The notes under the pieces are model-generated. The model was given only the letters and a program-made list of their open reading frames with translations, was not told the DNA's origin and searched no databases. A DNA stretch of 41,999 bases from a virus, in IMG/VR virus record IMGVR_UViG_3300004463_000111, positions 1 to 41,999 of that record; one strand, written 5' to 3'. The translations under genes were made by a program, and so were the position numbers. Shown piece by piece: positions 1 to 41,999 of this stretch (the stretch's first letter is position 1; each line of letters starts with the position of its first letter).

Positions 1-47
1 TTCGCCAAGTCGGCCAGCGTCAGCGAGACGGTAGAGAGCAATGCCAT
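1..47 (-). CDS. Major capsid protein, N-terminal fragment at the join
   Basis: The complement of bases 45-47 is the ATG of the capsid gene (MALLSTVSLTLADLAK...). Only the first 15 codons plus two bases fit before the window ends; the complete gene is at 40994-41998. A GAGGATTT stretch lies about 9 nt upstream of the ATG (around bases 48-62) and acts as the ribosome binding site. Because the copy at the far end stops one base after the ATG, this end carries the only view of the real upstream region of the capsid gene, which follows the scaffold gene by about 30 nt. Confidence 0.85.
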   Translation of the reverse strand, partial: MALLSTVSLTLADLA

Positions 48-48
48 G
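1..48. repeat. Terminal direct repeat, left copy
   Basis: These 48 bases are identical to the last 48 bases of the window (41952-41999). They hold the start of the major capsid gene on the minus strand. The simplest reading is an assembly overlap of a circularly closed or circularly permuted phage genome rather than a biological terminal repeat, because it lies inside a structural gene. The non-redundant circle is then about 41,951 bp. Confidence 0.9.
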
Positions 49-76
49 GTTTAAATCCTCGTAGCAGTGGGTGGTG

Positions 77-838
77 TCACTTCTTGAACAGGTGGCCAAA
101 CATCAGATCTTCGGCACGGCGCTCGGTCACTGCCGCATCGCCTCCTTGCACAAAGTTGTCGGGGGACATTTTAGAACCAATTGCAACCATCATCTTGAAA
201 AATTCAGGATGGGAGCCGACGCCAGTATAGGCAACCAACTGGCGGAACTCTGGCGTGCCGAAGGCTTGCATGACTTTCGAGGCTGTGGCAAGCGACTCGC
301 CGAACTTCTCGCCGCCGATGTCGGGCAGGTTGCGGCATTCATCGGCCAGCTTGGTGTTCAGCGCGACGATCTGGTTTTCGGCTTCCTGCAGCTGCTGCTC
401 AGGCGTGCCGGCGAGCTTCTGTTGAATGCCCAGGAACTTTTCGAAAACCTCTTGGGCCTTCTCTTGCGACAGGCCCAAGTCCTTGAAGATCTCGTGCACT
501 TCCGGCATGACTTCCGGATCAAGCTCGATGCCGTCTGGCGCCTTGAATTCTTCGTAAACGTCCGGCGCGCCTTCATCCTTCTTGGCCTCGTCGCCTTCCT
601 TTTTGTCGCCTTCCTCGCCTTCCTTCGGCGCTTCGTCTGTGGGAGCGGGGTCGGCCGGTTTGTCGGTCTTCACGTCGCCCAGCAGGCTGGAACCCTCAAC
701 GTTTACAGGGGTGTCAGCTGCTGGCGCCGGGTCGGAACCTGTAGGAGCGGGATCAGTTCCGCCGCCACCTTCGCCGCCACCTTCCCCAGCTTCATCTTGC
801 AGATAATGGCCAAGCCGGCCGTGTACGAACATGCTCAT
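77..838 (-). CDS. Scaffolding protein
   Basis: 253 aa. The probable role is internal scaffold for procapsid assembly, released before or during packaging. The first ~95 residues are low-complexity, rich in Gly, Pro, Asp, Glu and Lys. From about 110 the protein is predicted helical (a stretch around FKDLGLSQEKAQEVFEKF, then a coiled-coil-like part at 140-165), and it ends in basic GHLFKK. Acidic disorder followed by helix and a basic tail is typical of podoviral scaffolds. It sits between the Bbp19-like gene and the capsid gene, the usual scaffold slot. The ATG at 838 directly follows the TAA of the upstream gene (TAAATG). The call rests on position and composition; no specific sequence motif proves it. 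Confidence 0.75.
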   Translation of the reverse strand: MSMFVHGRLGHYLQDEAGEGGGEGGGGTDPAPTGSDPAPAADTPVNVEGSSLLGDVKTDKPADPAPTDEAPKEGEEGDKKEGDEAKKDEGAPDVYEEFKAPDGIELDPEVMPEVHEIFKDLGLSQEKAQEVFEKFLGIQQKLAGTPEQQLQEAENQIVALNTKLADECRNLPDIGGEKFGESLATASKVMQAFGTPEFRQLVAYTGVGSHPEFFKMMVAIGSKMSPDNFVQGGDAAVTERRAEDLMFGHLFKK

Positions 839-1153
839 TTATTCTTCCCCCACTGGGTTGATTTGGATTGCGTCTTCGCGTGCTTCTTCGGTCATCTTGG
901 CGTACTTCTCGGGCGAGTAGGCATCGATCAGCTGCAGCAGTTGCAGGCCTGAGCTACGCCGTCCGGATGATCGGGCCAGCACCAGCGGATCAGCGCTGAA
1001 GCCATCCTGAAAAATCCCGTACTGCTCCAGCAAGTACCACATCAGGGCGCGGCCGGACCGGTTGCCCATCATGTAGCGCATGCCTCCCTTGATGCGGTTG
1101 GCCAAGAGTTTATCGGCAAGTTCTTGCTTATGCCTAATTTGCTCGTCATCCAT
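839..1153 (-). CDS. Bbp19-like phage protein
   Basis: 104 aa, function unknown. It resembles the family named after Bordetella phage BPP-1 Bbp19, which lies between portal and scaffold in several podoviruses. Features I recognise are the NRSGRALMWYLLEQYGIF block and the SSGRRSSGLQLLQLID block, followed by a charged helix. I chose the ATG at 1153 (MDDEQIRHK) because GGAG lies 9 nt upstream. An in-frame ATG further up is possible but would lengthen the overlap with the portal gene. As chosen, the overlap is 8 nt, which suggests translational coupling. It is probably a head-assembly or connector accessory. Confidence 0.65.
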   Translation of the reverse strand: MDDEQIRHKQELADKLLANRIKGGMRYMMGNRSGRALMWYLLEQYGIFQDGFSADPLVLARSSGRRSSGLQLLQLIDAYSPEKYAKMTEEAREDAIQINPVGEE

Positions 1154-2873
1154 TCGATGCGGCTCCAGAAATCGCACTCAGTGCGGTGTCGCCACCGGTT
1201 GGCGTTTCGCTGAGGGTCTTGGCGCTGTTGACCAAGGCCTGGCCTTGCTCCATGGCCATCATCTGCGCTTGCTGGTCGGCGCGGCTCTGGCGGATCGCTG
1301 CCACTTCGTCGTCCCCGCGCAGGATCGTCGGCGGTGCACCAATGGCGTCGTAGTACTCATCTTGTGCCGCGTCGGAATTGAACTTGTCGGCGGCATCCTG
1401 GAAGCCGGCGCCGATCAGGCGGGCTGTGAACTCGGCGGCGCGGTCGATGGACGACGTGGCCACGGCCTTCTGCGCCTGGGCCAGGATGCTGATATAGCCG
1501 ACATCCAGGGTCATATCCTGAAGTTCTTCAGGTGGTGGCGGCAGCAGCGGTTCGCCGGGTAACAGGCCAAGCCAGCGCGGGCGCGATTGTTCGACCATGG
1601 CGTCAAAGGTCAGCGTCACCACGCGGTCCAGCAATTCCTTCTCGTTGCGTTCGATCACTGGCCCCAGCATGGAGATCTTTTCTTCCTGCAGCTGCGCGAC
1701 CTCGTAGGCGGTCATGGTCGAATCGCGGTTGGTGATCAGCAGAAACAGATCTTCGGAAAACGCCTCGCCGATGTCGGTTTCACACTCGTTGATCTCGGCG
1801 CGGATATTGGCGATTGCATTCGGGTCCGGCACATAGGTCGGCTGCATGGCGATGCCGATCAGGTTATCCGGTACCCAGTTGATTCCGCCCGGAACGATGG
1901 AACCGCCGCCCAATCCTTTGAGGCTGACGGGAGCGGTACGGTTCGGGTTGGCCAGGTGCGAGATCAGGCGCATCTTGTCCGATTCCAGCTTCTGCAGCTC
2001 TCGCGACTTCGACAGCGCAATGTAGCCCGGGCCGGTGCCGTAGACGTTGTTGCCGGTGACAATCCAGCGCGGGGTCGCCATGGGGAACTTCTGGAAACCG
2101 CTGCGGCGCAGGATGCCGCAATTGTCGCCGCTGGAATTGGATTCCCAGTAGGTCGACTTCCAGGCCATCGACAGGTTGTCGACGTAACGCATGTCAGCAT
2201 CGGGGTTCGGCTCGATCATGTGATGCACGGTGACGCGGGTGATGTCGCCGCGCTCGGCTGCGCTACGGGTCTGTGCCGACAGGTTTTCCATGCCGAACTT
2301 CTGCGCCATCTGCCGTGGCGTCATCTGCTCGTCGCGGTAGAAGGTATCGACGTCGCCCTGGTCGTTGGTGTCCAGGCAGTAGGAGCCGGCCGGGTAGTGG
2401 GTGAAGCGAATCACCTCGTCCTTGTGTGGCACGCACGACATCGCCGCCGTGCCGTAAACGCCCTCGGAGTTGTAGACCTGCTCAAGCGACTCATACAAGT
2501 TCGTCTTCGACAGGGTGGTGCGCAGGGCGCTTTGCACGGCGTAGAGCCAGCGGCGCACAGGCATCGTGTCCTTGGCATCCTTCGGCCGCACGACCTCAAA
2601 CCATGGGCGAGACTTGCTCGACATGCCGCTCGACATACCGGCCGACAGGCGCTCACTGGAGCGGATCGGCTTGGGGTTGTTGATCTTCTGGTCACGGCGC
2701 TCGCCGCTGTTGGTCACGTCGCCTTCGAACTGTGCCGAATAGGGAGAAATGTAGGCGCGCAGGTCGCGGTAGACCGGCAGCCAGGATTTGTTCCGCTCGT
2801 TCTTCAGCGCGTTCGCCTTCTTCTGCAAGCGCTCAAGTTCGGCGTGTGGGCCTTTGTTTCCTTTGTCGTCCAT
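1146..2873 (-). CDS. Portal (head-tail connector) protein
   Basis: 575 aa. This should be the dodecameric portal at one capsid vertex, through which DNA is packaged by the terminase and ejected. It fits the podovirus head-tail connector family: an N-terminal helix with ERLQKKANALKNERNKSW, the block SSERLSAGMSSGMSSKSRPWF, a long central clip/wing region, the segment DLFLLITNRDSTMTAYEVAQ typical of the stem region, and a loose C-terminus rich in Ala, Gln and Gly. The length is normal for T7/BPP-1-type portals (about 530-580). The gene follows the acetyltransferase and the 114-aa protein, and overlaps the next gene by 8 nt. Confidence 0.92.
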   Translation of the reverse strand: MDDKGNKGPHAELERLQKKANALKNERNKSWLPVYRDLRAYISPYSAQFEGDVTNSGERRDQKINNPKPIRSSERLSAGMSSGMSSKSRPWFEVVRPKDAKDTMPVRRWLYAVQSALRTTLSKTNLYESLEQVYNSEGVYGTAAMSCVPHKDEVIRFTHYPAGSYCLDTNDQGDVDTFYRDEQMTPRQMAQKFGMENLSAQTRSAAERGDITRVTVHHMIEPNPDADMRYVDNLSMAWKSTYWESNSSGDNCGILRRSGFQKFPMATPRWIVTGNNVYGTGPGYIALSKSRELQKLESDKMRLISHLANPNRTAPVSLKGLGGGSIVPGGINWVPDNLIGIAMQPTYVPDPNAIANIRAEINECETDIGEAFSEDLFLLITNRDSTMTAYEVAQLQEEKISMLGPVIERNEKELLDRVVTLTFDAMVEQSRPRWLGLLPGEPLLPPPPEELQDMTLDVGYISILAQAQKAVATSSIDRAAEFTARLIGAGFQDAADKFNSDAAQDEYYDAIGAPPTILRGDDEVAAIRQSRADQQAQMMAMEQGQALVNSAKTLSETPTGGDTALSAISGAASNG

Positions 2874-2878
2874 TCGGA

Positions 2879-3223
2879 TCAGCTCCCCAAAAGGCTCTTC
2901 ATGCTGGTGGATGCCGGGGTGGCCAAACCTTGCGCGCCGGTGAGCATGTTGCCGGATAGGCCAGCGGCGGCCAGCTGGCGCTTCTTCTGCGCCTCGCGTG
3001 CGGCCAGGGTTTCGTCGCTGATTGCCACCGGTACCGATTCACTGGTTACGGCGCCGGACGCTTCTGCTGCGTCCTTGGCAGCCTTCTCGGCCTTCTCGGT
3101 CGGCGATAGCGCCCGGTCTGAGCCATAGAGCGTATCGCCCACCGGATCAGGCAGGCCGAATTGCTTGGCGAACTGGTGCCCAAGGTCGAACTTTGCCCAG
3201 GTCTTTTTGATCGATTTGCTCAT
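2879..3223 (-). CDS. Hypothetical head-module protein upstream of portal
   Basis: 114 aa of unknown function. A basic N-terminus (MSKSIKKTWAKFD) is followed by a helical, Ala/Lys/Glu-rich middle (residues 40-85) and a Gly/Ser-rich tail ending SLLGS. There are no membrane segments or catalytic motifs. Small proteins of this type often sit between terminase and portal in T7-like and BPP-1-like genomes, where some are minor virion or head-completion components. It starts 4 nt after the acetyltransferase stop and ends 6 nt before the portal start, so it is tightly packed in the late operon. Confidence 0.6.
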   Translation of the reverse strand: MSKSIKKTWAKFDLGHQFAKQFGLPDPVGDTLYGSDRALSPTEKAEKAAKDAAEASGAVTSESVPVAISDETLAAREAQKKRQLAAAGLSGNMLTGAQGLATPASTSMKSLLGS

Positions 3224-3226
3224 TTC

Positions 3227-3667
3227 TCAGTCTCCAAGCATGGCGTAAACGAAAAGATCGCTACCGTCGGCGGCGCCGCGTTTCATGGTCGACTCATGCC
3301 GGTAGCCAATTGCGCGTAAGAATACCTGACTTGCGCGATCCGTGACGTGGCTGGTGGCTTGAACGCGGTGTAGGCGGTCGCTGTGCATCAGTTCGTCGAC
3401 TCGCTGGCGTACGGCCGCCGCCAGGGCCTTGCCGTGGCCACGGGTCAATTCGCGGTTGACCAGTGCGCAAGAATCGGCCACGCCGTTCCAGGCCAAAGTG
3501 TAGAAGCTCACGGCGATCAGCAGGTCGTCCAGGTAGTAACTGGTCATGCCGCGCCCTGCCTTCTCGATGTCGCGCAGCCAGAAGCCAAACGGGTCGGGCT
3601 CGTTGACCGGGATCAGCGCGCCGTCGCCTGGCTGGTACGGCCTGACTTCAATCGCATCACGCTGCAT
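3227..3667 (-). CDS. GNAT-family acetyltransferase-like protein
   Basis: 146 aa. The fold is judged from the pattern of GNAT N-acetyltransferases: an N-terminal strand and turn (IEVRPYQPGDG), a central strand with NRELTRGHGKALAAAV resembling the acetyl-CoA-binding R/Q-x-x-G-x-G/A loop, and a C-terminal half ending in the usual strand-helix-strand (SQVFLRAIGYRHES). I chose the ATG at 3667 because it limits overlap with the terminase gene to 11 nt; longer starts would lie deep inside that gene. In T7-like phages, GNAT-like proteins occur as virion components (T7 gp13), so enzymatic activity is not certain. A second GNAT-like gene is at 36566-37027. Confidence 0.7.
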   Translation of the reverse strand: MQRDAIEVRPYQPGDGALIPVNEPDPFGFWLRDIEKAGRGMTSYYLDDLLIAVSFYTLAWNGVADSCALVNRELTRGHGKALAAAVRQRVDELMHSDRLHRVQATSHVTDRASQVFLRAIGYRHESTMKRGAADGSDLFVYAMLGD

Positions 3668-5159
3668 AGGGGTCGAACTCCGTCTGCACGCCGTCGCTGT
3701 TGGTGCCTGGCTTGTGTTCACGGCGCATGATCGGCATGGCAAAGGACAGGCATAGGGCGTCGGCATCGTCCGGACTCATGCCCAGCCGCTTTTTGATGTC
3801 CTTCTTTTTCTCCAGATGAACGACTTCCTTGGCGTCGGTGTTGTAGTTTGGCGCGGTCAGCTCGCGTTCCAGTTCAGGGTCATCCTCGATGGCCAGGCCG
3901 GCGCGCAGTGCTTCGCGCATCTGCCACCACATGTAAGTCCGCATGTTCAGGAACTTCGGATCTGGTGAGGCTGAGCCGAAATTGATATCGATCACGTTGG
4001 CGTTCGGGCGCAGCTTGCGGATCTGGTCGGCCACTGGGCCACCCACACCGGTCGAGTCGACAAACACTGCGTCCGGGTTGTGTTCGTCGATCAGCGTGCA
4101 GACCTTCATGGCGAACTTGGTGGTGTCTCGGGTTTCGCTGCCGGGGATCTTCAGCTTCTTGATCGACCGGGCGTCCATGCCTCGCCGGAAGCGGATAACG
4201 TTGTTGTCGGCGCCACCACGGGCGATGTCGATGGACATGACCAGGCCGTCGAGCATGGTGCTGTAGACTGGGCGTTTGCGCGCCTCTGCCACCCAATCCT
4301 GCGGGATAAGTTGCAATTCGGATGCCCTCGGGAATTCACCGCGCACGCGGATTCGGAAGAAGTCGGAGTCTTCGCCGTAGTCTTCCAGCCATTTTTCGAT
4401 TTCTTTCTTGTTGGTGCCTTCGACTGTGCGGCTGTCGATCTGGCGGTGCAGCCAGCGGTGGGCGTAGCGCGTGAAGCATTCGGAGAATCGCCCGGTATTC
4501 AGTGTTGGGTTGCCGAACGCGATCCAGATGATCTCGGTGTTCTCGTCGGTCATGGCGCCTTCGGCCACTTCCCACACTTTGTCAGCAATGCCGGATGCCT
4601 CATCGAAAATCAGGATGATGCGCTTGTCGACGTTATGCAGACCGGCGAAGGCCTCGGTGTTGTGTTCGCTCCATGGGATCGCATCGGCGCGCCACAGCTT
4701 GCGGTGGGTCTGGTCGTTGGATACCACGCTGGTGGCGTTGGTAGTGAACCAGTCGCTGACGATGGAAAGCCCGCGCCATTTGGTGACCTCGGGCCAGGTC
4801 TTGGTTTGCAGCTGGGTGTCGGTGGTGGCGGTGACGACGATCTTGCAGTCATTGCAGGTCGACAGGCCCCAGTCGATGATCATGCTGATCAGGGCTGATT
4901 TACCGATGCCGTGGCCTGAAGCGACGGCAATGCGTAAAGGCTGGTGGCGGGTGGTTGGGTTTTGCAGGTGGTCGCCGATGTCGCCGAGAATCCCTTTCTG
5001 CCACGCTCGCGGCCCGGTCTTCTTGTGCAGTTCTGTGCCAGGCTCGCCCCATGGATAGGCGTAGTGGACGAATCCCAGCGGGTCTTTGTCGAAGCTGGCG
5101 ATGTCCATCAGCAGCGCTTCGTCAAACTGCGCCTGCGTCAGCTCAACGGCGGCACTCAC
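3657..5159 (-). CDS. terL: Terminase large subunit
   Basis: 500 aa. This is the motor that pumps DNA into the procapsid and cuts it. The ATPase domain has Walker A SGHGIGKS at residues 81-88 and Walker B IILIFDEA at 181-188, followed by the coupling motif region (WIAFGNPT, about 212-219). The RNase H-like nuclease domain starts near 305, with acidic Asp311 (MSIDIARGG) and Asp368 (VFVDSTGVG) and a later DDADAL cluster as the third acidic site. The gene starts with GTG at 5159, overlapping the small-subunit stop as GTGA, with GAGG 7 nt upstream. The family resembles that of epsilon15/BPP-1-type podoviruses. Packaging strategy (cos or headful) cannot be read from the sequence. Confidence 0.95.
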   Translation of the reverse strand: MSAAVELTQAQFDEALLMDIASFDKDPLGFVHYAYPWGEPGTELHKKTGPRAWQKGILGDIGDHLQNPTTRHQPLRIAVASGHGIGKSALISMIIDWGLSTCNDCKIVVTATTDTQLQTKTWPEVTKWRGLSIVSDWFTTNATSVVSNDQTHRKLWRADAIPWSEHNTEAFAGLHNVDKRIILIFDEASGIADKVWEVAEGAMTDENTEIIWIAFGNPTLNTGRFSECFTRYAHRWLHRQIDSRTVEGTNKKEIEKWLEDYGEDSDFFRIRVRGEFPRASELQLIPQDWVAEARKRPVYSTMLDGLVMSIDIARGGADNNVIRFRRGMDARSIKKLKIPGSETRDTTKFAMKVCTLIDEHNPDAVFVDSTGVGGPVADQIRKLRPNANVIDINFGSASPDPKFLNMRTYMWWQMREALRAGLAIEDDPELERELTAPNYNTDAKEVVHLEKKKDIKKRLGMSPDDADALCLSFAMPIMRREHKPGTNSDGVQTEFDPYAA

Positions 5160-5749
5160 TCGACGGCCTCATCGCGGCGCTTGCGTGCCTTGGCCAGTCG
5201 ATCTGCCAGGGTGCCGGCGTCTTCCTCGATTACGCGCTCGGCGAAGGCGCCGACGTCGACGTGCTTGCCAAGCAGCTCCAGGTTCTTCAGGCGGTCGATC
5301 CACTTGATCTTCTTCAGCACGCCCATGACCTTGCGGGCATCGCCTTCGCCTTCGAACAGGTCGGCGATCTCCACGCCGTTCAGGGCCTGGCGCCAGATCT
5401 TCGGCCACTGACTGAGTGGCTGCAGTGTCATGTCATCGTTGAGGATATCGATGATATCCATTTGATCCATGTCATACAGGCGTTGCAGCACGTAGTCGGC
5501 ATCGACCTGTAGGCGTTCGCTGCGTTCCTTGCGCAGCTTGGCGATGTAGGCCAGGCACAGCGGATCATTGATCAGTCGGTAAGCGGTGGCTCCCGAACTG
5601 CGGGCCGAGTAACCGGCGCGGCGCGCAGCCAGTGCGCCGTTCAATCCGTTGTCGGAAATGTAGTATTCGCAGAAAAGCCGGGGCTTGCCTGTTGGCTCCC
5701 CGGCTTCGTTCTGCTTCTTGCGTTTCGGTAGCGCGTCGTTCATCCCCAT
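5156..5749 (-). CDS. terS: Terminase small subunit
   Basis: 197 aa. It should recognise the packaging site and regulate the large subunit. The Terminase_2-type pattern is visible: a Lys-rich N-terminus, then the segment KPRLFCEYYISDNGLNGALAARRAGY (about 23-48), an Ala-rich helix-turn-helix of the kind used for DNA binding, then helical oligomerisation segments. The C-terminal end is charged and helical (ADRLAKARKRRDEAVE). It overlaps the large-subunit gene by 4 nt (GTGA), as expected for a coupled terminase pair. The pac or cos target was not identified. Confidence 0.88.
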   Translation of the reverse strand: MGMNDALPKRKKQNEAGEPTGKPRLFCEYYISDNGLNGALAARRAGYSARSSGATAYRLINDPLCLAYIAKLRKERSERLQVDADYVLQRLYDMDQMDIIDILNDDMTLQPLSQWPKIWRQALNGVEIADLFEGEGDARKVMGVLKKIKWIDRLKNLELLGKHVDVGAFAERVIEEDAGTLADRLAKARKRRDEAVE

Positions 5750-5757
5750 TTTCCTTG

Positions 5758-6276
5758 TTAGGCGCTGACCAGCAGGCCGTCCCAGTTACCCTTCAGCGCT
5801 TTGCGGTAGTCGAAGCCGTTGCCAATGGTTGCCGGGTTGGCGCCGCCGTTGGTGTATCGCACCACATAGCTGGTGTTCGCCTTCAGATAGATCTTGCTGT
5901 CATCGCCGGGAACACTGACGGACGTCTGGCCTGTACCGGTGCTGGCGCGGTAGGTATTGCCGGTGATGACTGAGCCAAGTGCGCCAGGCGTTACGCCTTG
6001 CTTGACGGTGGCTGGTGGGTTCGCGGTGTTGGAAAGTCGGCGGTTCAGCAGGCGTGGATCGGTGCCGACGGTGAAGTCGGCTTGAAACAGCTCTACGGTC
6101 AGGGTTGATTCGCTGCTGCTGTATGCGCGCTGAAGAATCGCCACCTCATCAGCGCCGGTGGTGATGCCGGTATAGGCCACGCCAGCGGCGGCCACTCCTG
6201 CATAACTCAGTTCGGCGCGGAAGATCAGGCCGGCTGCAATTACGTATTCATCGAACGTCATGGCTGGGGTTGGCAT
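5758..6276 (-). CDS. Hypothetical beta-rich late protein
   Basis: 172 aa, not recognised. After a short helical N-terminus (MTFDEYVIAAGLIFRAELSYAG) most of the protein is rich in Ser, Thr, Gly and Asn with alternating hydrophobics, suggesting beta structure (for example KIYLKANTSYVVRYTNGG). This looks like a small structural or decoration protein rather than an enzyme. The ATG at 6276 shares one base with the TAA of the upstream holin-like gene (TAATG), and AAGGA lies 9 nt upstream. Its place between lysis genes and terminase is consistent with late expression. Confidence 0.6.
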   Translation of the reverse strand: MPTPAMTFDEYVIAAGLIFRAELSYAGVAAAGVAYTGITTGADEVAILQRAYSSSESTLTVELFQADFTVGTDPRLLNRRLSNTANPPATVKQGVTPGALGSVITGNTYRASTGTGQTSVSVPGDDSKIYLKANTSYVVRYTNGGANPATIGNGFDYRKALKGNWDGLLVSA

Positions 6277-6572
6277 TATGGCTTTTCCTTGTGTGGGCAA
6301 GTGGCGCAGCGGATTCGGTTGATCATATAGATTCTGACGTGTGGCCAGATTACCTTCATCCACCAGTGTCGGGCACCGACGGCGGCGAATGTGCAGTAAA
6401 GAACCGAATCGGCTACCTGTGAGTTTGGGCGACTCAGCTCGCCAAGGGCGGCAAGCACAAGGAATAGGTATAGGACTTTTCCGACGATGCCGTCACTGAC
6501 CCTGTGGGAAATCAGGCACCAGAAGGCGTGGATTGCGATTATTACAACGGCACATGCACCAATGAAGATCAT
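6276..6572 (-). CDS. Holin-like membrane protein (second lysis membrane gene)
   Basis: 98 aa with three hydrophobic stretches: residues 2-21 (FIGACAVVIIAIHAFWCLI), about 28-46 (IVGKVLYLFLVLAALGEL) and about 55-72, the last followed by GARHWWMKVIWP. The tail is basic. Small three-segment proteins with a C-terminal HWWM/WP motif are common next to holin genes in Pseudomonas and enteric phages and are usually annotated as putative holins. The role in forming or tuning membrane lesions is inferred from topology and context. The start overlaps the upstream holin stop as ATGA (6569-6572). Confidence 0.65.
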   Translation of the reverse strand: MIFIGACAVVIIAIHAFWCLISHRVSDGIVGKVLYLFLVLAALGELSRPNSQVADSVLYCTFAAVGARHWWMKVIWPHVRIYMINRIRCATCPHKEKP

Positions 6573-6877
6573 TCGCTGTCACCTCCAAACCGGGATTTGA
6601 TAAGGGCAACGAGATCAACCGACTTCACGGCACGGATTCCAGCGGCGAGTAAGGAAGCCCCGAAAGCCCCTAATAGGAACCCGACACTGCCGGCGAGTTC
6701 CGGAATGATGCTCCACTTGTAAACGGCAAGCGGGGTGGTGAAGTAGGAACAGGCCACGCCTGAGAACAGGAAAAACAGTTTCCCTTTCCAGGTGGTCAGT
6801 TCCTTTTCAATCGGTAGGACCACGATGGCGCCGATCAATCCGGCGAGTACAAGTTTTGTGTCGTCCCACATGCTCAT
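6569..6877 (-). CDS. Putative holin
   Basis: 102 aa with three predicted transmembrane segments (about 9-23, 33-51 and 57-80), a short polar N-terminus (MSMWDDTK) and a charged C-terminus (KSRFGGDSE). Size and topology match class I holins, which permeabilise the inner membrane so that endolysin can reach the wall. I chose the ATG at 6877, preceded by AAGGGG 10 nt upstream and overlapping the stop of a 16-codon leader ORF as ATGA. A second ATG two codons later (MW) would be a natural dual-start arrangement as in lambda S, but that is speculation. It is the first full-size gene of the late operon. Confidence 0.7.
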   Translation of the reverse strand: MSMWDDTKLVLAGLIGAIVVLPIEKELTTWKGKLFFLFSGVACSYFTTPLAVYKWSIIPELAGSVGFLLGAFGASLLAAGIRAVKSVDLVALIKSRFGGDSE

Positions 6878-6924
6878 AGGCCGGATACCCCTTGGCTGTT
6901 CGGTCTTGTGTGGTGCGCTGCCAT
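6874..6924 (-). CDS. 16-aa leader peptide coupled to the holin
   Basis: An ORF of 16 codons (MAAHHTRPNSQGVSGL) with a near-perfect Shine-Dalgarno (AGGAGG, 4 nt before the ATG at 6924), better than that of the holin itself. Its TGA overlaps the holin ATG as ATGA (6874-6877). It lies just after the second terminator of the late leader. The arrangement suggests that translating the leader feeds ribosomes to the holin or times its synthesis. No similarity is claimed; the peptide may simply be a coupling device. Confidence 0.5.
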   Translation of the reverse strand: MAAHHTRPNSQGVSGL

Positions 6925-6960
6925 CTTGCCTCCTGGTTGTTTTGTATTCCGTAGACGAAC

Positions 6961-6983
6961 AAAAGCCCGGGCATGCCGGGCTT
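6961..6983 (-). terminator. Rho-independent terminator downstream of the late promoter
   Basis: Read leftward: AAGCCCGG (6983-6976), a 5-nt loop, CCGGGCTT (6970-6963), then TTTT. It lies about 45-65 nt downstream of the predicted late start point and upstream of the lysis genes. A promoter followed at once by a terminator and then the late genes is the layout of lambda pR'/tR', where an antiterminator is needed for read-through. Confidence 0.75.
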
Positions 6984-7031
6984 GTGTTCATCCACTGGCG
7001 CAATGGGGGAACGCCTGGCTGGGATGCGCGA

Positions 7032-7061
7032 ACTATAGATGGCGGCAAAAGGCTCGGTCAA
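7032..7061 (-). promoter_or_regulatory. Predicted sigma-70 late promoter (leftward)
   Basis: On the minus strand TTGACC (7061-7056), an 18-nt spacer and TATAGT (7037-7032) give a strong sigma-70-type promoter with a start near 7025. It begins just after the terminator at 7070-7103 and is the only good promoter I see upstream of the late genes. Transcription would run through the terminator at 6961-6983, the leader ORF, holins, terminase and the virion genes. Confidence 0.6.
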
Positions 7062-7069
7062 ATTTTGGG

Positions 7070-7103
7070 AAAAAAAATCCCGGCTGGTGAGGGCGAGCCG
7101 GGA
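7070..7103 (-). terminator. Rho-independent terminator ending the leftward early/middle operon
   Basis: Read leftward: TCCCGGCT (7103-7096), a 10-nt loop, AGCCGGGA (7085-7078), then a run of eight T. This is a textbook intrinsic terminator about 30 nt beyond the stop of the 131-aa gene. It separates middle genes from the late promoter. Confidence 0.85.
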
Positions 7104-7132
7104 CAAAGATGCCTGCGATGGCGTGGCCGATG

Positions 7133-7528
7133 TTATCGCTTGCGGTTCAGCATCGCCAGCGCTTCCTGCTCGTTGGCGATGATTGCGATGCGGTTGGCCA
7201 GGGTGGCGATACAGGCGTGCAGGTTGTTCAGGTCAATGTTGAGCTGCTTCTGCGCGCCTTCTTCCATGTGCAGGTACTTGTCGCTCTGCTTGATCTCAGC
7301 CAATGCTTCAGCCTCGATCTTCAGGAAGGCGCTGGCTACCTCGATGCGCAGCTGATCGGGCGGCAGGTCAGTCAGCAAACCGATCTCGATGTGCGCCGGT
7401 TCGAATTCATCGGCCGGCAACCACTTCAGTTCTCCGCTGTCGTCGGTGAAGGCGTAGCCAGCGCGGCCGTCTGCGTGCTTGTCAGGCCAGGCGTGAACGG
7501 TCAGTGGCTTCAGGTAGGTCTTGGTCAT
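7133..7528 (-). CDS. Hypothetical protein, last gene of the leftward middle operon
   Basis: 131 aa, not recognised. The N-terminal ~45 residues hold aromatic and charged residues (HAWPDKHADGRAGYAFTD, then LKWLPADEFEPAHIE) suggestive of a small beta domain. From about 50 it becomes helical (ASAFLKIEAEALAEIKQSDK and LHACIATLANRIAIIANEQE), compatible with a coiled coil. There are no membrane segments or catalytic motifs. It is the gene closest to the late promoter on the upstream side, the position the Q antiterminator occupies in lambda, but I see no sequence feature supporting such a role. Confidence 0.6.
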   Translation of the reverse strand: MTKTYLKPLTVHAWPDKHADGRAGYAFTDDSGELKWLPADEFEPAHIEIGLLTDLPPDQLRIEVASAFLKIEAEALAEIKQSDKYLHMEEGAQKQLNIDLNNLHACIATLANRIAIIANEQEALAMLNRKR

Positions 7529-7558
7529 GGTGTTCGCTCGACTGGTGGGTTTCAGGTA

Positions 7559-7780
7559 TTAGGCAGGCTGGCTTACGGCGCCGACGCGGGTATCCCAGCA
7601 CGGATAGATCTGGCCGCGCTCGCGGATCAGCACGTACTGGATATCCGAGTCTGCTGCCTTGACGTCATCCAGCAAGGCAACAGCTGCCTCAAGCGATTCC
7701 GTCTCGCGTTCCTGTGCGACGATGGGCACGCCGTCCTGGGTTTCTGCGTAGCAAGCGATCTGTGTGTATTTGAAGGCCAT
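7559..7780 (-). CDS. Small hypothetical protein
   Basis: 73 aa. Alternating hydrophobic and polar residues (FKYTQIACYAETQDGVPIVAQ) and a helix (SLEAAVALLDDVKAA) suggest a compact alpha/beta fold. Two Cys residues are far apart and form no zinc motif. The function is unknown. It lies between the DUF1064 nuclease and the 131-aa gene in the same leftward unit. Confidence 0.5.
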   Translation of the reverse strand: MAFKYTQIACYAETQDGVPIVAQERETESLEAAVALLDDVKAADSDIQYVLIRERGQIYPCWDTRVGAVSQPA

Positions 7781-7825
7781 GGTGATTTCCTCAGCTGCTG
7801 CCAGCTTTTGCCGGGTGTGGATAAA

Positions 7826-8170
7826 TCAGAATTTTTCGAAGTCCCAGCCACCGCCAGCCTTCTTGGTTTGCTTTGTGACTGCGATGATTTGGAACGGGTA
7901 GAGGCTGGCGGCGACCTTGGTTTTTACCCTGGCGTCGTCGGTCCAGAATCCCTTCACCTCGTGCAATTCCATGTGACCGGTTGCGAGCATTACCGCGAAG
8001 TCTGGAGTGTAGAAGGTGTTATCTGCCAGGCGCAGCTTGATCCCTTCGAACTTGAACCACGCGATGATCCCGAGGCTCTTGCGATTTTCCAGATAGATCT
8101 GGTAGTCCGCCTCGGTCTTGTTCATTTCGCCGGTCTTGAGACGGCCGAGTGCTTGCAGATTACGATTCAT
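7826..8170 (-). CDS. DUF1064-type PD-(D/E)XK nuclease
   Basis: 114 aa. It matches the phage DUF1064 family of small nucleases, related in fold to Holliday-junction resolvases and Vsr-type enzymes. The catalytic pattern is visible: an early Glu in NKTEADYQIYLENRK (about residues 17-31), Asp57 in YTPDFAV, and Glu71-x-Lys73 in LHEVKGFW, with a following helix rich in Lys. I chose the ATG at 8170 (MNRNLQALGRLKTGEMN), which gives an 11-nt overlap with the upstream gene. A longer frame upstream adds residues unlike the family. A likely role is resolving recombination intermediates or branched DNA before packaging. Confidence 0.75.
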   Translation of the reverse strand: MNRNLQALGRLKTGEMNKTEADYQIYLENRKSLGIIAWFKFEGIKLRLADNTFYTPDFAVMLATGHMELHEVKGFWTDDARVKTKVAASLYPFQIIAVTKQTKKAGGGWDFEKF

Positions 8171-8387
8171 CACTGGCCGCGTCCTTGTCCATTTCTGCGC
8201 TGGTGGCTGCGAACTCAAGCGATACCAGAGTCAGCGACAGGAACGCATCCTCGCCGCCTTCCTTGAGAATATCGCGCATGTCCTCGGCATACATGTAAAT
8301 CAGGTGCCGTCGCTCTTCAGGCATGGCCAGAATCATGTCCTGGATCTGTAGCAGGGCTTCGTGCTGCGGGGTTTTCTCGTCACTCAT
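8160..8387 (-). CDS. Small acidic hypothetical protein
   Basis: 75 aa from the ATG at 8387, which has AGGA 8 nt upstream and overlaps the preceding gene by 8 nt. The sequence is acidic and helical (LLQIQDMILAMPEERRHLIYMYAEDMRDILKE...). It has no membrane segments and no recognised family. Longer in-frame extension upstream would run through the neighbouring gene and lacks a binding site. An accessory role is inferred from its position among small host-interaction-type genes. Confidence 0.5.
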   Translation of the reverse strand: MSDEKTPQHEALLQIQDMILAMPEERRHLIYMYAEDMRDILKEGGEDAFLSLTLVSLEFAATSAEMDKDAASDES

Positions 8388-8574
8388 GTTCTCGGTCCTG
8401 TTGTGGCCGGCTCGATGCGGGCTCAATGGTGAATTCTGCGGTGGGCCAGATGAGGCTGGCGGCGTATCGCGCTTCAGCCTCGGTGCATTCATCCCCGCCC
8501 ATACTGAAAGGCGGGTATCCCGGAACGGTGACGCGCCAGGATTTGTGCCGGTCAGGCTTCTGGCGCGTCGTCAT
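8380..8574 (-). CDS. Small hypothetical protein
   Basis: 64 aa with a basic N-terminus (MTTRQKPDRHKSWRVTVPGYPPF) and the segment DECTEAEARYAASLIWP, which resembles small phage proteins of unknown function that carry a W-x-V-x-V-P-G-x-P-P-F motif. It overlaps its upstream neighbour by 23 nt and its downstream neighbour by 8 nt, so the three are likely co-translated. Confidence 0.5.
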   Translation of the reverse strand: MTTRQKPDRHKSWRVTVPGYPPFSMGGDECTEAEARYAASLIWPTAEFTIEPASSRPQQDREHE

Positions 8575-8869
8575 TCGGCGCAGCCAGTTCCATGATCGTC
8601 TGGATCACTTCGAAGTCTGCAACTTGATCAGGGGCCAGAGCGACGGCGGCGATCCGGTGGATCTCGGCGAGCTTGCCACGCAGGACATCCAGGTTTTCAG
8701 CCTGAATACGGGTGCCGGTTCGCAGCGCCTCCAGGTCTTCGGCGGCGGTGGTTGGCAGAATATCTAGGATTACTTCCCTTATCTTTCCGGCGACCTGTGC
8801 GCAGTTTGTGGTAGCGCCTGCGCGGCACAGGGTTTCGATCAGGTTGGCGGTTTCTTGGCTGATGCTCAT
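8552..8869 (-). CDS. Hypothetical helical protein
   Basis: 105 aa, almost entirely helical (ETANLIETLCRAGATTNCAQVAGKIREVILDILP...). The middle (residues 42-75) has regular spacing of Leu, Ile and Ala suitable for a coiled coil. Two Cys residues near the start do not form a metal motif. It is not recognised. It starts 27 nt after the candidate endolysin gene. Confidence 0.5.
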   Translation of the reverse strand: MSISQETANLIETLCRAGATTNCAQVAGKIREVILDILPTTAAEDLEALRTGTRIQAENLDVLRGKLAEIHRIAAVALAPDQVADFEVIQTIMELAAPNDDAPEA

Positions 8870-8896
8870 AGCGGTCTTCCCATTGGTTGTGGTGCG

Positions 8897-9457
8897 TTAT
8901 TGGATATTCAATTCTTCGCGAGCGGCGGCGTGGTTGCGCAAGAACTTCTGCTCAAGCGCTGCCTGCTGTGCGTCGGTGCCGTTGGTGAATGCGCCCGGGC
9001 GCCAGGTGCGCAGATACAGATCGAAGGCGCCTTCAGCATCGGCGATCTTCGGCAGCGGTTTCGAGTCGGACCACAACAGCAGTCGGGCAAAGCAGGCGGC
9101 CAGCACGTCGTTGTCCTCGATGGCTTCCCAGCAATCTCTAGGGGTCGCATTGAGCTCAAGCCTGTGGCAGATCGGGATAATGAGTGGACCGGTATTATTG
9201 TGGCTTAATACGCCGTTAACTCCGCCACCTATCTCCATCTGCCATAAGCTGCGCGCTGGGCCCTTCGCAGTCTTCGGGCCAACGATGTTTTCTTTGGCAG
9301 TCGCCTCGGTGCGCTTGACCACCTGATAGCGCCGCTCTTCCGGGTCTTCCTGTTTCTGGATCGCCAGCATCATCAGGCGGGCTGCCGGGGTGTCCATGCG
9401 ATCAGGCAGGTGCTCGGTTAGTGCGGTACGGATGGCGCTGACAACGATGGCGCTCAT
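8897..9457 (-). CDS. Candidate endolysin (lysozyme/transglycosylase-like)
   Basis: 186 aa. No other gene here looks like an endolysin, and this one has the right context and a suggestive motif. Residues 24-40 form a helix ending in Glu37 (LMMLAIQKQE), followed by GPARSLWQMEIGGGV at 66-80, then an Ala-rich helix (DVLAACFARLLLWSD, 117-131) and YLRTWRPG. Glu at a helix end followed by G-x-AR-x-x-WQ resembles the SLT/lysozyme pattern E...GA-x-GL-x-Q. I recall a phage family with GPARGFWQFE-GGGV. There is no signal peptide, so holin-dependent release would be needed. It is coupled to its upstream neighbour by ATGA and is two genes after the spanins. The activity is inferred and unproven. Confidence 0.5.
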   Translation of the reverse strand: MSAIVVSAIRTALTEHLPDRMDTPAARLMMLAIQKQEDPEERRYQVVKRTEATAKENIVGPKTAKGPARSLWQMEIGGGVNGVLSHNNTGPLIIPICHRLELNATPRDCWEAIEDNDVLAACFARLLLWSDSKPLPKIADAEGAFDLYLRTWRPGAFTNGTDAQQAALEQKFLRNHAAAREELNIQ

Positions 9458-9762
9458 GGCTTCACCTCGTCCCAGTGGATTTCAAGCCAGAGATCTACGA
9501 ACTGGCGTTCGATGGCATTGCATGAGCAACGAAAGCCAAGTGCGCGCAGCTCCTTGAGAATCGCCTTGCACAGTTCAGGATACTGATCCTCATTGCAATA
9601 GGTGCTGGTGCCAAACCCGTAGTCGCGCGTGGTGTATATGTATCTTCCAGCCTCAGCGGCCTTGGCGATGCCGGCCAAGATGGTGTCCACGGCAAACGCT
9701 GGATCTTTCGCACGAGCCATGTCGCGAGCTTTATCAGCTGTGATTCTGTCCGATGTATTCAC
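9454..9762 (-). CDS. Hypothetical protein between spanins and endolysin candidate
   Basis: 102 aa. The start is GTG at 9762, chosen because AAGGAG lies 8 nt upstream and the codon overlaps the Rz1-like stop as GTGA. The longer frame from an upstream ATG would lack a binding site. The protein has a helical N-terminus (ITADKARDMARAKDPAFAVDTILAGIAKAAEAG), then aromatic segments (YIYTTRDYGFGTSTYCNED) and a Cys pair in FRCSCN. The family is familiar from phage genomes but without known function. It overlaps the endolysin candidate by ATGA. Confidence 0.6.
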   Translation of the reverse strand: MNTSDRITADKARDMARAKDPAFAVDTILAGIAKAAEAGRYIYTTRDYGFGTSTYCNEDQYPELCKAILKELRALGFRCSCNAIERQFVDLWLEIHWDEVKP

Positions 9763-10055
9763 TGTTGAATCTCCTTGCTCCAGCGTTGGAACTCGATCAA
9801 AAGGTCCCTGTTCTGGCGGGCGCATTGGTTGTTGTCGGTGACGGTGCCGATGTCGTCGGTGTCGTCCGGATCAGTTCCGACCGGCAGGTAGGAGCATACC
9901 GGCGCCAGCAGACGCTGATCCGGCTGCGCTGGCTTCGGGCAATGCTGGATCGCTCCCGAAAAGGCTGGCGTTGTAGAGCTGCAGCCAGTCATCAGTGAGC
10001 TTGCAATCGCGATCACGCCAGCGGTCGCGATACTTAATAACCTGTTTGTCCACAT
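9759..10055 (-). CDS. Rz1-like outer-membrane spanin lipoprotein
   Basis: 98 aa, embedded largely in the +1 frame of the Rz-like gene. The N-terminus is a lipoprotein signal: basic start (MWTNR), hydrophobic core (LLSIATAGVIAIASS) and lipobox LMTGC with Cys25 as the lipidated residue. After it comes a Pro-rich stretch (CPKPAQPDQRLLAPVC) and a periplasmic C-terminal region ending in a charged helix. It should be the o-spanin that joins the i-spanin to fuse the inner and outer membranes in the final lysis step. The start ATG at 10055 follows from the signal sequence; upstream codons in this frame are non-signal-like. It is larger than lambda Rz1 (60 aa). Confidence 0.82.
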   Translation of the reverse strand: MWTNRLLSIATAGVIAIASSLMTGCSSTTPAFSGAIQHCPKPAQPDQRLLAPVCSYLPVGTDPDDTDDIGTVTDNNQCARQNRDLLIEFQRWSKEIQQ

Positions 10056-10311
10056 AGACAATTTCCTTCTGTTGCGCGATCTGTCGTTGGTCGATACGTT
10101 CGCTCGACTTGTCGGTGACGGCTTGATTTCTGGCTTCAGCGGCCACGCCGGCTTCAAACGCTGCCTGTTCCACTTCGGCCTGTTCGCTTTTGTAGGCGGC
10201 CATCTGCGCTTCGCATCGAAAGCCTCGCTGCTGCCATCCGGCATAGGCGCAGCAGAGCATCACAGCGAAGATGGCTGTGGTAACGGCCAGGTACTTGGCC
10301 ACCGGGTTCAT
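9871..10311 (-). CDS. Rz-like inner-membrane spanin
   Basis: 146 aa. A single N-terminal membrane segment (residues 7-25, LAVTTAIFAVMLCCAYAGW) is followed by a long charged helix (KSEQAEVEQAAFEAGVAAEARNQA to about residue 95), the typical type II i-spanin layout. The C-terminal part has a Cys-containing segment (RDRDCKLTDDWLQLYNASLF) as in Rz proteins, then a Gly/Ala-rich tail. Its last third overlaps the Rz1-like gene in another frame, the classic nested spanin arrangement. Its ATG overlaps the stop of the upstream regulator gene as ATGA (10308-10311). Confidence 0.85.
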   Translation of the reverse strand: MNPVAKYLAVTTAIFAVMLCCAYAGWQQRGFRCEAQMAAYKSEQAEVEQAAFEAGVAAEARNQAVTDKSSERIDQRQIAQQKEIVYVDKQVIKYRDRWRDRDCKLTDDWLQLYNASLFGSDPALPEASAAGSASAGAGMLLPAGRN

Positions 10312-10586
10312 TGATCGGGCGCCAGCAGGACCAGTAGGGCTTTGCGCTTGCTCGGTGCCAGGCCGCGCACGGCCAGGATCATCGCCTGCTCGTCTTTGGT
10401 CAGGTGACCGTGATCGATGGCGGCGGTCACCGGGTAATCGCTGGCAATCGAATCTTCCAGGCGGCCGATGATTTCAGAGTTCATGCTGCGATGATTGCGC
10501 AAGGCAATGTCAGCTATCTGTTCGCGCATACCGTCCGGCAGGCGAACCACGAATTTGTCAGCGGTGCGAGAGTTTCCGTTCAGCAT
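10308..10586 (-). CDS. Arc-like ribbon-helix-helix DNA-binding protein
   Basis: 92 aa. The first ~50 residues match the Arc family of ribbon-helix-helix repressors: the strand DKFVVRLPDGMREQI followed by two helices (ADIALRNHRSMNSEIIGRLED). The C-terminal helix (KDEQAMILAVRGLAPSKRKALLVLL) may be for oligomerisation. It probably binds DNA as a dimer or tetramer and controls phage transcription; its target is unknown. GAGG lies 7 nt before the ATG. It sits between an HTH gene and the spanin genes. Confidence 0.82.
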   Translation of the reverse strand: MLNGNSRTADKFVVRLPDGMREQIADIALRNHRSMNSEIIGRLEDSIASDYPVTAAIDHGHLTKDEQAMILAVRGLAPSKRKALLVLLAPDQ

Positions 10587-10588
10587 GG

Positions 10589-10795
10589 TTATGCCTCTTC
10601 CTGTTGATCGTTGAAGGTGAAGCCGTAGCGGGCGGCGATCTGTTCGACTTCGATGCGGCTGATGCCCAGGCGTTTGCCGATACTGCTCGCCGGCAGGGAC
10701 TGGGCCAGTGCCTTGATGCGCTCTGCCAGGTGGTTGTCACGCAAGGCCGAAGCCCGGCGCAGGTGTTTGATTGGGTTGAAGTTGGCGGCTTGCAT
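10589..10795 (-). CDS. Small helix-turn-helix protein
   Basis: 68 aa, basic. The C-terminal half SIGKRLGISRIEVEQIAARYGF reads as a helix-turn-helix: helix, turn at GIS, recognition helix. The N-terminal half (RRASALRDNHLAERIKALAQSLP) is helical. It is probably a small DNA-binding regulator. It directly precedes the Arc-like gene, so this unit encodes two candidate regulators. A UUCG hairpin lies just upstream, between this gene and the triple winged-helix gene. Confidence 0.6.
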   Translation of the reverse strand: MQAANFNPIKHLRRASALRDNHLAERIKALAQSLPASSIGKRLGISRIEVEQIAARYGFTFNDQQEEA

Positions 10796-10811
10796 GGCGC
10801 TCCCCCGAAAG

Positions 10812-10829
10812 CCGGGGCCGAAGCCCCGG
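10812..10829 (-). other. UUCG-capped hairpin between genes
   Basis: Read leftward: CCGGGGC, TTCG, GCCCCGG. A 7-bp GC stem with a UUCG tetraloop is very stable. It follows the stop of the 377-aa gene and precedes the HTH gene start by 17 nt. There is no T-run after it, so it is more likely an mRNA stability or processing element, or a weak attenuator, than a full terminator. Confidence 0.55.
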
Positions 10830-10835
10830 TGATGA

Positions 10836-11969
10836 TCAGTCGTAGATGGCGCGGCCGCCTAAATCGTTCTCGGCTGAGATCACACCGTCCTGCTCCATGC
10901 GCAGAATCATGGCCTCGGCGGTTTCTTCAGTGACGGCGAAGTTGGATTTCAGGAGGCTGACGCTAACTTTTTTCTCGCGCTGCACCAGCAGGATGGCGTC
11001 GGCGTATTGGTCTTCGTCGAATGGCGCGGGTTCTTTCGCACCGGTTTCTTCTTTGGCCACGGCGCCAGGTCCATGCTTGACCTCGGCCACGGTCATCGGC
11101 CGCTGATCCGCCGGGATCAAAGTTCGCAGGCCTTCATCATCCGGCGCGCTGATGATGCCGTTGCTGGCCAGGGTCAGGATGATGTCGGTCACTTCCTTGC
11201 GCTTGACGCCAGCCGCCACCTGAATGGCCTTGGCGCTGATCTCGCCGCCATTGGTGACGTGGATGAAGGCCAGTTCATACGGCGATACCGACTGCTCAAC
11301 AATGCCGATAACCTCGCGGCCGCCGTTGGAATTCATTGGCGTTACAACGCCGTCCGATTCCATGCTTTCAATCATGCGTGCGGAGCGGTTGTAGCCGATC
11401 TTCAGTTTGCGCTGAACAGCCGAAATTGAAGCACGGCGACTTTCAATCACAAACTGTACGGCATCGCGATACAGCGGGTCTTCACCTTCCGGGATGTCGT
11501 CATTCGACTGATACTCATCGTTCGGCCCAGAATCCAGTGGCAAATCCGGTTGGTCCTTCTGCGGCTTGTTGCTGTCCAGCGCGCCATAGTATTCATCCGG
11601 CGCCAGCACGAGCAGCACGCGATTGTTGACGCGGTCGGTCAGGGCATGGCGCTGTGGATCGTCGCCATCGGTGTCCAGCACTACGCGAAGGCTCTTGCCG
11701 GTGCCCATGTAGGATTTCATGGTGCAGGTGATGACAGACGTACCAGCGGCAGCAATGACCACCACAGCGGCGCTGACCAGATCCTTGACCGCGTCGTTCA
11801 GCTCGTCGATCAGCTTGCCTTCCTGGTTTTCCTTGAGCTTGGTGTGCTTGCGCACGGCTGTCAGCGTGGCTTCGACCAGGTCGCGAGTGATGAACTTGGC
11901 GGCGAACTCATGCGCCGGAACGCCCATCATGCGCGCTTGTTCGATCAGTTCTTTTTCGTTCAGGTCCAT
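10836..11969 (-). CDS. Protein with three FtsK-gamma-like winged-helix domains
   Basis: 377 aa. After an N-terminal helical region with a hydrophobic stretch (about 63-80, [18 protein letters not shown]) and an acidic linker, three repeated domains follow: residues about 164-221 ([36 protein letters not shown]), 228-285 and 318-376 ([27 protein letters not shown]). The first is a clear FtsK gamma domain (winged helix that reads KOPS in the host translocase); the third is similar and the second more diverged. No FtsK motor domain is present. It is therefore probably a DNA-binding protein, perhaps binding KOPS-like sites or regulating transcription or recombination. It has its own predicted promoter with operator. 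The likely binding site GGGATTTAACCG precedes the ATG. Confidence 0.7.
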
Positions 11970-12004
11970 CGGTTAAATCCCATTTTGGTGAAGTTGCGTT
12001 AGAG

Positions 12005-12038
12005 TGGCCAGTATCTTTGCCATTACATTTGATGTCAA
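12005..12038 (-). promoter_or_regulatory. Leftward promoter with 18-bp operator, upstream of the triple winged-helix gene
   Basis: On the minus strand TTGACA (12038-12033), a 17-nt spacer and GATACT (12015-12010) form a sigma-70-like promoter. The -10 is covered by TGGCAAAGATACTGGCCA (12022-12005), which matches the elements at 15598-15615 and 19741-19758. A second TGGCAAAG copy lies upstream at 12049-12042, on the other side of the -35. Confidence 0.6.
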
Positions 12039-12052
12039 TCACTTTGCCAGCA

Positions 12053-12337
12053 TTAAATCAGCGTTTTTGTCAGCTCCATCAGTTCGGCTTCAGTGCCGAA
12101 TGCTTCGATGAAAGCGTTCTTCGATCCGTGAATGCTCGGCACTGACAGGCCCGCTGTGCCTCGATGGTGCATTGGGCATAGTCCTATAGCGTCGAAGTGG
12201 CTGGCGCGTCGTCCTGCGCCCGTGCCGGCTCGCGGGTGGTGAATTTCTGCCGGAGTTCCTGGTGTGCCTTGCTGGTAGCAGGCAATGCAGCCCAGTGCGG
12301 CGACTTTGTTCAGGTGTTGGCGTTCGGTCTTGGTCAT
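12053..12337 (-). CDS. Ref-like HNH nuclease
   Basis: 94 aa. It resembles the C-terminal nuclease part of phage P1 Ref (recombination enhancement function) and related phage HNH proteins: Cys17-x-x-Cys20, His33-His34 in EIHHPR, then Cys54-x-x-His57-His58 (LCPMHH) and Asn in HGSKNAF. The Ref family makes RecA-directed cuts in DNA. The start ATG at 12337 shares a base with the NinB stop (TGATG); the frame continues upstream but inside the NinB gene. Placement beside NinB and an annealing protein supports a recombination role. Confidence 0.72.
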   Translation of the reverse strand: MTKTERQHLNKVAALGCIACYQQGTPGTPAEIHHPRAGTGAGRRASHFDAIGLCPMHHRGTAGLSVPSIHGSKNAFIEAFGTEAELMELTKTLI

Positions 12338-12750
12338 CAGTAGCGCCCATTCCAGTGATCTTTCTGCGTCCACTTCACGCCATGCTCTGCGCCAAAGGCT
12401 TCGATCCATTCAATCAGCTCGGCACACTTCTTTACGCTTAGCTTGCTGGTGCGCTCGTAAAGTACATCGATACCCTGGCCGTCGATCGCAGGGATCATCT
12501 GGATCGATGCACCGCTTTCGCGCAGCCAGGCGGCGGTGCAAAGGCGCTTCCAGATGGTGACGTCCCATTTCATCCCGGCGTGTTCAACCTGTCTGGCGAT
12601 GTCGGCCAGCATCGCGTGCAGCTTCTTGTTCTGTTCTGCGCTGCGGTCTTCGTCGTTGATCGCCACCGTCCTTGGCTTGGCAAGATCCAAGCCGGCCAGG
12701 TGGCCCATCAGTCGGGCGCGGTCGTGTTCGTTGGCCAGCTTAAATTCCAT
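12337..12750 (-). CDS. ninB: NinB recombination protein
   Basis: 137 aa, the full length of lambda NinB (Orf, 146 aa). Recognised by the segment DRSAEQNKKLHAMLADIARQVEHAGMKWDVTIWKRLCTAAWL and the C-terminal KLSVKKCAELIEWIEAFGAEHGVKW. NinB supplies RecFOR-like function, binds SSB and single-stranded DNA, and assists phage recombination. It overlaps the HNH gene upstream by 11 nt and the Ref-like gene by one base. Confidence 0.9.
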   Translation of the reverse strand: MEFKLANEHDRARLMGHLAGLDLAKPRTVAINDEDRSAEQNKKLHAMLADIARQVEHAGMKWDVTIWKRLCTAAWLRESGASIQMIPAIDGQGIDVLYERTSKLSVKKCAELIEWIEAFGAEHGVKWTQKDHWNGRY

Positions 12751-13231
12751 TCCTTTCCTCCTTTGCGCGATCGCGTCGGCGCTGTTCTGACTCGTTGGCG
12801 CATGTTCTGCAAATCGAATGTCCGCGCTTTGTTGGTCGCCTGTTACCGATCCAGCTGTGGCCGTTAGCGCAATGTGTTTCCGTGCTTTTTACTTTGAAGT
12901 ATGGCTTTGAGCGGATGTTGTTTATTCGCTGAGTCACAGCCTCAAGGTGATCTGGATTACAGCAGGAAGTGTTTCTACAGCAATGGTCAATTGTCATGCC
13001 TTCCGGGATGGGCCCCTTGAAGTACTCAAAAGAAAACCTATGCGCCAGATCCATCCCTTTCCCTGCTGGCCTAAACTTTCCATATCCAGCAGGGAGTTTG
13101 CTTGCTGTCCATACCCAGCATCCAGTTTCTGTATCCACGTAAAACTTTTTGTTGAATCGGATCAGCTCCCGGTCTGCATCGGTTGCGCCGACCAGGCCGT
13201 TTGCGCTGCGAACTAAAGCCAGGTCGGCCAT
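12740..13231 (-). CDS. HNH endonuclease with a second zinc ribbon (homing type)
   Basis: 163 aa. The HNH_3-type core is at about 62-107: LAHRFSFEYFKGPIPEGM, then IDHCCRNTSCCNPDHLEAVT with His, Asn and His in place. This is followed by a second zinc motif at residues 121-144 (CANGH ... CRTC). The N-terminal region GCWVWTASKLPAGYGKF is typical of free-standing phage HNH homing enzymes. Its gene looks more AT-rich than its neighbours and lies between Gp157-like and NinB genes, which suggests a mobile intruder in the recombination block. The start at 13231 has GAGGT about 5 nt upstream. Confidence 0.85.
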   Translation of the reverse strand: MADLALVRSANGLVGATDADRELIRFNKKFYVDTETGCWVWTASKLPAGYGKFRPAGKGMDLAHRFSFEYFKGPIPEGMTIDHCCRNTSCCNPDHLEAVTQRINNIRSKPYFKVKSTETHCANGHSWIGNRRPTKRGHSICRTCANESEQRRRDRAKEERNGI

Positions 13232-13238
13232 AACTACC

Positions 13239-13736
13239 TCACTTGATGCTGATGGATGACTTGCCGATTTCGCTGTGAGCGCCTTCGACGGTCTTGCCTT
13301 CCTTGATCGCCCTGGCAATCTCGGCCTTCATCGGCGTGGTGGTGACGGTTGTGTTCATGTACTCGTCTGGGATCTTCGATTCTTCGTCGATGATTACGAT
13401 CGGCTTTCCTTTTCCCAGTGTGATAGTGAACAGCGGATGGGTGATTTTCTTGATCCCGGTCCGCTCCATATTGGCGCGCAGGTATTCTTTCAGCGAGGTC
13501 TGGCGGTTTTCCATCACCTTCTTGCGTTCGGTCAGCCTGGCGATCTGCGTCTTAATCGCTTCGATATCGCCATCCATGTTCAGGGTGACCATGGCCAGCG
13601 CCTTGCCTTTTTCCTGAAACTCCCCCTCGATGCCTTCCATGGTGTCGCGCAGGGCCACGGCAAGGTCTTCATCGCCGGTTTCAGCCAGCGCGGCTAATTC
13701 TTGGTACTGCTTACCGATTTCGTAGAGAGCGGTCAT
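13239..13736 (-). CDS. Siphovirus Gp157-like protein
   Basis: 165 aa. It matches the Gp157 family of phage proteins: an N-terminal helical half with coiled coil (residues 1-95, ...ALMVT/EAIKTQIARLTERKKVMENRQTSLKEYL) and a C-terminal beta part (HPLFTITLGKGKPIVIIDEESKIPDEYM). The family is linked to phage resistance in Streptococcus thermophilus phages and is usually coded beside recombination genes, where it may assist the annealing protein. Its ATG overlaps the stop of the annealing-protein gene as ATGA (13733-13736). Confidence 0.8.
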   Translation of the reverse strand: MTALYEIGKQYQELAALAETGDEDLAVALRDTMEGIEGEFQEKGKALAMVTLNMDGDIEAIKTQIARLTERKKVMENRQTSLKEYLRANMERTGIKKITHPLFTITLGKGKPIVIIDEESKIPDEYMNTTVTTTPMKAEIARAIKEGKTVEGAHSEIGKSSISIK

Positions 13737-14482
13737 TGTGCGGACTCCTGGCTGGTTGGCGCTGGCTCTTCAAAGCGCGCCTGCTGTTCTGTGTATTCGC
13801 GGGTGATGCGGGTCACTGCTTTCTTGTCGTCGCGTGCGGATAGGCGGCGAACAGCCACGTCATGGAAGGCTTTCAGTTCGTTCTTGGTCTTCGCGGTCTT
13901 CAGCGACTCGATCACGGACTGGATGTAGTCCAGGCGCTCTTGCTTCTGGCGAGCTTCCTCGGCGATCTGGTCTTCTGCCTGCTCGATCTTTTCGTCATCC
14001 TTGCGCTGACTGACGTATTCCGCATCGTCAAACAGGCCAAGGAACACGTCGGCGCTGAAGCCAAGCATGGAAAGTGATTTCTTGATCGCGTCGGTCAGCG
14101 ACTTCTTCGGCGCTTCCGGGTCGGTGCTTGTGCCGTAGGTGGATTTGTAGAGGTACTTCGTGCAGCCGTACTGTTCAAACTGGCCGCGCTTGCCGTCAAT
14201 CTCCGCCCAAAACAGAATTTTCACAGTGTGGTTCAGGGCGTGGCCAAGGCTGAAACGCTTGTCTCCTTCGCCGGAAAAGATCTCCGCGCCAGGGTCATAG
14301 CGCTCTTCCAGAACTGTCCAGCCGAAGCCAAACCCAGCAGGCCCGAAAACCTCGGTGGCCTTCATGATCATCGCTGTGCCGTTCAGGCTGGTGATGTTCT
14401 GCCCGTCGACCTTGGCGGCCTTTGTGTATTTGGTATCGGTCGTGCTAACCAGATTCCAGATGCGCATATTTTCAGCGGTCAT
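13733..14482 (-). CDS. Rad52-like single-strand annealing protein
   Basis: 249 aa. It is probably a phage recombinase that anneals complementary single strands. The N-terminal ~150 residues have the pattern of Rad52-superfamily SSAPs: ITSLNGTAMIMKATEVFGPAGFGFGW, then the motif KKSLTDAIKKSLSMLGFSADVFLGLFDDAEY (about 129-160). This is followed by a Glu/Gln/Lys-rich coiled coil (165-215) and a helical tail. I chose the ATG at 14482, which shares a base with the TAA of the GHKL gene (TAATG) and has GGAG 9 nt upstream; longer forms would overlap that gene. Neighbours Gp157, NinB, Ref and DUF1064 support a recombination module. The exact SSAP subfamily is uncertain. Confidence 0.72.
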   Translation of the reverse strand: MTAENMRIWNLVSTTDTKYTKAAKVDGQNITSLNGTAMIMKATEVFGPAGFGFGWTVLEERYDPGAEIFSGEGDKRFSLGHALNHTVKILFWAEIDGKRGQFEQYGCTKYLYKSTYGTSTDPEAPKKSLTDAIKKSLSMLGFSADVFLGLFDDAEYVSQRKDDEKIEQAEDQIAEEARQKQERLDYIQSVIESLKTAKTKNELKAFHDVAVRRLSARDDKKAVTRITREYTEQQARFEEPAPTSQESAQ

Positions 14483-15558
14483 TACTTGGCGCTCCATTTT
14501 TCCGAAAGGTTCAGCAGTTCTTTGAATGCCATGCGAACAGGGTGGCGCAGTTCGCGCTGATGCTTGGCCAGCCACTCTTCCAGTTCTTCGCGTGGGCTTT
14601 TCGATTTCATGTGAGTGGCGCGCATGGTCTGATGCTCTTGTGCGCCGCTGACTGCTGCGTAATAGCTGCCGCCTGTGTAGACAGTTTTAATCATGCCCTT
14701 TGCGACAACCGAATCCAGTTCGGCCTGAGACTTCACGGCAATGGCGCCGGGGTTGGCCTCTTTAAACTTGCGATAGCAGACTTCCTTCAGGATCTCAGGG
14801 CAGCCGTATTCCAGCAGGCTGAGATCGCGCACGTCATTTTCCATCATGTCGGCGATGTGATCCCAGCGCTTGGTGTCCAGCCACATTTCCTTCGCCATAT
14901 GGCGCAGATCCCAGCTGTCGACTGTCTGCCGGTCGCGCTCAAGCTTCAGATACTCGGGCAACACGTCGTAGCCATAGGCCAGGTCGGTGTCGCAGACGAA
15001 CAGGCCGCCGACGTATAGCTTGCCCTGGCGGCTCGGCAGAATGCTGCCGAAGCGCGTGCCTATCACATCCGTCATCGGCGCTTGCATGAACAGGCACATT
15101 TCATTGATCAGCGTGGTGTCGTCGTGGTGCAGACCGTCAACCTGGAACGTCAGACCCTGGTTGTCGGCAATGGCTTGCTCGGTGATCTTCAGCACCTCGA
15201 TGCCGAACAGGTCGCTGTGTTCAAAGGATGGTGTCCAGCTCACACCGCCATTCAGCACCGTGACGGGATAGCCCAGGCGGGTCAGCACCAGCAGCGCCAG
15301 CTTGAAGCCTTCGCCAAAACTGCCGATCGCATCGCGGTCATCGGCCTTACTGGTCTGCCCCAGCACCAGCGTGCTGGCCGGTAGGGTGTCGAAGCGGCTG
15401 GTGATGCTCAGCTGATGGCCGACGATGGAAAACTCATTTGGCGATTCGCTGTCCAGCATGTTCTGCAGCAGCTCGCGAACGGCCTCGGTAATGCCCCAGT
15501 GGCGCACGTAGTCGCGGGCCAACGGCAATTCGTAGGATTTGGATTGAACGGTTTGCAT
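14482..15558 (-). CDS. GHKL-type ATPase, function unknown
   Basis: 358 aa. The N-terminal half shows a Bergerat-fold ATP-binding site as in GyrB, Hsp90, MutL and histidine kinases: N-box EAVRELLQNMLDSE (25-38) and glycine-rich lid GSFGEGFKLAL (79-89), with strands between. The DxGxG motif is not canonical, so binding mode and hydrolysis are uncertain. The C-terminal half is unrecognised, with Arg/Lys-rich helices (SKSPREELEEWLAKHQRELRHPVRM). It is the first gene after the promoter at about 15.6 kb and is followed by recombination genes, so a role in DNA metabolism or host modification is plausible. GGGGATTATCTG precedes the ATG. Confidence 0.7.
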   Translation of the reverse strand: MQTVQSKSYELPLARDYVRHWGITEAVRELLQNMLDSESPNEFSIVGHQLSITSRFDTLPASTLVLGQTSKADDRDAIGSFGEGFKLALLVLTRLGYPVTVLNGGVSWTPSFEHSDLFGIEVLKITEQAIADNQGLTFQVDGLHHDDTTLINEMCLFMQAPMTDVIGTRFGSILPSRQGKLYVGGLFVCDTDLAYGYDVLPEYLKLERDRQTVDSWDLRHMAKEMWLDTKRWDHIADMMENDVRDLSLLEYGCPEILKEVCYRKFKEANPGAIAVKSQAELDSVVAKGMIKTVYTGGSYYAAVSGAQEHQTMRATHMKSKSPREELEEWLAKHQRELRHPVRMAFKELLNLSEKWSAK

Positions 15559-15597
15559 CAGATAATCCCCATTATCAGGCGCCGGAGTGGCGCTGCG

Positions 15598-15631
15598 TTG
15601 CCACTATAATTGCCACCACAAATGATGGCAA
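15598..15631 (-). promoter_or_regulatory. Leftward promoter with 18-bp operator, upstream of the GHKL/recombination unit
   Basis: On the minus strand TTGCCA (15631-15626), a 17-nt spacer and TATAGT (15608-15603). The element TGGCAATTATAGTGGCAA (15615-15598) covers the -10 and shares 15 of 18 bases with the element at 19741-19758. The -35 also forms an inverted pair ATTGCCA...TGGCAAT with the upstream half of the element. A small hairpin (GCGCC/GGCGC, about 15579-15593) lies in the leader. Confidence 0.65.
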
Positions 15632-15636
15632 TTTAT

Positions 15637-15840
15637 TTATGCAGTTTCTGCGGAAATAATGTTTTGCACGGTGCGGCTAAGGCTCTCGATGGCGCGCTTG
15701 AATATCAGCACGCGGTCGATGGCCCTGGCCCACTTGTCGCGCTGGATGATTTCGAACAGTTCGACTTCGCCCAGGCTGCAGGAGATCAGGTAGAAGTTTT
15801 CGCCTGGCTTGCAGGCCCAGGCGATCACTGGTTGGCTCAT
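15637..15840 (-). CDS. Small hypothetical protein
   Basis: 67 aa with a mixed alpha/beta look (VIAWACKPGENFYLISCSLGEVELFEIIQR) and a C-terminal helix (RVLIFKRAIESLSRTVQNII). It is not recognised. It overlaps the upstream gene's stop as ATGA (15837-15840) and is the last gene before the promoter at about 15.6 kb. Confidence 0.55.
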   Translation of the reverse strand: MSQPVIAWACKPGENFYLISCSLGEVELFEIIQRDKWARAIDRVLIFKRAIESLSRTVQNIISAETA

Positions 15841-16457
15841 TGATCCAGCTCCTTGACCTTGTCGATTTCAAAGACTCCAAACCCTTCGCCACTCAAGGCG
15901 CGCAGTAGTGAAAGCCCTTGGTCGATTAGATCGCCACCCGGTGATAGAGCAGCCAAATTGACGGCCTGCCCAAGCTTGTGCGCTTCGACGTTACCCGGCT
16001 GATCGTCGAAGGTATAGGCGCGCTTGGTTTCTGGAGAATCGTAAGCCTTGCCGTAGATCCCGATCTTGCACACCTGCAACACCACCCCGGCGCCGCCACC
16101 AGAATGGTCGGGCGATAGCGTAGCGGCCTGTGACGTAATGGCGCGGCGGATATCCAGAGCGGTTCCGGCCAACAAATCGCCGCACTTATCAAGGTATTCG
16201 TGCAGGCTTTCCACACCGATGCGGCTTTGTGTATCGCAGACTAGATACAGCTGGCGAAGCGGAGTGCGATTGGCAAGGTCAGCGGCTATTTTCATGAGCG
16301 CTGAGTTGTCTTGGCGCGGCGCTTCCGGGGCTGCGAGCAGGGCGCGGGCTTTCCAGATTTCAAAGTCTTCGCGCCACCCTTGATATCCAACAACGCGGCC
16401 TCTGCTTACTGTCCAAGCGTCAAAAGTTGCGCGCTCATTGATCGGTTTACTCGTCAT
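15837..16457 (-). CDS. Hypothetical early protein
   Basis: 206 aa, not recognised. The N-terminus has FDAWTVSRGRVVGYQGWREDFEIWKARALLAA, a phrase I associate with phage ea/ninX-type accessory proteins that list sample-like tails, but I cannot name a family. The middle has helices (ALMKIAADLANRTPLRQLYLVCDTQSRIG) and a Gly-rich turn (PDHSGGGAGVVLQV). No membrane segments. It overlaps both neighbours (4 nt downstream, 11 nt upstream). An early accessory role is inferred from position only. Confidence 0.55.
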   Translation of the reverse strand: MTSKPINERATFDAWTVSRGRVVGYQGWREDFEIWKARALLAAPEAPRQDNSALMKIAADLANRTPLRQLYLVCDTQSRIGVESLHEYLDKCGDLLAGTALDIRRAITSQAATLSPDHSGGGAGVVLQVCKIGIYGKAYDSPETKRAYTFDDQPGNVEAHKLGQAVNLAALSPGGDLIDQGLSLLRALSGEGFGVFEIDKVKELDQ

Positions 16458-17025
16458 GGCTTGCGGCCTCTGGATTGGGGTTGAGGGCGGCTTGAATCAG
16501 GTTCCAGTCTTCAAGCGTTATGCGGATTTCGCCCCAGCTACCGGAGCCTGAGTTTGGATCGAATCCGTAATTGTTCAGCGTTTCGAGTGCTTCACGCATA
16601 ATCGCATTCCGCCGCTCGGCGTCCGCAAGGCGCTGCTGTGCCTTGCCTTCTTCAGTGATCCAGTAGCTTCGTCTGGCGCGAAGATGAACATGCAGCCTCA
16701 ACAGCGTTTCACGGTCTTTGACTGCGCTCGCCAGCTCTTCCCGCAAAGCAGCGAGCTGGGATTGGGCGGCGTCTTCTGGTTCTTCAAATTCAACAAGTGT
16801 CGTGCTGCCTTCTTCTGGATACTCAGCTGTAGCCAAATGAAGTCCGTAAACCTCTTTCCCGTCATCGTCAGTTACGGCGCCGATCCAAAGCAGCCCGTCT
16901 GAATATTCGCCGAATTGCGAGTCGTCGCCATCACCATCGCCGCAATGGAAGTTGATTGCTTCGATTTTTTCTTTGTCCAGCAGCATTGATGCCGGTACAA
17001 GTTTGAAACTTTTTTGATCGCTCAT
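16447..17025 (-). CDS. Hypothetical early protein
   Basis: 192 aa from the ATG at 17025, which has GGGAG 8 nt upstream. Residues 1-85 are mixed and acidic, with NFHCGDGDGDDSQFGEYSDGLLWIGAV. Residues 90-165 are a long charged helix (AALREELASAVKDRETLLRLHVHLRARRS...) likely to form a coiled coil. The C-terminal part (LETLNNYGFDPNSGSGSWGEIRITLEDWNLIQAALN) resembles tails seen in several phage accessory proteins. Function is unknown. Confidence 0.55.
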   Translation of the reverse strand: MSDQKSFKLVPASMLLDKEKIEAINFHCGDGDGDDSQFGEYSDGLLWIGAVTDDDGKEVYGLHLATAEYPEEGSTTLVEFEEPEDAAQSQLAALREELASAVKDRETLLRLHVHLRARRSYWITEEGKAQQRLADAERRNAIMREALETLNNYGFDPNSGSGSWGEIRITLEDWNLIQAALNPNPEAASHDE

Positions 17026-17059
17026 TCCAAAATCTCCCTCATTCGATAATCGGTGCGGT

Positions 17060-17764
17060 TTAATCACTCAGACAAGATTCTGAATGCTGCTGCCGCCACT
17101 CTTGGATCTTGTCCATTTCCAATGGCGCGGTTCCGGTCCATCCTATCGGCCATCCCATCAGGCTTTCCCAGAAATCCGGGTTCACATACAGCTTCCCGGT
17201 TGGCGTTCCGCGCAATTTGTTCTGGCTTCCGCCGATCTCCTGGAACGTGCCCCCCCATCGGCTTGAGCCATGGCATGGAGTCGGCCACGATCCAGCAACG
17301 GGATCTGGTGTGAGCGGCGCCAACATGGTTTGATCCCAGCACTCCCCATCGTGCAGAGAACCCCATGTCGGCCAGATCTCCGAGGACAACTCCAAGCCCT
17401 CGATGAGTGAGAGCTGACGAGTTTTCCACGAACGCGAATCGCGGTCGTACTTCGCCAATGATCCTTGCCATTTCCCGCCAAAGGCTGCTCGACTCGCCTT
17501 CGATGCCGGCCTTTTGTCCAGCCTGGGAAATGTCGGTGCAGGGGAACCCTCCAGAAACGACATCAACAATTCCATTCCAAGCTGTTCCATCGAAGGTACA
17601 AACATCATCCCAAATGGGGAATGGTGGAAGATTCCCTTCATTTTGGCGCTGCATGAGTCTCCTGGAGCAGAAGGTATTGATCTCAACGGCGCAGACAGTT
17701 CGCCATCCAAGCAGCTTGCCGGCAAGTATTCCGCCACCAGCGCCCGCGAAAAGTGCCAGCTCAT
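17060..17764 (-). CDS. Alternative-frame ORF over the methyltransferase, possibly coding
   Basis: 234 codons on the same strand as the methyltransferase but in another frame, covering it almost end to end. Its ATG at 17764 overlaps the stop of the upstream 36-aa ORF as ATGA, and the GGGAG upstream is 9 nt away. Its translation has Trp-rich motifs (SWKTRQLSLIEGLELSSEIWP, WPTPCHG, ESLMGWPIGWTG) that I recall from separately annotated phage proteins lying on methyltransferase genes. It may be a real overprinted protein, or a by-product of conserved methyltransferase codons in a GC-rich genome. Low to moderate confidence. Confidence 0.35.
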   Translation of the reverse strand: MSWHFSRALVAEYLPASCLDGELSAPLRSIPSAPGDSCSAKMKGIFHHSPFGMMFVPSMEQLGMELLMSFLEGSPAPTFPRLDKRPASKASRAAFGGKWQGSLAKYDRDSRSWKTRQLSLIEGLELSSEIWPTWGSLHDGECWDQTMLAPLTPDPVAGSWPTPCHGSSRWGGTFQEIGGSQNKLRGTPTGKLYVNPDFWESLMGWPIGWTGTAPLEMDKIQEWRQQHSESCLSD

Positions 17765-17768
17765 TCAT
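17064..17768 (-). CDS. DNA (cytosine-5-)methyltransferase
   Basis: 234 aa. It transfers a methyl group from S-adenosylmethionine to C5 of cytosine. Motif I LFAGAGGG (6-13), motif IV GGFPCTDIS with catalytic Cys77, motif VI FVENS (113-117; the usual form is ENV), motif VIII R155-x-R157, and the IX/X region RNRAIGNGQDP (212-222) are all present. The target-recognition region is very short (about residues 165-205), so specificity is unclear. No partner restriction gene is visible, so this is probably a solitary enzyme protecting phage DNA. The start ATG at 17768 has GGGAG 5 nt upstream. A full-length ORF in another frame of the same strand overlaps the whole gene. Confidence 0.92.
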   Translation of the reverse strand: MNELALFAGAGGGILAGKLLGWRTVCAVEINTFCSRRLMQRQNEGNLPPFPIWDDVCTFDGTAWNGIVDVVSGGFPCTDISQAGQKAGIEGESSSLWREMARIIGEVRPRFAFVENSSALTHRGLGVVLGDLADMGFSARWGVLGSNHVGAAHTRSRCWIVADSMPWLKPMGGHVPGDRRKPEQIARNANREAVCEPGFLGKPDGMADRMDRNRAIGNGQDPRVAAAAFRILSE

Positions 17769-17871
17769 TAAAACTCCCACGCTTCGCCCGACAAACCAGG
17801 CAGCAGATGACGATAGTTATTCCAACGCCGACTAGCGGCCAGCAGGCGGCTAGGTAGAGGGCGGTTTTCAT
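17761..17871 (-). CDS. 36-aa single-span membrane peptide
   Basis: Starts MKTALYLAACWPLVGVG, with one membrane segment at about 4-27 and a basic tail (CRAKRGSFNE). The start overlaps the DUF551-like gene's stop as ATGA (17868-17871). Its own stop overlaps the ATG at 17764 as ATGA, while the methyltransferase ATG (17768) lies inside it. The peptide continues the chain of coupled small genes and has no recognised family. Confidence 0.5.
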   Translation of the reverse strand: MKTALYLAACWPLVGVGITIVICCLVCRAKRGSFNE

Positions 17872-18122
17872 TCAGGCTCACCGATATGCATCCAGTGCGT
17901 GGTTTCAGGCCGCGCCACAACGCCGGGACCATCCGCGATGCATTCGATTCCTTGGCAAGCATCCTCAGAGAGAACCCAGTCGCAAGCGCCGGAGCACGCA
18001 TCTACATTCTCCCAAGAGTCGAAGTCTGGACCGAACTCGTCTTGACCGGGCCAGCGGCGCCATACCACGACAAGTTCAGATGATTCCGGCATACGGTCAC
18101 AGCACTTTATCCAGTTGCTCAT
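17868..18122 (-). CDS. DUF551-like protein
   Basis: 84 aa. The N-terminus MSNWIKCCDRMPESSELVVVW is the signature of DUF551 phage proteins (W-I-x-C-x-D-x-x-P), and the C-terminal TTHWMHIGEPE is the family's HW-M-LP-type end. The Cys-rich middle (DACSGACDWVLSEDACQGIECIAD) is unusual. Members occur in many phages and prophages and have no known activity. GGAGG lies 9 nt upstream of the ATG. Confidence 0.8.
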   Translation of the reverse strand: MSNWIKCCDRMPESSELVVVWRRWPGQDEFGPDFDSWENVDACSGACDWVLSEDACQGIECIADGPGVVARPETTHWMHIGEPE

Positions 18123-18123
18123 T

Positions 18124-18297
18124 TCAGTCTTCCTCCGATCCGTTCGATTTGTACGGCGCTTGGCAGTTCGGACACTCCCCGTCAGGCCGGTAGTCTTCTT
18201 GCGTGTTCAGGCGCTGGCAGTTGTGGCAGCGCATGAGCGGGGATTGGTCGCCGAGGGCTGGTGGCGAGCCGATGTATATGGGGTTGCGCGGCTTCAT
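18124..18297 (-). CDS. 57-aa zinc-ribbon protein
   Basis: A short ORF with CHNC at 24-27 and CPNC at 42-45, spaced as a zinc ribbon, and an acidic end (NGSEED). It starts with ATG at 18297, overlapping the DUF2591-like gene's stop as ATGA, and ends just before the DUF551-like gene. It is probably a small nucleic-acid- or protein-binding module. Function is unknown. Confidence 0.6.
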   Translation of the reverse strand: MKPRNPIYIGSPPALGDQSPLMRCHNCQRLNTQEDYRPDGECPNCQAPYKSNGSEED

Positions 18298-18665
18298 GGC
18301 GCTAGCTCCTGTGGGACTTGAACAGATTCGCCAATCTGTGCAGCGATGATTGCCCTGCAGGCGGCGGTGAGTCTGGTATCCCCATGCTGACGAACTCCAA
18401 TTTTCGCGCTAGCCCAGAACCCGCCGCCTGCTGAATTGGCAATCGATACATCGTACTTATCGATTAGAGGTCCTGTTTGCGCCCAGTTAGCGGAAGGCTC
18501 ATACAGGAGGAAATCTCGGTCTTCGGTGTAATAGCCGATCCATGGGTTTGGCTGCCACATGGCGTTGTATTGGATATGCGGCTCGATAGCCTCGATATTA
18601 GCCAGCAGCCAGTCAAGCGCCGCGCCGGTAAGATTTCCCGTGGTTACTTCGACCATGTTGCTCAT
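18294..18665 (-). CDS. DUF2591-like protein
   Basis: 123 aa. The phrase VEVTTGNLTGAALDWLLANIE at the start and the later LTAACRAIIAAQIGESVQVPQEL are typical of DUF2591 phage proteins (ALDWAVA... and RA-V...GD-V-VP-EL). The middle has the usual tail of short beta segments (PWIGYYTEDRDFLLYEPSANWAQTGPLIDKY). I chose the ATG at 18665, coupled as ATGA to the upstream 25-aa ORF. Function is unknown; the family is widespread in phage accessory regions. Confidence 0.75.
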   Translation of the reverse strand: MSNMVEVTTGNLTGAALDWLLANIEAIEPHIQYNAMWQPNPWIGYYTEDRDFLLYEPSANWAQTGPLIDKYDVSIANSAGGGFWASAKIGVRQHGDTRLTAACRAIIAAQIGESVQVPQELAP

Positions 18666-18739
18666 GCCAGATACCCCATCCGCGCCATCACACACAGCAG
18701 CGCAATCGCAGCCGCTGACCAGAACAAAGACTTACCCAT
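18662..18739 (-). CDS. 25-aa membrane peptide
   Basis: MGKSLFWSAAAIALLCVMA... is a single hydrophobic helix after a basic start. The stop overlaps the DUF2591-like ATG as ATGA, and its start overlaps the upstream 48-aa ORF. It is likely a small membrane peptide or a coupling ORF. Confidence 0.4.
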   Translation of the reverse strand: MGKSLFWSAAAIALLCVMARMGYLA

Positions 18740-18878
18740 GGCGTACCTCGGCGTGCCAAACCCCTTCAATGCACACTGGAGCCCGATTCCACTTGATCGG
18801 CGCTATCAGGTCGTAACCCATAGACGCGACCGCTGCACAGATACCGGCAAAGCTGCTGGCGATGATTGGGATGTTCAT
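18732..18878 (-). CDS. 48-aa small hydrophobic protein
   Basis: The N-terminal half (MNIPIIASSFAGICAAVAS) is hydrophobic and could be a membrane or signal segment; the rest is mixed (KWNRAPVCIEGVWHAEV). Its ATG at 18878 overlaps the upstream gene's stop as ATGA. There is no family match. Coupling on both sides argues that it is translated. Confidence 0.45.
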   Translation of the reverse strand: MNIPIIASSFAGICAAVASMGYDLIAPIKWNRAPVCIEGVWHAEVRHG

Positions 18879-19084
18879 TTGGCGCGCTCCAAAATCATAA
18901 GGTCAGCAAGGTAATATGCTTCACTCACAACTTCCTCGGCAGAAGTTCCGGCCATCGCTGGATCAGAACAAAAACCGCTAAGAGCCTTAGCCGCGAAGTA
19001 ATCTCGAATACTCATGCCAAGCACTGGTCCGTATTGGCTACTTTCACTTTGGAAGGCTGGGGCGCTTAAATCTTTCTCACTCAT
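18875..19084 (-). CDS. Small phage protein, unknown function
   Basis: 69 aa. It contains LGMSIRDYFAAKALSGF, a phrase found in many phage accessory proteins (usually GMTLRDYFAA-AM-GL), followed by EEVVSEAYYLADLMILERAK. The pattern with A-x-x-AY-x-x-AD-M-x-x-R is common in phages of Gram-negative hosts. The activity is unknown. AAGGGG lies 9 nt upstream of the ATG. Confidence 0.7.
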   Translation of the reverse strand: MSEKDLSAPAFQSESSQYGPVLGMSIRDYFAAKALSGFCSDPAMAGTSAEEVVSEAYYLADLMILERAK

Positions 19085-19090
19085 TTCAAA

Positions 19091-19354
19091 TTACCCCTTC
19101 AACGTAGAGAGCGATGACGCTCGGAATCGGCGCATGTAGCCGCCAGTCAGTCGGCGCATCAGCACCTTTTCGCGCTCTTCTTCGTGATACCAGCAGGTCA
19201 GGTACTCGGTACCCATCGACCCGTGATCCATCACCTCGCACTCGCAGCGCGTCTTCAGCAGTGCGCGAGCCTCGGCGATACATGCTGATCTGAGCGTCAG
19301 GTATCGACGGCCTCCACCCTTGTACACAACCGCCTGCGATGATGTGACTGACAT
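19091..19354 (-). CDS. Hypothetical early protein
   Basis: 87 aa, with Cys residues spaced in the middle (SACIAEARALLKTRCECEVMDHG... LTCWYHEEE), possibly a zinc site with nearby His. The N-terminus has VVYKGGGRRYLTLRSACIAEARALL, familiar from small phage proteins acting on unknown targets. GGAG lies 6 nt upstream of the ATG. It is not recognised with confidence. Confidence 0.55.
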   Translation of the reverse strand: MSVTSSQAVVYKGGGRRYLTLRSACIAEARALLKTRCECEVMDHGSMGTEYLTCWYHEEEREKVLMRRLTGGYMRRFRASSLSTLKG

Positions 19355-19356
19355 GA

Positions 19357-19443
19357 TCAGCTCCAGATTATTGCGATGACCGCCGCCGTGACGTGCGCGG
19401 CGATCAGCAGGCGGGCGGTTAGGTTAAGAGTTAACCGGATCAC
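19357..19443 (-). CDS. Possible 28-aa membrane peptide with GTG start
   Basis: A GTG-initiated ORF whose C-terminal 18 residues are strongly hydrophobic (LLIAAHVTAAVIAIIWS). It overlaps the end of the upstream 72-aa gene and ends just before the 87-aa gene. No good ribosome binding site is seen, so it depends on coupling. Tentative. Confidence 0.3.
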   Translation of the reverse strand: MIRLTLNLTARLLIAAHVTAAVIAIIWS

Positions 19444-19642
19444 GGCGCGTTGCCCGGGCCAGTTCGATCCACGCCAGTTCGTTGCCATGCTCGACCGGCG
19501 TGAGATCGCCACAGCTCAGCGCGTAGTTGATCATCCCGACGGCGCGCTCGATCTGTACCTGGGCCACTGCATCGGATTCGGTTTTAACGGCGACATCCAG
19601 GCACAGGGCCAGAAGGTCGCGGCAGGATTGCGGCATGCTCAT
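19424..19642 (-). CDS. Hypothetical early protein
   Basis: 72 aa. MPQSCRDLLALCLDVAVKTESDAVAQVQIERAVGMINYAL is mostly helical. The C-terminal NELAWIELARATRR is also helical. No known domain. Its ATG overlaps the stop of the 24-aa ORF as ATGA. It is the second gene of the leftward early operon. Confidence 0.5.
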   Translation of the reverse strand: MSMPQSCRDLLALCLDVAVKTESDAVAQVQIERAVGMINYALSCGDLTPVEHGNELAWIELARATRRDPVNS

Positions 19643-19713
19643 CGTTCATCATCCTGCTGTTCGTCAGTGGTGCGGCCCAAGAGCCAGTCGATAAAGGCAA
19701 GTAGCAAAATCAT
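19639..19713 (-). CDS. 24-aa peptide, first gene of the leftward early operon
   Basis: MILLLAFIDWLLGRTTDEQ... is a short hydrophobic start with an acidic tail (DDER). AGGA lies 7 nt upstream of the ATG, and the predicted start of transcription is about 26 nt upstream. Coupled to the 72-aa gene by ATGA. It is possibly a small membrane peptide or a leader. Confidence 0.45.
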   Translation of the reverse strand: MILLLAFIDWLLGRTTDEQQDDER

Positions 19714-19740
19714 GGTCGCGATCCTGTGCGGTGTTTGTGA

Positions 19741-19774
19741 TGCCAACGATAGTGGCAATCGATATGCGCGTCAA
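19741..19774 (-). promoter_or_regulatory. Leftward early promoter with 18-bp operator
   Basis: On the minus strand TTGACG (19774-19769), a 17-nt spacer and TATCGT (19751-19746). The plus-strand element TGCCAACGATAGTGGCAA (19741-19758) covers the -10 box and contains the perfect inverted repeat TGCCA...TGGCA. Start of transcription near 19739. It faces away from the XRE gene, so binding of that protein would repress the leftward early genes. Confidence 0.65.
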
Positions 19775-19797
19775 CAGTCAAATGCAAATAAACGCGG

Positions 19798-19827
19798 TTG
19801 ACAGGCGCTACCTATAAGATCTACATT
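19798..19827 (+). promoter_or_regulatory. Rightward early promoter (predicted)
   Basis: TTGACA (19798-19803), an 18-nt spacer and TACATT (19822-19827). The -35 is perfect and the -10 weak. Transcription would start near 19833 and read the XRE gene, the initiator and the helicase. The two -35 boxes of the divergent promoters are about 24 bp apart. The AT-rich stretch between them may favour opening. Confidence 0.5.
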
Positions 19828-19856
19828 TGCCCACATCAACAGCTGGAGCAGTAAAT

Positions 19857-20057
19857 ATGAACGTAGGTAAAAGCCTGAAGGTCGCACTCGCCAAGAAAGG
19901 CATGCGACAGAACGAGCTGGCAGAGCAAATGCATGTGAGCCGCCAGTGGATCGGCAAGCTGGCCAATAGCGAAAAGGCTGGAATGGGCAGCGTTGAGCTC
20001 ATGGCTGCTGCCTTTGGTATGTCGGTCGGTGACTTCATCAAACTCGGCGAGGATTGA
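19857..20057 (+). CDS. XRE-family (Cro-like) regulator
   Basis: 66 aa from the ATG at 19857, with GGAG 8 nt upstream; an in-frame extension upstream would run into the promoter. The helix-turn-helix is at about 16-36: GMRQNELAEQMHVSRQWIGKL, with the recognition helix SRQWIGKL. The domain has five helices and no separate cleavage or dimerisation domain, so it is Cro- rather than CI-sized. It likely binds the operators at the divergent region, and possibly those at 15.6 and 12.0 kb. It is the first gene of the rightward operon and the only XRE gene seen. Confidence 0.82.
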   Translation: MNVGKSLKVALAKKGMRQNELAEQMHVSRQWIGKLANSEKAGMGSVELMAAAFGMSVGDFIKLGED

Positions 20058-20059
20058 TC

Positions 20060-20251
20060 ATGAAGATTAATGGAACGAAAGGCATCGTGACGGACTGGGA
20101 GGGTGGAGAGCTCGTAATTGCCCAACGTAATAGCGTGATCACGTTCACGCCAGACCAGGTGCGTGCGCTGATTCGTTTTATCGAGGCTGGCATTGACCAG
20201 GCCGAAGCCGAATATATGGCTGAAGGTCAGCCAGATCCGAAAGGTTGGTGA
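20060..20251 (+). CDS. Small hypothetical protein between regulator and initiator
   Basis: 63 aa from the ATG at 20060, with GAGG 7 nt upstream. A beta-like N-terminal half (INGTKGIVTDWEGGELVIAQRNSVITFTPDQVRAL) is followed by a helix (IRFIEAGIDQAEAEYM). It is not recognised. Its gene overlaps neither neighbour but is only 1-2 nt from each, so it is part of the same operon. Confidence 0.55.
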   Translation: MKINGTKGIVTDWEGGELVIAQRNSVITFTPDQVRALIRFIEAGIDQAEAEYMAEGQPDPKGW

Positions 20252-20252
20252 T

Positions 20253-20987
20253 ATGAGCTCATGGGTGAAGCTCTCTCGCAAGCTGGCAACCAGTGCGATC
20301 GCGGCGAAGCCTGAGTACCTTGCTGTCTGGGTTCATTTGCTCATGGCGGCTTCGTACAAAGAAGGGGATGTTCTCGTCGGAAGGCAGGTTGTCAGGTTAT
20401 TACCTGGTCAACTTGTGTTTGGTCGCCATAAATTCTCTGAGAAAACCGGCGTTTCAGAGGGGATTGTAAGGTCAGCCTTAAAAGTTCTGGAATCTCTCCA
20501 GCAAATAACCATCAAATCTGAGTCAAAATTCTCAGTAATTACAATAACTAAGTGGTCATTTTACCAGACGGATCAACCAGCAAATAACCAGCAGTTGACC
20601 AGCAAGCAACCAGCAGTTGACCACAATAAAGAAGTACTAGAACTACAAGAAGAAGATCCAAAGACTTGTGACCCGCCAGCGGGATCACGAAAGCGAGTCG
20701 ACAACACGCCGTATGAAGAGATACGAAACATTTACAACGAAATCTGCGTGCCAGTCCTTCCTGAAGCCTTGAAACTGAGCGCTGCCAGGAAGCGGAATAT
20801 CAAGAAATGCTGCGAGATGGAAATCTTCGATGGCAATCCGTTTCAAAGTGGTGAGTTCTGGAGAACGTATTTCAATGCGTGCTTAGCTGACAGCCACTGG
20901 ATCGGTGTTAACGACAGGGGATGGAAGGCTGATATCGAGTTTCTAACCCGTGAAGCCAACGTACTGAAAGTTTTGGAGAGGACATGA
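20253..20987 (+). CDS. Replication initiator / helicase-loader-like protein (O/DnaT type)
   Basis: 244 aa. It should recruit the DnaB helicase to the phage origin. The N-terminal part (WVKLSRKLATSAIAAKPEYLAVWVHLLMAASY..., then LPGQLVFGRHKFSEKTGVSEGIVRSALKVLES) reads as a winged-helix domain of phage replisome organizers. The C-terminal part (YEEIRNIYNEICVP...FWRTYFNACLADSHWIGVNDRGWKADIEFLTREANVLKVLE) is the conserved end of O/DnaT-type loaders. The middle linker (about residues 105-135) is Gln/Asn-rich and is coded by the repeats described separately. Start ATG at 20253; it overlaps the DnaB gene as ATGA. Confidence 0.8.
   Translation: MSSWVKLSRKLATSAIAAKPEYLAVWVHLLMAASYKEGDVLVGRQVVRLLPGQLVFGRHKFSEKTGVSEGIVRSALKVLESLQQITIKSESKFSVITITKWSFYQTDQPANNQQLTSKQPAVDHNKEVLELQEEDPKTCDPPAGSRKRVDNTPYEEIRNIYNEICVPVLPEALKLSAARKRNIKKCCEMEIFDGNPFQSGEFWRTYFNACLADSHWIGVNDRGWKADIEFLTREANVLKVLERT
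20575..20626 (+). repeat. Five 11-bp-phased iterons, candidate replication origin
   Basis: Copies of RACCAGCA start at 20575, 20586, 20597 and 20608; a diverged fifth (GACCACAA) starts at 20619. The spacing is exactly 11 bp, about one helical turn, so all copies face one side of the DNA. A 22-bp higher-order repeat (AACCAGCAGTTGACCA) is visible. An AT-rich stretch lies upstream (about 20500-20570). Iterons inside the initiator gene are the lambda ori layout, where the O protein binds. Confidence 0.7.
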
Positions 20988-22372
20988 GCAATCGAGACTT
21001 GGTTTCAATCGAGGCAGAGCATGGTGTGTTGGGTGCGCTGATGATCAAGCCAGAACTTTGTGAAGAGGTCGGTGCGTTCCTGGGGGCGGCTGACTTCAAC
21101 GAAGACGACCATTCGATGCTGTACAACCTGATCCTGTCTTGTCATTCGAAAGGGATTCGTCCTGACGCGATCACTCTGTCTGAAGCCTGCGAGATTCTGC
21201 CAAGCGGAAACCACACAATCATCGTAGCGGCGACAATCTCGCGAAACGTGGCCAGTGCTGCCAACGCGGTGCGGTACGGAAAGATCGTTGTTGAGCGCTC
21301 AATGGCTCGCCGCCTGTACTTCGCTGGGCAGGAGATCATGGAACTGGCCCAGCGCAAGGGCGACTTGTCGGCGCAGGTTTCAGCGGCACAGCAAATGCTG
21401 TTTGACCTGAACGTCATCGAAGAATCGCCGGATGTCCTGCACTACCGGGACATGCTGTCAGGCGTGATGGATGAAATGGACGACAGGATCAATGGGCGGC
21501 TGGAAATCGGCCTGGAGTTTGGGCTTGAAGATCTGGACGGCATCGTCAAAGGTTTGCGTCCTGGGAATCTGGTTATCGTGGCAGGCAAGCCAGGCACCGG
21601 CAAAACTGTCCTGGGCACCAATCTGGCCGACAAAATCGCCAGCAAGGAAGGGAAGTCAGCGCTGATCTTTTCGCTGGAAATGCCGGGTGCTGAACTGGTC
21701 AAGCGCGCATTGGCAGCGGCCGGCGCCGTGCCAAAGGACTGGATCGACACGGGCGGCGTTTCCACTGATGAGTATTGGCCAGCGCTGACGGCTGCCGTGA
21801 ACACCTTGCAGCATTCGGATGTGCGGATCTGCGACAAAGGAGCGCTGACGTTCAGTCGGATATGCAACATCGCCAGGTTCCAGCACCGGGTGAAGCCGTT
21901 GCACCTGATCGTTGTGGACTACCTGACGCTGATTCGCGCCGACAAAGAAGATCGGTTCGGCACGCGCAGCCAAGAGATCGGTTCGTTCACTCGCGGCTTC
22001 AAGGCGTTGGCAAAGGAACTGAATATCCCGATTGTGGTCCTGGCCCAGCTCAACCGTGCCGCTGAATCGCGCTCTGCTGCTGAATCGAAGCCACGCATGA
22101 CCGACCTTCGCGACTCTGGCGAGATTGAGCAGGATGCGGACATTGTGATCCTCGGTCACCGGGCAGACGATGAAAAAGGGAAAAACGGGATCACGTCGTG
22201 GGATGTGCCAAAGGTCCGTCACGCCAGCCAGGGGCATTGCGTTCTACAGTTCCAGGGTAAGTTCCAGCGGTTTGTTTCCGCTGCTCCGCAAGACCTGATG
22301 GATTACAGCGAAGGGCAGAAAGAGCAGGGTGGATCTTGGAAATCGAAGAAATACACGCCAGGGTTCAACTGA
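20984..22372 (+). CDS. dnaB: Replicative DNA helicase, DnaB family
   Basis: 462 aa, the normal length for DnaB. It unwinds DNA ahead of the replication fork as a hexamer. The N-terminal helical domain (1-100) begins SIEAEHGVLGALMIKPELCEEV. The RecA-like C-terminal domain has Walker A GKPGTGKT at 201-208, Walker B LHLIVVDYLTLI, and the downstream motif SRAAES/SKPRMTDLRDSGEIEQDAD typical of DnaB. The phage thus brings its own helicase and relies on host primase and polymerase, since no phage polymerase is visible. It overlaps the initiator gene as ATGA. Confidence 0.95.
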   Translation: MSNRDLVSIEAEHGVLGALMIKPELCEEVGAFLGAADFNEDDHSMLYNLILSCHSKGIRPDAITLSEACEILPSGNHTIIVAATISRNVASAANAVRYGKIVVERSMARRLYFAGQEIMELAQRKGDLSAQVSAAQQMLFDLNVIEESPDVLHYRDMLSGVMDEMDDRINGRLEIGLEFGLEDLDGIVKGLRPGNLVIVAGKPGTGKTVLGTNLADKIASKEGKSALIFSLEMPGAELVKRALAAAGAVPKDWIDTGGVSTDEYWPALTAAVNTLQHSDVRICDKGALTFSRICNIARFQHRVKPLHLIVVDYLTLIRADKEDRFGTRSQEIGSFTRGFKALAKELNIPIVVLAQLNRAAESRSAAESKPRMTDLRDSGEIEQDADIVILGHRADDEKGKNGITSWDVPKVRHASQGHCVLQFQGKFQRFVSAAPQDLMDYSEGQKEQGGSWKSKKYTPGFN

Positions 22373-22417
22373 TAATCGACAGCGCGGCACGGCAAATCAA
22401 CTGAGCGGGGATTTAGC

Positions 22418-22621
22418 ATGGAAAGGAATAGCGAGGTAGCGGGTAAAGATTTGCGTGCAGCAGAGAGCTTCACGTTTGACCGTGAAGAAGACTTCAAGGA
22501 CTGGCAAAGGAAGCGGGACAAGTCGCAAAAGATGATCGGGTTGCTGGCCTGGGTGATCGTCATGATCGCCGCGTCAGTCTTCGGGTTCTGGTTGGGTGCC
22601 GTTAGCAAGCACTGGGTTTAA
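22418..22621 (+). CDS. Small membrane protein
   Basis: 67 aa. The first 35 residues are charged and helical (RAAESFTFDREEDFKDWQRKRDKSQK). Residues about 41-60 (LLAWVIVMIAASVFGFWLG) form one membrane segment near the C-terminus, with the charged part probably on the cytoplasmic side. The GGGGATTTAGC before the ATG is one of the recurring binding sites noted below. Function unknown. Confidence 0.6.
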   Translation: MERNSEVAGKDLRAAESFTFDREEDFKDWQRKRDKSQKMIGLLAWVIVMIAASVFGFWLGAVSKHWV

Positions 22622-22645
22622 CGAAATAGGAATGGGGATTTACTG

Positions 22646-23185
22646 ATGAAAATCGATTGGAACGTTGCACCAGATTGGGCCATCGGCCATGCCATTCACG
22701 CGACAGCAATGGGTGTGAAGGAAGTTTGGGTGGGTGAGGACAAGTATCAGCAGTTTGATCACTCGCGGCCGTTCCCATACGGCGGGACTGTTGGCGCTGA
22801 TTCCTATCACAATCCGCGCCGCAACCAGTTTGCATTCGAAACGCTGCGGCCTGCTCCGTGGACTGGCGAAGGCCTGCCGCCTGTTGGGACGGTGTGTCGA
22901 ATAGTAAAAATTGATGGGATCGATGCGCCATTGGATACTGAATGCAAAATAGTCGCGCATGAAATGAATGGTGATAATCCTGTCGCCGTCTATCTGCACG
23001 GAAAGGCGTATGCATTGTTTGTTGGTATTGGGATTCAAGAATGTTTTCACCCTATCCGCACGCCTGAGCAGATCGCGGCGGAAGAGCGGCCGGCTGCTGC
23101 GTATGGCATGTGTGCCGTCGTTCCAACCCTAACAAACGTTGATGCTGTGGCGCTGTATGACGCCGGTTATCGAAAGCAGGTATAG
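22646..23185 (+). CDS. Hypothetical protein, paralogue 1 of a tandem pair
   Basis: 179 aa, unknown. It shares with the next gene a middle block (EGLPPVGTVCRIV... in this gene, DGLPPVGTECLMS in the next), a segment on IVAH and a C-terminal block with EQIAAEERPAAAYGMC... and DAGYRKQV. It extends further at the N-terminus (WNVAPDWAIGHAIHATAMGVKEVWVGEDKYQ), which resembles beta-hairpin domains of phage accessory proteins. The identical leader AATGGGGATTTACTGATGA precedes both genes, so a tandem duplication including the ribosome binding site is likely. Confidence 0.6.
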   Translation: MKIDWNVAPDWAIGHAIHATAMGVKEVWVGEDKYQQFDHSRPFPYGGTVGADSYHNPRRNQFAFETLRPAPWTGEGLPPVGTVCRIVKIDGIDAPLDTECKIVAHEMNGDNPVAVYLHGKAYALFVGIGIQECFHPIRTPEQIAAEERPAAAYGMCAVVPTLTNVDAVALYDAGYRKQV

Positions 23186-23238
23186 AACTGATTTTGATGA
23201 AATAGGCACATTTTCGATCTAAAAATGGGGATTTACTG

Positions 23239-23703
23239 ATGATTACGACACATATTGACGGGTATCGGCTGGTTTTGAATGCGCAGATGGCACGGGTGAA
23301 TCACGGGCCTCAGTACTCAGAATTGACGGGTGATGTGAAGATTGTTCGCCAGGCCGACATGATCCTGGTCTACCTGAAGGAAAGGCAGGAATGGCTGGGC
23401 AATGACGATGGGCTGCCACCTGTGGGGACTGAATGCCTGATGTCCGACGGCAACTATGCCGGCGTGAAGGTGAAGATCATTGCGCACGATGGTTGCCTGG
23501 CTGTGTTCAGTCTTGAAGGTCAGTACGTCGGGCGCACGGCCAAGGCGTTCCGCAAGCTCAAGACTGTTTCAGAGCTTCTGGCTGAAGAGCGCCAGGCGGC
23601 AATCGCTGAAATGTCGAAAGTCTATTACGCGGCTCGCGGCGGGAATGATGTGGCGATGGGCGCCATTTACGACGCCGGCTACCGCAAGCAGGTGGCGGAA
23701 TGA
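23239..23703 (+). CDS. Hypothetical protein, paralogue 2 of a tandem pair
   Basis: 154 aa, paralogue of the upstream 179-aa protein from about residue 55 onward (DDGLPPVGTECLMSDGNYAGVKVKIIAHDG... AEERQAAIAEM ... YDAGYRKQV). The first ~50 residues differ. The shared C-terminal block with the phrase YDAGYRKQV is common in phage proteins of this type and has no known activity. It overlaps the following 51-aa ORF as ATGA. Confidence 0.6.
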   Translation: MITTHIDGYRLVLNAQMARVNHGPQYSELTGDVKIVRQADMILVYLKERQEWLGNDDGLPPVGTECLMSDGNYAGVKVKIIAHDGCLAVFSLEGQYVGRTAKAFRKLKTVSELLAEERQAAIAEMSKVYYAARGGNDVAMGAIYDAGYRKQVAE

Positions 23704-23855
23704 CTGGCCAGCTATGGGTTATGGCGCTGATATTTATCTCCGGCGCATGGGGTATTGGCGAAGTTCTTGAAGAGCGCGGCTCGACATTCTTCGGTTTCGT
23801 GTTCCTGATTCTTGTCGCTGGTGCGTGCTGGAACATTGAGGACTGGTGGAAATGA
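23700..23855 (+). CDS. 51-aa membrane protein
   Basis: Two hydrophobic segments (residues about 5-20, LWVMALIFISGAWGIG, and 28-45, STFFGFVFLILVAGACW) separated by a charged turn (EVLEERG), ending in EDWWK. The start overlaps the upstream gene's stop and its stop overlaps the next gene's start, both as ATGA. It is a convincing small two-span membrane protein, below the size many gene finders report. Confidence 0.6.
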   Translation: MTGQLWVMALIFISGAWGIGEVLEERGSTFFGFVFLILVAGACWNIEDWWK

Positions 23856-24328
23856 GCAAGCGCAAACCCAACAACTGCCGCCACCGGGTAGAACGCTCGC
23901 TTCGCTCAATGCTCAAGTCCAATCATGTCGCGGTGGTGTGCATCGAGACGACAGAGCGCCAGGGCATGATCAACTGGAAGTCGTGTAAGAGCATTGCGCC
24001 GAGCCAGACCATTGCTGATGCGGTGTGTGAGATCGCGCACCGTTGGACGATCCTGGTGGGCGTGATGTGCCAGGCGCCGGACGGCTCGCAATACCTGCGC
24101 TGTGAGGAAGCCACGCCGCAAGGGGTTTACCTGGCTGCGCACCTGAGCGACGTGATCGCCAAGGTGCACGACGACTTCCTGGCCGGCGCCAATCCCAACC
24201 AGGTGGTGACATCGGGTTGGCTTGCGGTGCCGAACGATGTGACCATATCCGAAGCCCAGGCCGCGAAGGTGTTCGCCGCGGTCGGTGGGTGGCAAGCAAA
24301 TCAATCAATGGGGAATCAGCATGTTTGA
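23852..24328 (+). CDS. Hypothetical rightward-operon protein
   Basis: 158 aa from the ATG at 23852, overlapping the 51-aa ORF stop. A basic N-terminus (MSKRKPNNCRHRVERSLRSMLKSNHVAVVCI) is followed by helices (SQTIADAVCEIAHRWTILVGVMCQAPDG) and a mixed C-terminal half. It is not recognised, though the N-terminal basic helix resembles those of small nucleic-acid-binding proteins. It overlaps the zinc-ribbon gene by 8 nt. Confidence 0.6.
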   Translation: MSKRKPNNCRHRVERSLRSMLKSNHVAVVCIETTERQGMINWKSCKSIAPSQTIADAVCEIAHRWTILVGVMCQAPDGSQYLRCEEATPQGVYLAAHLSDVIAKVHDDFLAGANPNQVVTSGWLAVPNDVTISEAQAAKVFAAVGGWQANQSMGNQHV

Positions 24329-24890
24329 ATTAGGAAGTGGGCCAGCGGTGACGATGTATGTTCGGTGCAGCAAATGCCACTACGCGGAAAAGCATGTGGC
24401 GAACTCGCTCGGGCCATGGGCGTGCAAGGACTGCGGTTCGCACACCATCGATCTGTCGTATGGCGTTGGCGTGCCTGAGTGGTGGACCGGTGAAGGTTCG
24501 CGGAAAAAGCCAGACATCGTGGTGACGGACGAGGACCTGAACAGCAAGTCGCTGCACAGTGAGAAGCAGCGCGTGGCTTCCCAGCAGTTGCTGGACTGTG
24601 CGCACTGCGGCTCATCGGCACGCTTCGAAACGTACAGTGGCGCGCCGGTGATCTGGTGTGACGGCTGCCTGTCGATGATGGGCGGAGAGGAATACGACGG
24701 CACCTATCTGCAGCTGAAGACGGACTGGAATCGCCGGCCGCCGCTGGTAATCGAGAACGCCACGTTCGGGCCGCTGAAGAAGGCCGCTCCAAAAGTGAAC
24801 GAGCGTTTGTTGGTTGTTACTGCATTCCTTGGCATAGCCATCGCCATTGTGATGGTCGCCGCTTATCTCGCCGGGGAGCTGCTGAAGTGA
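24321..24890 (+). CDS. Double zinc-ribbon protein with C-terminal membrane anchor (Lar-like part)
   Basis: 189 aa from the ATG at 24321. Two zinc ribbons: Cys16/19 with Cys35/38 (CSKC...CKDC), and Cys93/96 with Cys113/116 (CAHC...CDGC). The second ribbon ends in DWNRRP, which is the look of Lar restriction-alleviation proteins (C-x-x-CG ... C-x-x-C ... WN-R). Residues about 163-185 form one membrane segment. Lar modulates type I restriction in the Rac prophage; attaching such a domain to a membrane helix is unusual. The antirestriction role is a hypothesis. Binding site GGGGA upstream. Confidence 0.62.
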   Translation: MFELGSGPAVTMYVRCSKCHYAEKHVANSLGPWACKDCGSHTIDLSYGVGVPEWWTGEGSRKKPDIVVTDEDLNSKSLHSEKQRVASQQLLDCAHCGSSARFETYSGAPVIWCDGCLSMMGGEEYDGTYLQLKTDWNRRPPLVIENATFGPLKKAAPKVNERLLVVTAFLGIAIAIVMVAAYLAGELLK

Positions 24891-25222
24891 ACAAGCGCGG
24901 CACCATGATCGATCCTGAAGAAGATCGGCGATTCATCCCGTTCACGCCTGAACAATTGCAGGCGATGGGCGATATGTACCGGGCTGGATGGTCGACCTAT
25001 CGTCTGGCGAAGCGCTACGGCATCAGCCCGACGACCGTGACCAAAAGGCTGGTGGCCATGGGCGTAGAGATCCGCTCAATCGGCAACCGCAAAGTGACGC
25101 CTGAAGTGGCTCGCACGGCGCGCAGGATGCGGCAGGATGGCAGGCCGTGGCGTGACGTTGAAAAGGTGACGGGGATTCACCAGCGGTCAATCATGCGGGC
25201 GTTGCGCGTCGGGAAGGTTTGA
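24887..25222 (+). CDS. Small DNA-binding protein with two HTH motifs
   Basis: 111 aa. It starts with GTG at 24887, overlapping the zinc-ribbon stop as GTGA, with GGGGAG 8 nt upstream. Two helix-turn-helix stretches: about 27-52 (LQAMGDMYRAGWSTYRLAKRYGISPTTVTKRL) and 76-105 (ARRMRQDGRPWRDVEKVTGIHQRSIMRALR). The look is that of resolvase/transposase-type HTH domains without a catalytic part. It is the last gene of the rightward operon and a candidate regulator, possibly of late genes. Confidence 0.6.
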   Translation: MNKRGTMIDPEEDRRFIPFTPEQLQAMGDMYRAGWSTYRLAKRYGISPTTVTKRLVAMGVEIRSIGNRKVTPEVARTARRMRQDGRPWRDVEKVTGIHQRSIMRALRVGKV

Positions 25223-25238
25223 ACTGAGTGGAATGAAA

Positions 25239-25261
25239 AAGGCCGGCGTAATGCCGGCCTT
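25239..25261. terminator. Bidirectional Rho-independent terminator between convergent operons
   Basis: GGCCGGC (25241-25247), loop GTAAT, GCCGGCC (25253-25259). Rightward the hairpin is followed by TTCTCGTTT, leftward by TTTTTCATT. It lies between the end of the rightward operon and the end of the tail-fibre gene and should stop both. Confidence 0.85.
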
Positions 25262-25275
25262 CTCGTTTCTGCGGG

Positions 25276-27531
25276 TTACGCCAGCAGGTCGGTCGGCGCC
25301 AGATCCACCTGGCAATCGATCAGGTTCAGCGGTCCGGATGCGGCGTTGTGGCGGATGCGAAGCTGCCAGTAGGTGCCAGGGCCACCGTCCACCTTGAACA
25401 CGGTCTTGATACGGTCGGCGTCCGGGTTGATGCCCTTCAGTTCCGTTTCGCCGTCCTGGAACGAGCCGCCAGAGTCCACCAGGTCAACGCTGATGGTCTT
25501 CGCCGCGCCATCCACCGCGATGATCACCGACACGTTGATAGTCATCTTCGCGCAGCCGTTCGGCATCACCAGGCGCGTCGGGTTGGCGATGGAGAAGGCG
25601 CCCACGTTGTCGTTGATGATCGTAGCGAACGACACCAGGTTGACCGCGAAGGCGTTGGCCAGCGATTGGGTCTGCTTGCGCACACGGGTAGAGCGACCTT
25701 TGAGCGTGTATGGCAGAAGCGTGGCCGGGATCAGTGGGCGCAATGGCGTGTAGGCGTTCAGGTCGTGGTTGACGTTGTCGATCTGTACCTTGAAGTACTC
25801 ATAGGCCTTCTTCCCGCTGGCCGCTTCAAAGGCGGTCATGTACGCCGGGATGTTCAGCGACGACAGGTTGGCGATGATCGGGCTGGACAGTGGTCCGGTG
25901 CAGTCGCGCATCGAGAACCGGTTGGGGATCTGGTTCTGGATACCCAGCACGCACGAATCCGCTGCGCCATCAGGGCCAGCGAACAAGAAGCACTTGTCAA
26001 ATGCGACTTCCTGGCTGTTCCACGGGAACAATGTGTTGGGTGCGCCAAGCTGGTCGACGATGCGCATGCCGCCGCTTTCGCCGCCGAAGCGGGTATTGGA
26101 TGCGACAACGCTGCCGTAGTTATCGATCCAGCGCACGCCCGCCACGCGGTCAACACCAAGAGCGCCGACGTTCGGGATCATGAACGAATCCTTAATGTGC
26201 AGACGGGTCAATGCGTGCGGGTCGGTTGCCGAGGTGCCACGGTTGATGATCTGCGCAGTCGACGGATTGATATTGTCCTTGTCTGCCTGAATCCAGCTTT
26301 GGCTGATAGTCATGTGATCGCAGACGTTCTTGATCGCCTGCTTGGCCGACAGGATTCGCACCTTATGCAGGTTCAATTCCATAGACAGGTGCGAATACGG
26401 ATTTACGCCGCCGCCGACGGCGAAGGTGTTGATGGCAAACCCGTCGGCCAGCTGCAGGTCGCAGTTCTCGATCTCGACCATAGAGCTGTTGGTGTTGGCG
26501 TTGTACAGGCTAATCTGGTTTCGACCACCGGCCATGTTGAAGCCTTGGATTTTCCACAAGTAGGCTTCGCCACCGAAGATATCCTTGGTCACACCCCCTG
26601 TCTGATTGATCAGGCATTCTTCCCCCTCAAGATTAAGATAGGGCGGAAGCACCAGCGAGTCAGAAATTTCATACTCGCCAGCACGGACAATCACGCGGGG
26701 CGTCGTGCCGCTAAAGCTCGACTGAATTCCGGGGATGGAAATCATGTGACTGATTGTCTTGTAAGGGATATCGGCAAACATGTTTTGGAATTGAACGGTG
26801 TCATCGATACCGCCTTCAAGGTAATCGTTCAGCTCGATTTCTTTAGAAACCTTTTCATACATGTCGCTTTGGCGGGTGTTGTTCCCCACCTGTTTGAATC
26901 CGTGCAGCTTACTGCCGAATGGCCCGCTCATGTCCTGCACGACCTTCGGCACGCCGTAGGGGTCGATGTAGATCACGTTCTGCGCCAGGTTGATCGGGCC
27001 AGTGCCGGACGTGATCACACTGCCGACGTAAACCTGCATCGCCTTGCGCGTCACGGCATCCTGGTCCGCCACCGGGTCTTTGACGTTGGAGATAATGCGG
27101 CCAACGGCGTCGTAGTAGTCCTTGCCGATGGGGCGCACCAGGGCGCGGCTGAGCCACGACATACCCTGCTGGATCAGCATGGTCAGGCGGTCGAAAACGT
27201 CTTCATGCACTTCGGGGAAAAACTTGCCCTGGTTGATGATGTCGGTGAGCTGTTCCACCTCCATTACGCGCTCCACGTACAGGTCCTGGCCCGTCGGCAT
27301 TGGAACCATGGTCGTGATCTTGCCCGGGGCGGTGCCGAACTGCTCAGGCAGGCCAGCGCCGCTCAGCGTGTAGTCAGTGCCCAGCACCAGCAGCGTGGTG
27401 GCCTGGGTGATTGGGTCGACCTGGTAGGCGAAAACATCCGCATTATTAAAAAATCGGAATGGCAGATCCCAAACAGTGGTGAGGTCGTTTCCGTGGAACG
27501 TCTCGTTGCTGGTCTGGCTACTAACCGTCAT
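25276..27531 (-). CDS. Tail fibre/tailspike with T7-type anchor and beta-helix
   Basis: 751 aa. Receptor-binding protein attached to the tail. The first ~140 residues match the T7 gp17 N-terminal anchor (TSNETFHGNDLTTVWDLPFRFFNNADVFAY, VERVMEVEQLTDIINQGKFFPEVHEDVFDRLTMLIQQ). From about 240 the sequence turns to repeated short strands and turns (VRAGEYEISDSLVLPPYLNLEG, then ...WKIQGFNMAG...), as in pectate-lyase-like beta-helices of depolymerase spikes. The C-terminal ~130 residues form a separate beta-rich domain. This may bind or cleave surface polysaccharide; no catalytic residues can be assigned. It is the last late gene, 12 nt after the 2102-aa gene, with AAGGGG upstream. Confidence 0.85.
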   Translation of the reverse strand: MTVSSQTSNETFHGNDLTTVWDLPFRFFNNADVFAYQVDPITQATTLLVLGTDYTLSGAGLPEQFGTAPGKITTMVPMPTGQDLYVERVMEVEQLTDIINQGKFFPEVHEDVFDRLTMLIQQGMSWLSRALVRPIGKDYYDAVGRIISNVKDPVADQDAVTRKAMQVYVGSVITSGTGPINLAQNVIYIDPYGVPKVVQDMSGPFGSKLHGFKQVGNNTRQSDMYEKVSKEIELNDYLEGGIDDTVQFQNMFADIPYKTISHMISIPGIQSSFSGTTPRVIVRAGEYEISDSLVLPPYLNLEGEECLINQTGGVTKDIFGGEAYLWKIQGFNMAGGRNQISLYNANTNSSMVEIENCDLQLADGFAINTFAVGGGVNPYSHLSMELNLHKVRILSAKQAIKNVCDHMTISQSWIQADKDNINPSTAQIINRGTSATDPHALTRLHIKDSFMIPNVGALGVDRVAGVRWIDNYGSVVASNTRFGGESGGMRIVDQLGAPNTLFPWNSQEVAFDKCFLFAGPDGAADSCVLGIQNQIPNRFSMRDCTGPLSSPIIANLSSLNIPAYMTAFEAASGKKAYEYFKVQIDNVNHDLNAYTPLRPLIPATLLPYTLKGRSTRVRKQTQSLANAFAVNLVSFATIINDNVGAFSIANPTRLVMPNGCAKMTINVSVIIAVDGAAKTISVDLVDSGGSFQDGETELKGINPDADRIKTVFKVDGGPGTYWQLRIRHNAASGPLNLIDCQVDLAPTDLLA

Positions 27532-27543
27532 GGTTGTTTCCCC

Positions 27544-30500
27544 TTAGTCTTTCTTTGGTGGTGGGCCGAACAGGATGGATTTTGCGATGGTGTAGGCGTC
27601 ATCGTCCAATTCCCCTTCCTCAACCTTGAAGAAGGTGCGCGTGGCGCGGTTGATTTGTGACGATGGCAGGCCGAGCAGCATGCCGGTCGCGGTGGTCATG
27701 TTGGTGATGAGCGCCTCGGTCTTGGTCGAGTTGGTCGACTTGATCAGCGCGTCGATGCCGCCGCCGATTGGTGAGGCGCCACCATAGCCGAAGTCGCTGA
27801 AGAAGCCCTGCGCCGCATCGCGGGCCAGCGGGACGCCGTTGGTAATGCTCAGCAGCGTCTGAATCGCGATGTACTCCGGCCAGGTATCGCCCATCTTGTC
27901 CTTGTCGCGGTCGTCATCGTCGCCCTTCGGCAGTGCGCCCTTGATCGCGCCGGCCAGGATTGCCGGGATGATGTTCAGGTAGACGAACCGTTCCAGAGCG
28001 ACCAGCGTGCCCTTGGCATCCTTCTCCTTGACGGCCTGCACGCCGCTGCGAGCGATGTCCACGTTGCGGTTCCACAGCAGTGACGCATAGCCGTAGACCA
28101 GCAGGAAGAACTTGGCCAGTTCGTTGTGCTGGATCGGCGCCAGATCCTTGGCCCCGCCCGCCATCTGCGTCAGGCGCACGGCGCGATCAGCGGCATGGAT
28201 TGCGTCCTGGCCATTGTTGCCCGAGTTCACGCCGCCTTCGGCCTCATAGGCGCCCATCCAAACCGGTGTGTCGACCACGCTCTGCATCAGCGTCATCGGT
28301 ACAAAGGCCCAGCGCTTCAGTGCGTCGTGTCCGTTCTTCACGGAGTTGAACGCGGTACCGATCCGGCCTTCACCCACACGGATGATGCGATTGGTGGCCT
28401 GGCGAATCGACGGGTCGAGGTTGATCGCCCGGTTGCGCATTTCACCAGACAGCGCCAGCACGTCGGCGCGGGTCTTCAGCGGGTTCATCGAGTACTTGGC
28501 CAGGGCGCGCATGTAGTGCTTGCGCTGGCCTTTCTGCGCGAAGTAGTCCATGGCCTGCGAGGCGCCGCCCAGCTGGTTGAACACGGTGGTGACGCTGTAG
28601 CCCATCCAGGCGATGGCGGCGTTACTGCGCAGTGCGGTCATGGTGCGGCGGAAGATGCCCACGCCTTTCGCGCTGCCCGGGCTGAGGTCGTTGGTGATGC
28701 CGTCGAGGATGTTGACGAACTGCTGCGCCTGGAAGCGGCCCATCCGTTCGTTCATCACCTGGCGCACGGTCGGCGCGGTGATCAGCTTGCGCGCATCGGC
28801 GATGGCCACGCGGTGGGTAAGGTCGTGAATCACGCCGCTCAGGTGGTTGGCGATCATGGTGACATCTAGCAACACTGGTGCCGCGAAGCCGTCAACCCGT
28901 GCCTTGGTGTGGCCGCGTGGCGTAGTTGCCCTGGCGCCACCCTGCTCGTTCAGCGGGGACAGGTCGCCAAGGTTGGCTTGCACACGGGCGTATTCCGGCG
29001 ACAGGTAGTCGTAGACCAATGGCCAGTAACCGCCCTGCACCACGCCAAACGGGGTATTGACGGGGATGCCTTCGACCTTCTCCGGGGCGATACCGTTCAC
29101 CTGCTTTTCCAGCGCGACGATGTCCGGCCACAGGGAATTTACGATCTCCCACAGGTCGGCCACGTAGCGCCAATCCGATTCCTGCAAGTGGCTGAGGATC
29201 TCGGCGTGGGCCGCATCGGTCCAGCCATTGCCGGCCAGCATCTTCTTCAGGTTGCCCGCGTTGCCGCTGTTCAGCGCCACGGCCAGGATGCCGTTGTAGT
29301 CAAGCGATTTGCCCAGGGCGTTGATGTGCACCTTCTGCCCAGCGCGAGCGCCAGCAGCGTCGAACCAGGCGTTGGTGGCCTTCATCAGCTTTTCGGTGAT
29401 GTCGCGGTTGAGATCGTCGCGACGGGATTGGGCGTCTGCCAGCGGCTGCCACCAGATTTGCGACCAGGCGCCATTCGGATCGCCGCCGTCGGCCTGCTCG
29501 ATGATCTGCTCCAGCTTCATCAGCGAACTGTTGGCCTCTGACAGCCAGTCGCCCATCGTTTCCGGCAGGGTGCGGCTGGAATCGTTGAGTGGCAGCGGCT
29601 TGCCCTTGTTCAGGTTGTCGCGCATAGCCTGGATCAACAGGGTTTCGGCCTCCTTCTGATCCTTCACGCGGCTGTTAGCCTGCAGCTTGCCCTTCAGGTT
29701 GGCCAGGTGGTTCAGGTGCGAAACGAACTCGTCCAGCTCCTGCAGCTGCGCCAGGCTCAGTTCCTTGTAGTTTGTCTTGCCCATGGTGTTCAGCACGAAT
29801 TCAGGCACGTATGGGTCGTTGCCGGCCGCAACCTGGTCGTTGTACCACTGGCCGAAGGTCTTGATATCGTCCAGTTTGCGCAGGCTGACGTTGCGGAACT
29901 CGTACTGCTCCATGACCGCATCGATCTGATCCAGGTAGTCGCCACCGGCCTTGCCGATCTTCTGGCGCTTGCTGGTCTTGTTGTAGGTCTTCATGCGCTC
30001 GGTGATGGTTTCGACTTCGGCCTTGGCCTTGCTGGCTTCTCGGTACAGGTAGAAGTTCAGCAGTTGGCGCTGTTTGGCCTCATACGCTGCATCGAGGTCG
30101 CCGCGGGTGAAGGCGTCATACGATTCGCGGGATGCCTTGGCCTCGGCGCGCTGGTACTCGACTGGCTGGATGTCGCGCACCTTGCGTTCGCTCATTACCC
30201 GGGCAGCGGCTTCCTTCAGGATCTGCTGGCTGGTGACGTTGCGGCGGTTGCCGACTTGAGCCAGGCGGCGCAGTTCCTTGCCAAGCACTTCGGCGCGGCG
30301 CTCGTTGTGTACTGCGTCCATGGCGCGTTCAGCGATCTCGCCGGTCTGCTTTGGACCATGGCGCTCTTCCATGCGGCGCAGTGCTTCCTGCTCGATAACG
30401 TCCTTGCGCGGCTGAGCGCCCATCATGGTCTTCACCATGTCGTCGCCGGATTCGAAGCCAAGGATGTTGGCGGCCATGTCCAGGCTCAGGCCGGTCTTGC

Positions 30501-33500
30501 TGTGCATGAAAGCCAGCTTCTGCGTGCCTGGCTTGCCGTAGCGGTCGGCCAGTTCGGCGCTGTTCAGCTTGAATTCGCCAGCGCGGCCGTCGGGGAATTG
30601 GCCTGCGCGCAGGGCATTGCGTGCGGAGTATTCCGGCTGTAGATCGACTTCCTCGGCGACTTCGGTGCGGATCGCGGCCAACTGCTCGTTCCACCACTTC
30701 GACTGGCGGCGGGTTTCTTCCCGGGTGATTTGTTCCTCTACGCTGTCGCGGGCGTCGGCGTGTGCCAGCTCCACGCTGTTCTGGTACTGGGCAAACTCGC
30801 GCTCGGTCATGCCGGCTGCTTCGGCATCCTTGAACAGTGGCAGGGCGTCGTTGATCCGCTCGGCGTCCTGGATCTGCTCGTCGCTGGCCACCAGGCGGTC
30901 AAACACCTTGCGCACGTCATCGTTGAGCGCCACGTTGAGCCGGCTCAGGTGTTTGTAGATCGCCAGCATCCAGCGCTTGAAGCGGGCAAACGCGCCGTTC
31001 AGTTCCGGCGCCGGGGCCTTGCCTTCTGCCAGGTACGATTCGAAGCCTCGAGCGAACTGTTCGTGCTGCTCGGTGGTCAGCGGTGCATCGCCTTCGGCGC
31101 CAACCCAGTCGCGCACGGCCTGCACGTCGTCCTTCACCTGCTGCGGGGCGTTCTCGCTGGCGGCCAGGTCTTGGATCACTTCCAGGTAGTAGTGTCCCAG
31201 CTCGTGAACCAGAGTCGACAGGTCGCGCTTCTCGCCCAGGGTGATGTTGAACTTGCGGTTGGCCTGGCCGCGTGGGCTGAAGGTGATAAAGCCTCGGGCA
31301 GTGTCATCGTTGCCGCCTTGTTCCAGCTGCTGCACGTCGTCGGCTTCGGCTGCCTGCGGGTTGCGCAACAGGGCCAGCGCCTCTTCATCGCTGAGCTCGT
31401 CGAGGTTGACGCCCAGGCGGTCGAAGTATTCCTGCAACTGGTTCAGGGTGTCGGCCTGGTCGGCCTTGTTCGGGTTCTCCTGCTCGGCGCTGTAGCGTGG
31501 ATTGCCGGCCATTTCATCGCGCACGGCGTCGACGATCAGCTGCGGGGTCACGTCTTCACGGGCCACGCCGGGGAAATACCCGCGCTCCCATGCGTTCATC
31601 GCCGCGTCATCGAGGGTCATGCCGCCTTCCTTGCGGGTCAGGCGGTTGCGTCCGACCTTGCCCACGTCAGCATCCAGCGCGGCCAGCTCGCCGCCTTCGT
31701 CATTCACGCCACCGGCATCGCGCAGATACGTGGCCAGGCTCTTGCCGAAGATGTCGCCGGCCTGGGGGATGTCGCCGGAACGCAAGCGTTGGATCGCCAG
31801 GGTGGCGTCGTCGACGGTCACGCGGCGCAGATCTGCCGGGGCCTTGTTGCGGATGTCCAGCGGGAACTGCTCGTTGATCTGATCGATGCCAAGCTGATTG
31901 CGCTCGGCCAGGTTGGTCAGGGTGTTGAGGTGCAAGGCTGCATATTGCTCGGCATCGGCGCGACGGAAGCCGGCCTGCACCAATTGCCCGACAAAGTCCT
32001 GCTGCGCGGCGGCGCGGGCGTCTGGTCCTTTCCGGAACTCTTCGGCAAGCTGGGTCAGCTGTTCTTCCTGCTGCTTATTCCACGCCTCGGAGTCTTCAAG
32101 GCTGAAGGCGCCGGCACTGGTGCGCACGCTCTTCGACAGTTGCGTATCGAAGTCAGCCAAGAAGGTCAGGTAATCGGCGCCCTTCATGGCCACGTTGCCG
32201 CCGCGAATCAGCGCATCGCCGAACTGCTCGGTCAGGCCTGGCACTTGCGCAAGGATCGACGGAAGGTCGATGTCGCCGGACTGGTTCAGGCGCTGCAACT
32301 CGGCGGCGGGGATCCACAGGGTTTCGAGCGGCGTGCCGGCCAGTTGCTGGGTGGCGATCTGCTGGAAGGTGCCAGGGTCGAGTTTGCGCGTCTCGCTCTC
32401 AGCCGATGCGGCGGCGGCGGCGGTCAACGATTCACGGCCGACACGGGCCTGACGCGACTTCGACAATCCAGCTGCTAGCGTGGTGAACGTGCGTTTGCCG
32501 CCGAAGGCCAGCACGTCTGCACTGGATCCCAGGCCGCCAGCCACGGCTTCCAGCACAACTTCGCCGGCATCCACCTTGCCTTCTGCGGCAAACTGCCCAG
32601 CGGCCTCGCCAGTGCCCTCGCTGATGCCTTGTACGGGGAGCTGAACGGCCAGGTTGGTCAGCTCGCGCTGGGTATCAGTCAACGGACGGCCGAAGGCTCT
32701 GGTAGGCGCCAGCAAGCGGCCGGCGAACATCATGCCCAGCGCATCCACGGCGGTGGTGCCTGCAGCCTTGCGAACGGCCTTGTCGCTGGCGGTCTGCATC
32801 AGTTCGTCATCCTGCAGCGCCTTCATCAGCGCGGCCGGATCGTTGAAGTCCACGCCAGATTCGCGGATCACGTCGGCCAGCTTCGCGTCGAACTCGGTGC
32901 CGAAGTTGATCGCCGAGGCGAGCGGTATTCCGCCGACGGCGCCAGCGAGCAACGCCGGGGCCGACGATGTTGCCGCGCCCAGCGCAGTCCGTGCGGCAAA
33001 GCCTGGGGTCAAGGATGCAATCGTGGCATCGAAGCTGCTCATGCCTTCGCCGGTATCGATCACTTGGCGTTCCAGGCCGCCGAGTGGAATGCCGATTTTG
33101 TCGCTGGTCTGCAGCTGCTGGATCTGGCGCGCTGCGGGTTCCACCGGCATGCCTTCCAGTTCAGTCTGCTGCTCGCCTACGCGGCCGATGAACTCGCCTT
33201 GCTGGCTGTTCAGGTTGCCGCGCATGACAAGTCGCTGTTCTGGATCGGCGCGCAGGTATTCGCCGGCAAATCCGCCAGGCGCTGCGCCGTCGAGGAATGG
33301 TTGCGTGCCTGCTGCTGTCGCCCTGGCAATTTCAGCATCGACTGCATCGAAGCTGTCGCCGATCTTCTGCAGGTTTCCAGCGTCGGCCAGGTTGGTGCCT
33401 TGTGCCTGGCTCGTCCACTGCTGCTGGATCGCGCCCAGCATCTTTTCGCCCAGGCTCTGCTGGTTGAATCGGGTGTCACTGGCAGCGCCCTCGATGCGGG

Positions 33501-33852
33501 TCAGGGCATCCAGATCGTTCTGCGCCACTGCAGCCAGGTTGCCGTCGCGCAGGGCGTTGGCAGTCTTGCGCGAAGTGTCGTAGATGGCCGCGTACTTGTT
33601 GCCCTTCTCCAGTTCGGCCATGCGTTCGCGCTGTTCGTACAGTGTCAGCGCCGGGATGCCGCTCATGCGGGCGGTGGCGTTGGCCTTGCCATATTCAGCC
33701 GGGGCGATATTTGACACGGTCTTCAGGCTGTTGACGAAGTCGGTGCGCTCGTCGTCGAACGAATCGCGAATGGCGGTGGTCAGCGGCGTTGGCTTCGGCT
33801 GCTGCACGGTGTCATCGGCCGGGGCCAGTAGCGATGGGACTTCAAGAGTCAT
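27544..33852 (-). CDS. Giant internal/ejection protein (large polyvalent-type) with zincin motif
   Basis: 2102 aa. It probably travels in the capsid and enters the host with the DNA, like T7 gp16 by position. Parts: N-terminal helical region, a hydrophobic stretch at about 283-318, a long Gln/Glu/Lys-rich helical middle, a metallopeptidase-like motif HELGH at 883-887 in LVHELGHYYLEV with a candidate third ligand Glu938 in FARGFESYLAEGKAP, more helices to about 1600, and a C-terminal region (LGGASQAMDYF... FFLLVYGYASLLWNRN) typical of large polyvalent phage proteins. Unlike T7 gp16 it has no SLT domain here. It overlaps the transglycosylase gene as ATGA. Confidence 0.82.
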   Translation of the reverse strand: MTLEVPSLLAPADDTVQQPKPTPLTTAIRDSFDDERTDFVNSLKTVSNIAPAEYGKANATARMSGIPALTLYEQRERMAELEKGNKYAAIYDTSRKTANALRDGNLAAVAQNDLDALTRIEGAASDTRFNQQSLGEKMLGAIQQQWTSQAQGTNLADAGNLQKIGDSFDAVDAEIARATAAGTQPFLDGAAPGGFAGEYLRADPEQRLVMRGNLNSQQGEFIGRVGEQQTELEGMPVEPAARQIQQLQTSDKIGIPLGGLERQVIDTGEGMSSFDATIASLTPGFAARTALGAATSSAPALLAGAVGGIPLASAINFGTEFDAKLADVIRESGVDFNDPAALMKALQDDELMQTASDKAVRKAAGTTAVDALGMMFAGRLLAPTRAFGRPLTDTQRELTNLAVQLPVQGISEGTGEAAGQFAAEGKVDAGEVVLEAVAGGLGSSADVLAFGGKRTFTTLAAGLSKSRQARVGRESLTAAAAASAESETRKLDPGTFQQIATQQLAGTPLETLWIPAAELQRLNQSGDIDLPSILAQVPGLTEQFGDALIRGGNVAMKGADYLTFLADFDTQLSKSVRTSAGAFSLEDSEAWNKQQEEQLTQLAEEFRKGPDARAAAQQDFVGQLVQAGFRRADAEQYAALHLNTLTNLAERNQLGIDQINEQFPLDIRNKAPADLRRVTVDDATLAIQRLRSGDIPQAGDIFGKSLATYLRDAGGVNDEGGELAALDADVGKVGRNRLTRKEGGMTLDDAAMNAWERGYFPGVAREDVTPQLIVDAVRDEMAGNPRYSAEQENPNKADQADTLNQLQEYFDRLGVNLDELSDEEALALLRNPQAAEADDVQQLEQGGNDDTARGFITFSPRGQANRKFNITLGEKRDLSTLVHELGHYYLEVIQDLAASENAPQQVKDDVQAVRDWVGAEGDAPLTTEQHEQFARGFESYLAEGKAPAPELNGAFARFKRWMLAIYKHLSRLNVALNDDVRKVFDRLVASDEQIQDAERINDALPLFKDAEAAGMTEREFAQYQNSVELAHADARDSVEEQITREETRRQSKWWNEQLAAIRTEVAEEVDLQPEYSARNALRAGQFPDGRAGEFKLNSAELADRYGKPGTQKLAFMHSKTGLSLDMAANILGFESGDDMVKTMMGAQPRKDVIEQEALRRMEERHGPKQTGEIAERAMDAVHNERRAEVLGKELRRLAQVGNRRNVTSQQILKEAAARVMSERKVRDIQPVEYQRAEAKASRESYDAFTRGDLDAAYEAKQRQLLNFYLYREASKAKAEVETITERMKTYNKTSKRQKIGKAGGDYLDQIDAVMEQYEFRNVSLRKLDDIKTFGQWYNDQVAAGNDPYVPEFVLNTMGKTNYKELSLAQLQELDEFVSHLNHLANLKGKLQANSRVKDQKEAETLLIQAMRDNLNKGKPLPLNDSSRTLPETMGDWLSEANSSLMKLEQIIEQADGGDPNGAWSQIWWQPLADAQSRRDDLNRDITEKLMKATNAWFDAAGARAGQKVHINALGKSLDYNGILAVALNSGNAGNLKKMLAGNGWTDAAHAEILSHLQESDWRYVADLWEIVNSLWPDIVALEKQVNGIAPEKVEGIPVNTPFGVVQGGYWPLVYDYLSPEYARVQANLGDLSPLNEQGGARATTPRGHTKARVDGFAAPVLLDVTMIANHLSGVIHDLTHRVAIADARKLITAPTVRQVMNERMGRFQAQQFVNILDGITNDLSPGSAKGVGIFRRTMTALRSNAAIAWMGYSVTTVFNQLGGASQAMDYFAQKGQRKHYMRALAKYSMNPLKTRADVLALSGEMRNRAINLDPSIRQATNRIIRVGEGRIGTAFNSVKNGHDALKRWAFVPMTLMQSVVDTPVWMGAYEAEGGVNSGNNGQDAIHAADRAVRLTQMAGGAKDLAPIQHNELAKFFLLVYGYASLLWNRNVDIARSGVQAVKEKDAKGTLVALERFVYLNIIPAILAGAIKGALPKGDDDDRDKDKMGDTWPEYIAIQTLLSITNGVPLARDAAQGFFSDFGYGGASPIGGGIDALIKSTNSTKTEALITNMTTATGMLLGLPSSQINRATRTFFKVEEGELDDDAYTIAKSILFGPPPKKD

Positions 33853-35951
33853 TGCGCTTTCACTCCAAGATTCGAAATGCCCTGAACGTACAAGGCCACA
33901 ATGTTTTCAACGCTGGCCGGCTCGCCGCGGCTGCGCAGGGTGCGCACAATCTTCGCACGGTCTTCGGCCGGGATGTCTTTCAGGCCGACGTCGCTGGTGC
34001 GCAAGTAGGCGTCTTTCATCTGCTCGGGTGCCACTTGCCAGAGCTGGGTGGTCTTCTCGCTGAATACGCCGGTACCGCGCAGGCGCACTTCGGTGACCAT
34101 CGAATTGGCGATGTCGGCCGATTCTTTGGCAGTTGGCTGGCGCCCATTGGACAGAAAGAAAGCATCCTTCTGGCCCTGGTATGCGGCGCGGAACTGGTTT
34201 TGCGCCTTCAGGTTATCCGGCGTGGTCGCCTTGAGGCTGTCGCCGAATGCAATGCCTGCCTGCTGCATAACCAGCTGAAGCTGATCGTTCTCTGCCTTGG
34301 TCGCACGTTGTCCGCTGAAGTCGCCCTGCACGGCCTTCTCCCACGATCCCTTAACGGTGTTGTAATCGGCGTTGTTGAGGAATGGGCGGATGTCGCGTTG
34401 CAAGCTCAGTTCGGCGAACTGAGGCCCAGGCATGGCCAGGAACTCGCGCAACTTCGGTTCGTCGGTGGTCGGCTCGGTGCCCTTGCGGCGGTGATCGTCC
34501 AGCGCCTGCAGCTTCACGCGGTCTTCGGCGCCGATGTTGACCATGATCTGCGGCGGAATGGCGTTATAGCCTTTATCCAGCGCGATGTCGGCGGCCTGCT
34601 CGTAGTTGGCCTTTACCACCAGCTGATCGGCTTTGTTCAGGTCGTCGATGCGATCCATGGCGTACTTGCGCGTCTGCGGATCTTTGATCTGTTGTGCGGC
34701 CTGGGTGGCGGCGGCAAGTTTGCTGGCAGCACCAGAAGGCGCCAGCTGGCTGACGATCTTGCCGGTGTAGTTGCGGGTTTCCTCGAAAGGGATCTTGTTG
34801 ATCCAGTCCTGAGTGCTGATCTCGTCGGTGCGCGGGTCGCCGTTGGCCTTGATCCACTTGTCCACGCTACCCGGGCCGGCGTTGTAGGCGGCGACGGCCA
34901 GGGTCGAGTTGCCGCTGTAGCGCCCCAGCATTTTGTTCAGGTAGGCGTTTCCCAGGGCCATGTTGTAGTTCGGATCTGCGGTCAGGCGCTCTTCGCTGAA
35001 TGGAACGCCAAGTTCCGCTGCCATTTCCCGGGCAGTGTCCGGCATCAGCTGCATCAGGCCCTTGGCGCCCTTCGGTGATACCGCCGTTGGGTCGCCGCTG
35101 CTTTCTGCCTGGATCACCAGATTGCTAAGGCCATTGATGCCGACGGTACCTGCCGTGTAGGCGGCTTCGCCGATCTGGCTGCCAAGCTGCTGACGCACGC
35201 TGTCGCCCAGCAACTTGGTCACCTGCACCTGATCCTCGGGCGTCATGGTTTCGTATGACTGCGCGTAATGCCGTTGTGCGGCCAGCGGGTCGTTCTGCAT
35301 CAGGCGGCCAATCACGGCAGTGTTGATGCCGCTGTTGTACTTCAGCACCTTCTGCTGGGTCAGTTCTGGCGCTTCGCCGTTGCGCTCGCCCATGGCGGTG
35401 ATCGTGCGGGTGCCTTTGTTCTGGTAGAACGCCACCTGCTGCGGATCGTTGTAGAACGCGACGGCGCTCTGCGTGGCGGCGTCCAGCGTGGCGTCTTCGG
35501 CCTGCTTATAGAACACCTGGCGTTCGCCGTACTCGTAGCGGTTCAACTCGCCATTCAGGCGGGTTCCTTGCGCGGCGGCGATCTGCGCAAACCGCTGGCG
35601 CTGGCGGTCGTTGGTCAGGTTGTTGGCGATGGAATCGGCGTGTGCCTGGAACTGCGGCAGCGTCTGGTTGGTGATGTCGATGGCGTTCTTGCCCTTGCGG
35701 GTGTAGACGCCGGTTTCCTGGTTGAACAGGGCGTTGGTCTGCCACTGGCTCAGGCTGGCTTCGGCCTCCATCAGCGCGGCGGTGTCGGCGTCGTCCTGGG
35801 TTTTCTGCCAGATTTGGCCGGCGGCCTGGGTGATTGGCTTCGCGAGGTCTGCGCCTAGGGTTTGTTCCTGCACCACTTGCTGAATCTGCGGAACGGCGGA
35901 GGCACGCGTGCGCACGCCAGGCCCGTCGATGGTTGGAATTTGTACGGCCAT
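33849..35951 (-). CDS. Internal virion protein with SLT transglycosylase domain
   Basis: 700 aa. It should be ejected early and open the peptidoglycan layer for DNA passage. Residues about 273-420 form an SLT-type lysozyme-like domain: Glu283 in QAESSGDP as the catalytic acid, then GAKGLMQLMPDTA, NYMALGNAYL-type AYLNKMLGRYSGN and LAVAAYNAGPG. The flanking parts are helical (1-270, 430-700), as in internal core proteins. In T7 the SLT domain is in gp16; here it is on the smaller partner. It lies between the gp14-like gene and the giant gene. Confidence 0.88.
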   Translation of the reverse strand: MAVQIPTIDGPGVRTRASAVPQIQQVVQEQTLGADLAKPITQAAGQIWQKTQDDADTAALMEAEASLSQWQTNALFNQETGVYTRKGKNAIDITNQTLPQFQAHADSIANNLTNDRQRQRFAQIAAAQGTRLNGELNRYEYGERQVFYKQAEDATLDAATQSAVAFYNDPQQVAFYQNKGTRTITAMGERNGEAPELTQQKVLKYNSGINTAVIGRLMQNDPLAAQRHYAQSYETMTPEDQVQVTKLLGDSVRQQLGSQIGEAAYTAGTVGINGLSNLVIQAESSGDPTAVSPKGAKGLMQLMPDTAREMAAELGVPFSEERLTADPNYNMALGNAYLNKMLGRYSGNSTLAVAAYNAGPGSVDKWIKANGDPRTDEISTQDWINKIPFEETRNYTGKIVSQLAPSGAASKLAAATQAAQQIKDPQTRKYAMDRIDDLNKADQLVVKANYEQAADIALDKGYNAIPPQIMVNIGAEDRVKLQALDDHRRKGTEPTTDEPKLREFLAMPGPQFAELSLQRDIRPFLNNADYNTVKGSWEKAVQGDFSGQRATKAENDQLQLVMQQAGIAFGDSLKATTPDNLKAQNQFRAAYQGQKDAFFLSNGRQPTAKESADIANSMVTEVRLRGTGVFSEKTTQLWQVAPEQMKDAYLRTSDVGLKDIPAEDRAKIVRTLRSRGEPASVENIVALYVQGISNLGVKAQ

Positions 35952-35963
35952 GATTCCCCCTGC

Positions 35964-36569
35964 TTATCGTGGATAGCTGACTTTTGGCTGCATCAGGCCA
36001 ATGGTGCCGAGGCTACTGCCGCCGCCAGAGTTCAGCGAAGTGTTGGCCGCGCTGAAAGCCTGACCAGCTGCTCCGCTGCCGCCACCACTGAACAGGCCGC
36101 CAGAGAATGCGCTGCCCAGGCCGCCGACTACGCCGCCCAGCAACGAACTAACCATGCCCGTCTTGGCGTTTTTCTTCAGGGTGTTGGCGTTGCTGATGTT
36201 GTTGGTTGCCTGCACCTCATAACCGTAGGCTTCCCGGGCCGCGTTGTTGCTGATGATCATGGCGTCCAGCTCGCCGTACTGCGCTGTGTCCTGCTGGATG
36301 ATCGCGTTCGATCCGTCATCGACCACGCCGCCGTTGCTGGCCATAGCGGCGCGCTGTGTGCCGATCAGGTTCTGCGTCTGAACGCGCTGGGTGTCGGCAT
36401 CGACCACGCCACGGTAACGGGCATCATTGGCGGCGCGGTTGAGGTAGGCGGCATTCTGCTTGAGCGCCGATGCCTGGCCGATGGCGGCGGCTGATTGTTG
36501 CTGCCCCTGCATCGCACCACTGATGGCGCCGATGGCGAGCGGGATCAAAGCTACCCAGCACATATTCAT
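35964..36569 (-). CDS. Internal virion protein, T7 gp14-like
   Basis: 201 aa. The N-terminus is hydrophobic (CWVALIPLAIGAISGAMQG), followed by long helical Ala/Gln/Asn-rich stretches (QQQSAAAIGQASALKQNAAYLNRAANDARYRG). The C-terminal part is Gly/Ser-rich with a hydrophobic patch (MVSSLLGGVVGGLGSAFSGG). This composition and position, before the SLT and giant proteins, match T7 gp14, which forms a channel in the host outer membrane after ejection. It overlaps the GNAT-like gene as ATGA. Confidence 0.75.
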   Translation of the reverse strand: MNMCWVALIPLAIGAISGAMQGQQQSAAAIGQASALKQNAAYLNRAANDARYRGVVDADTQRVQTQNLIGTQRAAMASNGGVVDDGSNAIIQQDTAQYGELDAMIISNNAAREAYGYEVQATNNISNANTLKKNAKTGMVSSLLGGVVGGLGSAFSGGLFSGGGSGAAGQAFSAANTSLNSGGGSSLGTIGLMQPKVSYPR

Positions 36570-37027
36570 TCACTCCTGGTCATTTCGAATTGCCGGAATA
36601 ATAGACCTTTCGGGCCATATGGCGCTGCACTTCCCATGTTAAAGCCCAGCCATTCCAGCCATCGGATCGCCGCGTGGTTCCGGGCGTCGACGTAATTGAT
36701 CAGGCTCATGTGCCTTTCCAGCATCTGCGCCACCAGCGGCCGGCATACGCGCAAGAAGGCCAGAGGGTGTTTCTCGATGGCAGTGGTGCTGATCAGCCAC
36801 GGGATACCAATGCCGGCGCCTGGGTTGTAACTGGCATCGCCAAGTGCTGCCAATGGGATGGCTCCCCAGGAGATCACCATGGGCGCCACACTTGAGCGCA
36901 GGCCCAGGGTCAGGGCTGATGCGATGGATTGGCCACAGCCTTCTTCGATCTCGTCGCGGTCTGCCTGGCGGGCGGTGGCGGCGATGATCTCAATATCGGC
37001 CAGGGTCATGCGCCGCACGCTGATCAC
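36566..37027 (-). CDS. GNAT-like internal virion protein (T7 gp13-like)
   Basis: 153 aa. The N-terminal MISVRRMTLADIEIIAATARQADRDEI is the first strand and helix of a GNAT fold. Later segments IPWLISTTAIEKHPLAFLRVCRPLVAQMLERHMSLINYVDARNHAAIRWLEWLGF match the C-terminal half. The acetyl-CoA loop (Q/R-x-x-G-x-G/A) is not evident, so the protein may be structural, as proposed for T7 gp13. It lies between the tail tubular B and gp14-like genes, the T7 gp13 slot, and overlaps both as ATGA. A second GNAT-like gene is at 3227-3667. Confidence 0.75.
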   Translation of the reverse strand: MISVRRMTLADIEIIAATARQADRDEIEEGCGQSIASALTLGLRSSVAPMVISWGAIPLAALGDASYNPGAGIGIPWLISTTAIEKHPLAFLRVCRPLVAQMLERHMSLINYVDARNHAAIRWLEWLGFNMGSAAPYGPKGLLFRQFEMTRSE

Positions 37028-39369
37028 AGGTCACCCCCAACTTCGTCGCGTGGAATGGCGGCGATCACGTTCATCGGCAACGGGTCATCCTGCACGATGA
37101 AGTAACGCCCGGTGTTCTGCCAGGTGTCGCTGATGCTGACCTCGGCGATCCCGTTGACGGCGGCCATGCTGCCGTAATTGTCGCTGACGGCGCGCTGCTT
37201 CATTTCGAACATCATGTTTTCGGTTGAGCCGATCTTTCCGCCGCGGCTGTCGATGACCAGCAGCGCCACGCTGGCCACTTGTGCCGGCTTGTCCAGCAGC
37301 GTTTCCTGGCCGGCGATGTTGATGGACAGGGTTTCCGCCAGTGAGCGATATGGCAGACCGATATGCACGATGGCCGACGGATCGGGGATGGTGATCTGGC
37401 CACCGGTGACGATCTGCTGCGGGGCCACGTTGCCATCCGCCAGCACGGAAACCACCTTGCCTTCCAGGTGTGCCAGGCCGGTGAAGGTGTCGCGGGCGAT
37501 GGCCCATAGGTTGAAGGCCACGCCACGGATCTCAGGCGGCACCACGCCCAGCGGTTGAACCTGCACCACGGTCGGACTGGTGTAGGCCAGGATCTTGAAG
37601 CGGAACGGGTCGGCAATCGGTGTGGCGGTGTATTGGATCATGTCGCCGACATCGCCAGCGGCAAAGAGCGGGGCCGATGCGGTGACGGTCAGCGTCTCCG
37701 GCGATTGCCAAAGCGTGCCGCCCGTGATGGTGAGGGTGGCGGCCGGGTTCTGGTTGGCGCCGTTGAAGACCAGGCCACAGTCGACAAAGTGCGAGCGGCT
37801 GATGATCGCCGTGCCCTGGTAGCGCTCCATGATGCGGTTGGCGAATCGCTCGACGTAGCGTTTGGTGATGCCGCCAATCTCGCGTTCCACGCACACATAA
37901 ACCGCGTCATCACGGCCTTCTGGCACGGAACACACGGAGATATAACGGCCATCGGTGTGCTGGTGTGACCAGCCGTTAACGTCCTGCTCGGGGATGTAGG
38001 TGCAGTTCACCAGCGCGCCGTCGGATCGGCAGGCCCAAATGGTGTGATAGGGGATCTTCTGGTAATCCCAATCGACCAGGCTGAAGTCCTCGATCAGGTG
38101 CGGCGACAGGATGCTGATGGTGCTGCCACTGAAGCCGTCGGCCTGCAAGCTGTAACCGAATGAAGTGATTTCCCGGCCGCGCTCTTGGGCGTAGACGACG
38201 GCGTTGCCAATCAGCAGTGGGCGCAGCTGGCCGATGCCGTTGTAACTCTCAGCTGCACCGTTGATGGTCTTGGCGGTGAAACCAGACTGCGATCCTTGCA
38301 CCAGCCATTCCGCGCCGTCAGTGAACGGCAGCAAGGACTTCAGCGGCACAAGGTGCATGATCGTGTTGACTTCGTTGCTGGCCATGGTCCAGGTGATCGC
38401 GTCGTCATCCTTCTGCGGCGTCGAATAACCGAAGTTCATGAACACGCCGGTTTTGCTGAACCACAGGGTTTGCGGCTTGTTCAGCGTTCCAGCGTAGGCC
38501 AGGCGCTGCTGGTAGTAGGACACGGCACGGGGGAAGTTGCCGGCGCCCACGAACGGATCGGTGCCGGTGGGCGGGGTGTCGGTCTTGGTCGGCAGAATGT
38601 TGTTATCGGTGAAGGTCAGCGCGGCCGACTTTCCGACAAACCCATAGATCCCGGCGCCAGCGTTGTCCTTGTACACGTTGTAATAGGCCGCGCCCACCAC
38701 GGCGGGCCAGGTCACTGTCGCCTGAACGTTGCTGTTGAAGATGGTCACGATGTTGCTGGTGACGGGTAGCGATTCCTCGATGGCGTTGCTGCCGTCGTCC
38801 AGCACAGCGGTGATCTGGTAGCGCCAGGTTTGCGTGTTGCCGGTGCCGCCGCCCGGGGTGGTGGCGGTGGCGCTGGCTGGTGCGACCACGCTCGGCACCA
38901 ACGACACGGGCGTGATCGTCCAGTTGTCGTGGGCAAAGCGCTTGAGCTTCTGCGGCTTGTGGTTGATCTGCACCATGTCCATCACGTCGCCGGACTGGGT
39001 GAAGTTGATCTGGAACAGTTCGTCGCGGGTGAATGGGGTGACCAGCGTGAACGGTAAGCCAATGTTCGGGCCGGCCGTGTTCAGCACCAGGCCGCCGTTG
39101 CGGTAGACACGCATGGCCAGATGGGTGAATTCCAGCGCATAGGTGTCGTTGTTGTTGAACTTGAAGCGGATCATGCGCGCCACTTCGTTGTTCAGGGTCT
39201 GCGCCAGAAAGTAGGTGCCGGCGCGGTTCACGAAGCCGCCGTAGGGCGTGACGATGTAGTTGCTCAGCTGGCGCAGGCCGTTCTGGTAGGCGGCCAGGTC
39301 AACCCGACCATAGAGCTGCGGGCCGAGTTCGCCGCGGCTGAAGCTGGTTTGAATGAGGCTGGTGGTCAT
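37024..39369 (-). CDS. Tail tubular protein B (nozzle)
   Basis: 781 aa, like T7 gp12. It forms the tip of the short tail. The start TSFSRGELGPQLYGRVDLAAYQNGLRQLSNYIVTPYGGFVNRAGT is the conserved N-terminal signature of phage nozzle proteins. The C-terminal two thirds are beta-rich (for example ALTFTDNNILPTKTDTPP, VLADGNVAPQQIV). Overlaps with both neighbours are ATGA. The length is usual for the family (about 750-800). Confidence 0.92.
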   Translation of the reverse strand: MTTSLIQTSFSRGELGPQLYGRVDLAAYQNGLRQLSNYIVTPYGGFVNRAGTYFLAQTLNNEVARMIRFKFNNNDTYALEFTHLAMRVYRNGGLVLNTAGPNIGLPFTLVTPFTRDELFQINFTQSGDVMDMVQINHKPQKLKRFAHDNWTITPVSLVPSVVAPASATATTPGGGTGNTQTWRYQITAVLDDGSNAIEESLPVTSNIVTIFNSNVQATVTWPAVVGAAYYNVYKDNAGAGIYGFVGKSAALTFTDNNILPTKTDTPPTGTDPFVGAGNFPRAVSYYQQRLAYAGTLNKPQTLWFSKTGVFMNFGYSTPQKDDDAITWTMASNEVNTIMHLVPLKSLLPFTDGAEWLVQGSQSGFTAKTINGAAESYNGIGQLRPLLIGNAVVYAQERGREITSFGYSLQADGFSGSTISILSPHLIEDFSLVDWDYQKIPYHTIWACRSDGALVNCTYIPEQDVNGWSHQHTDGRYISVCSVPEGRDDAVYVCVEREIGGITKRYVERFANRIMERYQGTAIISRSHFVDCGLVFNGANQNPAATLTITGGTLWQSPETLTVTASAPLFAAGDVGDMIQYTATPIADPFRFKILAYTSPTVVQVQPLGVVPPEIRGVAFNLWAIARDTFTGLAHLEGKVVSVLADGNVAPQQIVTGGQITIPDPSAIVHIGLPYRSLAETLSINIAGQETLLDKPAQVASVALLVIDSRGGKIGSTENMMFEMKQRAVSDNYGSMAAVNGIAEVSISDTWQNTGRYFIVQDDPLPMNVIAAIPRDEVGGDL

Positions 39370-39971
39370 GCGTGCGCCTCCGCTTCATAGATCGAGATCG
39401 GCGGGTTGTCTGGCTGCTGCTGGTTGAGGCTGGCAGCCATGGCGACTTGCGTGTATTGCTCGGCCATTTGCAGCAGGGCCTGGCTGGTGGCCATGTCCTT
39501 TTTCAGCGGCACGCAAATCAGCGCGGCCAGTTGGTAGGTCAGCGCCATGACCACGGGCGATGGCAGGCGTTCAGCGGGCAGGCCACGAGCGATGTACAGC
39601 AGTTCCGCCTGCGGCATGTCGGTCACGATGCTCAGGCTGACGTCGCCCTGCTCAAGGTCGTAGGGGATTTCCTCGCCCTGCATCGGGTTGCGGTTGCCCG
39701 GGATCACGATGCGGATGGCGCGCACACAGTCGTTTGGGTAGGTGTAGCGGTAGAGCCAGTTCGTTGGCGGGTTGCCGATGTCGGCCAGCACCACGCTCTT
39801 GGTGGCAAAGCCCCAGTCGGCTGACTTGTACGACAGCAGGCAGTCCAGCGCGGTCGGGTAGAACGTGCTGCACACGATCTGTTCCATGCTCTGCTCGGTG
39901 TCGCTGGCCACCTTCGACGTGCTGCCGACGTGGAACAGGGCCATGTTGTAAATCTCGATCTTGCTCGCCAT
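39366..39971 (-). CDS. Tail tubular protein A (adaptor)
   Basis: 201 aa from the ATG at 39971, with GGAGG 7-8 nt upstream. The T7 gp11-like pattern is visible: SKIEIYNMALFHVGSTSKVASDTEQSMEQIVCSTFYPTALDCLLSYKSADWGFA near the start and a C-terminal helical half (VVMALTYQLAALICVPLKKDMATSQALLQMAEQYTQ). It links the portal to the nozzle. It follows the terminator at 39997-40016 without a visible promoter of its own. Confidence 0.9.
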   Translation of the reverse strand: MASKIEIYNMALFHVGSTSKVASDTEQSMEQIVCSTFYPTALDCLLSYKSADWGFATKSVVLADIGNPPTNWLYRYTYPNDCVRAIRIVIPGNRNPMQGEEIPYDLEQGDVSLSIVTDMPQAELLYIARGLPAERLPSPVVMALTYQLAALICVPLKKDMATSQALLQMAEQYTQVAMAASLNQQQPDNPPISIYEAEAHA

Positions 39972-39996
39972 GGGGCGTCCTCCAGCGGCGCAAATG

Positions 39997-40016
39997 AAAA
40001 GGGGCCTTTCGGCCCC
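39997..40016 (-). terminator. Internal terminator between head and tail modules
   Basis: Read leftward: GGGGCC, GAAA, GGCCCC (40016-40001), then TTTT. It lies inside the late unit, between the 143-aa head gene and tail tubular A. A GNRA-capped stem plus T-run is strong. No promoter is seen after it, so tail genes depend on read-through or antitermination. Confidence 0.8.
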
Positions 40017-40031
40017 TGTCATGGTAGTGGA

Positions 40032-40463
40032 TTAAGCGTCTGGCAGGTTTGGATCTTCCTGATCCTCGTCTGCCGTTTCCGCTGCCGGTTTGGCGCCGCC
40101 GCCCGAAGGCCCCGGCATTACTGGCTGGCCGCCCGCGTTCAGGCGAATCGCTTCGGCCTGGGCCAGTTCCTTGGCGTTGCCATCGTCCTTCTTGAACACG
40201 GTGCTGACGCGCTCGCCTTCCTTGTTCACCACGGCCCAGTTTCCTGCCGGGACGTGCTTCACGGTAAAGCCCAGGCCGGCGTCCGGTGCCGGCTCCTTGG
40301 CTGCCTGTGCCGCTTCCGCTGCTTCCAGGCGTTCCATCCAGTTGGATGCAAAAGCTTCTTCGTTGTGAATCTGGAACTTGTCGCCAACAGCGCGCAAAGA
40401 TCCGAAGAAGCCCATCTGTGTTGCCTGCACCATAAACCCGGTGCCGGTGTCTTTCTTGGCCAT
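40032..40463 (-). CDS. Hypothetical head-module protein
   Basis: 143 aa from the ATG at 40463, where TAAGGAG lies 8 nt upstream; an in-frame GTG three codons before would be too close to that site. The N-terminal half is mixed (KKDTGTGFMVQATQMGFFGSLRAVGDKFQIHNEEAFASNWMERLE), the middle is Ala/Glu-rich and the tail is Pro/Gly/Ala/Asp-rich and acidic, as in flexible virion tails. Not recognised. It sits between the decoration protein and the head-tail terminator. Confidence 0.6.
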   Translation of the reverse strand: MAKKDTGTGFMVQATQMGFFGSLRAVGDKFQIHNEEAFASNWMERLEAAEAAQAAKEPAPDAGLGFTVKHVPAGNWAVVNKEGERVSTVFKKDDGNAKELAQAEAIRLNAGGQPVMPGPSGGGAKPAAETADEDQEDPNLPDA

Positions 40464-40493
40464 GCTCCCCACTCCTTACCAGTTAACCGGCGA

Positions 40494-40931
40494 TTAAACG
40501 ACTTTCGCCAGGCTGTCAGGGTAGGCGCGTTCAACGGTCATGCCGTCGACCACTTGAGCGCTCAGGGTGCCGCCAGTGAACGGGCCAGATGCGATGGTGT
40601 AGTTGTTGCGGATGTAGCGGCGCATCTTCGCCGGCAACGGGATGTACAGGCGGGTGCCGACTGGCAGGCTGGCGAAGCCGATTGGTGGCAAGGTCAGCAC
40701 GTCGGCGAACGACGAGTTGTCTGCCGAGTCTTGCAAGGCGATGGCCAGGGTGCCGGCGCCGGTCATGGAAGCGGTCACGCAAATCTCCATGAACAGCTGG
40801 GTGCCGCCGCCGAGGTCACGGCCGATGGCCGCGTTCTTGGTGGCGCCAGCGTCGATCACGTCGGTGGATACCGCCGTGACGGTGATCGCCTGGTTGTTCG
40901 AGACTTGCAGGTAACGGTCGATGATGCTCAT
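40494..40931 (-). CDS. Capsid decoration/cement protein (Bbp16-like)
   Basis: 145 aa, beta-rich: MSIIDRYLQVSNNQAITVTAVSTDVIDAGA, then LGGGTQLFMEICVTASMTGAGTLAIALQDSADNSSFADVLT, and the end YIRNNYTIASGPFTGGTLSAQVVDGM. This is the pattern of BPP-1 Bbp16-type jelly-roll proteins that sit on the capsid surface and stabilise it. It follows the capsid gene, as expected. GAGGGAAT precedes the ATG. Confidence 0.78.
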   Translation of the reverse strand: MSIIDRYLQVSNNQAITVTAVSTDVIDAGATKNAAIGRDLGGGTQLFMEICVTASMTGAGTLAIALQDSADNSSFADVLTLPPIGFASLPVGTRLYIPLPAKMRRYIRNNYTIASGPFTGGTLSAQVVDGMTVERAYPDSLAKVV

Positions 40932-40956
40932 GTTTTATTCCCTCAATCTTGAAAGC

Positions 40957-40987
40957 AAAAAGGTCATGCCGCCCATTGCTGAGCGGC
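40957..40987 (-). other. Weak hairpin and T-run after the capsid gene
   Basis: Read leftward: GCCGC (40987-40983), a 10-nt loop, GCGGC (40972-40968), six bases, then TTTTT (40961-40957). The stem is short and the T-run displaced. It could be a partial attenuator that makes more capsid than downstream mRNA, or an mRNA stabiliser. A guess based on form only. Confidence 0.35.
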
Positions 40988-40993
40988 GTCGAA

Positions 40994-41998
40994 TCAGACC
41001 ACGCGGGCTTCGTTGGACAGGATCGCGTCCATGCGACGAACTGGGACGTCATCGAACATCACGGCTTTCTTGCCAGCCACTTCGCCCATGTTGATGAACA
41101 CGTTTTTGCTGTTCTTGATCTGGCGGCGCAGGTACGAACGGATGGTGCGCGGCACGTAGAAGCGCAGGGTGCCGGTGGTTTCGTTCGGCAGCAGTTCCAG
41201 CATCTGCACCATGATGTCGACCAGGTCCGGACCGGTGGCGGCGTCCTTCTTCAGCGTGGTCACGTCGATGTTGGCGGCGCGCACCACGTAACGCCAGTCA
41301 CGCACGGTCAGGCCGGCATCCCAGCTGTAGTGGGTGCGGTAGCCTTCGTAACGACCTGGCGGGGTCTGGTTGTCGAGCAGGGTTTCTTCCTTGGTTTCGC
41401 CGGTTTGCAGGCCGCCCACGGTGCCATCCGGGAAGATGCCGTGCACGGTGGTATCGCCGAACGCGATCAGCCACATGGAAGTGTTGGTCGAACCGGTGCC
41501 GCCACAGTCGATGATGTTGTCACCGTTCTCGGCCGACAGGCTGTTGAAGCGCGGCGCGAAGCCAGTGATACGTTCCGGGTTGACCGCAGCGTCACCGTAG
41601 ATCAGCTGGGTGCCCATGTTCTGCGACATGCCTTCAAGGAATGCCCGACTCTCGGACATCATGAAGCCTTCCTTGTCCTTGGAGATCGCCACCAGCTTCT
41701 TGTCGATTTCCGAGTAGGTTTCGAGCATGCCGGTCTGATCTCGGATCTGAACGGTGGTCGATTTCTCTGGCTGCACACCGTAGTTCAGTTTGCGCCAGGT
41801 ACCGGTTGGTAGGCCGGAACGAATGGTGGTCTTGTGACCGGTGCCGTCGTTACCCGGCATCCATGGGATGTCCAGAAGCATTTCGTTTTGCAGGGAAAGG
41901 ATCTCGATAATTACCGCGATCTTTTTGCCTGCGTCGGTTCCTTCCTGGCGTTTCGCCAAGTCGGCCAGCGTCAGCGAGACGGTAGAGAGCAATGCCAT
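40994..41998 (-). CDS. Major capsid protein
   Basis: 334 aa, HK97-type shell protein of the BPP-1/epsilon15 type by length and order. The start MALLSTVSLTLADLAKRQEG, the segment VIIEILSLQNEMLLDIPWMPGN and later YSWDAGLTVRDWRYVVRAANID, then YVPRTIRSYLRRQI, match the family as I recall it. A late block (KKAVMFDDVPVRRMDAI) is typical of the C-terminal end. It follows the scaffold gene (via the join) and precedes the decoration gene. The ATG is at 41996-41998; its upstream site is visible only at the left end of the window. Confidence 0.92.
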   Translation of the reverse strand: MALLSTVSLTLADLAKRQEGTDAGKKIAVIIEILSLQNEMLLDIPWMPGNDGTGHKTTIRSGLPTGTWRKLNYGVQPEKSTTVQIRDQTGMLETYSEIDKKLVAISKDKEGFMMSESRAFLEGMSQNMGTQLIYGDAAVNPERITGFAPRFNSLSAENGDNIIDCGGTGSTNTSMWLIAFGDTTVHGIFPDGTVGGLQTGETKEETLLDNQTPPGRYEGYRTHYSWDAGLTVRDWRYVVRAANIDVTTLKKDAATGPDLVDIMVQMLELLPNETTGTLRFYVPRTIRSYLRRQIKNSKNVFINMGEVAGKKAVMFDDVPVRRMDAILSNEARVV

Positions 41999-41999
41999 G
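41952..41999. repeat. Terminal direct repeat, right copy
   Basis: Exact copy of bases 1-48. See the left copy: together they show circular closure of the assembled genome. Confidence 0.9.

Follow-up and report, generated by a model that had tools for sequence, protein, structure and literature searches.

An 11-bp iteron array inside a DnaD-like phage initiator gene, a probable replication origin with counterparts in related phages

Introduction

Does a run of short direct repeats inside a phage initiator gene mark the place where replication of that phage begins? The question is raised by IMG/VR virus record IMGVR_UViG_3300004463_000111, of which the whole stretch of 41,999 nucleotides was analysed (the window). 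The record is a viral genome and carries an identical 48-bp direct repeat at both ends (1-48, 41952-41999), as would be seen if a complete genome, circular or circularly permuted, had been assembled with overlapping ends. A preliminary description of this DNA had proposed a probable intragenic phage origin, and this is supported here by selective constraint over 20487-20660, by the instability of the DNA, by 69 relatives and by a precedent in phage L. Judged from sequence, the array is very probably the core of a phage replication origin lying inside the gene of its own initiator.

An 11-bp array in the initiator gene

RACCAGCA copies start at 20575 (AACCAGCA), 20586 (AACCAGCA), 20597 (GACCAGCA) and 20608 (AACCAGCA), in exact 11-bp steps. 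These positions, the diverged fifth copy at 20619 and the location inside the initiator gene are as the preliminary description had them (Table 1). A truncated last copy (CCACA) is common to most relatives. The window contains 12 occurrences of the motif, where 3.7 ± 1.8 would be expected, and their sole cluster consists of the four array copies. When the whole 42-kb record was scanned for period 11, the array was the top locus with 24/33 matches; first-order Markov simulations (42 kb, n=200) gave a maximum of 22, and 0/200 reached 24. In synonymous-codon shuffles of the window initiator gene alone, period 11 was supported at p=0.01 (z=3.0). This is only suggestive for a single gene, so the periodicity is settled by comparative evidence.

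The same gene scores higher at period 22 (26/33 vs 24/33 matches; z=3.9 in synonymous shuffles), and Tandem Repeats Finder favours a 22-bp unit. Together with the dimeric binding of RepA_N winged helices (PMC7145576), this would fit an origin whose 22-bp iterons each take an initiator dimer, the 11-mers being half-sites in direct orientation. However, a perfect 11-bp array scores at 22 too, and copy numbers of 3 or 5 are common among relatives. Dyads of at least 6 pairs are absent from the window initiator gene, the 11-bp sites being direct and non-palindromic. The 22-bp unit is considered improbable.

A possible accessory iteron pair upstream is the third best period-11 place of the window. 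It stands 2 bp out of the main register; its codons are strongly conserved, but the LQQITIKS peptide is equally so. A near-repeat also flanks the array, with ACAATAACTAAGT at 20541-20553 and ACAATAAAGAAGT at 20623-20635, 82 bp apart.

Table 1. Features of the initiator locus and its operon (positions in the window)
Feature	Position	Strand	Sequence or basis
Cro/repressor-like regulator, operon head	19857..20057	+	phrog_8 E=5.7e-9
Initiator gene, 244 aa (PHROG DnaD-like helicase loader / O-like)	20253..20987	+	ORF, profile matches
Winged-helix N-domain codons (aa 1-105), presumed iteron binder	20253..20567	+	AlphaFold2, pLDDT mostly >90
Candidate origin, synonymous-site constraint	20487..20660		synonymous codon identity 0.80 vs 0.45
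Possible accessory iteron pair	20496..20514 (starts 20496/20507, 11 bp apart)	+	CTCCAGCA / AACCATCA
Left AT-rich stretch, candidate unwinding element	20503..20563		least stable 50 bp of record
Iteron 1	20575..20585	+	AACCAGCAAAT
Iteron 2	20586..20596	+	AACCAGCAGTT
Iteron 3	20597..20607	+	GACCAGCAAGC
Iteron 4	20608..20618	+	AACCAGCAGTT
Partial iteron 5	20619..20626	+	GACCACAA
Right AT-rich, purine-rich stretch, candidate unwinding element, lambda-like position	20619..20663		
Helical C-domain codons (aa 154-244), exchangeable module, probable helicase contact	20712..20984	+	AlphaFold2
DnaB-type replicative helicase gene, 462 aa	20984..22372	+	PF03796 E=3.7e-69

The 11-bp step across relatives

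Relatives of the initiator (257 sequences from IMG/VR, GTDB genomes and phage records) were dereplicated to 69. Among periods 10-14, period 11 was the best in 67/69 of them (65 outright, 2 tied). It exceeded synonymous shuffles at p<=0.05 in 64/69 and at p<=0.01 in 49/69; the same test on neighbouring control ORFs gave 2/48 and 0/48. The preliminary description had called exact single-turn phasing unusual, but among the relatives it is the rule.

The array, with a median of 4 copies, starts close behind the codons of a conserved NWxxYQ motif. From clade to clade the iterons differ in sequence but not in the 11-bp step. The types include ACCAGCAnnnn (Pseudomonas type), TTACCAGCAnA (HK022), TGTCCAACGGA (phage L type), CAACAAATCAA (Staphylococcus), TGTCCATCAAC (Lactobacillus Lrm1), GGCCAGCAAAG and others. 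The array is absent from relatives L156 and L159. Phages of both Proteobacteria and Firmicutes share the geometry, and further Firmicutes and Deltaproteobacteria-type genomes come from the GTDB matches. These matches also contain single MAG loci assigned to Anaerolineae and Gastranaerophilales, with the caveat that MAG labels can be wrong. A distant relative on a plasmid of Segatella hominis (Bacteroidota; L262, CDS 556-1863) has about 8 GACA-type copies in 11-bp steps; despite this array, the top-scoring period of the gene is 13.

Length variants of 66 bp (HK022 clade) and 33 bp (Staphylococcus) keep both reading frame and helical pitch. The two half-arrays of HK022 lie 66 bp apart, and the spacers between them vary in sequence. 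Selection for frame alone favours such length steps, so these variants are consistent with constraint on pitch and not decisive for it.

Selection on the DNA sequence

Where 17 close relatives have the same amino acid, the fraction of comparisons with identical codons is 0.80 over codons 78-134 (20487-20657), vs 0.45 over codons 0-77 in the rest of the N-domain (p=2.9e-12), and the value returns to background by about 20675. A corresponding synonymous peak is found in the HK022 clade, at about 0.75-1.00 over codons 115-180 vs about 0.5 over most of the rest. The O genes of this clade also show a second block of high synonymous identity at the 5' end (codons ~5-35, 0.8-0.95), which may reflect recombination or another embedded element.

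The linker encoded by the array is Q/N/T-rich in most relatives, which is what would be seen if the linker required a Gln/Asn-rich repeated peptide. This is hardly credible as the source of the pattern. As had been argued from the outset, an 11-bp period is not divisible by 3, and synonymous shuffles, which keep the peptide, destroy the period. Synonymous sites are conserved. In relative L004 the codon phase of the array differs from that of its close relatives, and the ACCAGCA cores are intact. The DNA similarity of Pseudoalteromonas phage HS2 to the window is confined to 20506-20626 and aligns with 1-nt gaps. Synonymous conservation, the phase change in L004 and the HS2 match are thus not explained by the peptide. 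The alignment of orthologs suggested in the preliminary description was carried out, and the period is kept while the amino acids vary. Between phage Orisa03 and the window, DNA similarity ends at 20663, which is also where the element ends on the right. The locus is therefore conserved as DNA beyond what its protein accounts for.

Such conservation, in an early-operon position, might also be expected of an element acting as RNA or in transcription (by antitermination, attenuation or control of the mRNA). An Rfam search gave no match, the gene has no dyads of at least 6 pairs, and the helical-turn periodicity points to recognition of the duplex; the chance that the element acts in this way is taken to be minimal.

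AT-rich DNA on both sides

The preliminary description had noted an AT-rich stretch adjoining the repeats, and 20503-20552 proved to be the least stable 50 bp of the 42-kb record. The least stable 100 bp (20463-20562) and 150 bp (20503-20652) fall at the same place. A second AT-rich stretch, beyond what had been described, covers 20617-20666, the third least stable 50-bp window of the record. Over 20619..20663 synonymous identity is 0.96-0.98. Across relatives, AT content climbs on both sides of the array and, nearest to it, exceeds the synonymous expectation. The locus thus combines an initiator-sized repeat array within the initiator gene with adjacent AT-rich DNA.

AAGAAT, AAGAAG or AAAGAA occurs 3' of the array in 59/69 relatives. 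In most relatives, nine-bp repeats of the ACAAGAATGTAAAGAATG type recur within some 77 nt on the 3' side of the array (L100, L105 and L020, for instance). Their role may lie in unwinding or single-strand binding, or they may reflect no more than a Lys/Asn-rich linker. The AAGAATGnn repeats were rejected as an independent DNA signal, their A-content being 0.487 vs 0.461 in synonymous shuffles, a small excess. With a 9-bp period, divisible by 3, and so small an A excess, the DNA-level case for the 3' stretch rests on its synonymous conservation.

In the O gene of L016 (~nt 511-535 of the CDS), and also in L231, a palindrome with 10-bp arms, TCTCTAATACTGACGTATTAGAGA, lies just 3' of the A-rich stretch; it is possibly a structural part of HK022-type origins. 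Cumulative GC skew was discarded as an independent origin test, as it follows gene orientation here and is uninformative.

The initiator, its operon and its modules

Profile matches (phrog_2514 E=2.5e-29; phrog_345 E=3.1e-24) place the initiator among the DnaD-like phage initiators of PHROG 2514 and 345. PF04492 had no match to it at E<=1, and neither did the RepA_N profile match. Scores fell below the curated cut-offs of Phage_rep_org_N (PF09681 13.6 vs 23.3 bits; TIGR01714 14.7 vs 49.8 bits), and relatives L012 and L013 are within 1.5 bits of the Pfam PF09681 cut-off. A sequence search of solved structures with the initiator returned no meaningful relative.

In the AlphaFold2 model, residues 111-140 form a linker with pLDDT <50 between two folded domains, a winged helix and a helical C-domain (aa 154-243), both modelled with confidence. 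The array closely follows the winged-helix domain, and the iterons and the right stretch encode this disordered linker, so DNA constraint and coding can occupy one stretch. The 3' end of the initiator gene overlaps the gene of the DnaB-family helicase, which matches TIGR03600 (phage_DnaB) at E=2.2e-111, under the model's own cut-off. A promoter and terminator scan around the operon found sites no more numerous than in shuffles.

Foldseek searches of the PDB with the N-domain gave weak, generic winged helices alone, AspA and TubR among them (E 0.03-0.1). These two would fit a partition (centromere) or operator array, serving a segregation or autoregulatory protein and not the start of replication; the centromere proteins ParR and TubR bind tandem short iterons (PMC5016525). 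Against this, the array lies within an initiator gene beside a helicase gene and has AT-rich flanks, no parA/parM/tubZ-like neighbour was found among the genes profiled (a subset of the ORFs), and the origins of lambda, P22 and SPP1 lie at an equivalent place. A partition or operator array is accordingly very unlikely, and an origin is again preferred.

Among near relatives, the N-domain and the array stay joined while C-domains switch. The C-domain of BUCT566 protein O is 53% identical to that of the window, but its N-domain is PF04492, and its gene carries dyad iterons and no period-11 array. P22 gp18, with a C-domain 29% identical to the window's, likewise has PF04492 and dyads, and its best period is 23 bp. 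PF04492 scores 123 bits in lambda O, 130 in P22 gp18 and 68 in BUCT566 O; dyads of at least 6 pairs are present in lambda, P22, BUCT566 and HU1. As sharers of the C-domain that have PF04492 carry dyads, each class of DNA-binding domain has its own iteron geometry. Similarity of iterons is correlated with similarity of N-domains (rho 0.29, p=0.001); this co-variation was rejected as proof of binding, being confounded by common descent.

Two neighbouring phrog_3483 genes (function unknown; 22646-23185 and 23239-23703) are 39% identical over ~115 aa and constitute a tandem duplication. The regions 1146-2873 and 37024-40022 encode a head-tail adaptor and tail proteins in PHROG families, including a tail-tubular-protein match. 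Gene content suggests a podovirus-like virion together with a replication module of lambdoid type.

Proposed mechanism and significance

The best reading is a lambda-like intragenic origin with single-turn, non-palindromic iterons, served by a DnaD-like winged helix and not by a lambda-O domain. From these comparisons we infer initiator binding, strand opening, helicase delivery and use of the origin. The winged-helix N-domains of the initiator would line up head-to-tail on the four to five 11-bp sites, each helix turn taking one protomer, with all protomers on one face of the DNA and able to contact each other. This complex, helped by negative supercoiling and probably by transcription of the gene, would open the flanking AT-rich DNA. 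The C-domain, on the flexible linker that the array encodes, would then deliver the neighbouring phage DnaB-type helicase. One protomer per site is suggested by the absence of dyads and the common odd copy numbers; as period 22 is as strong as period 11 in the window gene, a two-protomer unit is possible. On balance the one-protomer-per-turn mechanism is rather probable. It predicts that a half-turn insertion between sites kills the origin and that a whole turn does not.

The broader proposal is a widespread and largely unrecognised class of origins, in which winged-helix protomers would form a one-faced, head-to-tail filament on 11-bp iterons. Origin and DNA-binding domain would travel as a cassette, the C-domain and helicase partner being exchanged and the step kept despite iteron change. 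To this proposal we give an even chance. If true, scanning the initiator gene for period 11 would locate the origins of many phages and prophages, those of Staphylococcus, Listeria, enteric and Pseudomonas phages among them, directly from sequence. The locus would also be an unambiguous example of regulatory DNA that keeps a fixed helical pitch within a stretch coding for a disordered linker, and DNA opening by a winged-helix initiator without an ATPase would become testable.

Comparison with known systems

What is new here is the family-wide 11-bp geometry across phages of Proteobacteria and Firmicutes; one precedent was found, gene 18 of phage L. No survey of an 11-bp origin class was found in the literature, which is weak evidence because subscription journals were mostly outside the search. 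A putative intragenic origin with four iterons has been described in Francisella phage KIRK (PMC7924643).

In gene 18 of the Salmonella phage L, six imprecise 11-bp TGTCCAACGGA repeats were proposed as the likely origin (PMC8022706), in a study that covers one phage and contains no helical-phasing or family analysis. In phage L as in the window, 11-bp direct repeats lie within an initiator gene of the O/18 type, and a gene for a DnaB-type helicase follows. Unlike the window, phage L has a different iteron sequence, two half-arrays and another N-domain subfamily. Relatives L231-L243 carry the phage L iteron and score period 11.

TubR on tubC, which consists of direct repeats, and AspA are winged helices that assemble along DNA. 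Unlike the reading preferred here, they act in partition and have no helicase partner; as the fold match is weak, they serve as an analogy only. The RepA_N plasmid initiators (pSK41, PLE RepA) are closer in placing a DnaD-like winged-helix N-domain on iterons (PMC7145576). Their iterons are semi-palindromic and dimer-bound, whereas the window has no dyads and its initiator is not a RepA_N match.

The replisome organizer gp38 of SPP1 binds direct repeats of oriL within gene 38, a system that has been biochemically reconstituted (PMC6316719). As in the window, where binding and unwinding are predicted, the repeats lie inside the initiator's own gene next to an AT-rich unwinding element; unlike the window, SPP1 has a second, distant oriR.

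The preliminary description had compared the locus with ori-lambda. The comparison holds for layout and fails for the binding domain and its sites: lambda and P22 have the PF04492 N-domain and 18-19-bp dyad iterons, spaced 20-24 bp and dimer-bound, and no semi-palindromic iterons of this kind are found in the window gene. As in lambda ori/O and P22 gene 18, the origin would lie in the initiator gene, iterons are followed by an AT- or purine-rich stretch, and the helicase function comes next. The layout of iterons plus AT-rich DNA, shared with lambda, P22 and HK022, is a further line of evidence for an intragenic origin. The A- and purine-rich right stretch matches the AT-rich part of ori-lambda in position, and lambda and P22 have a ACAAAAGACA-type A-rich sequence at the equivalent place.
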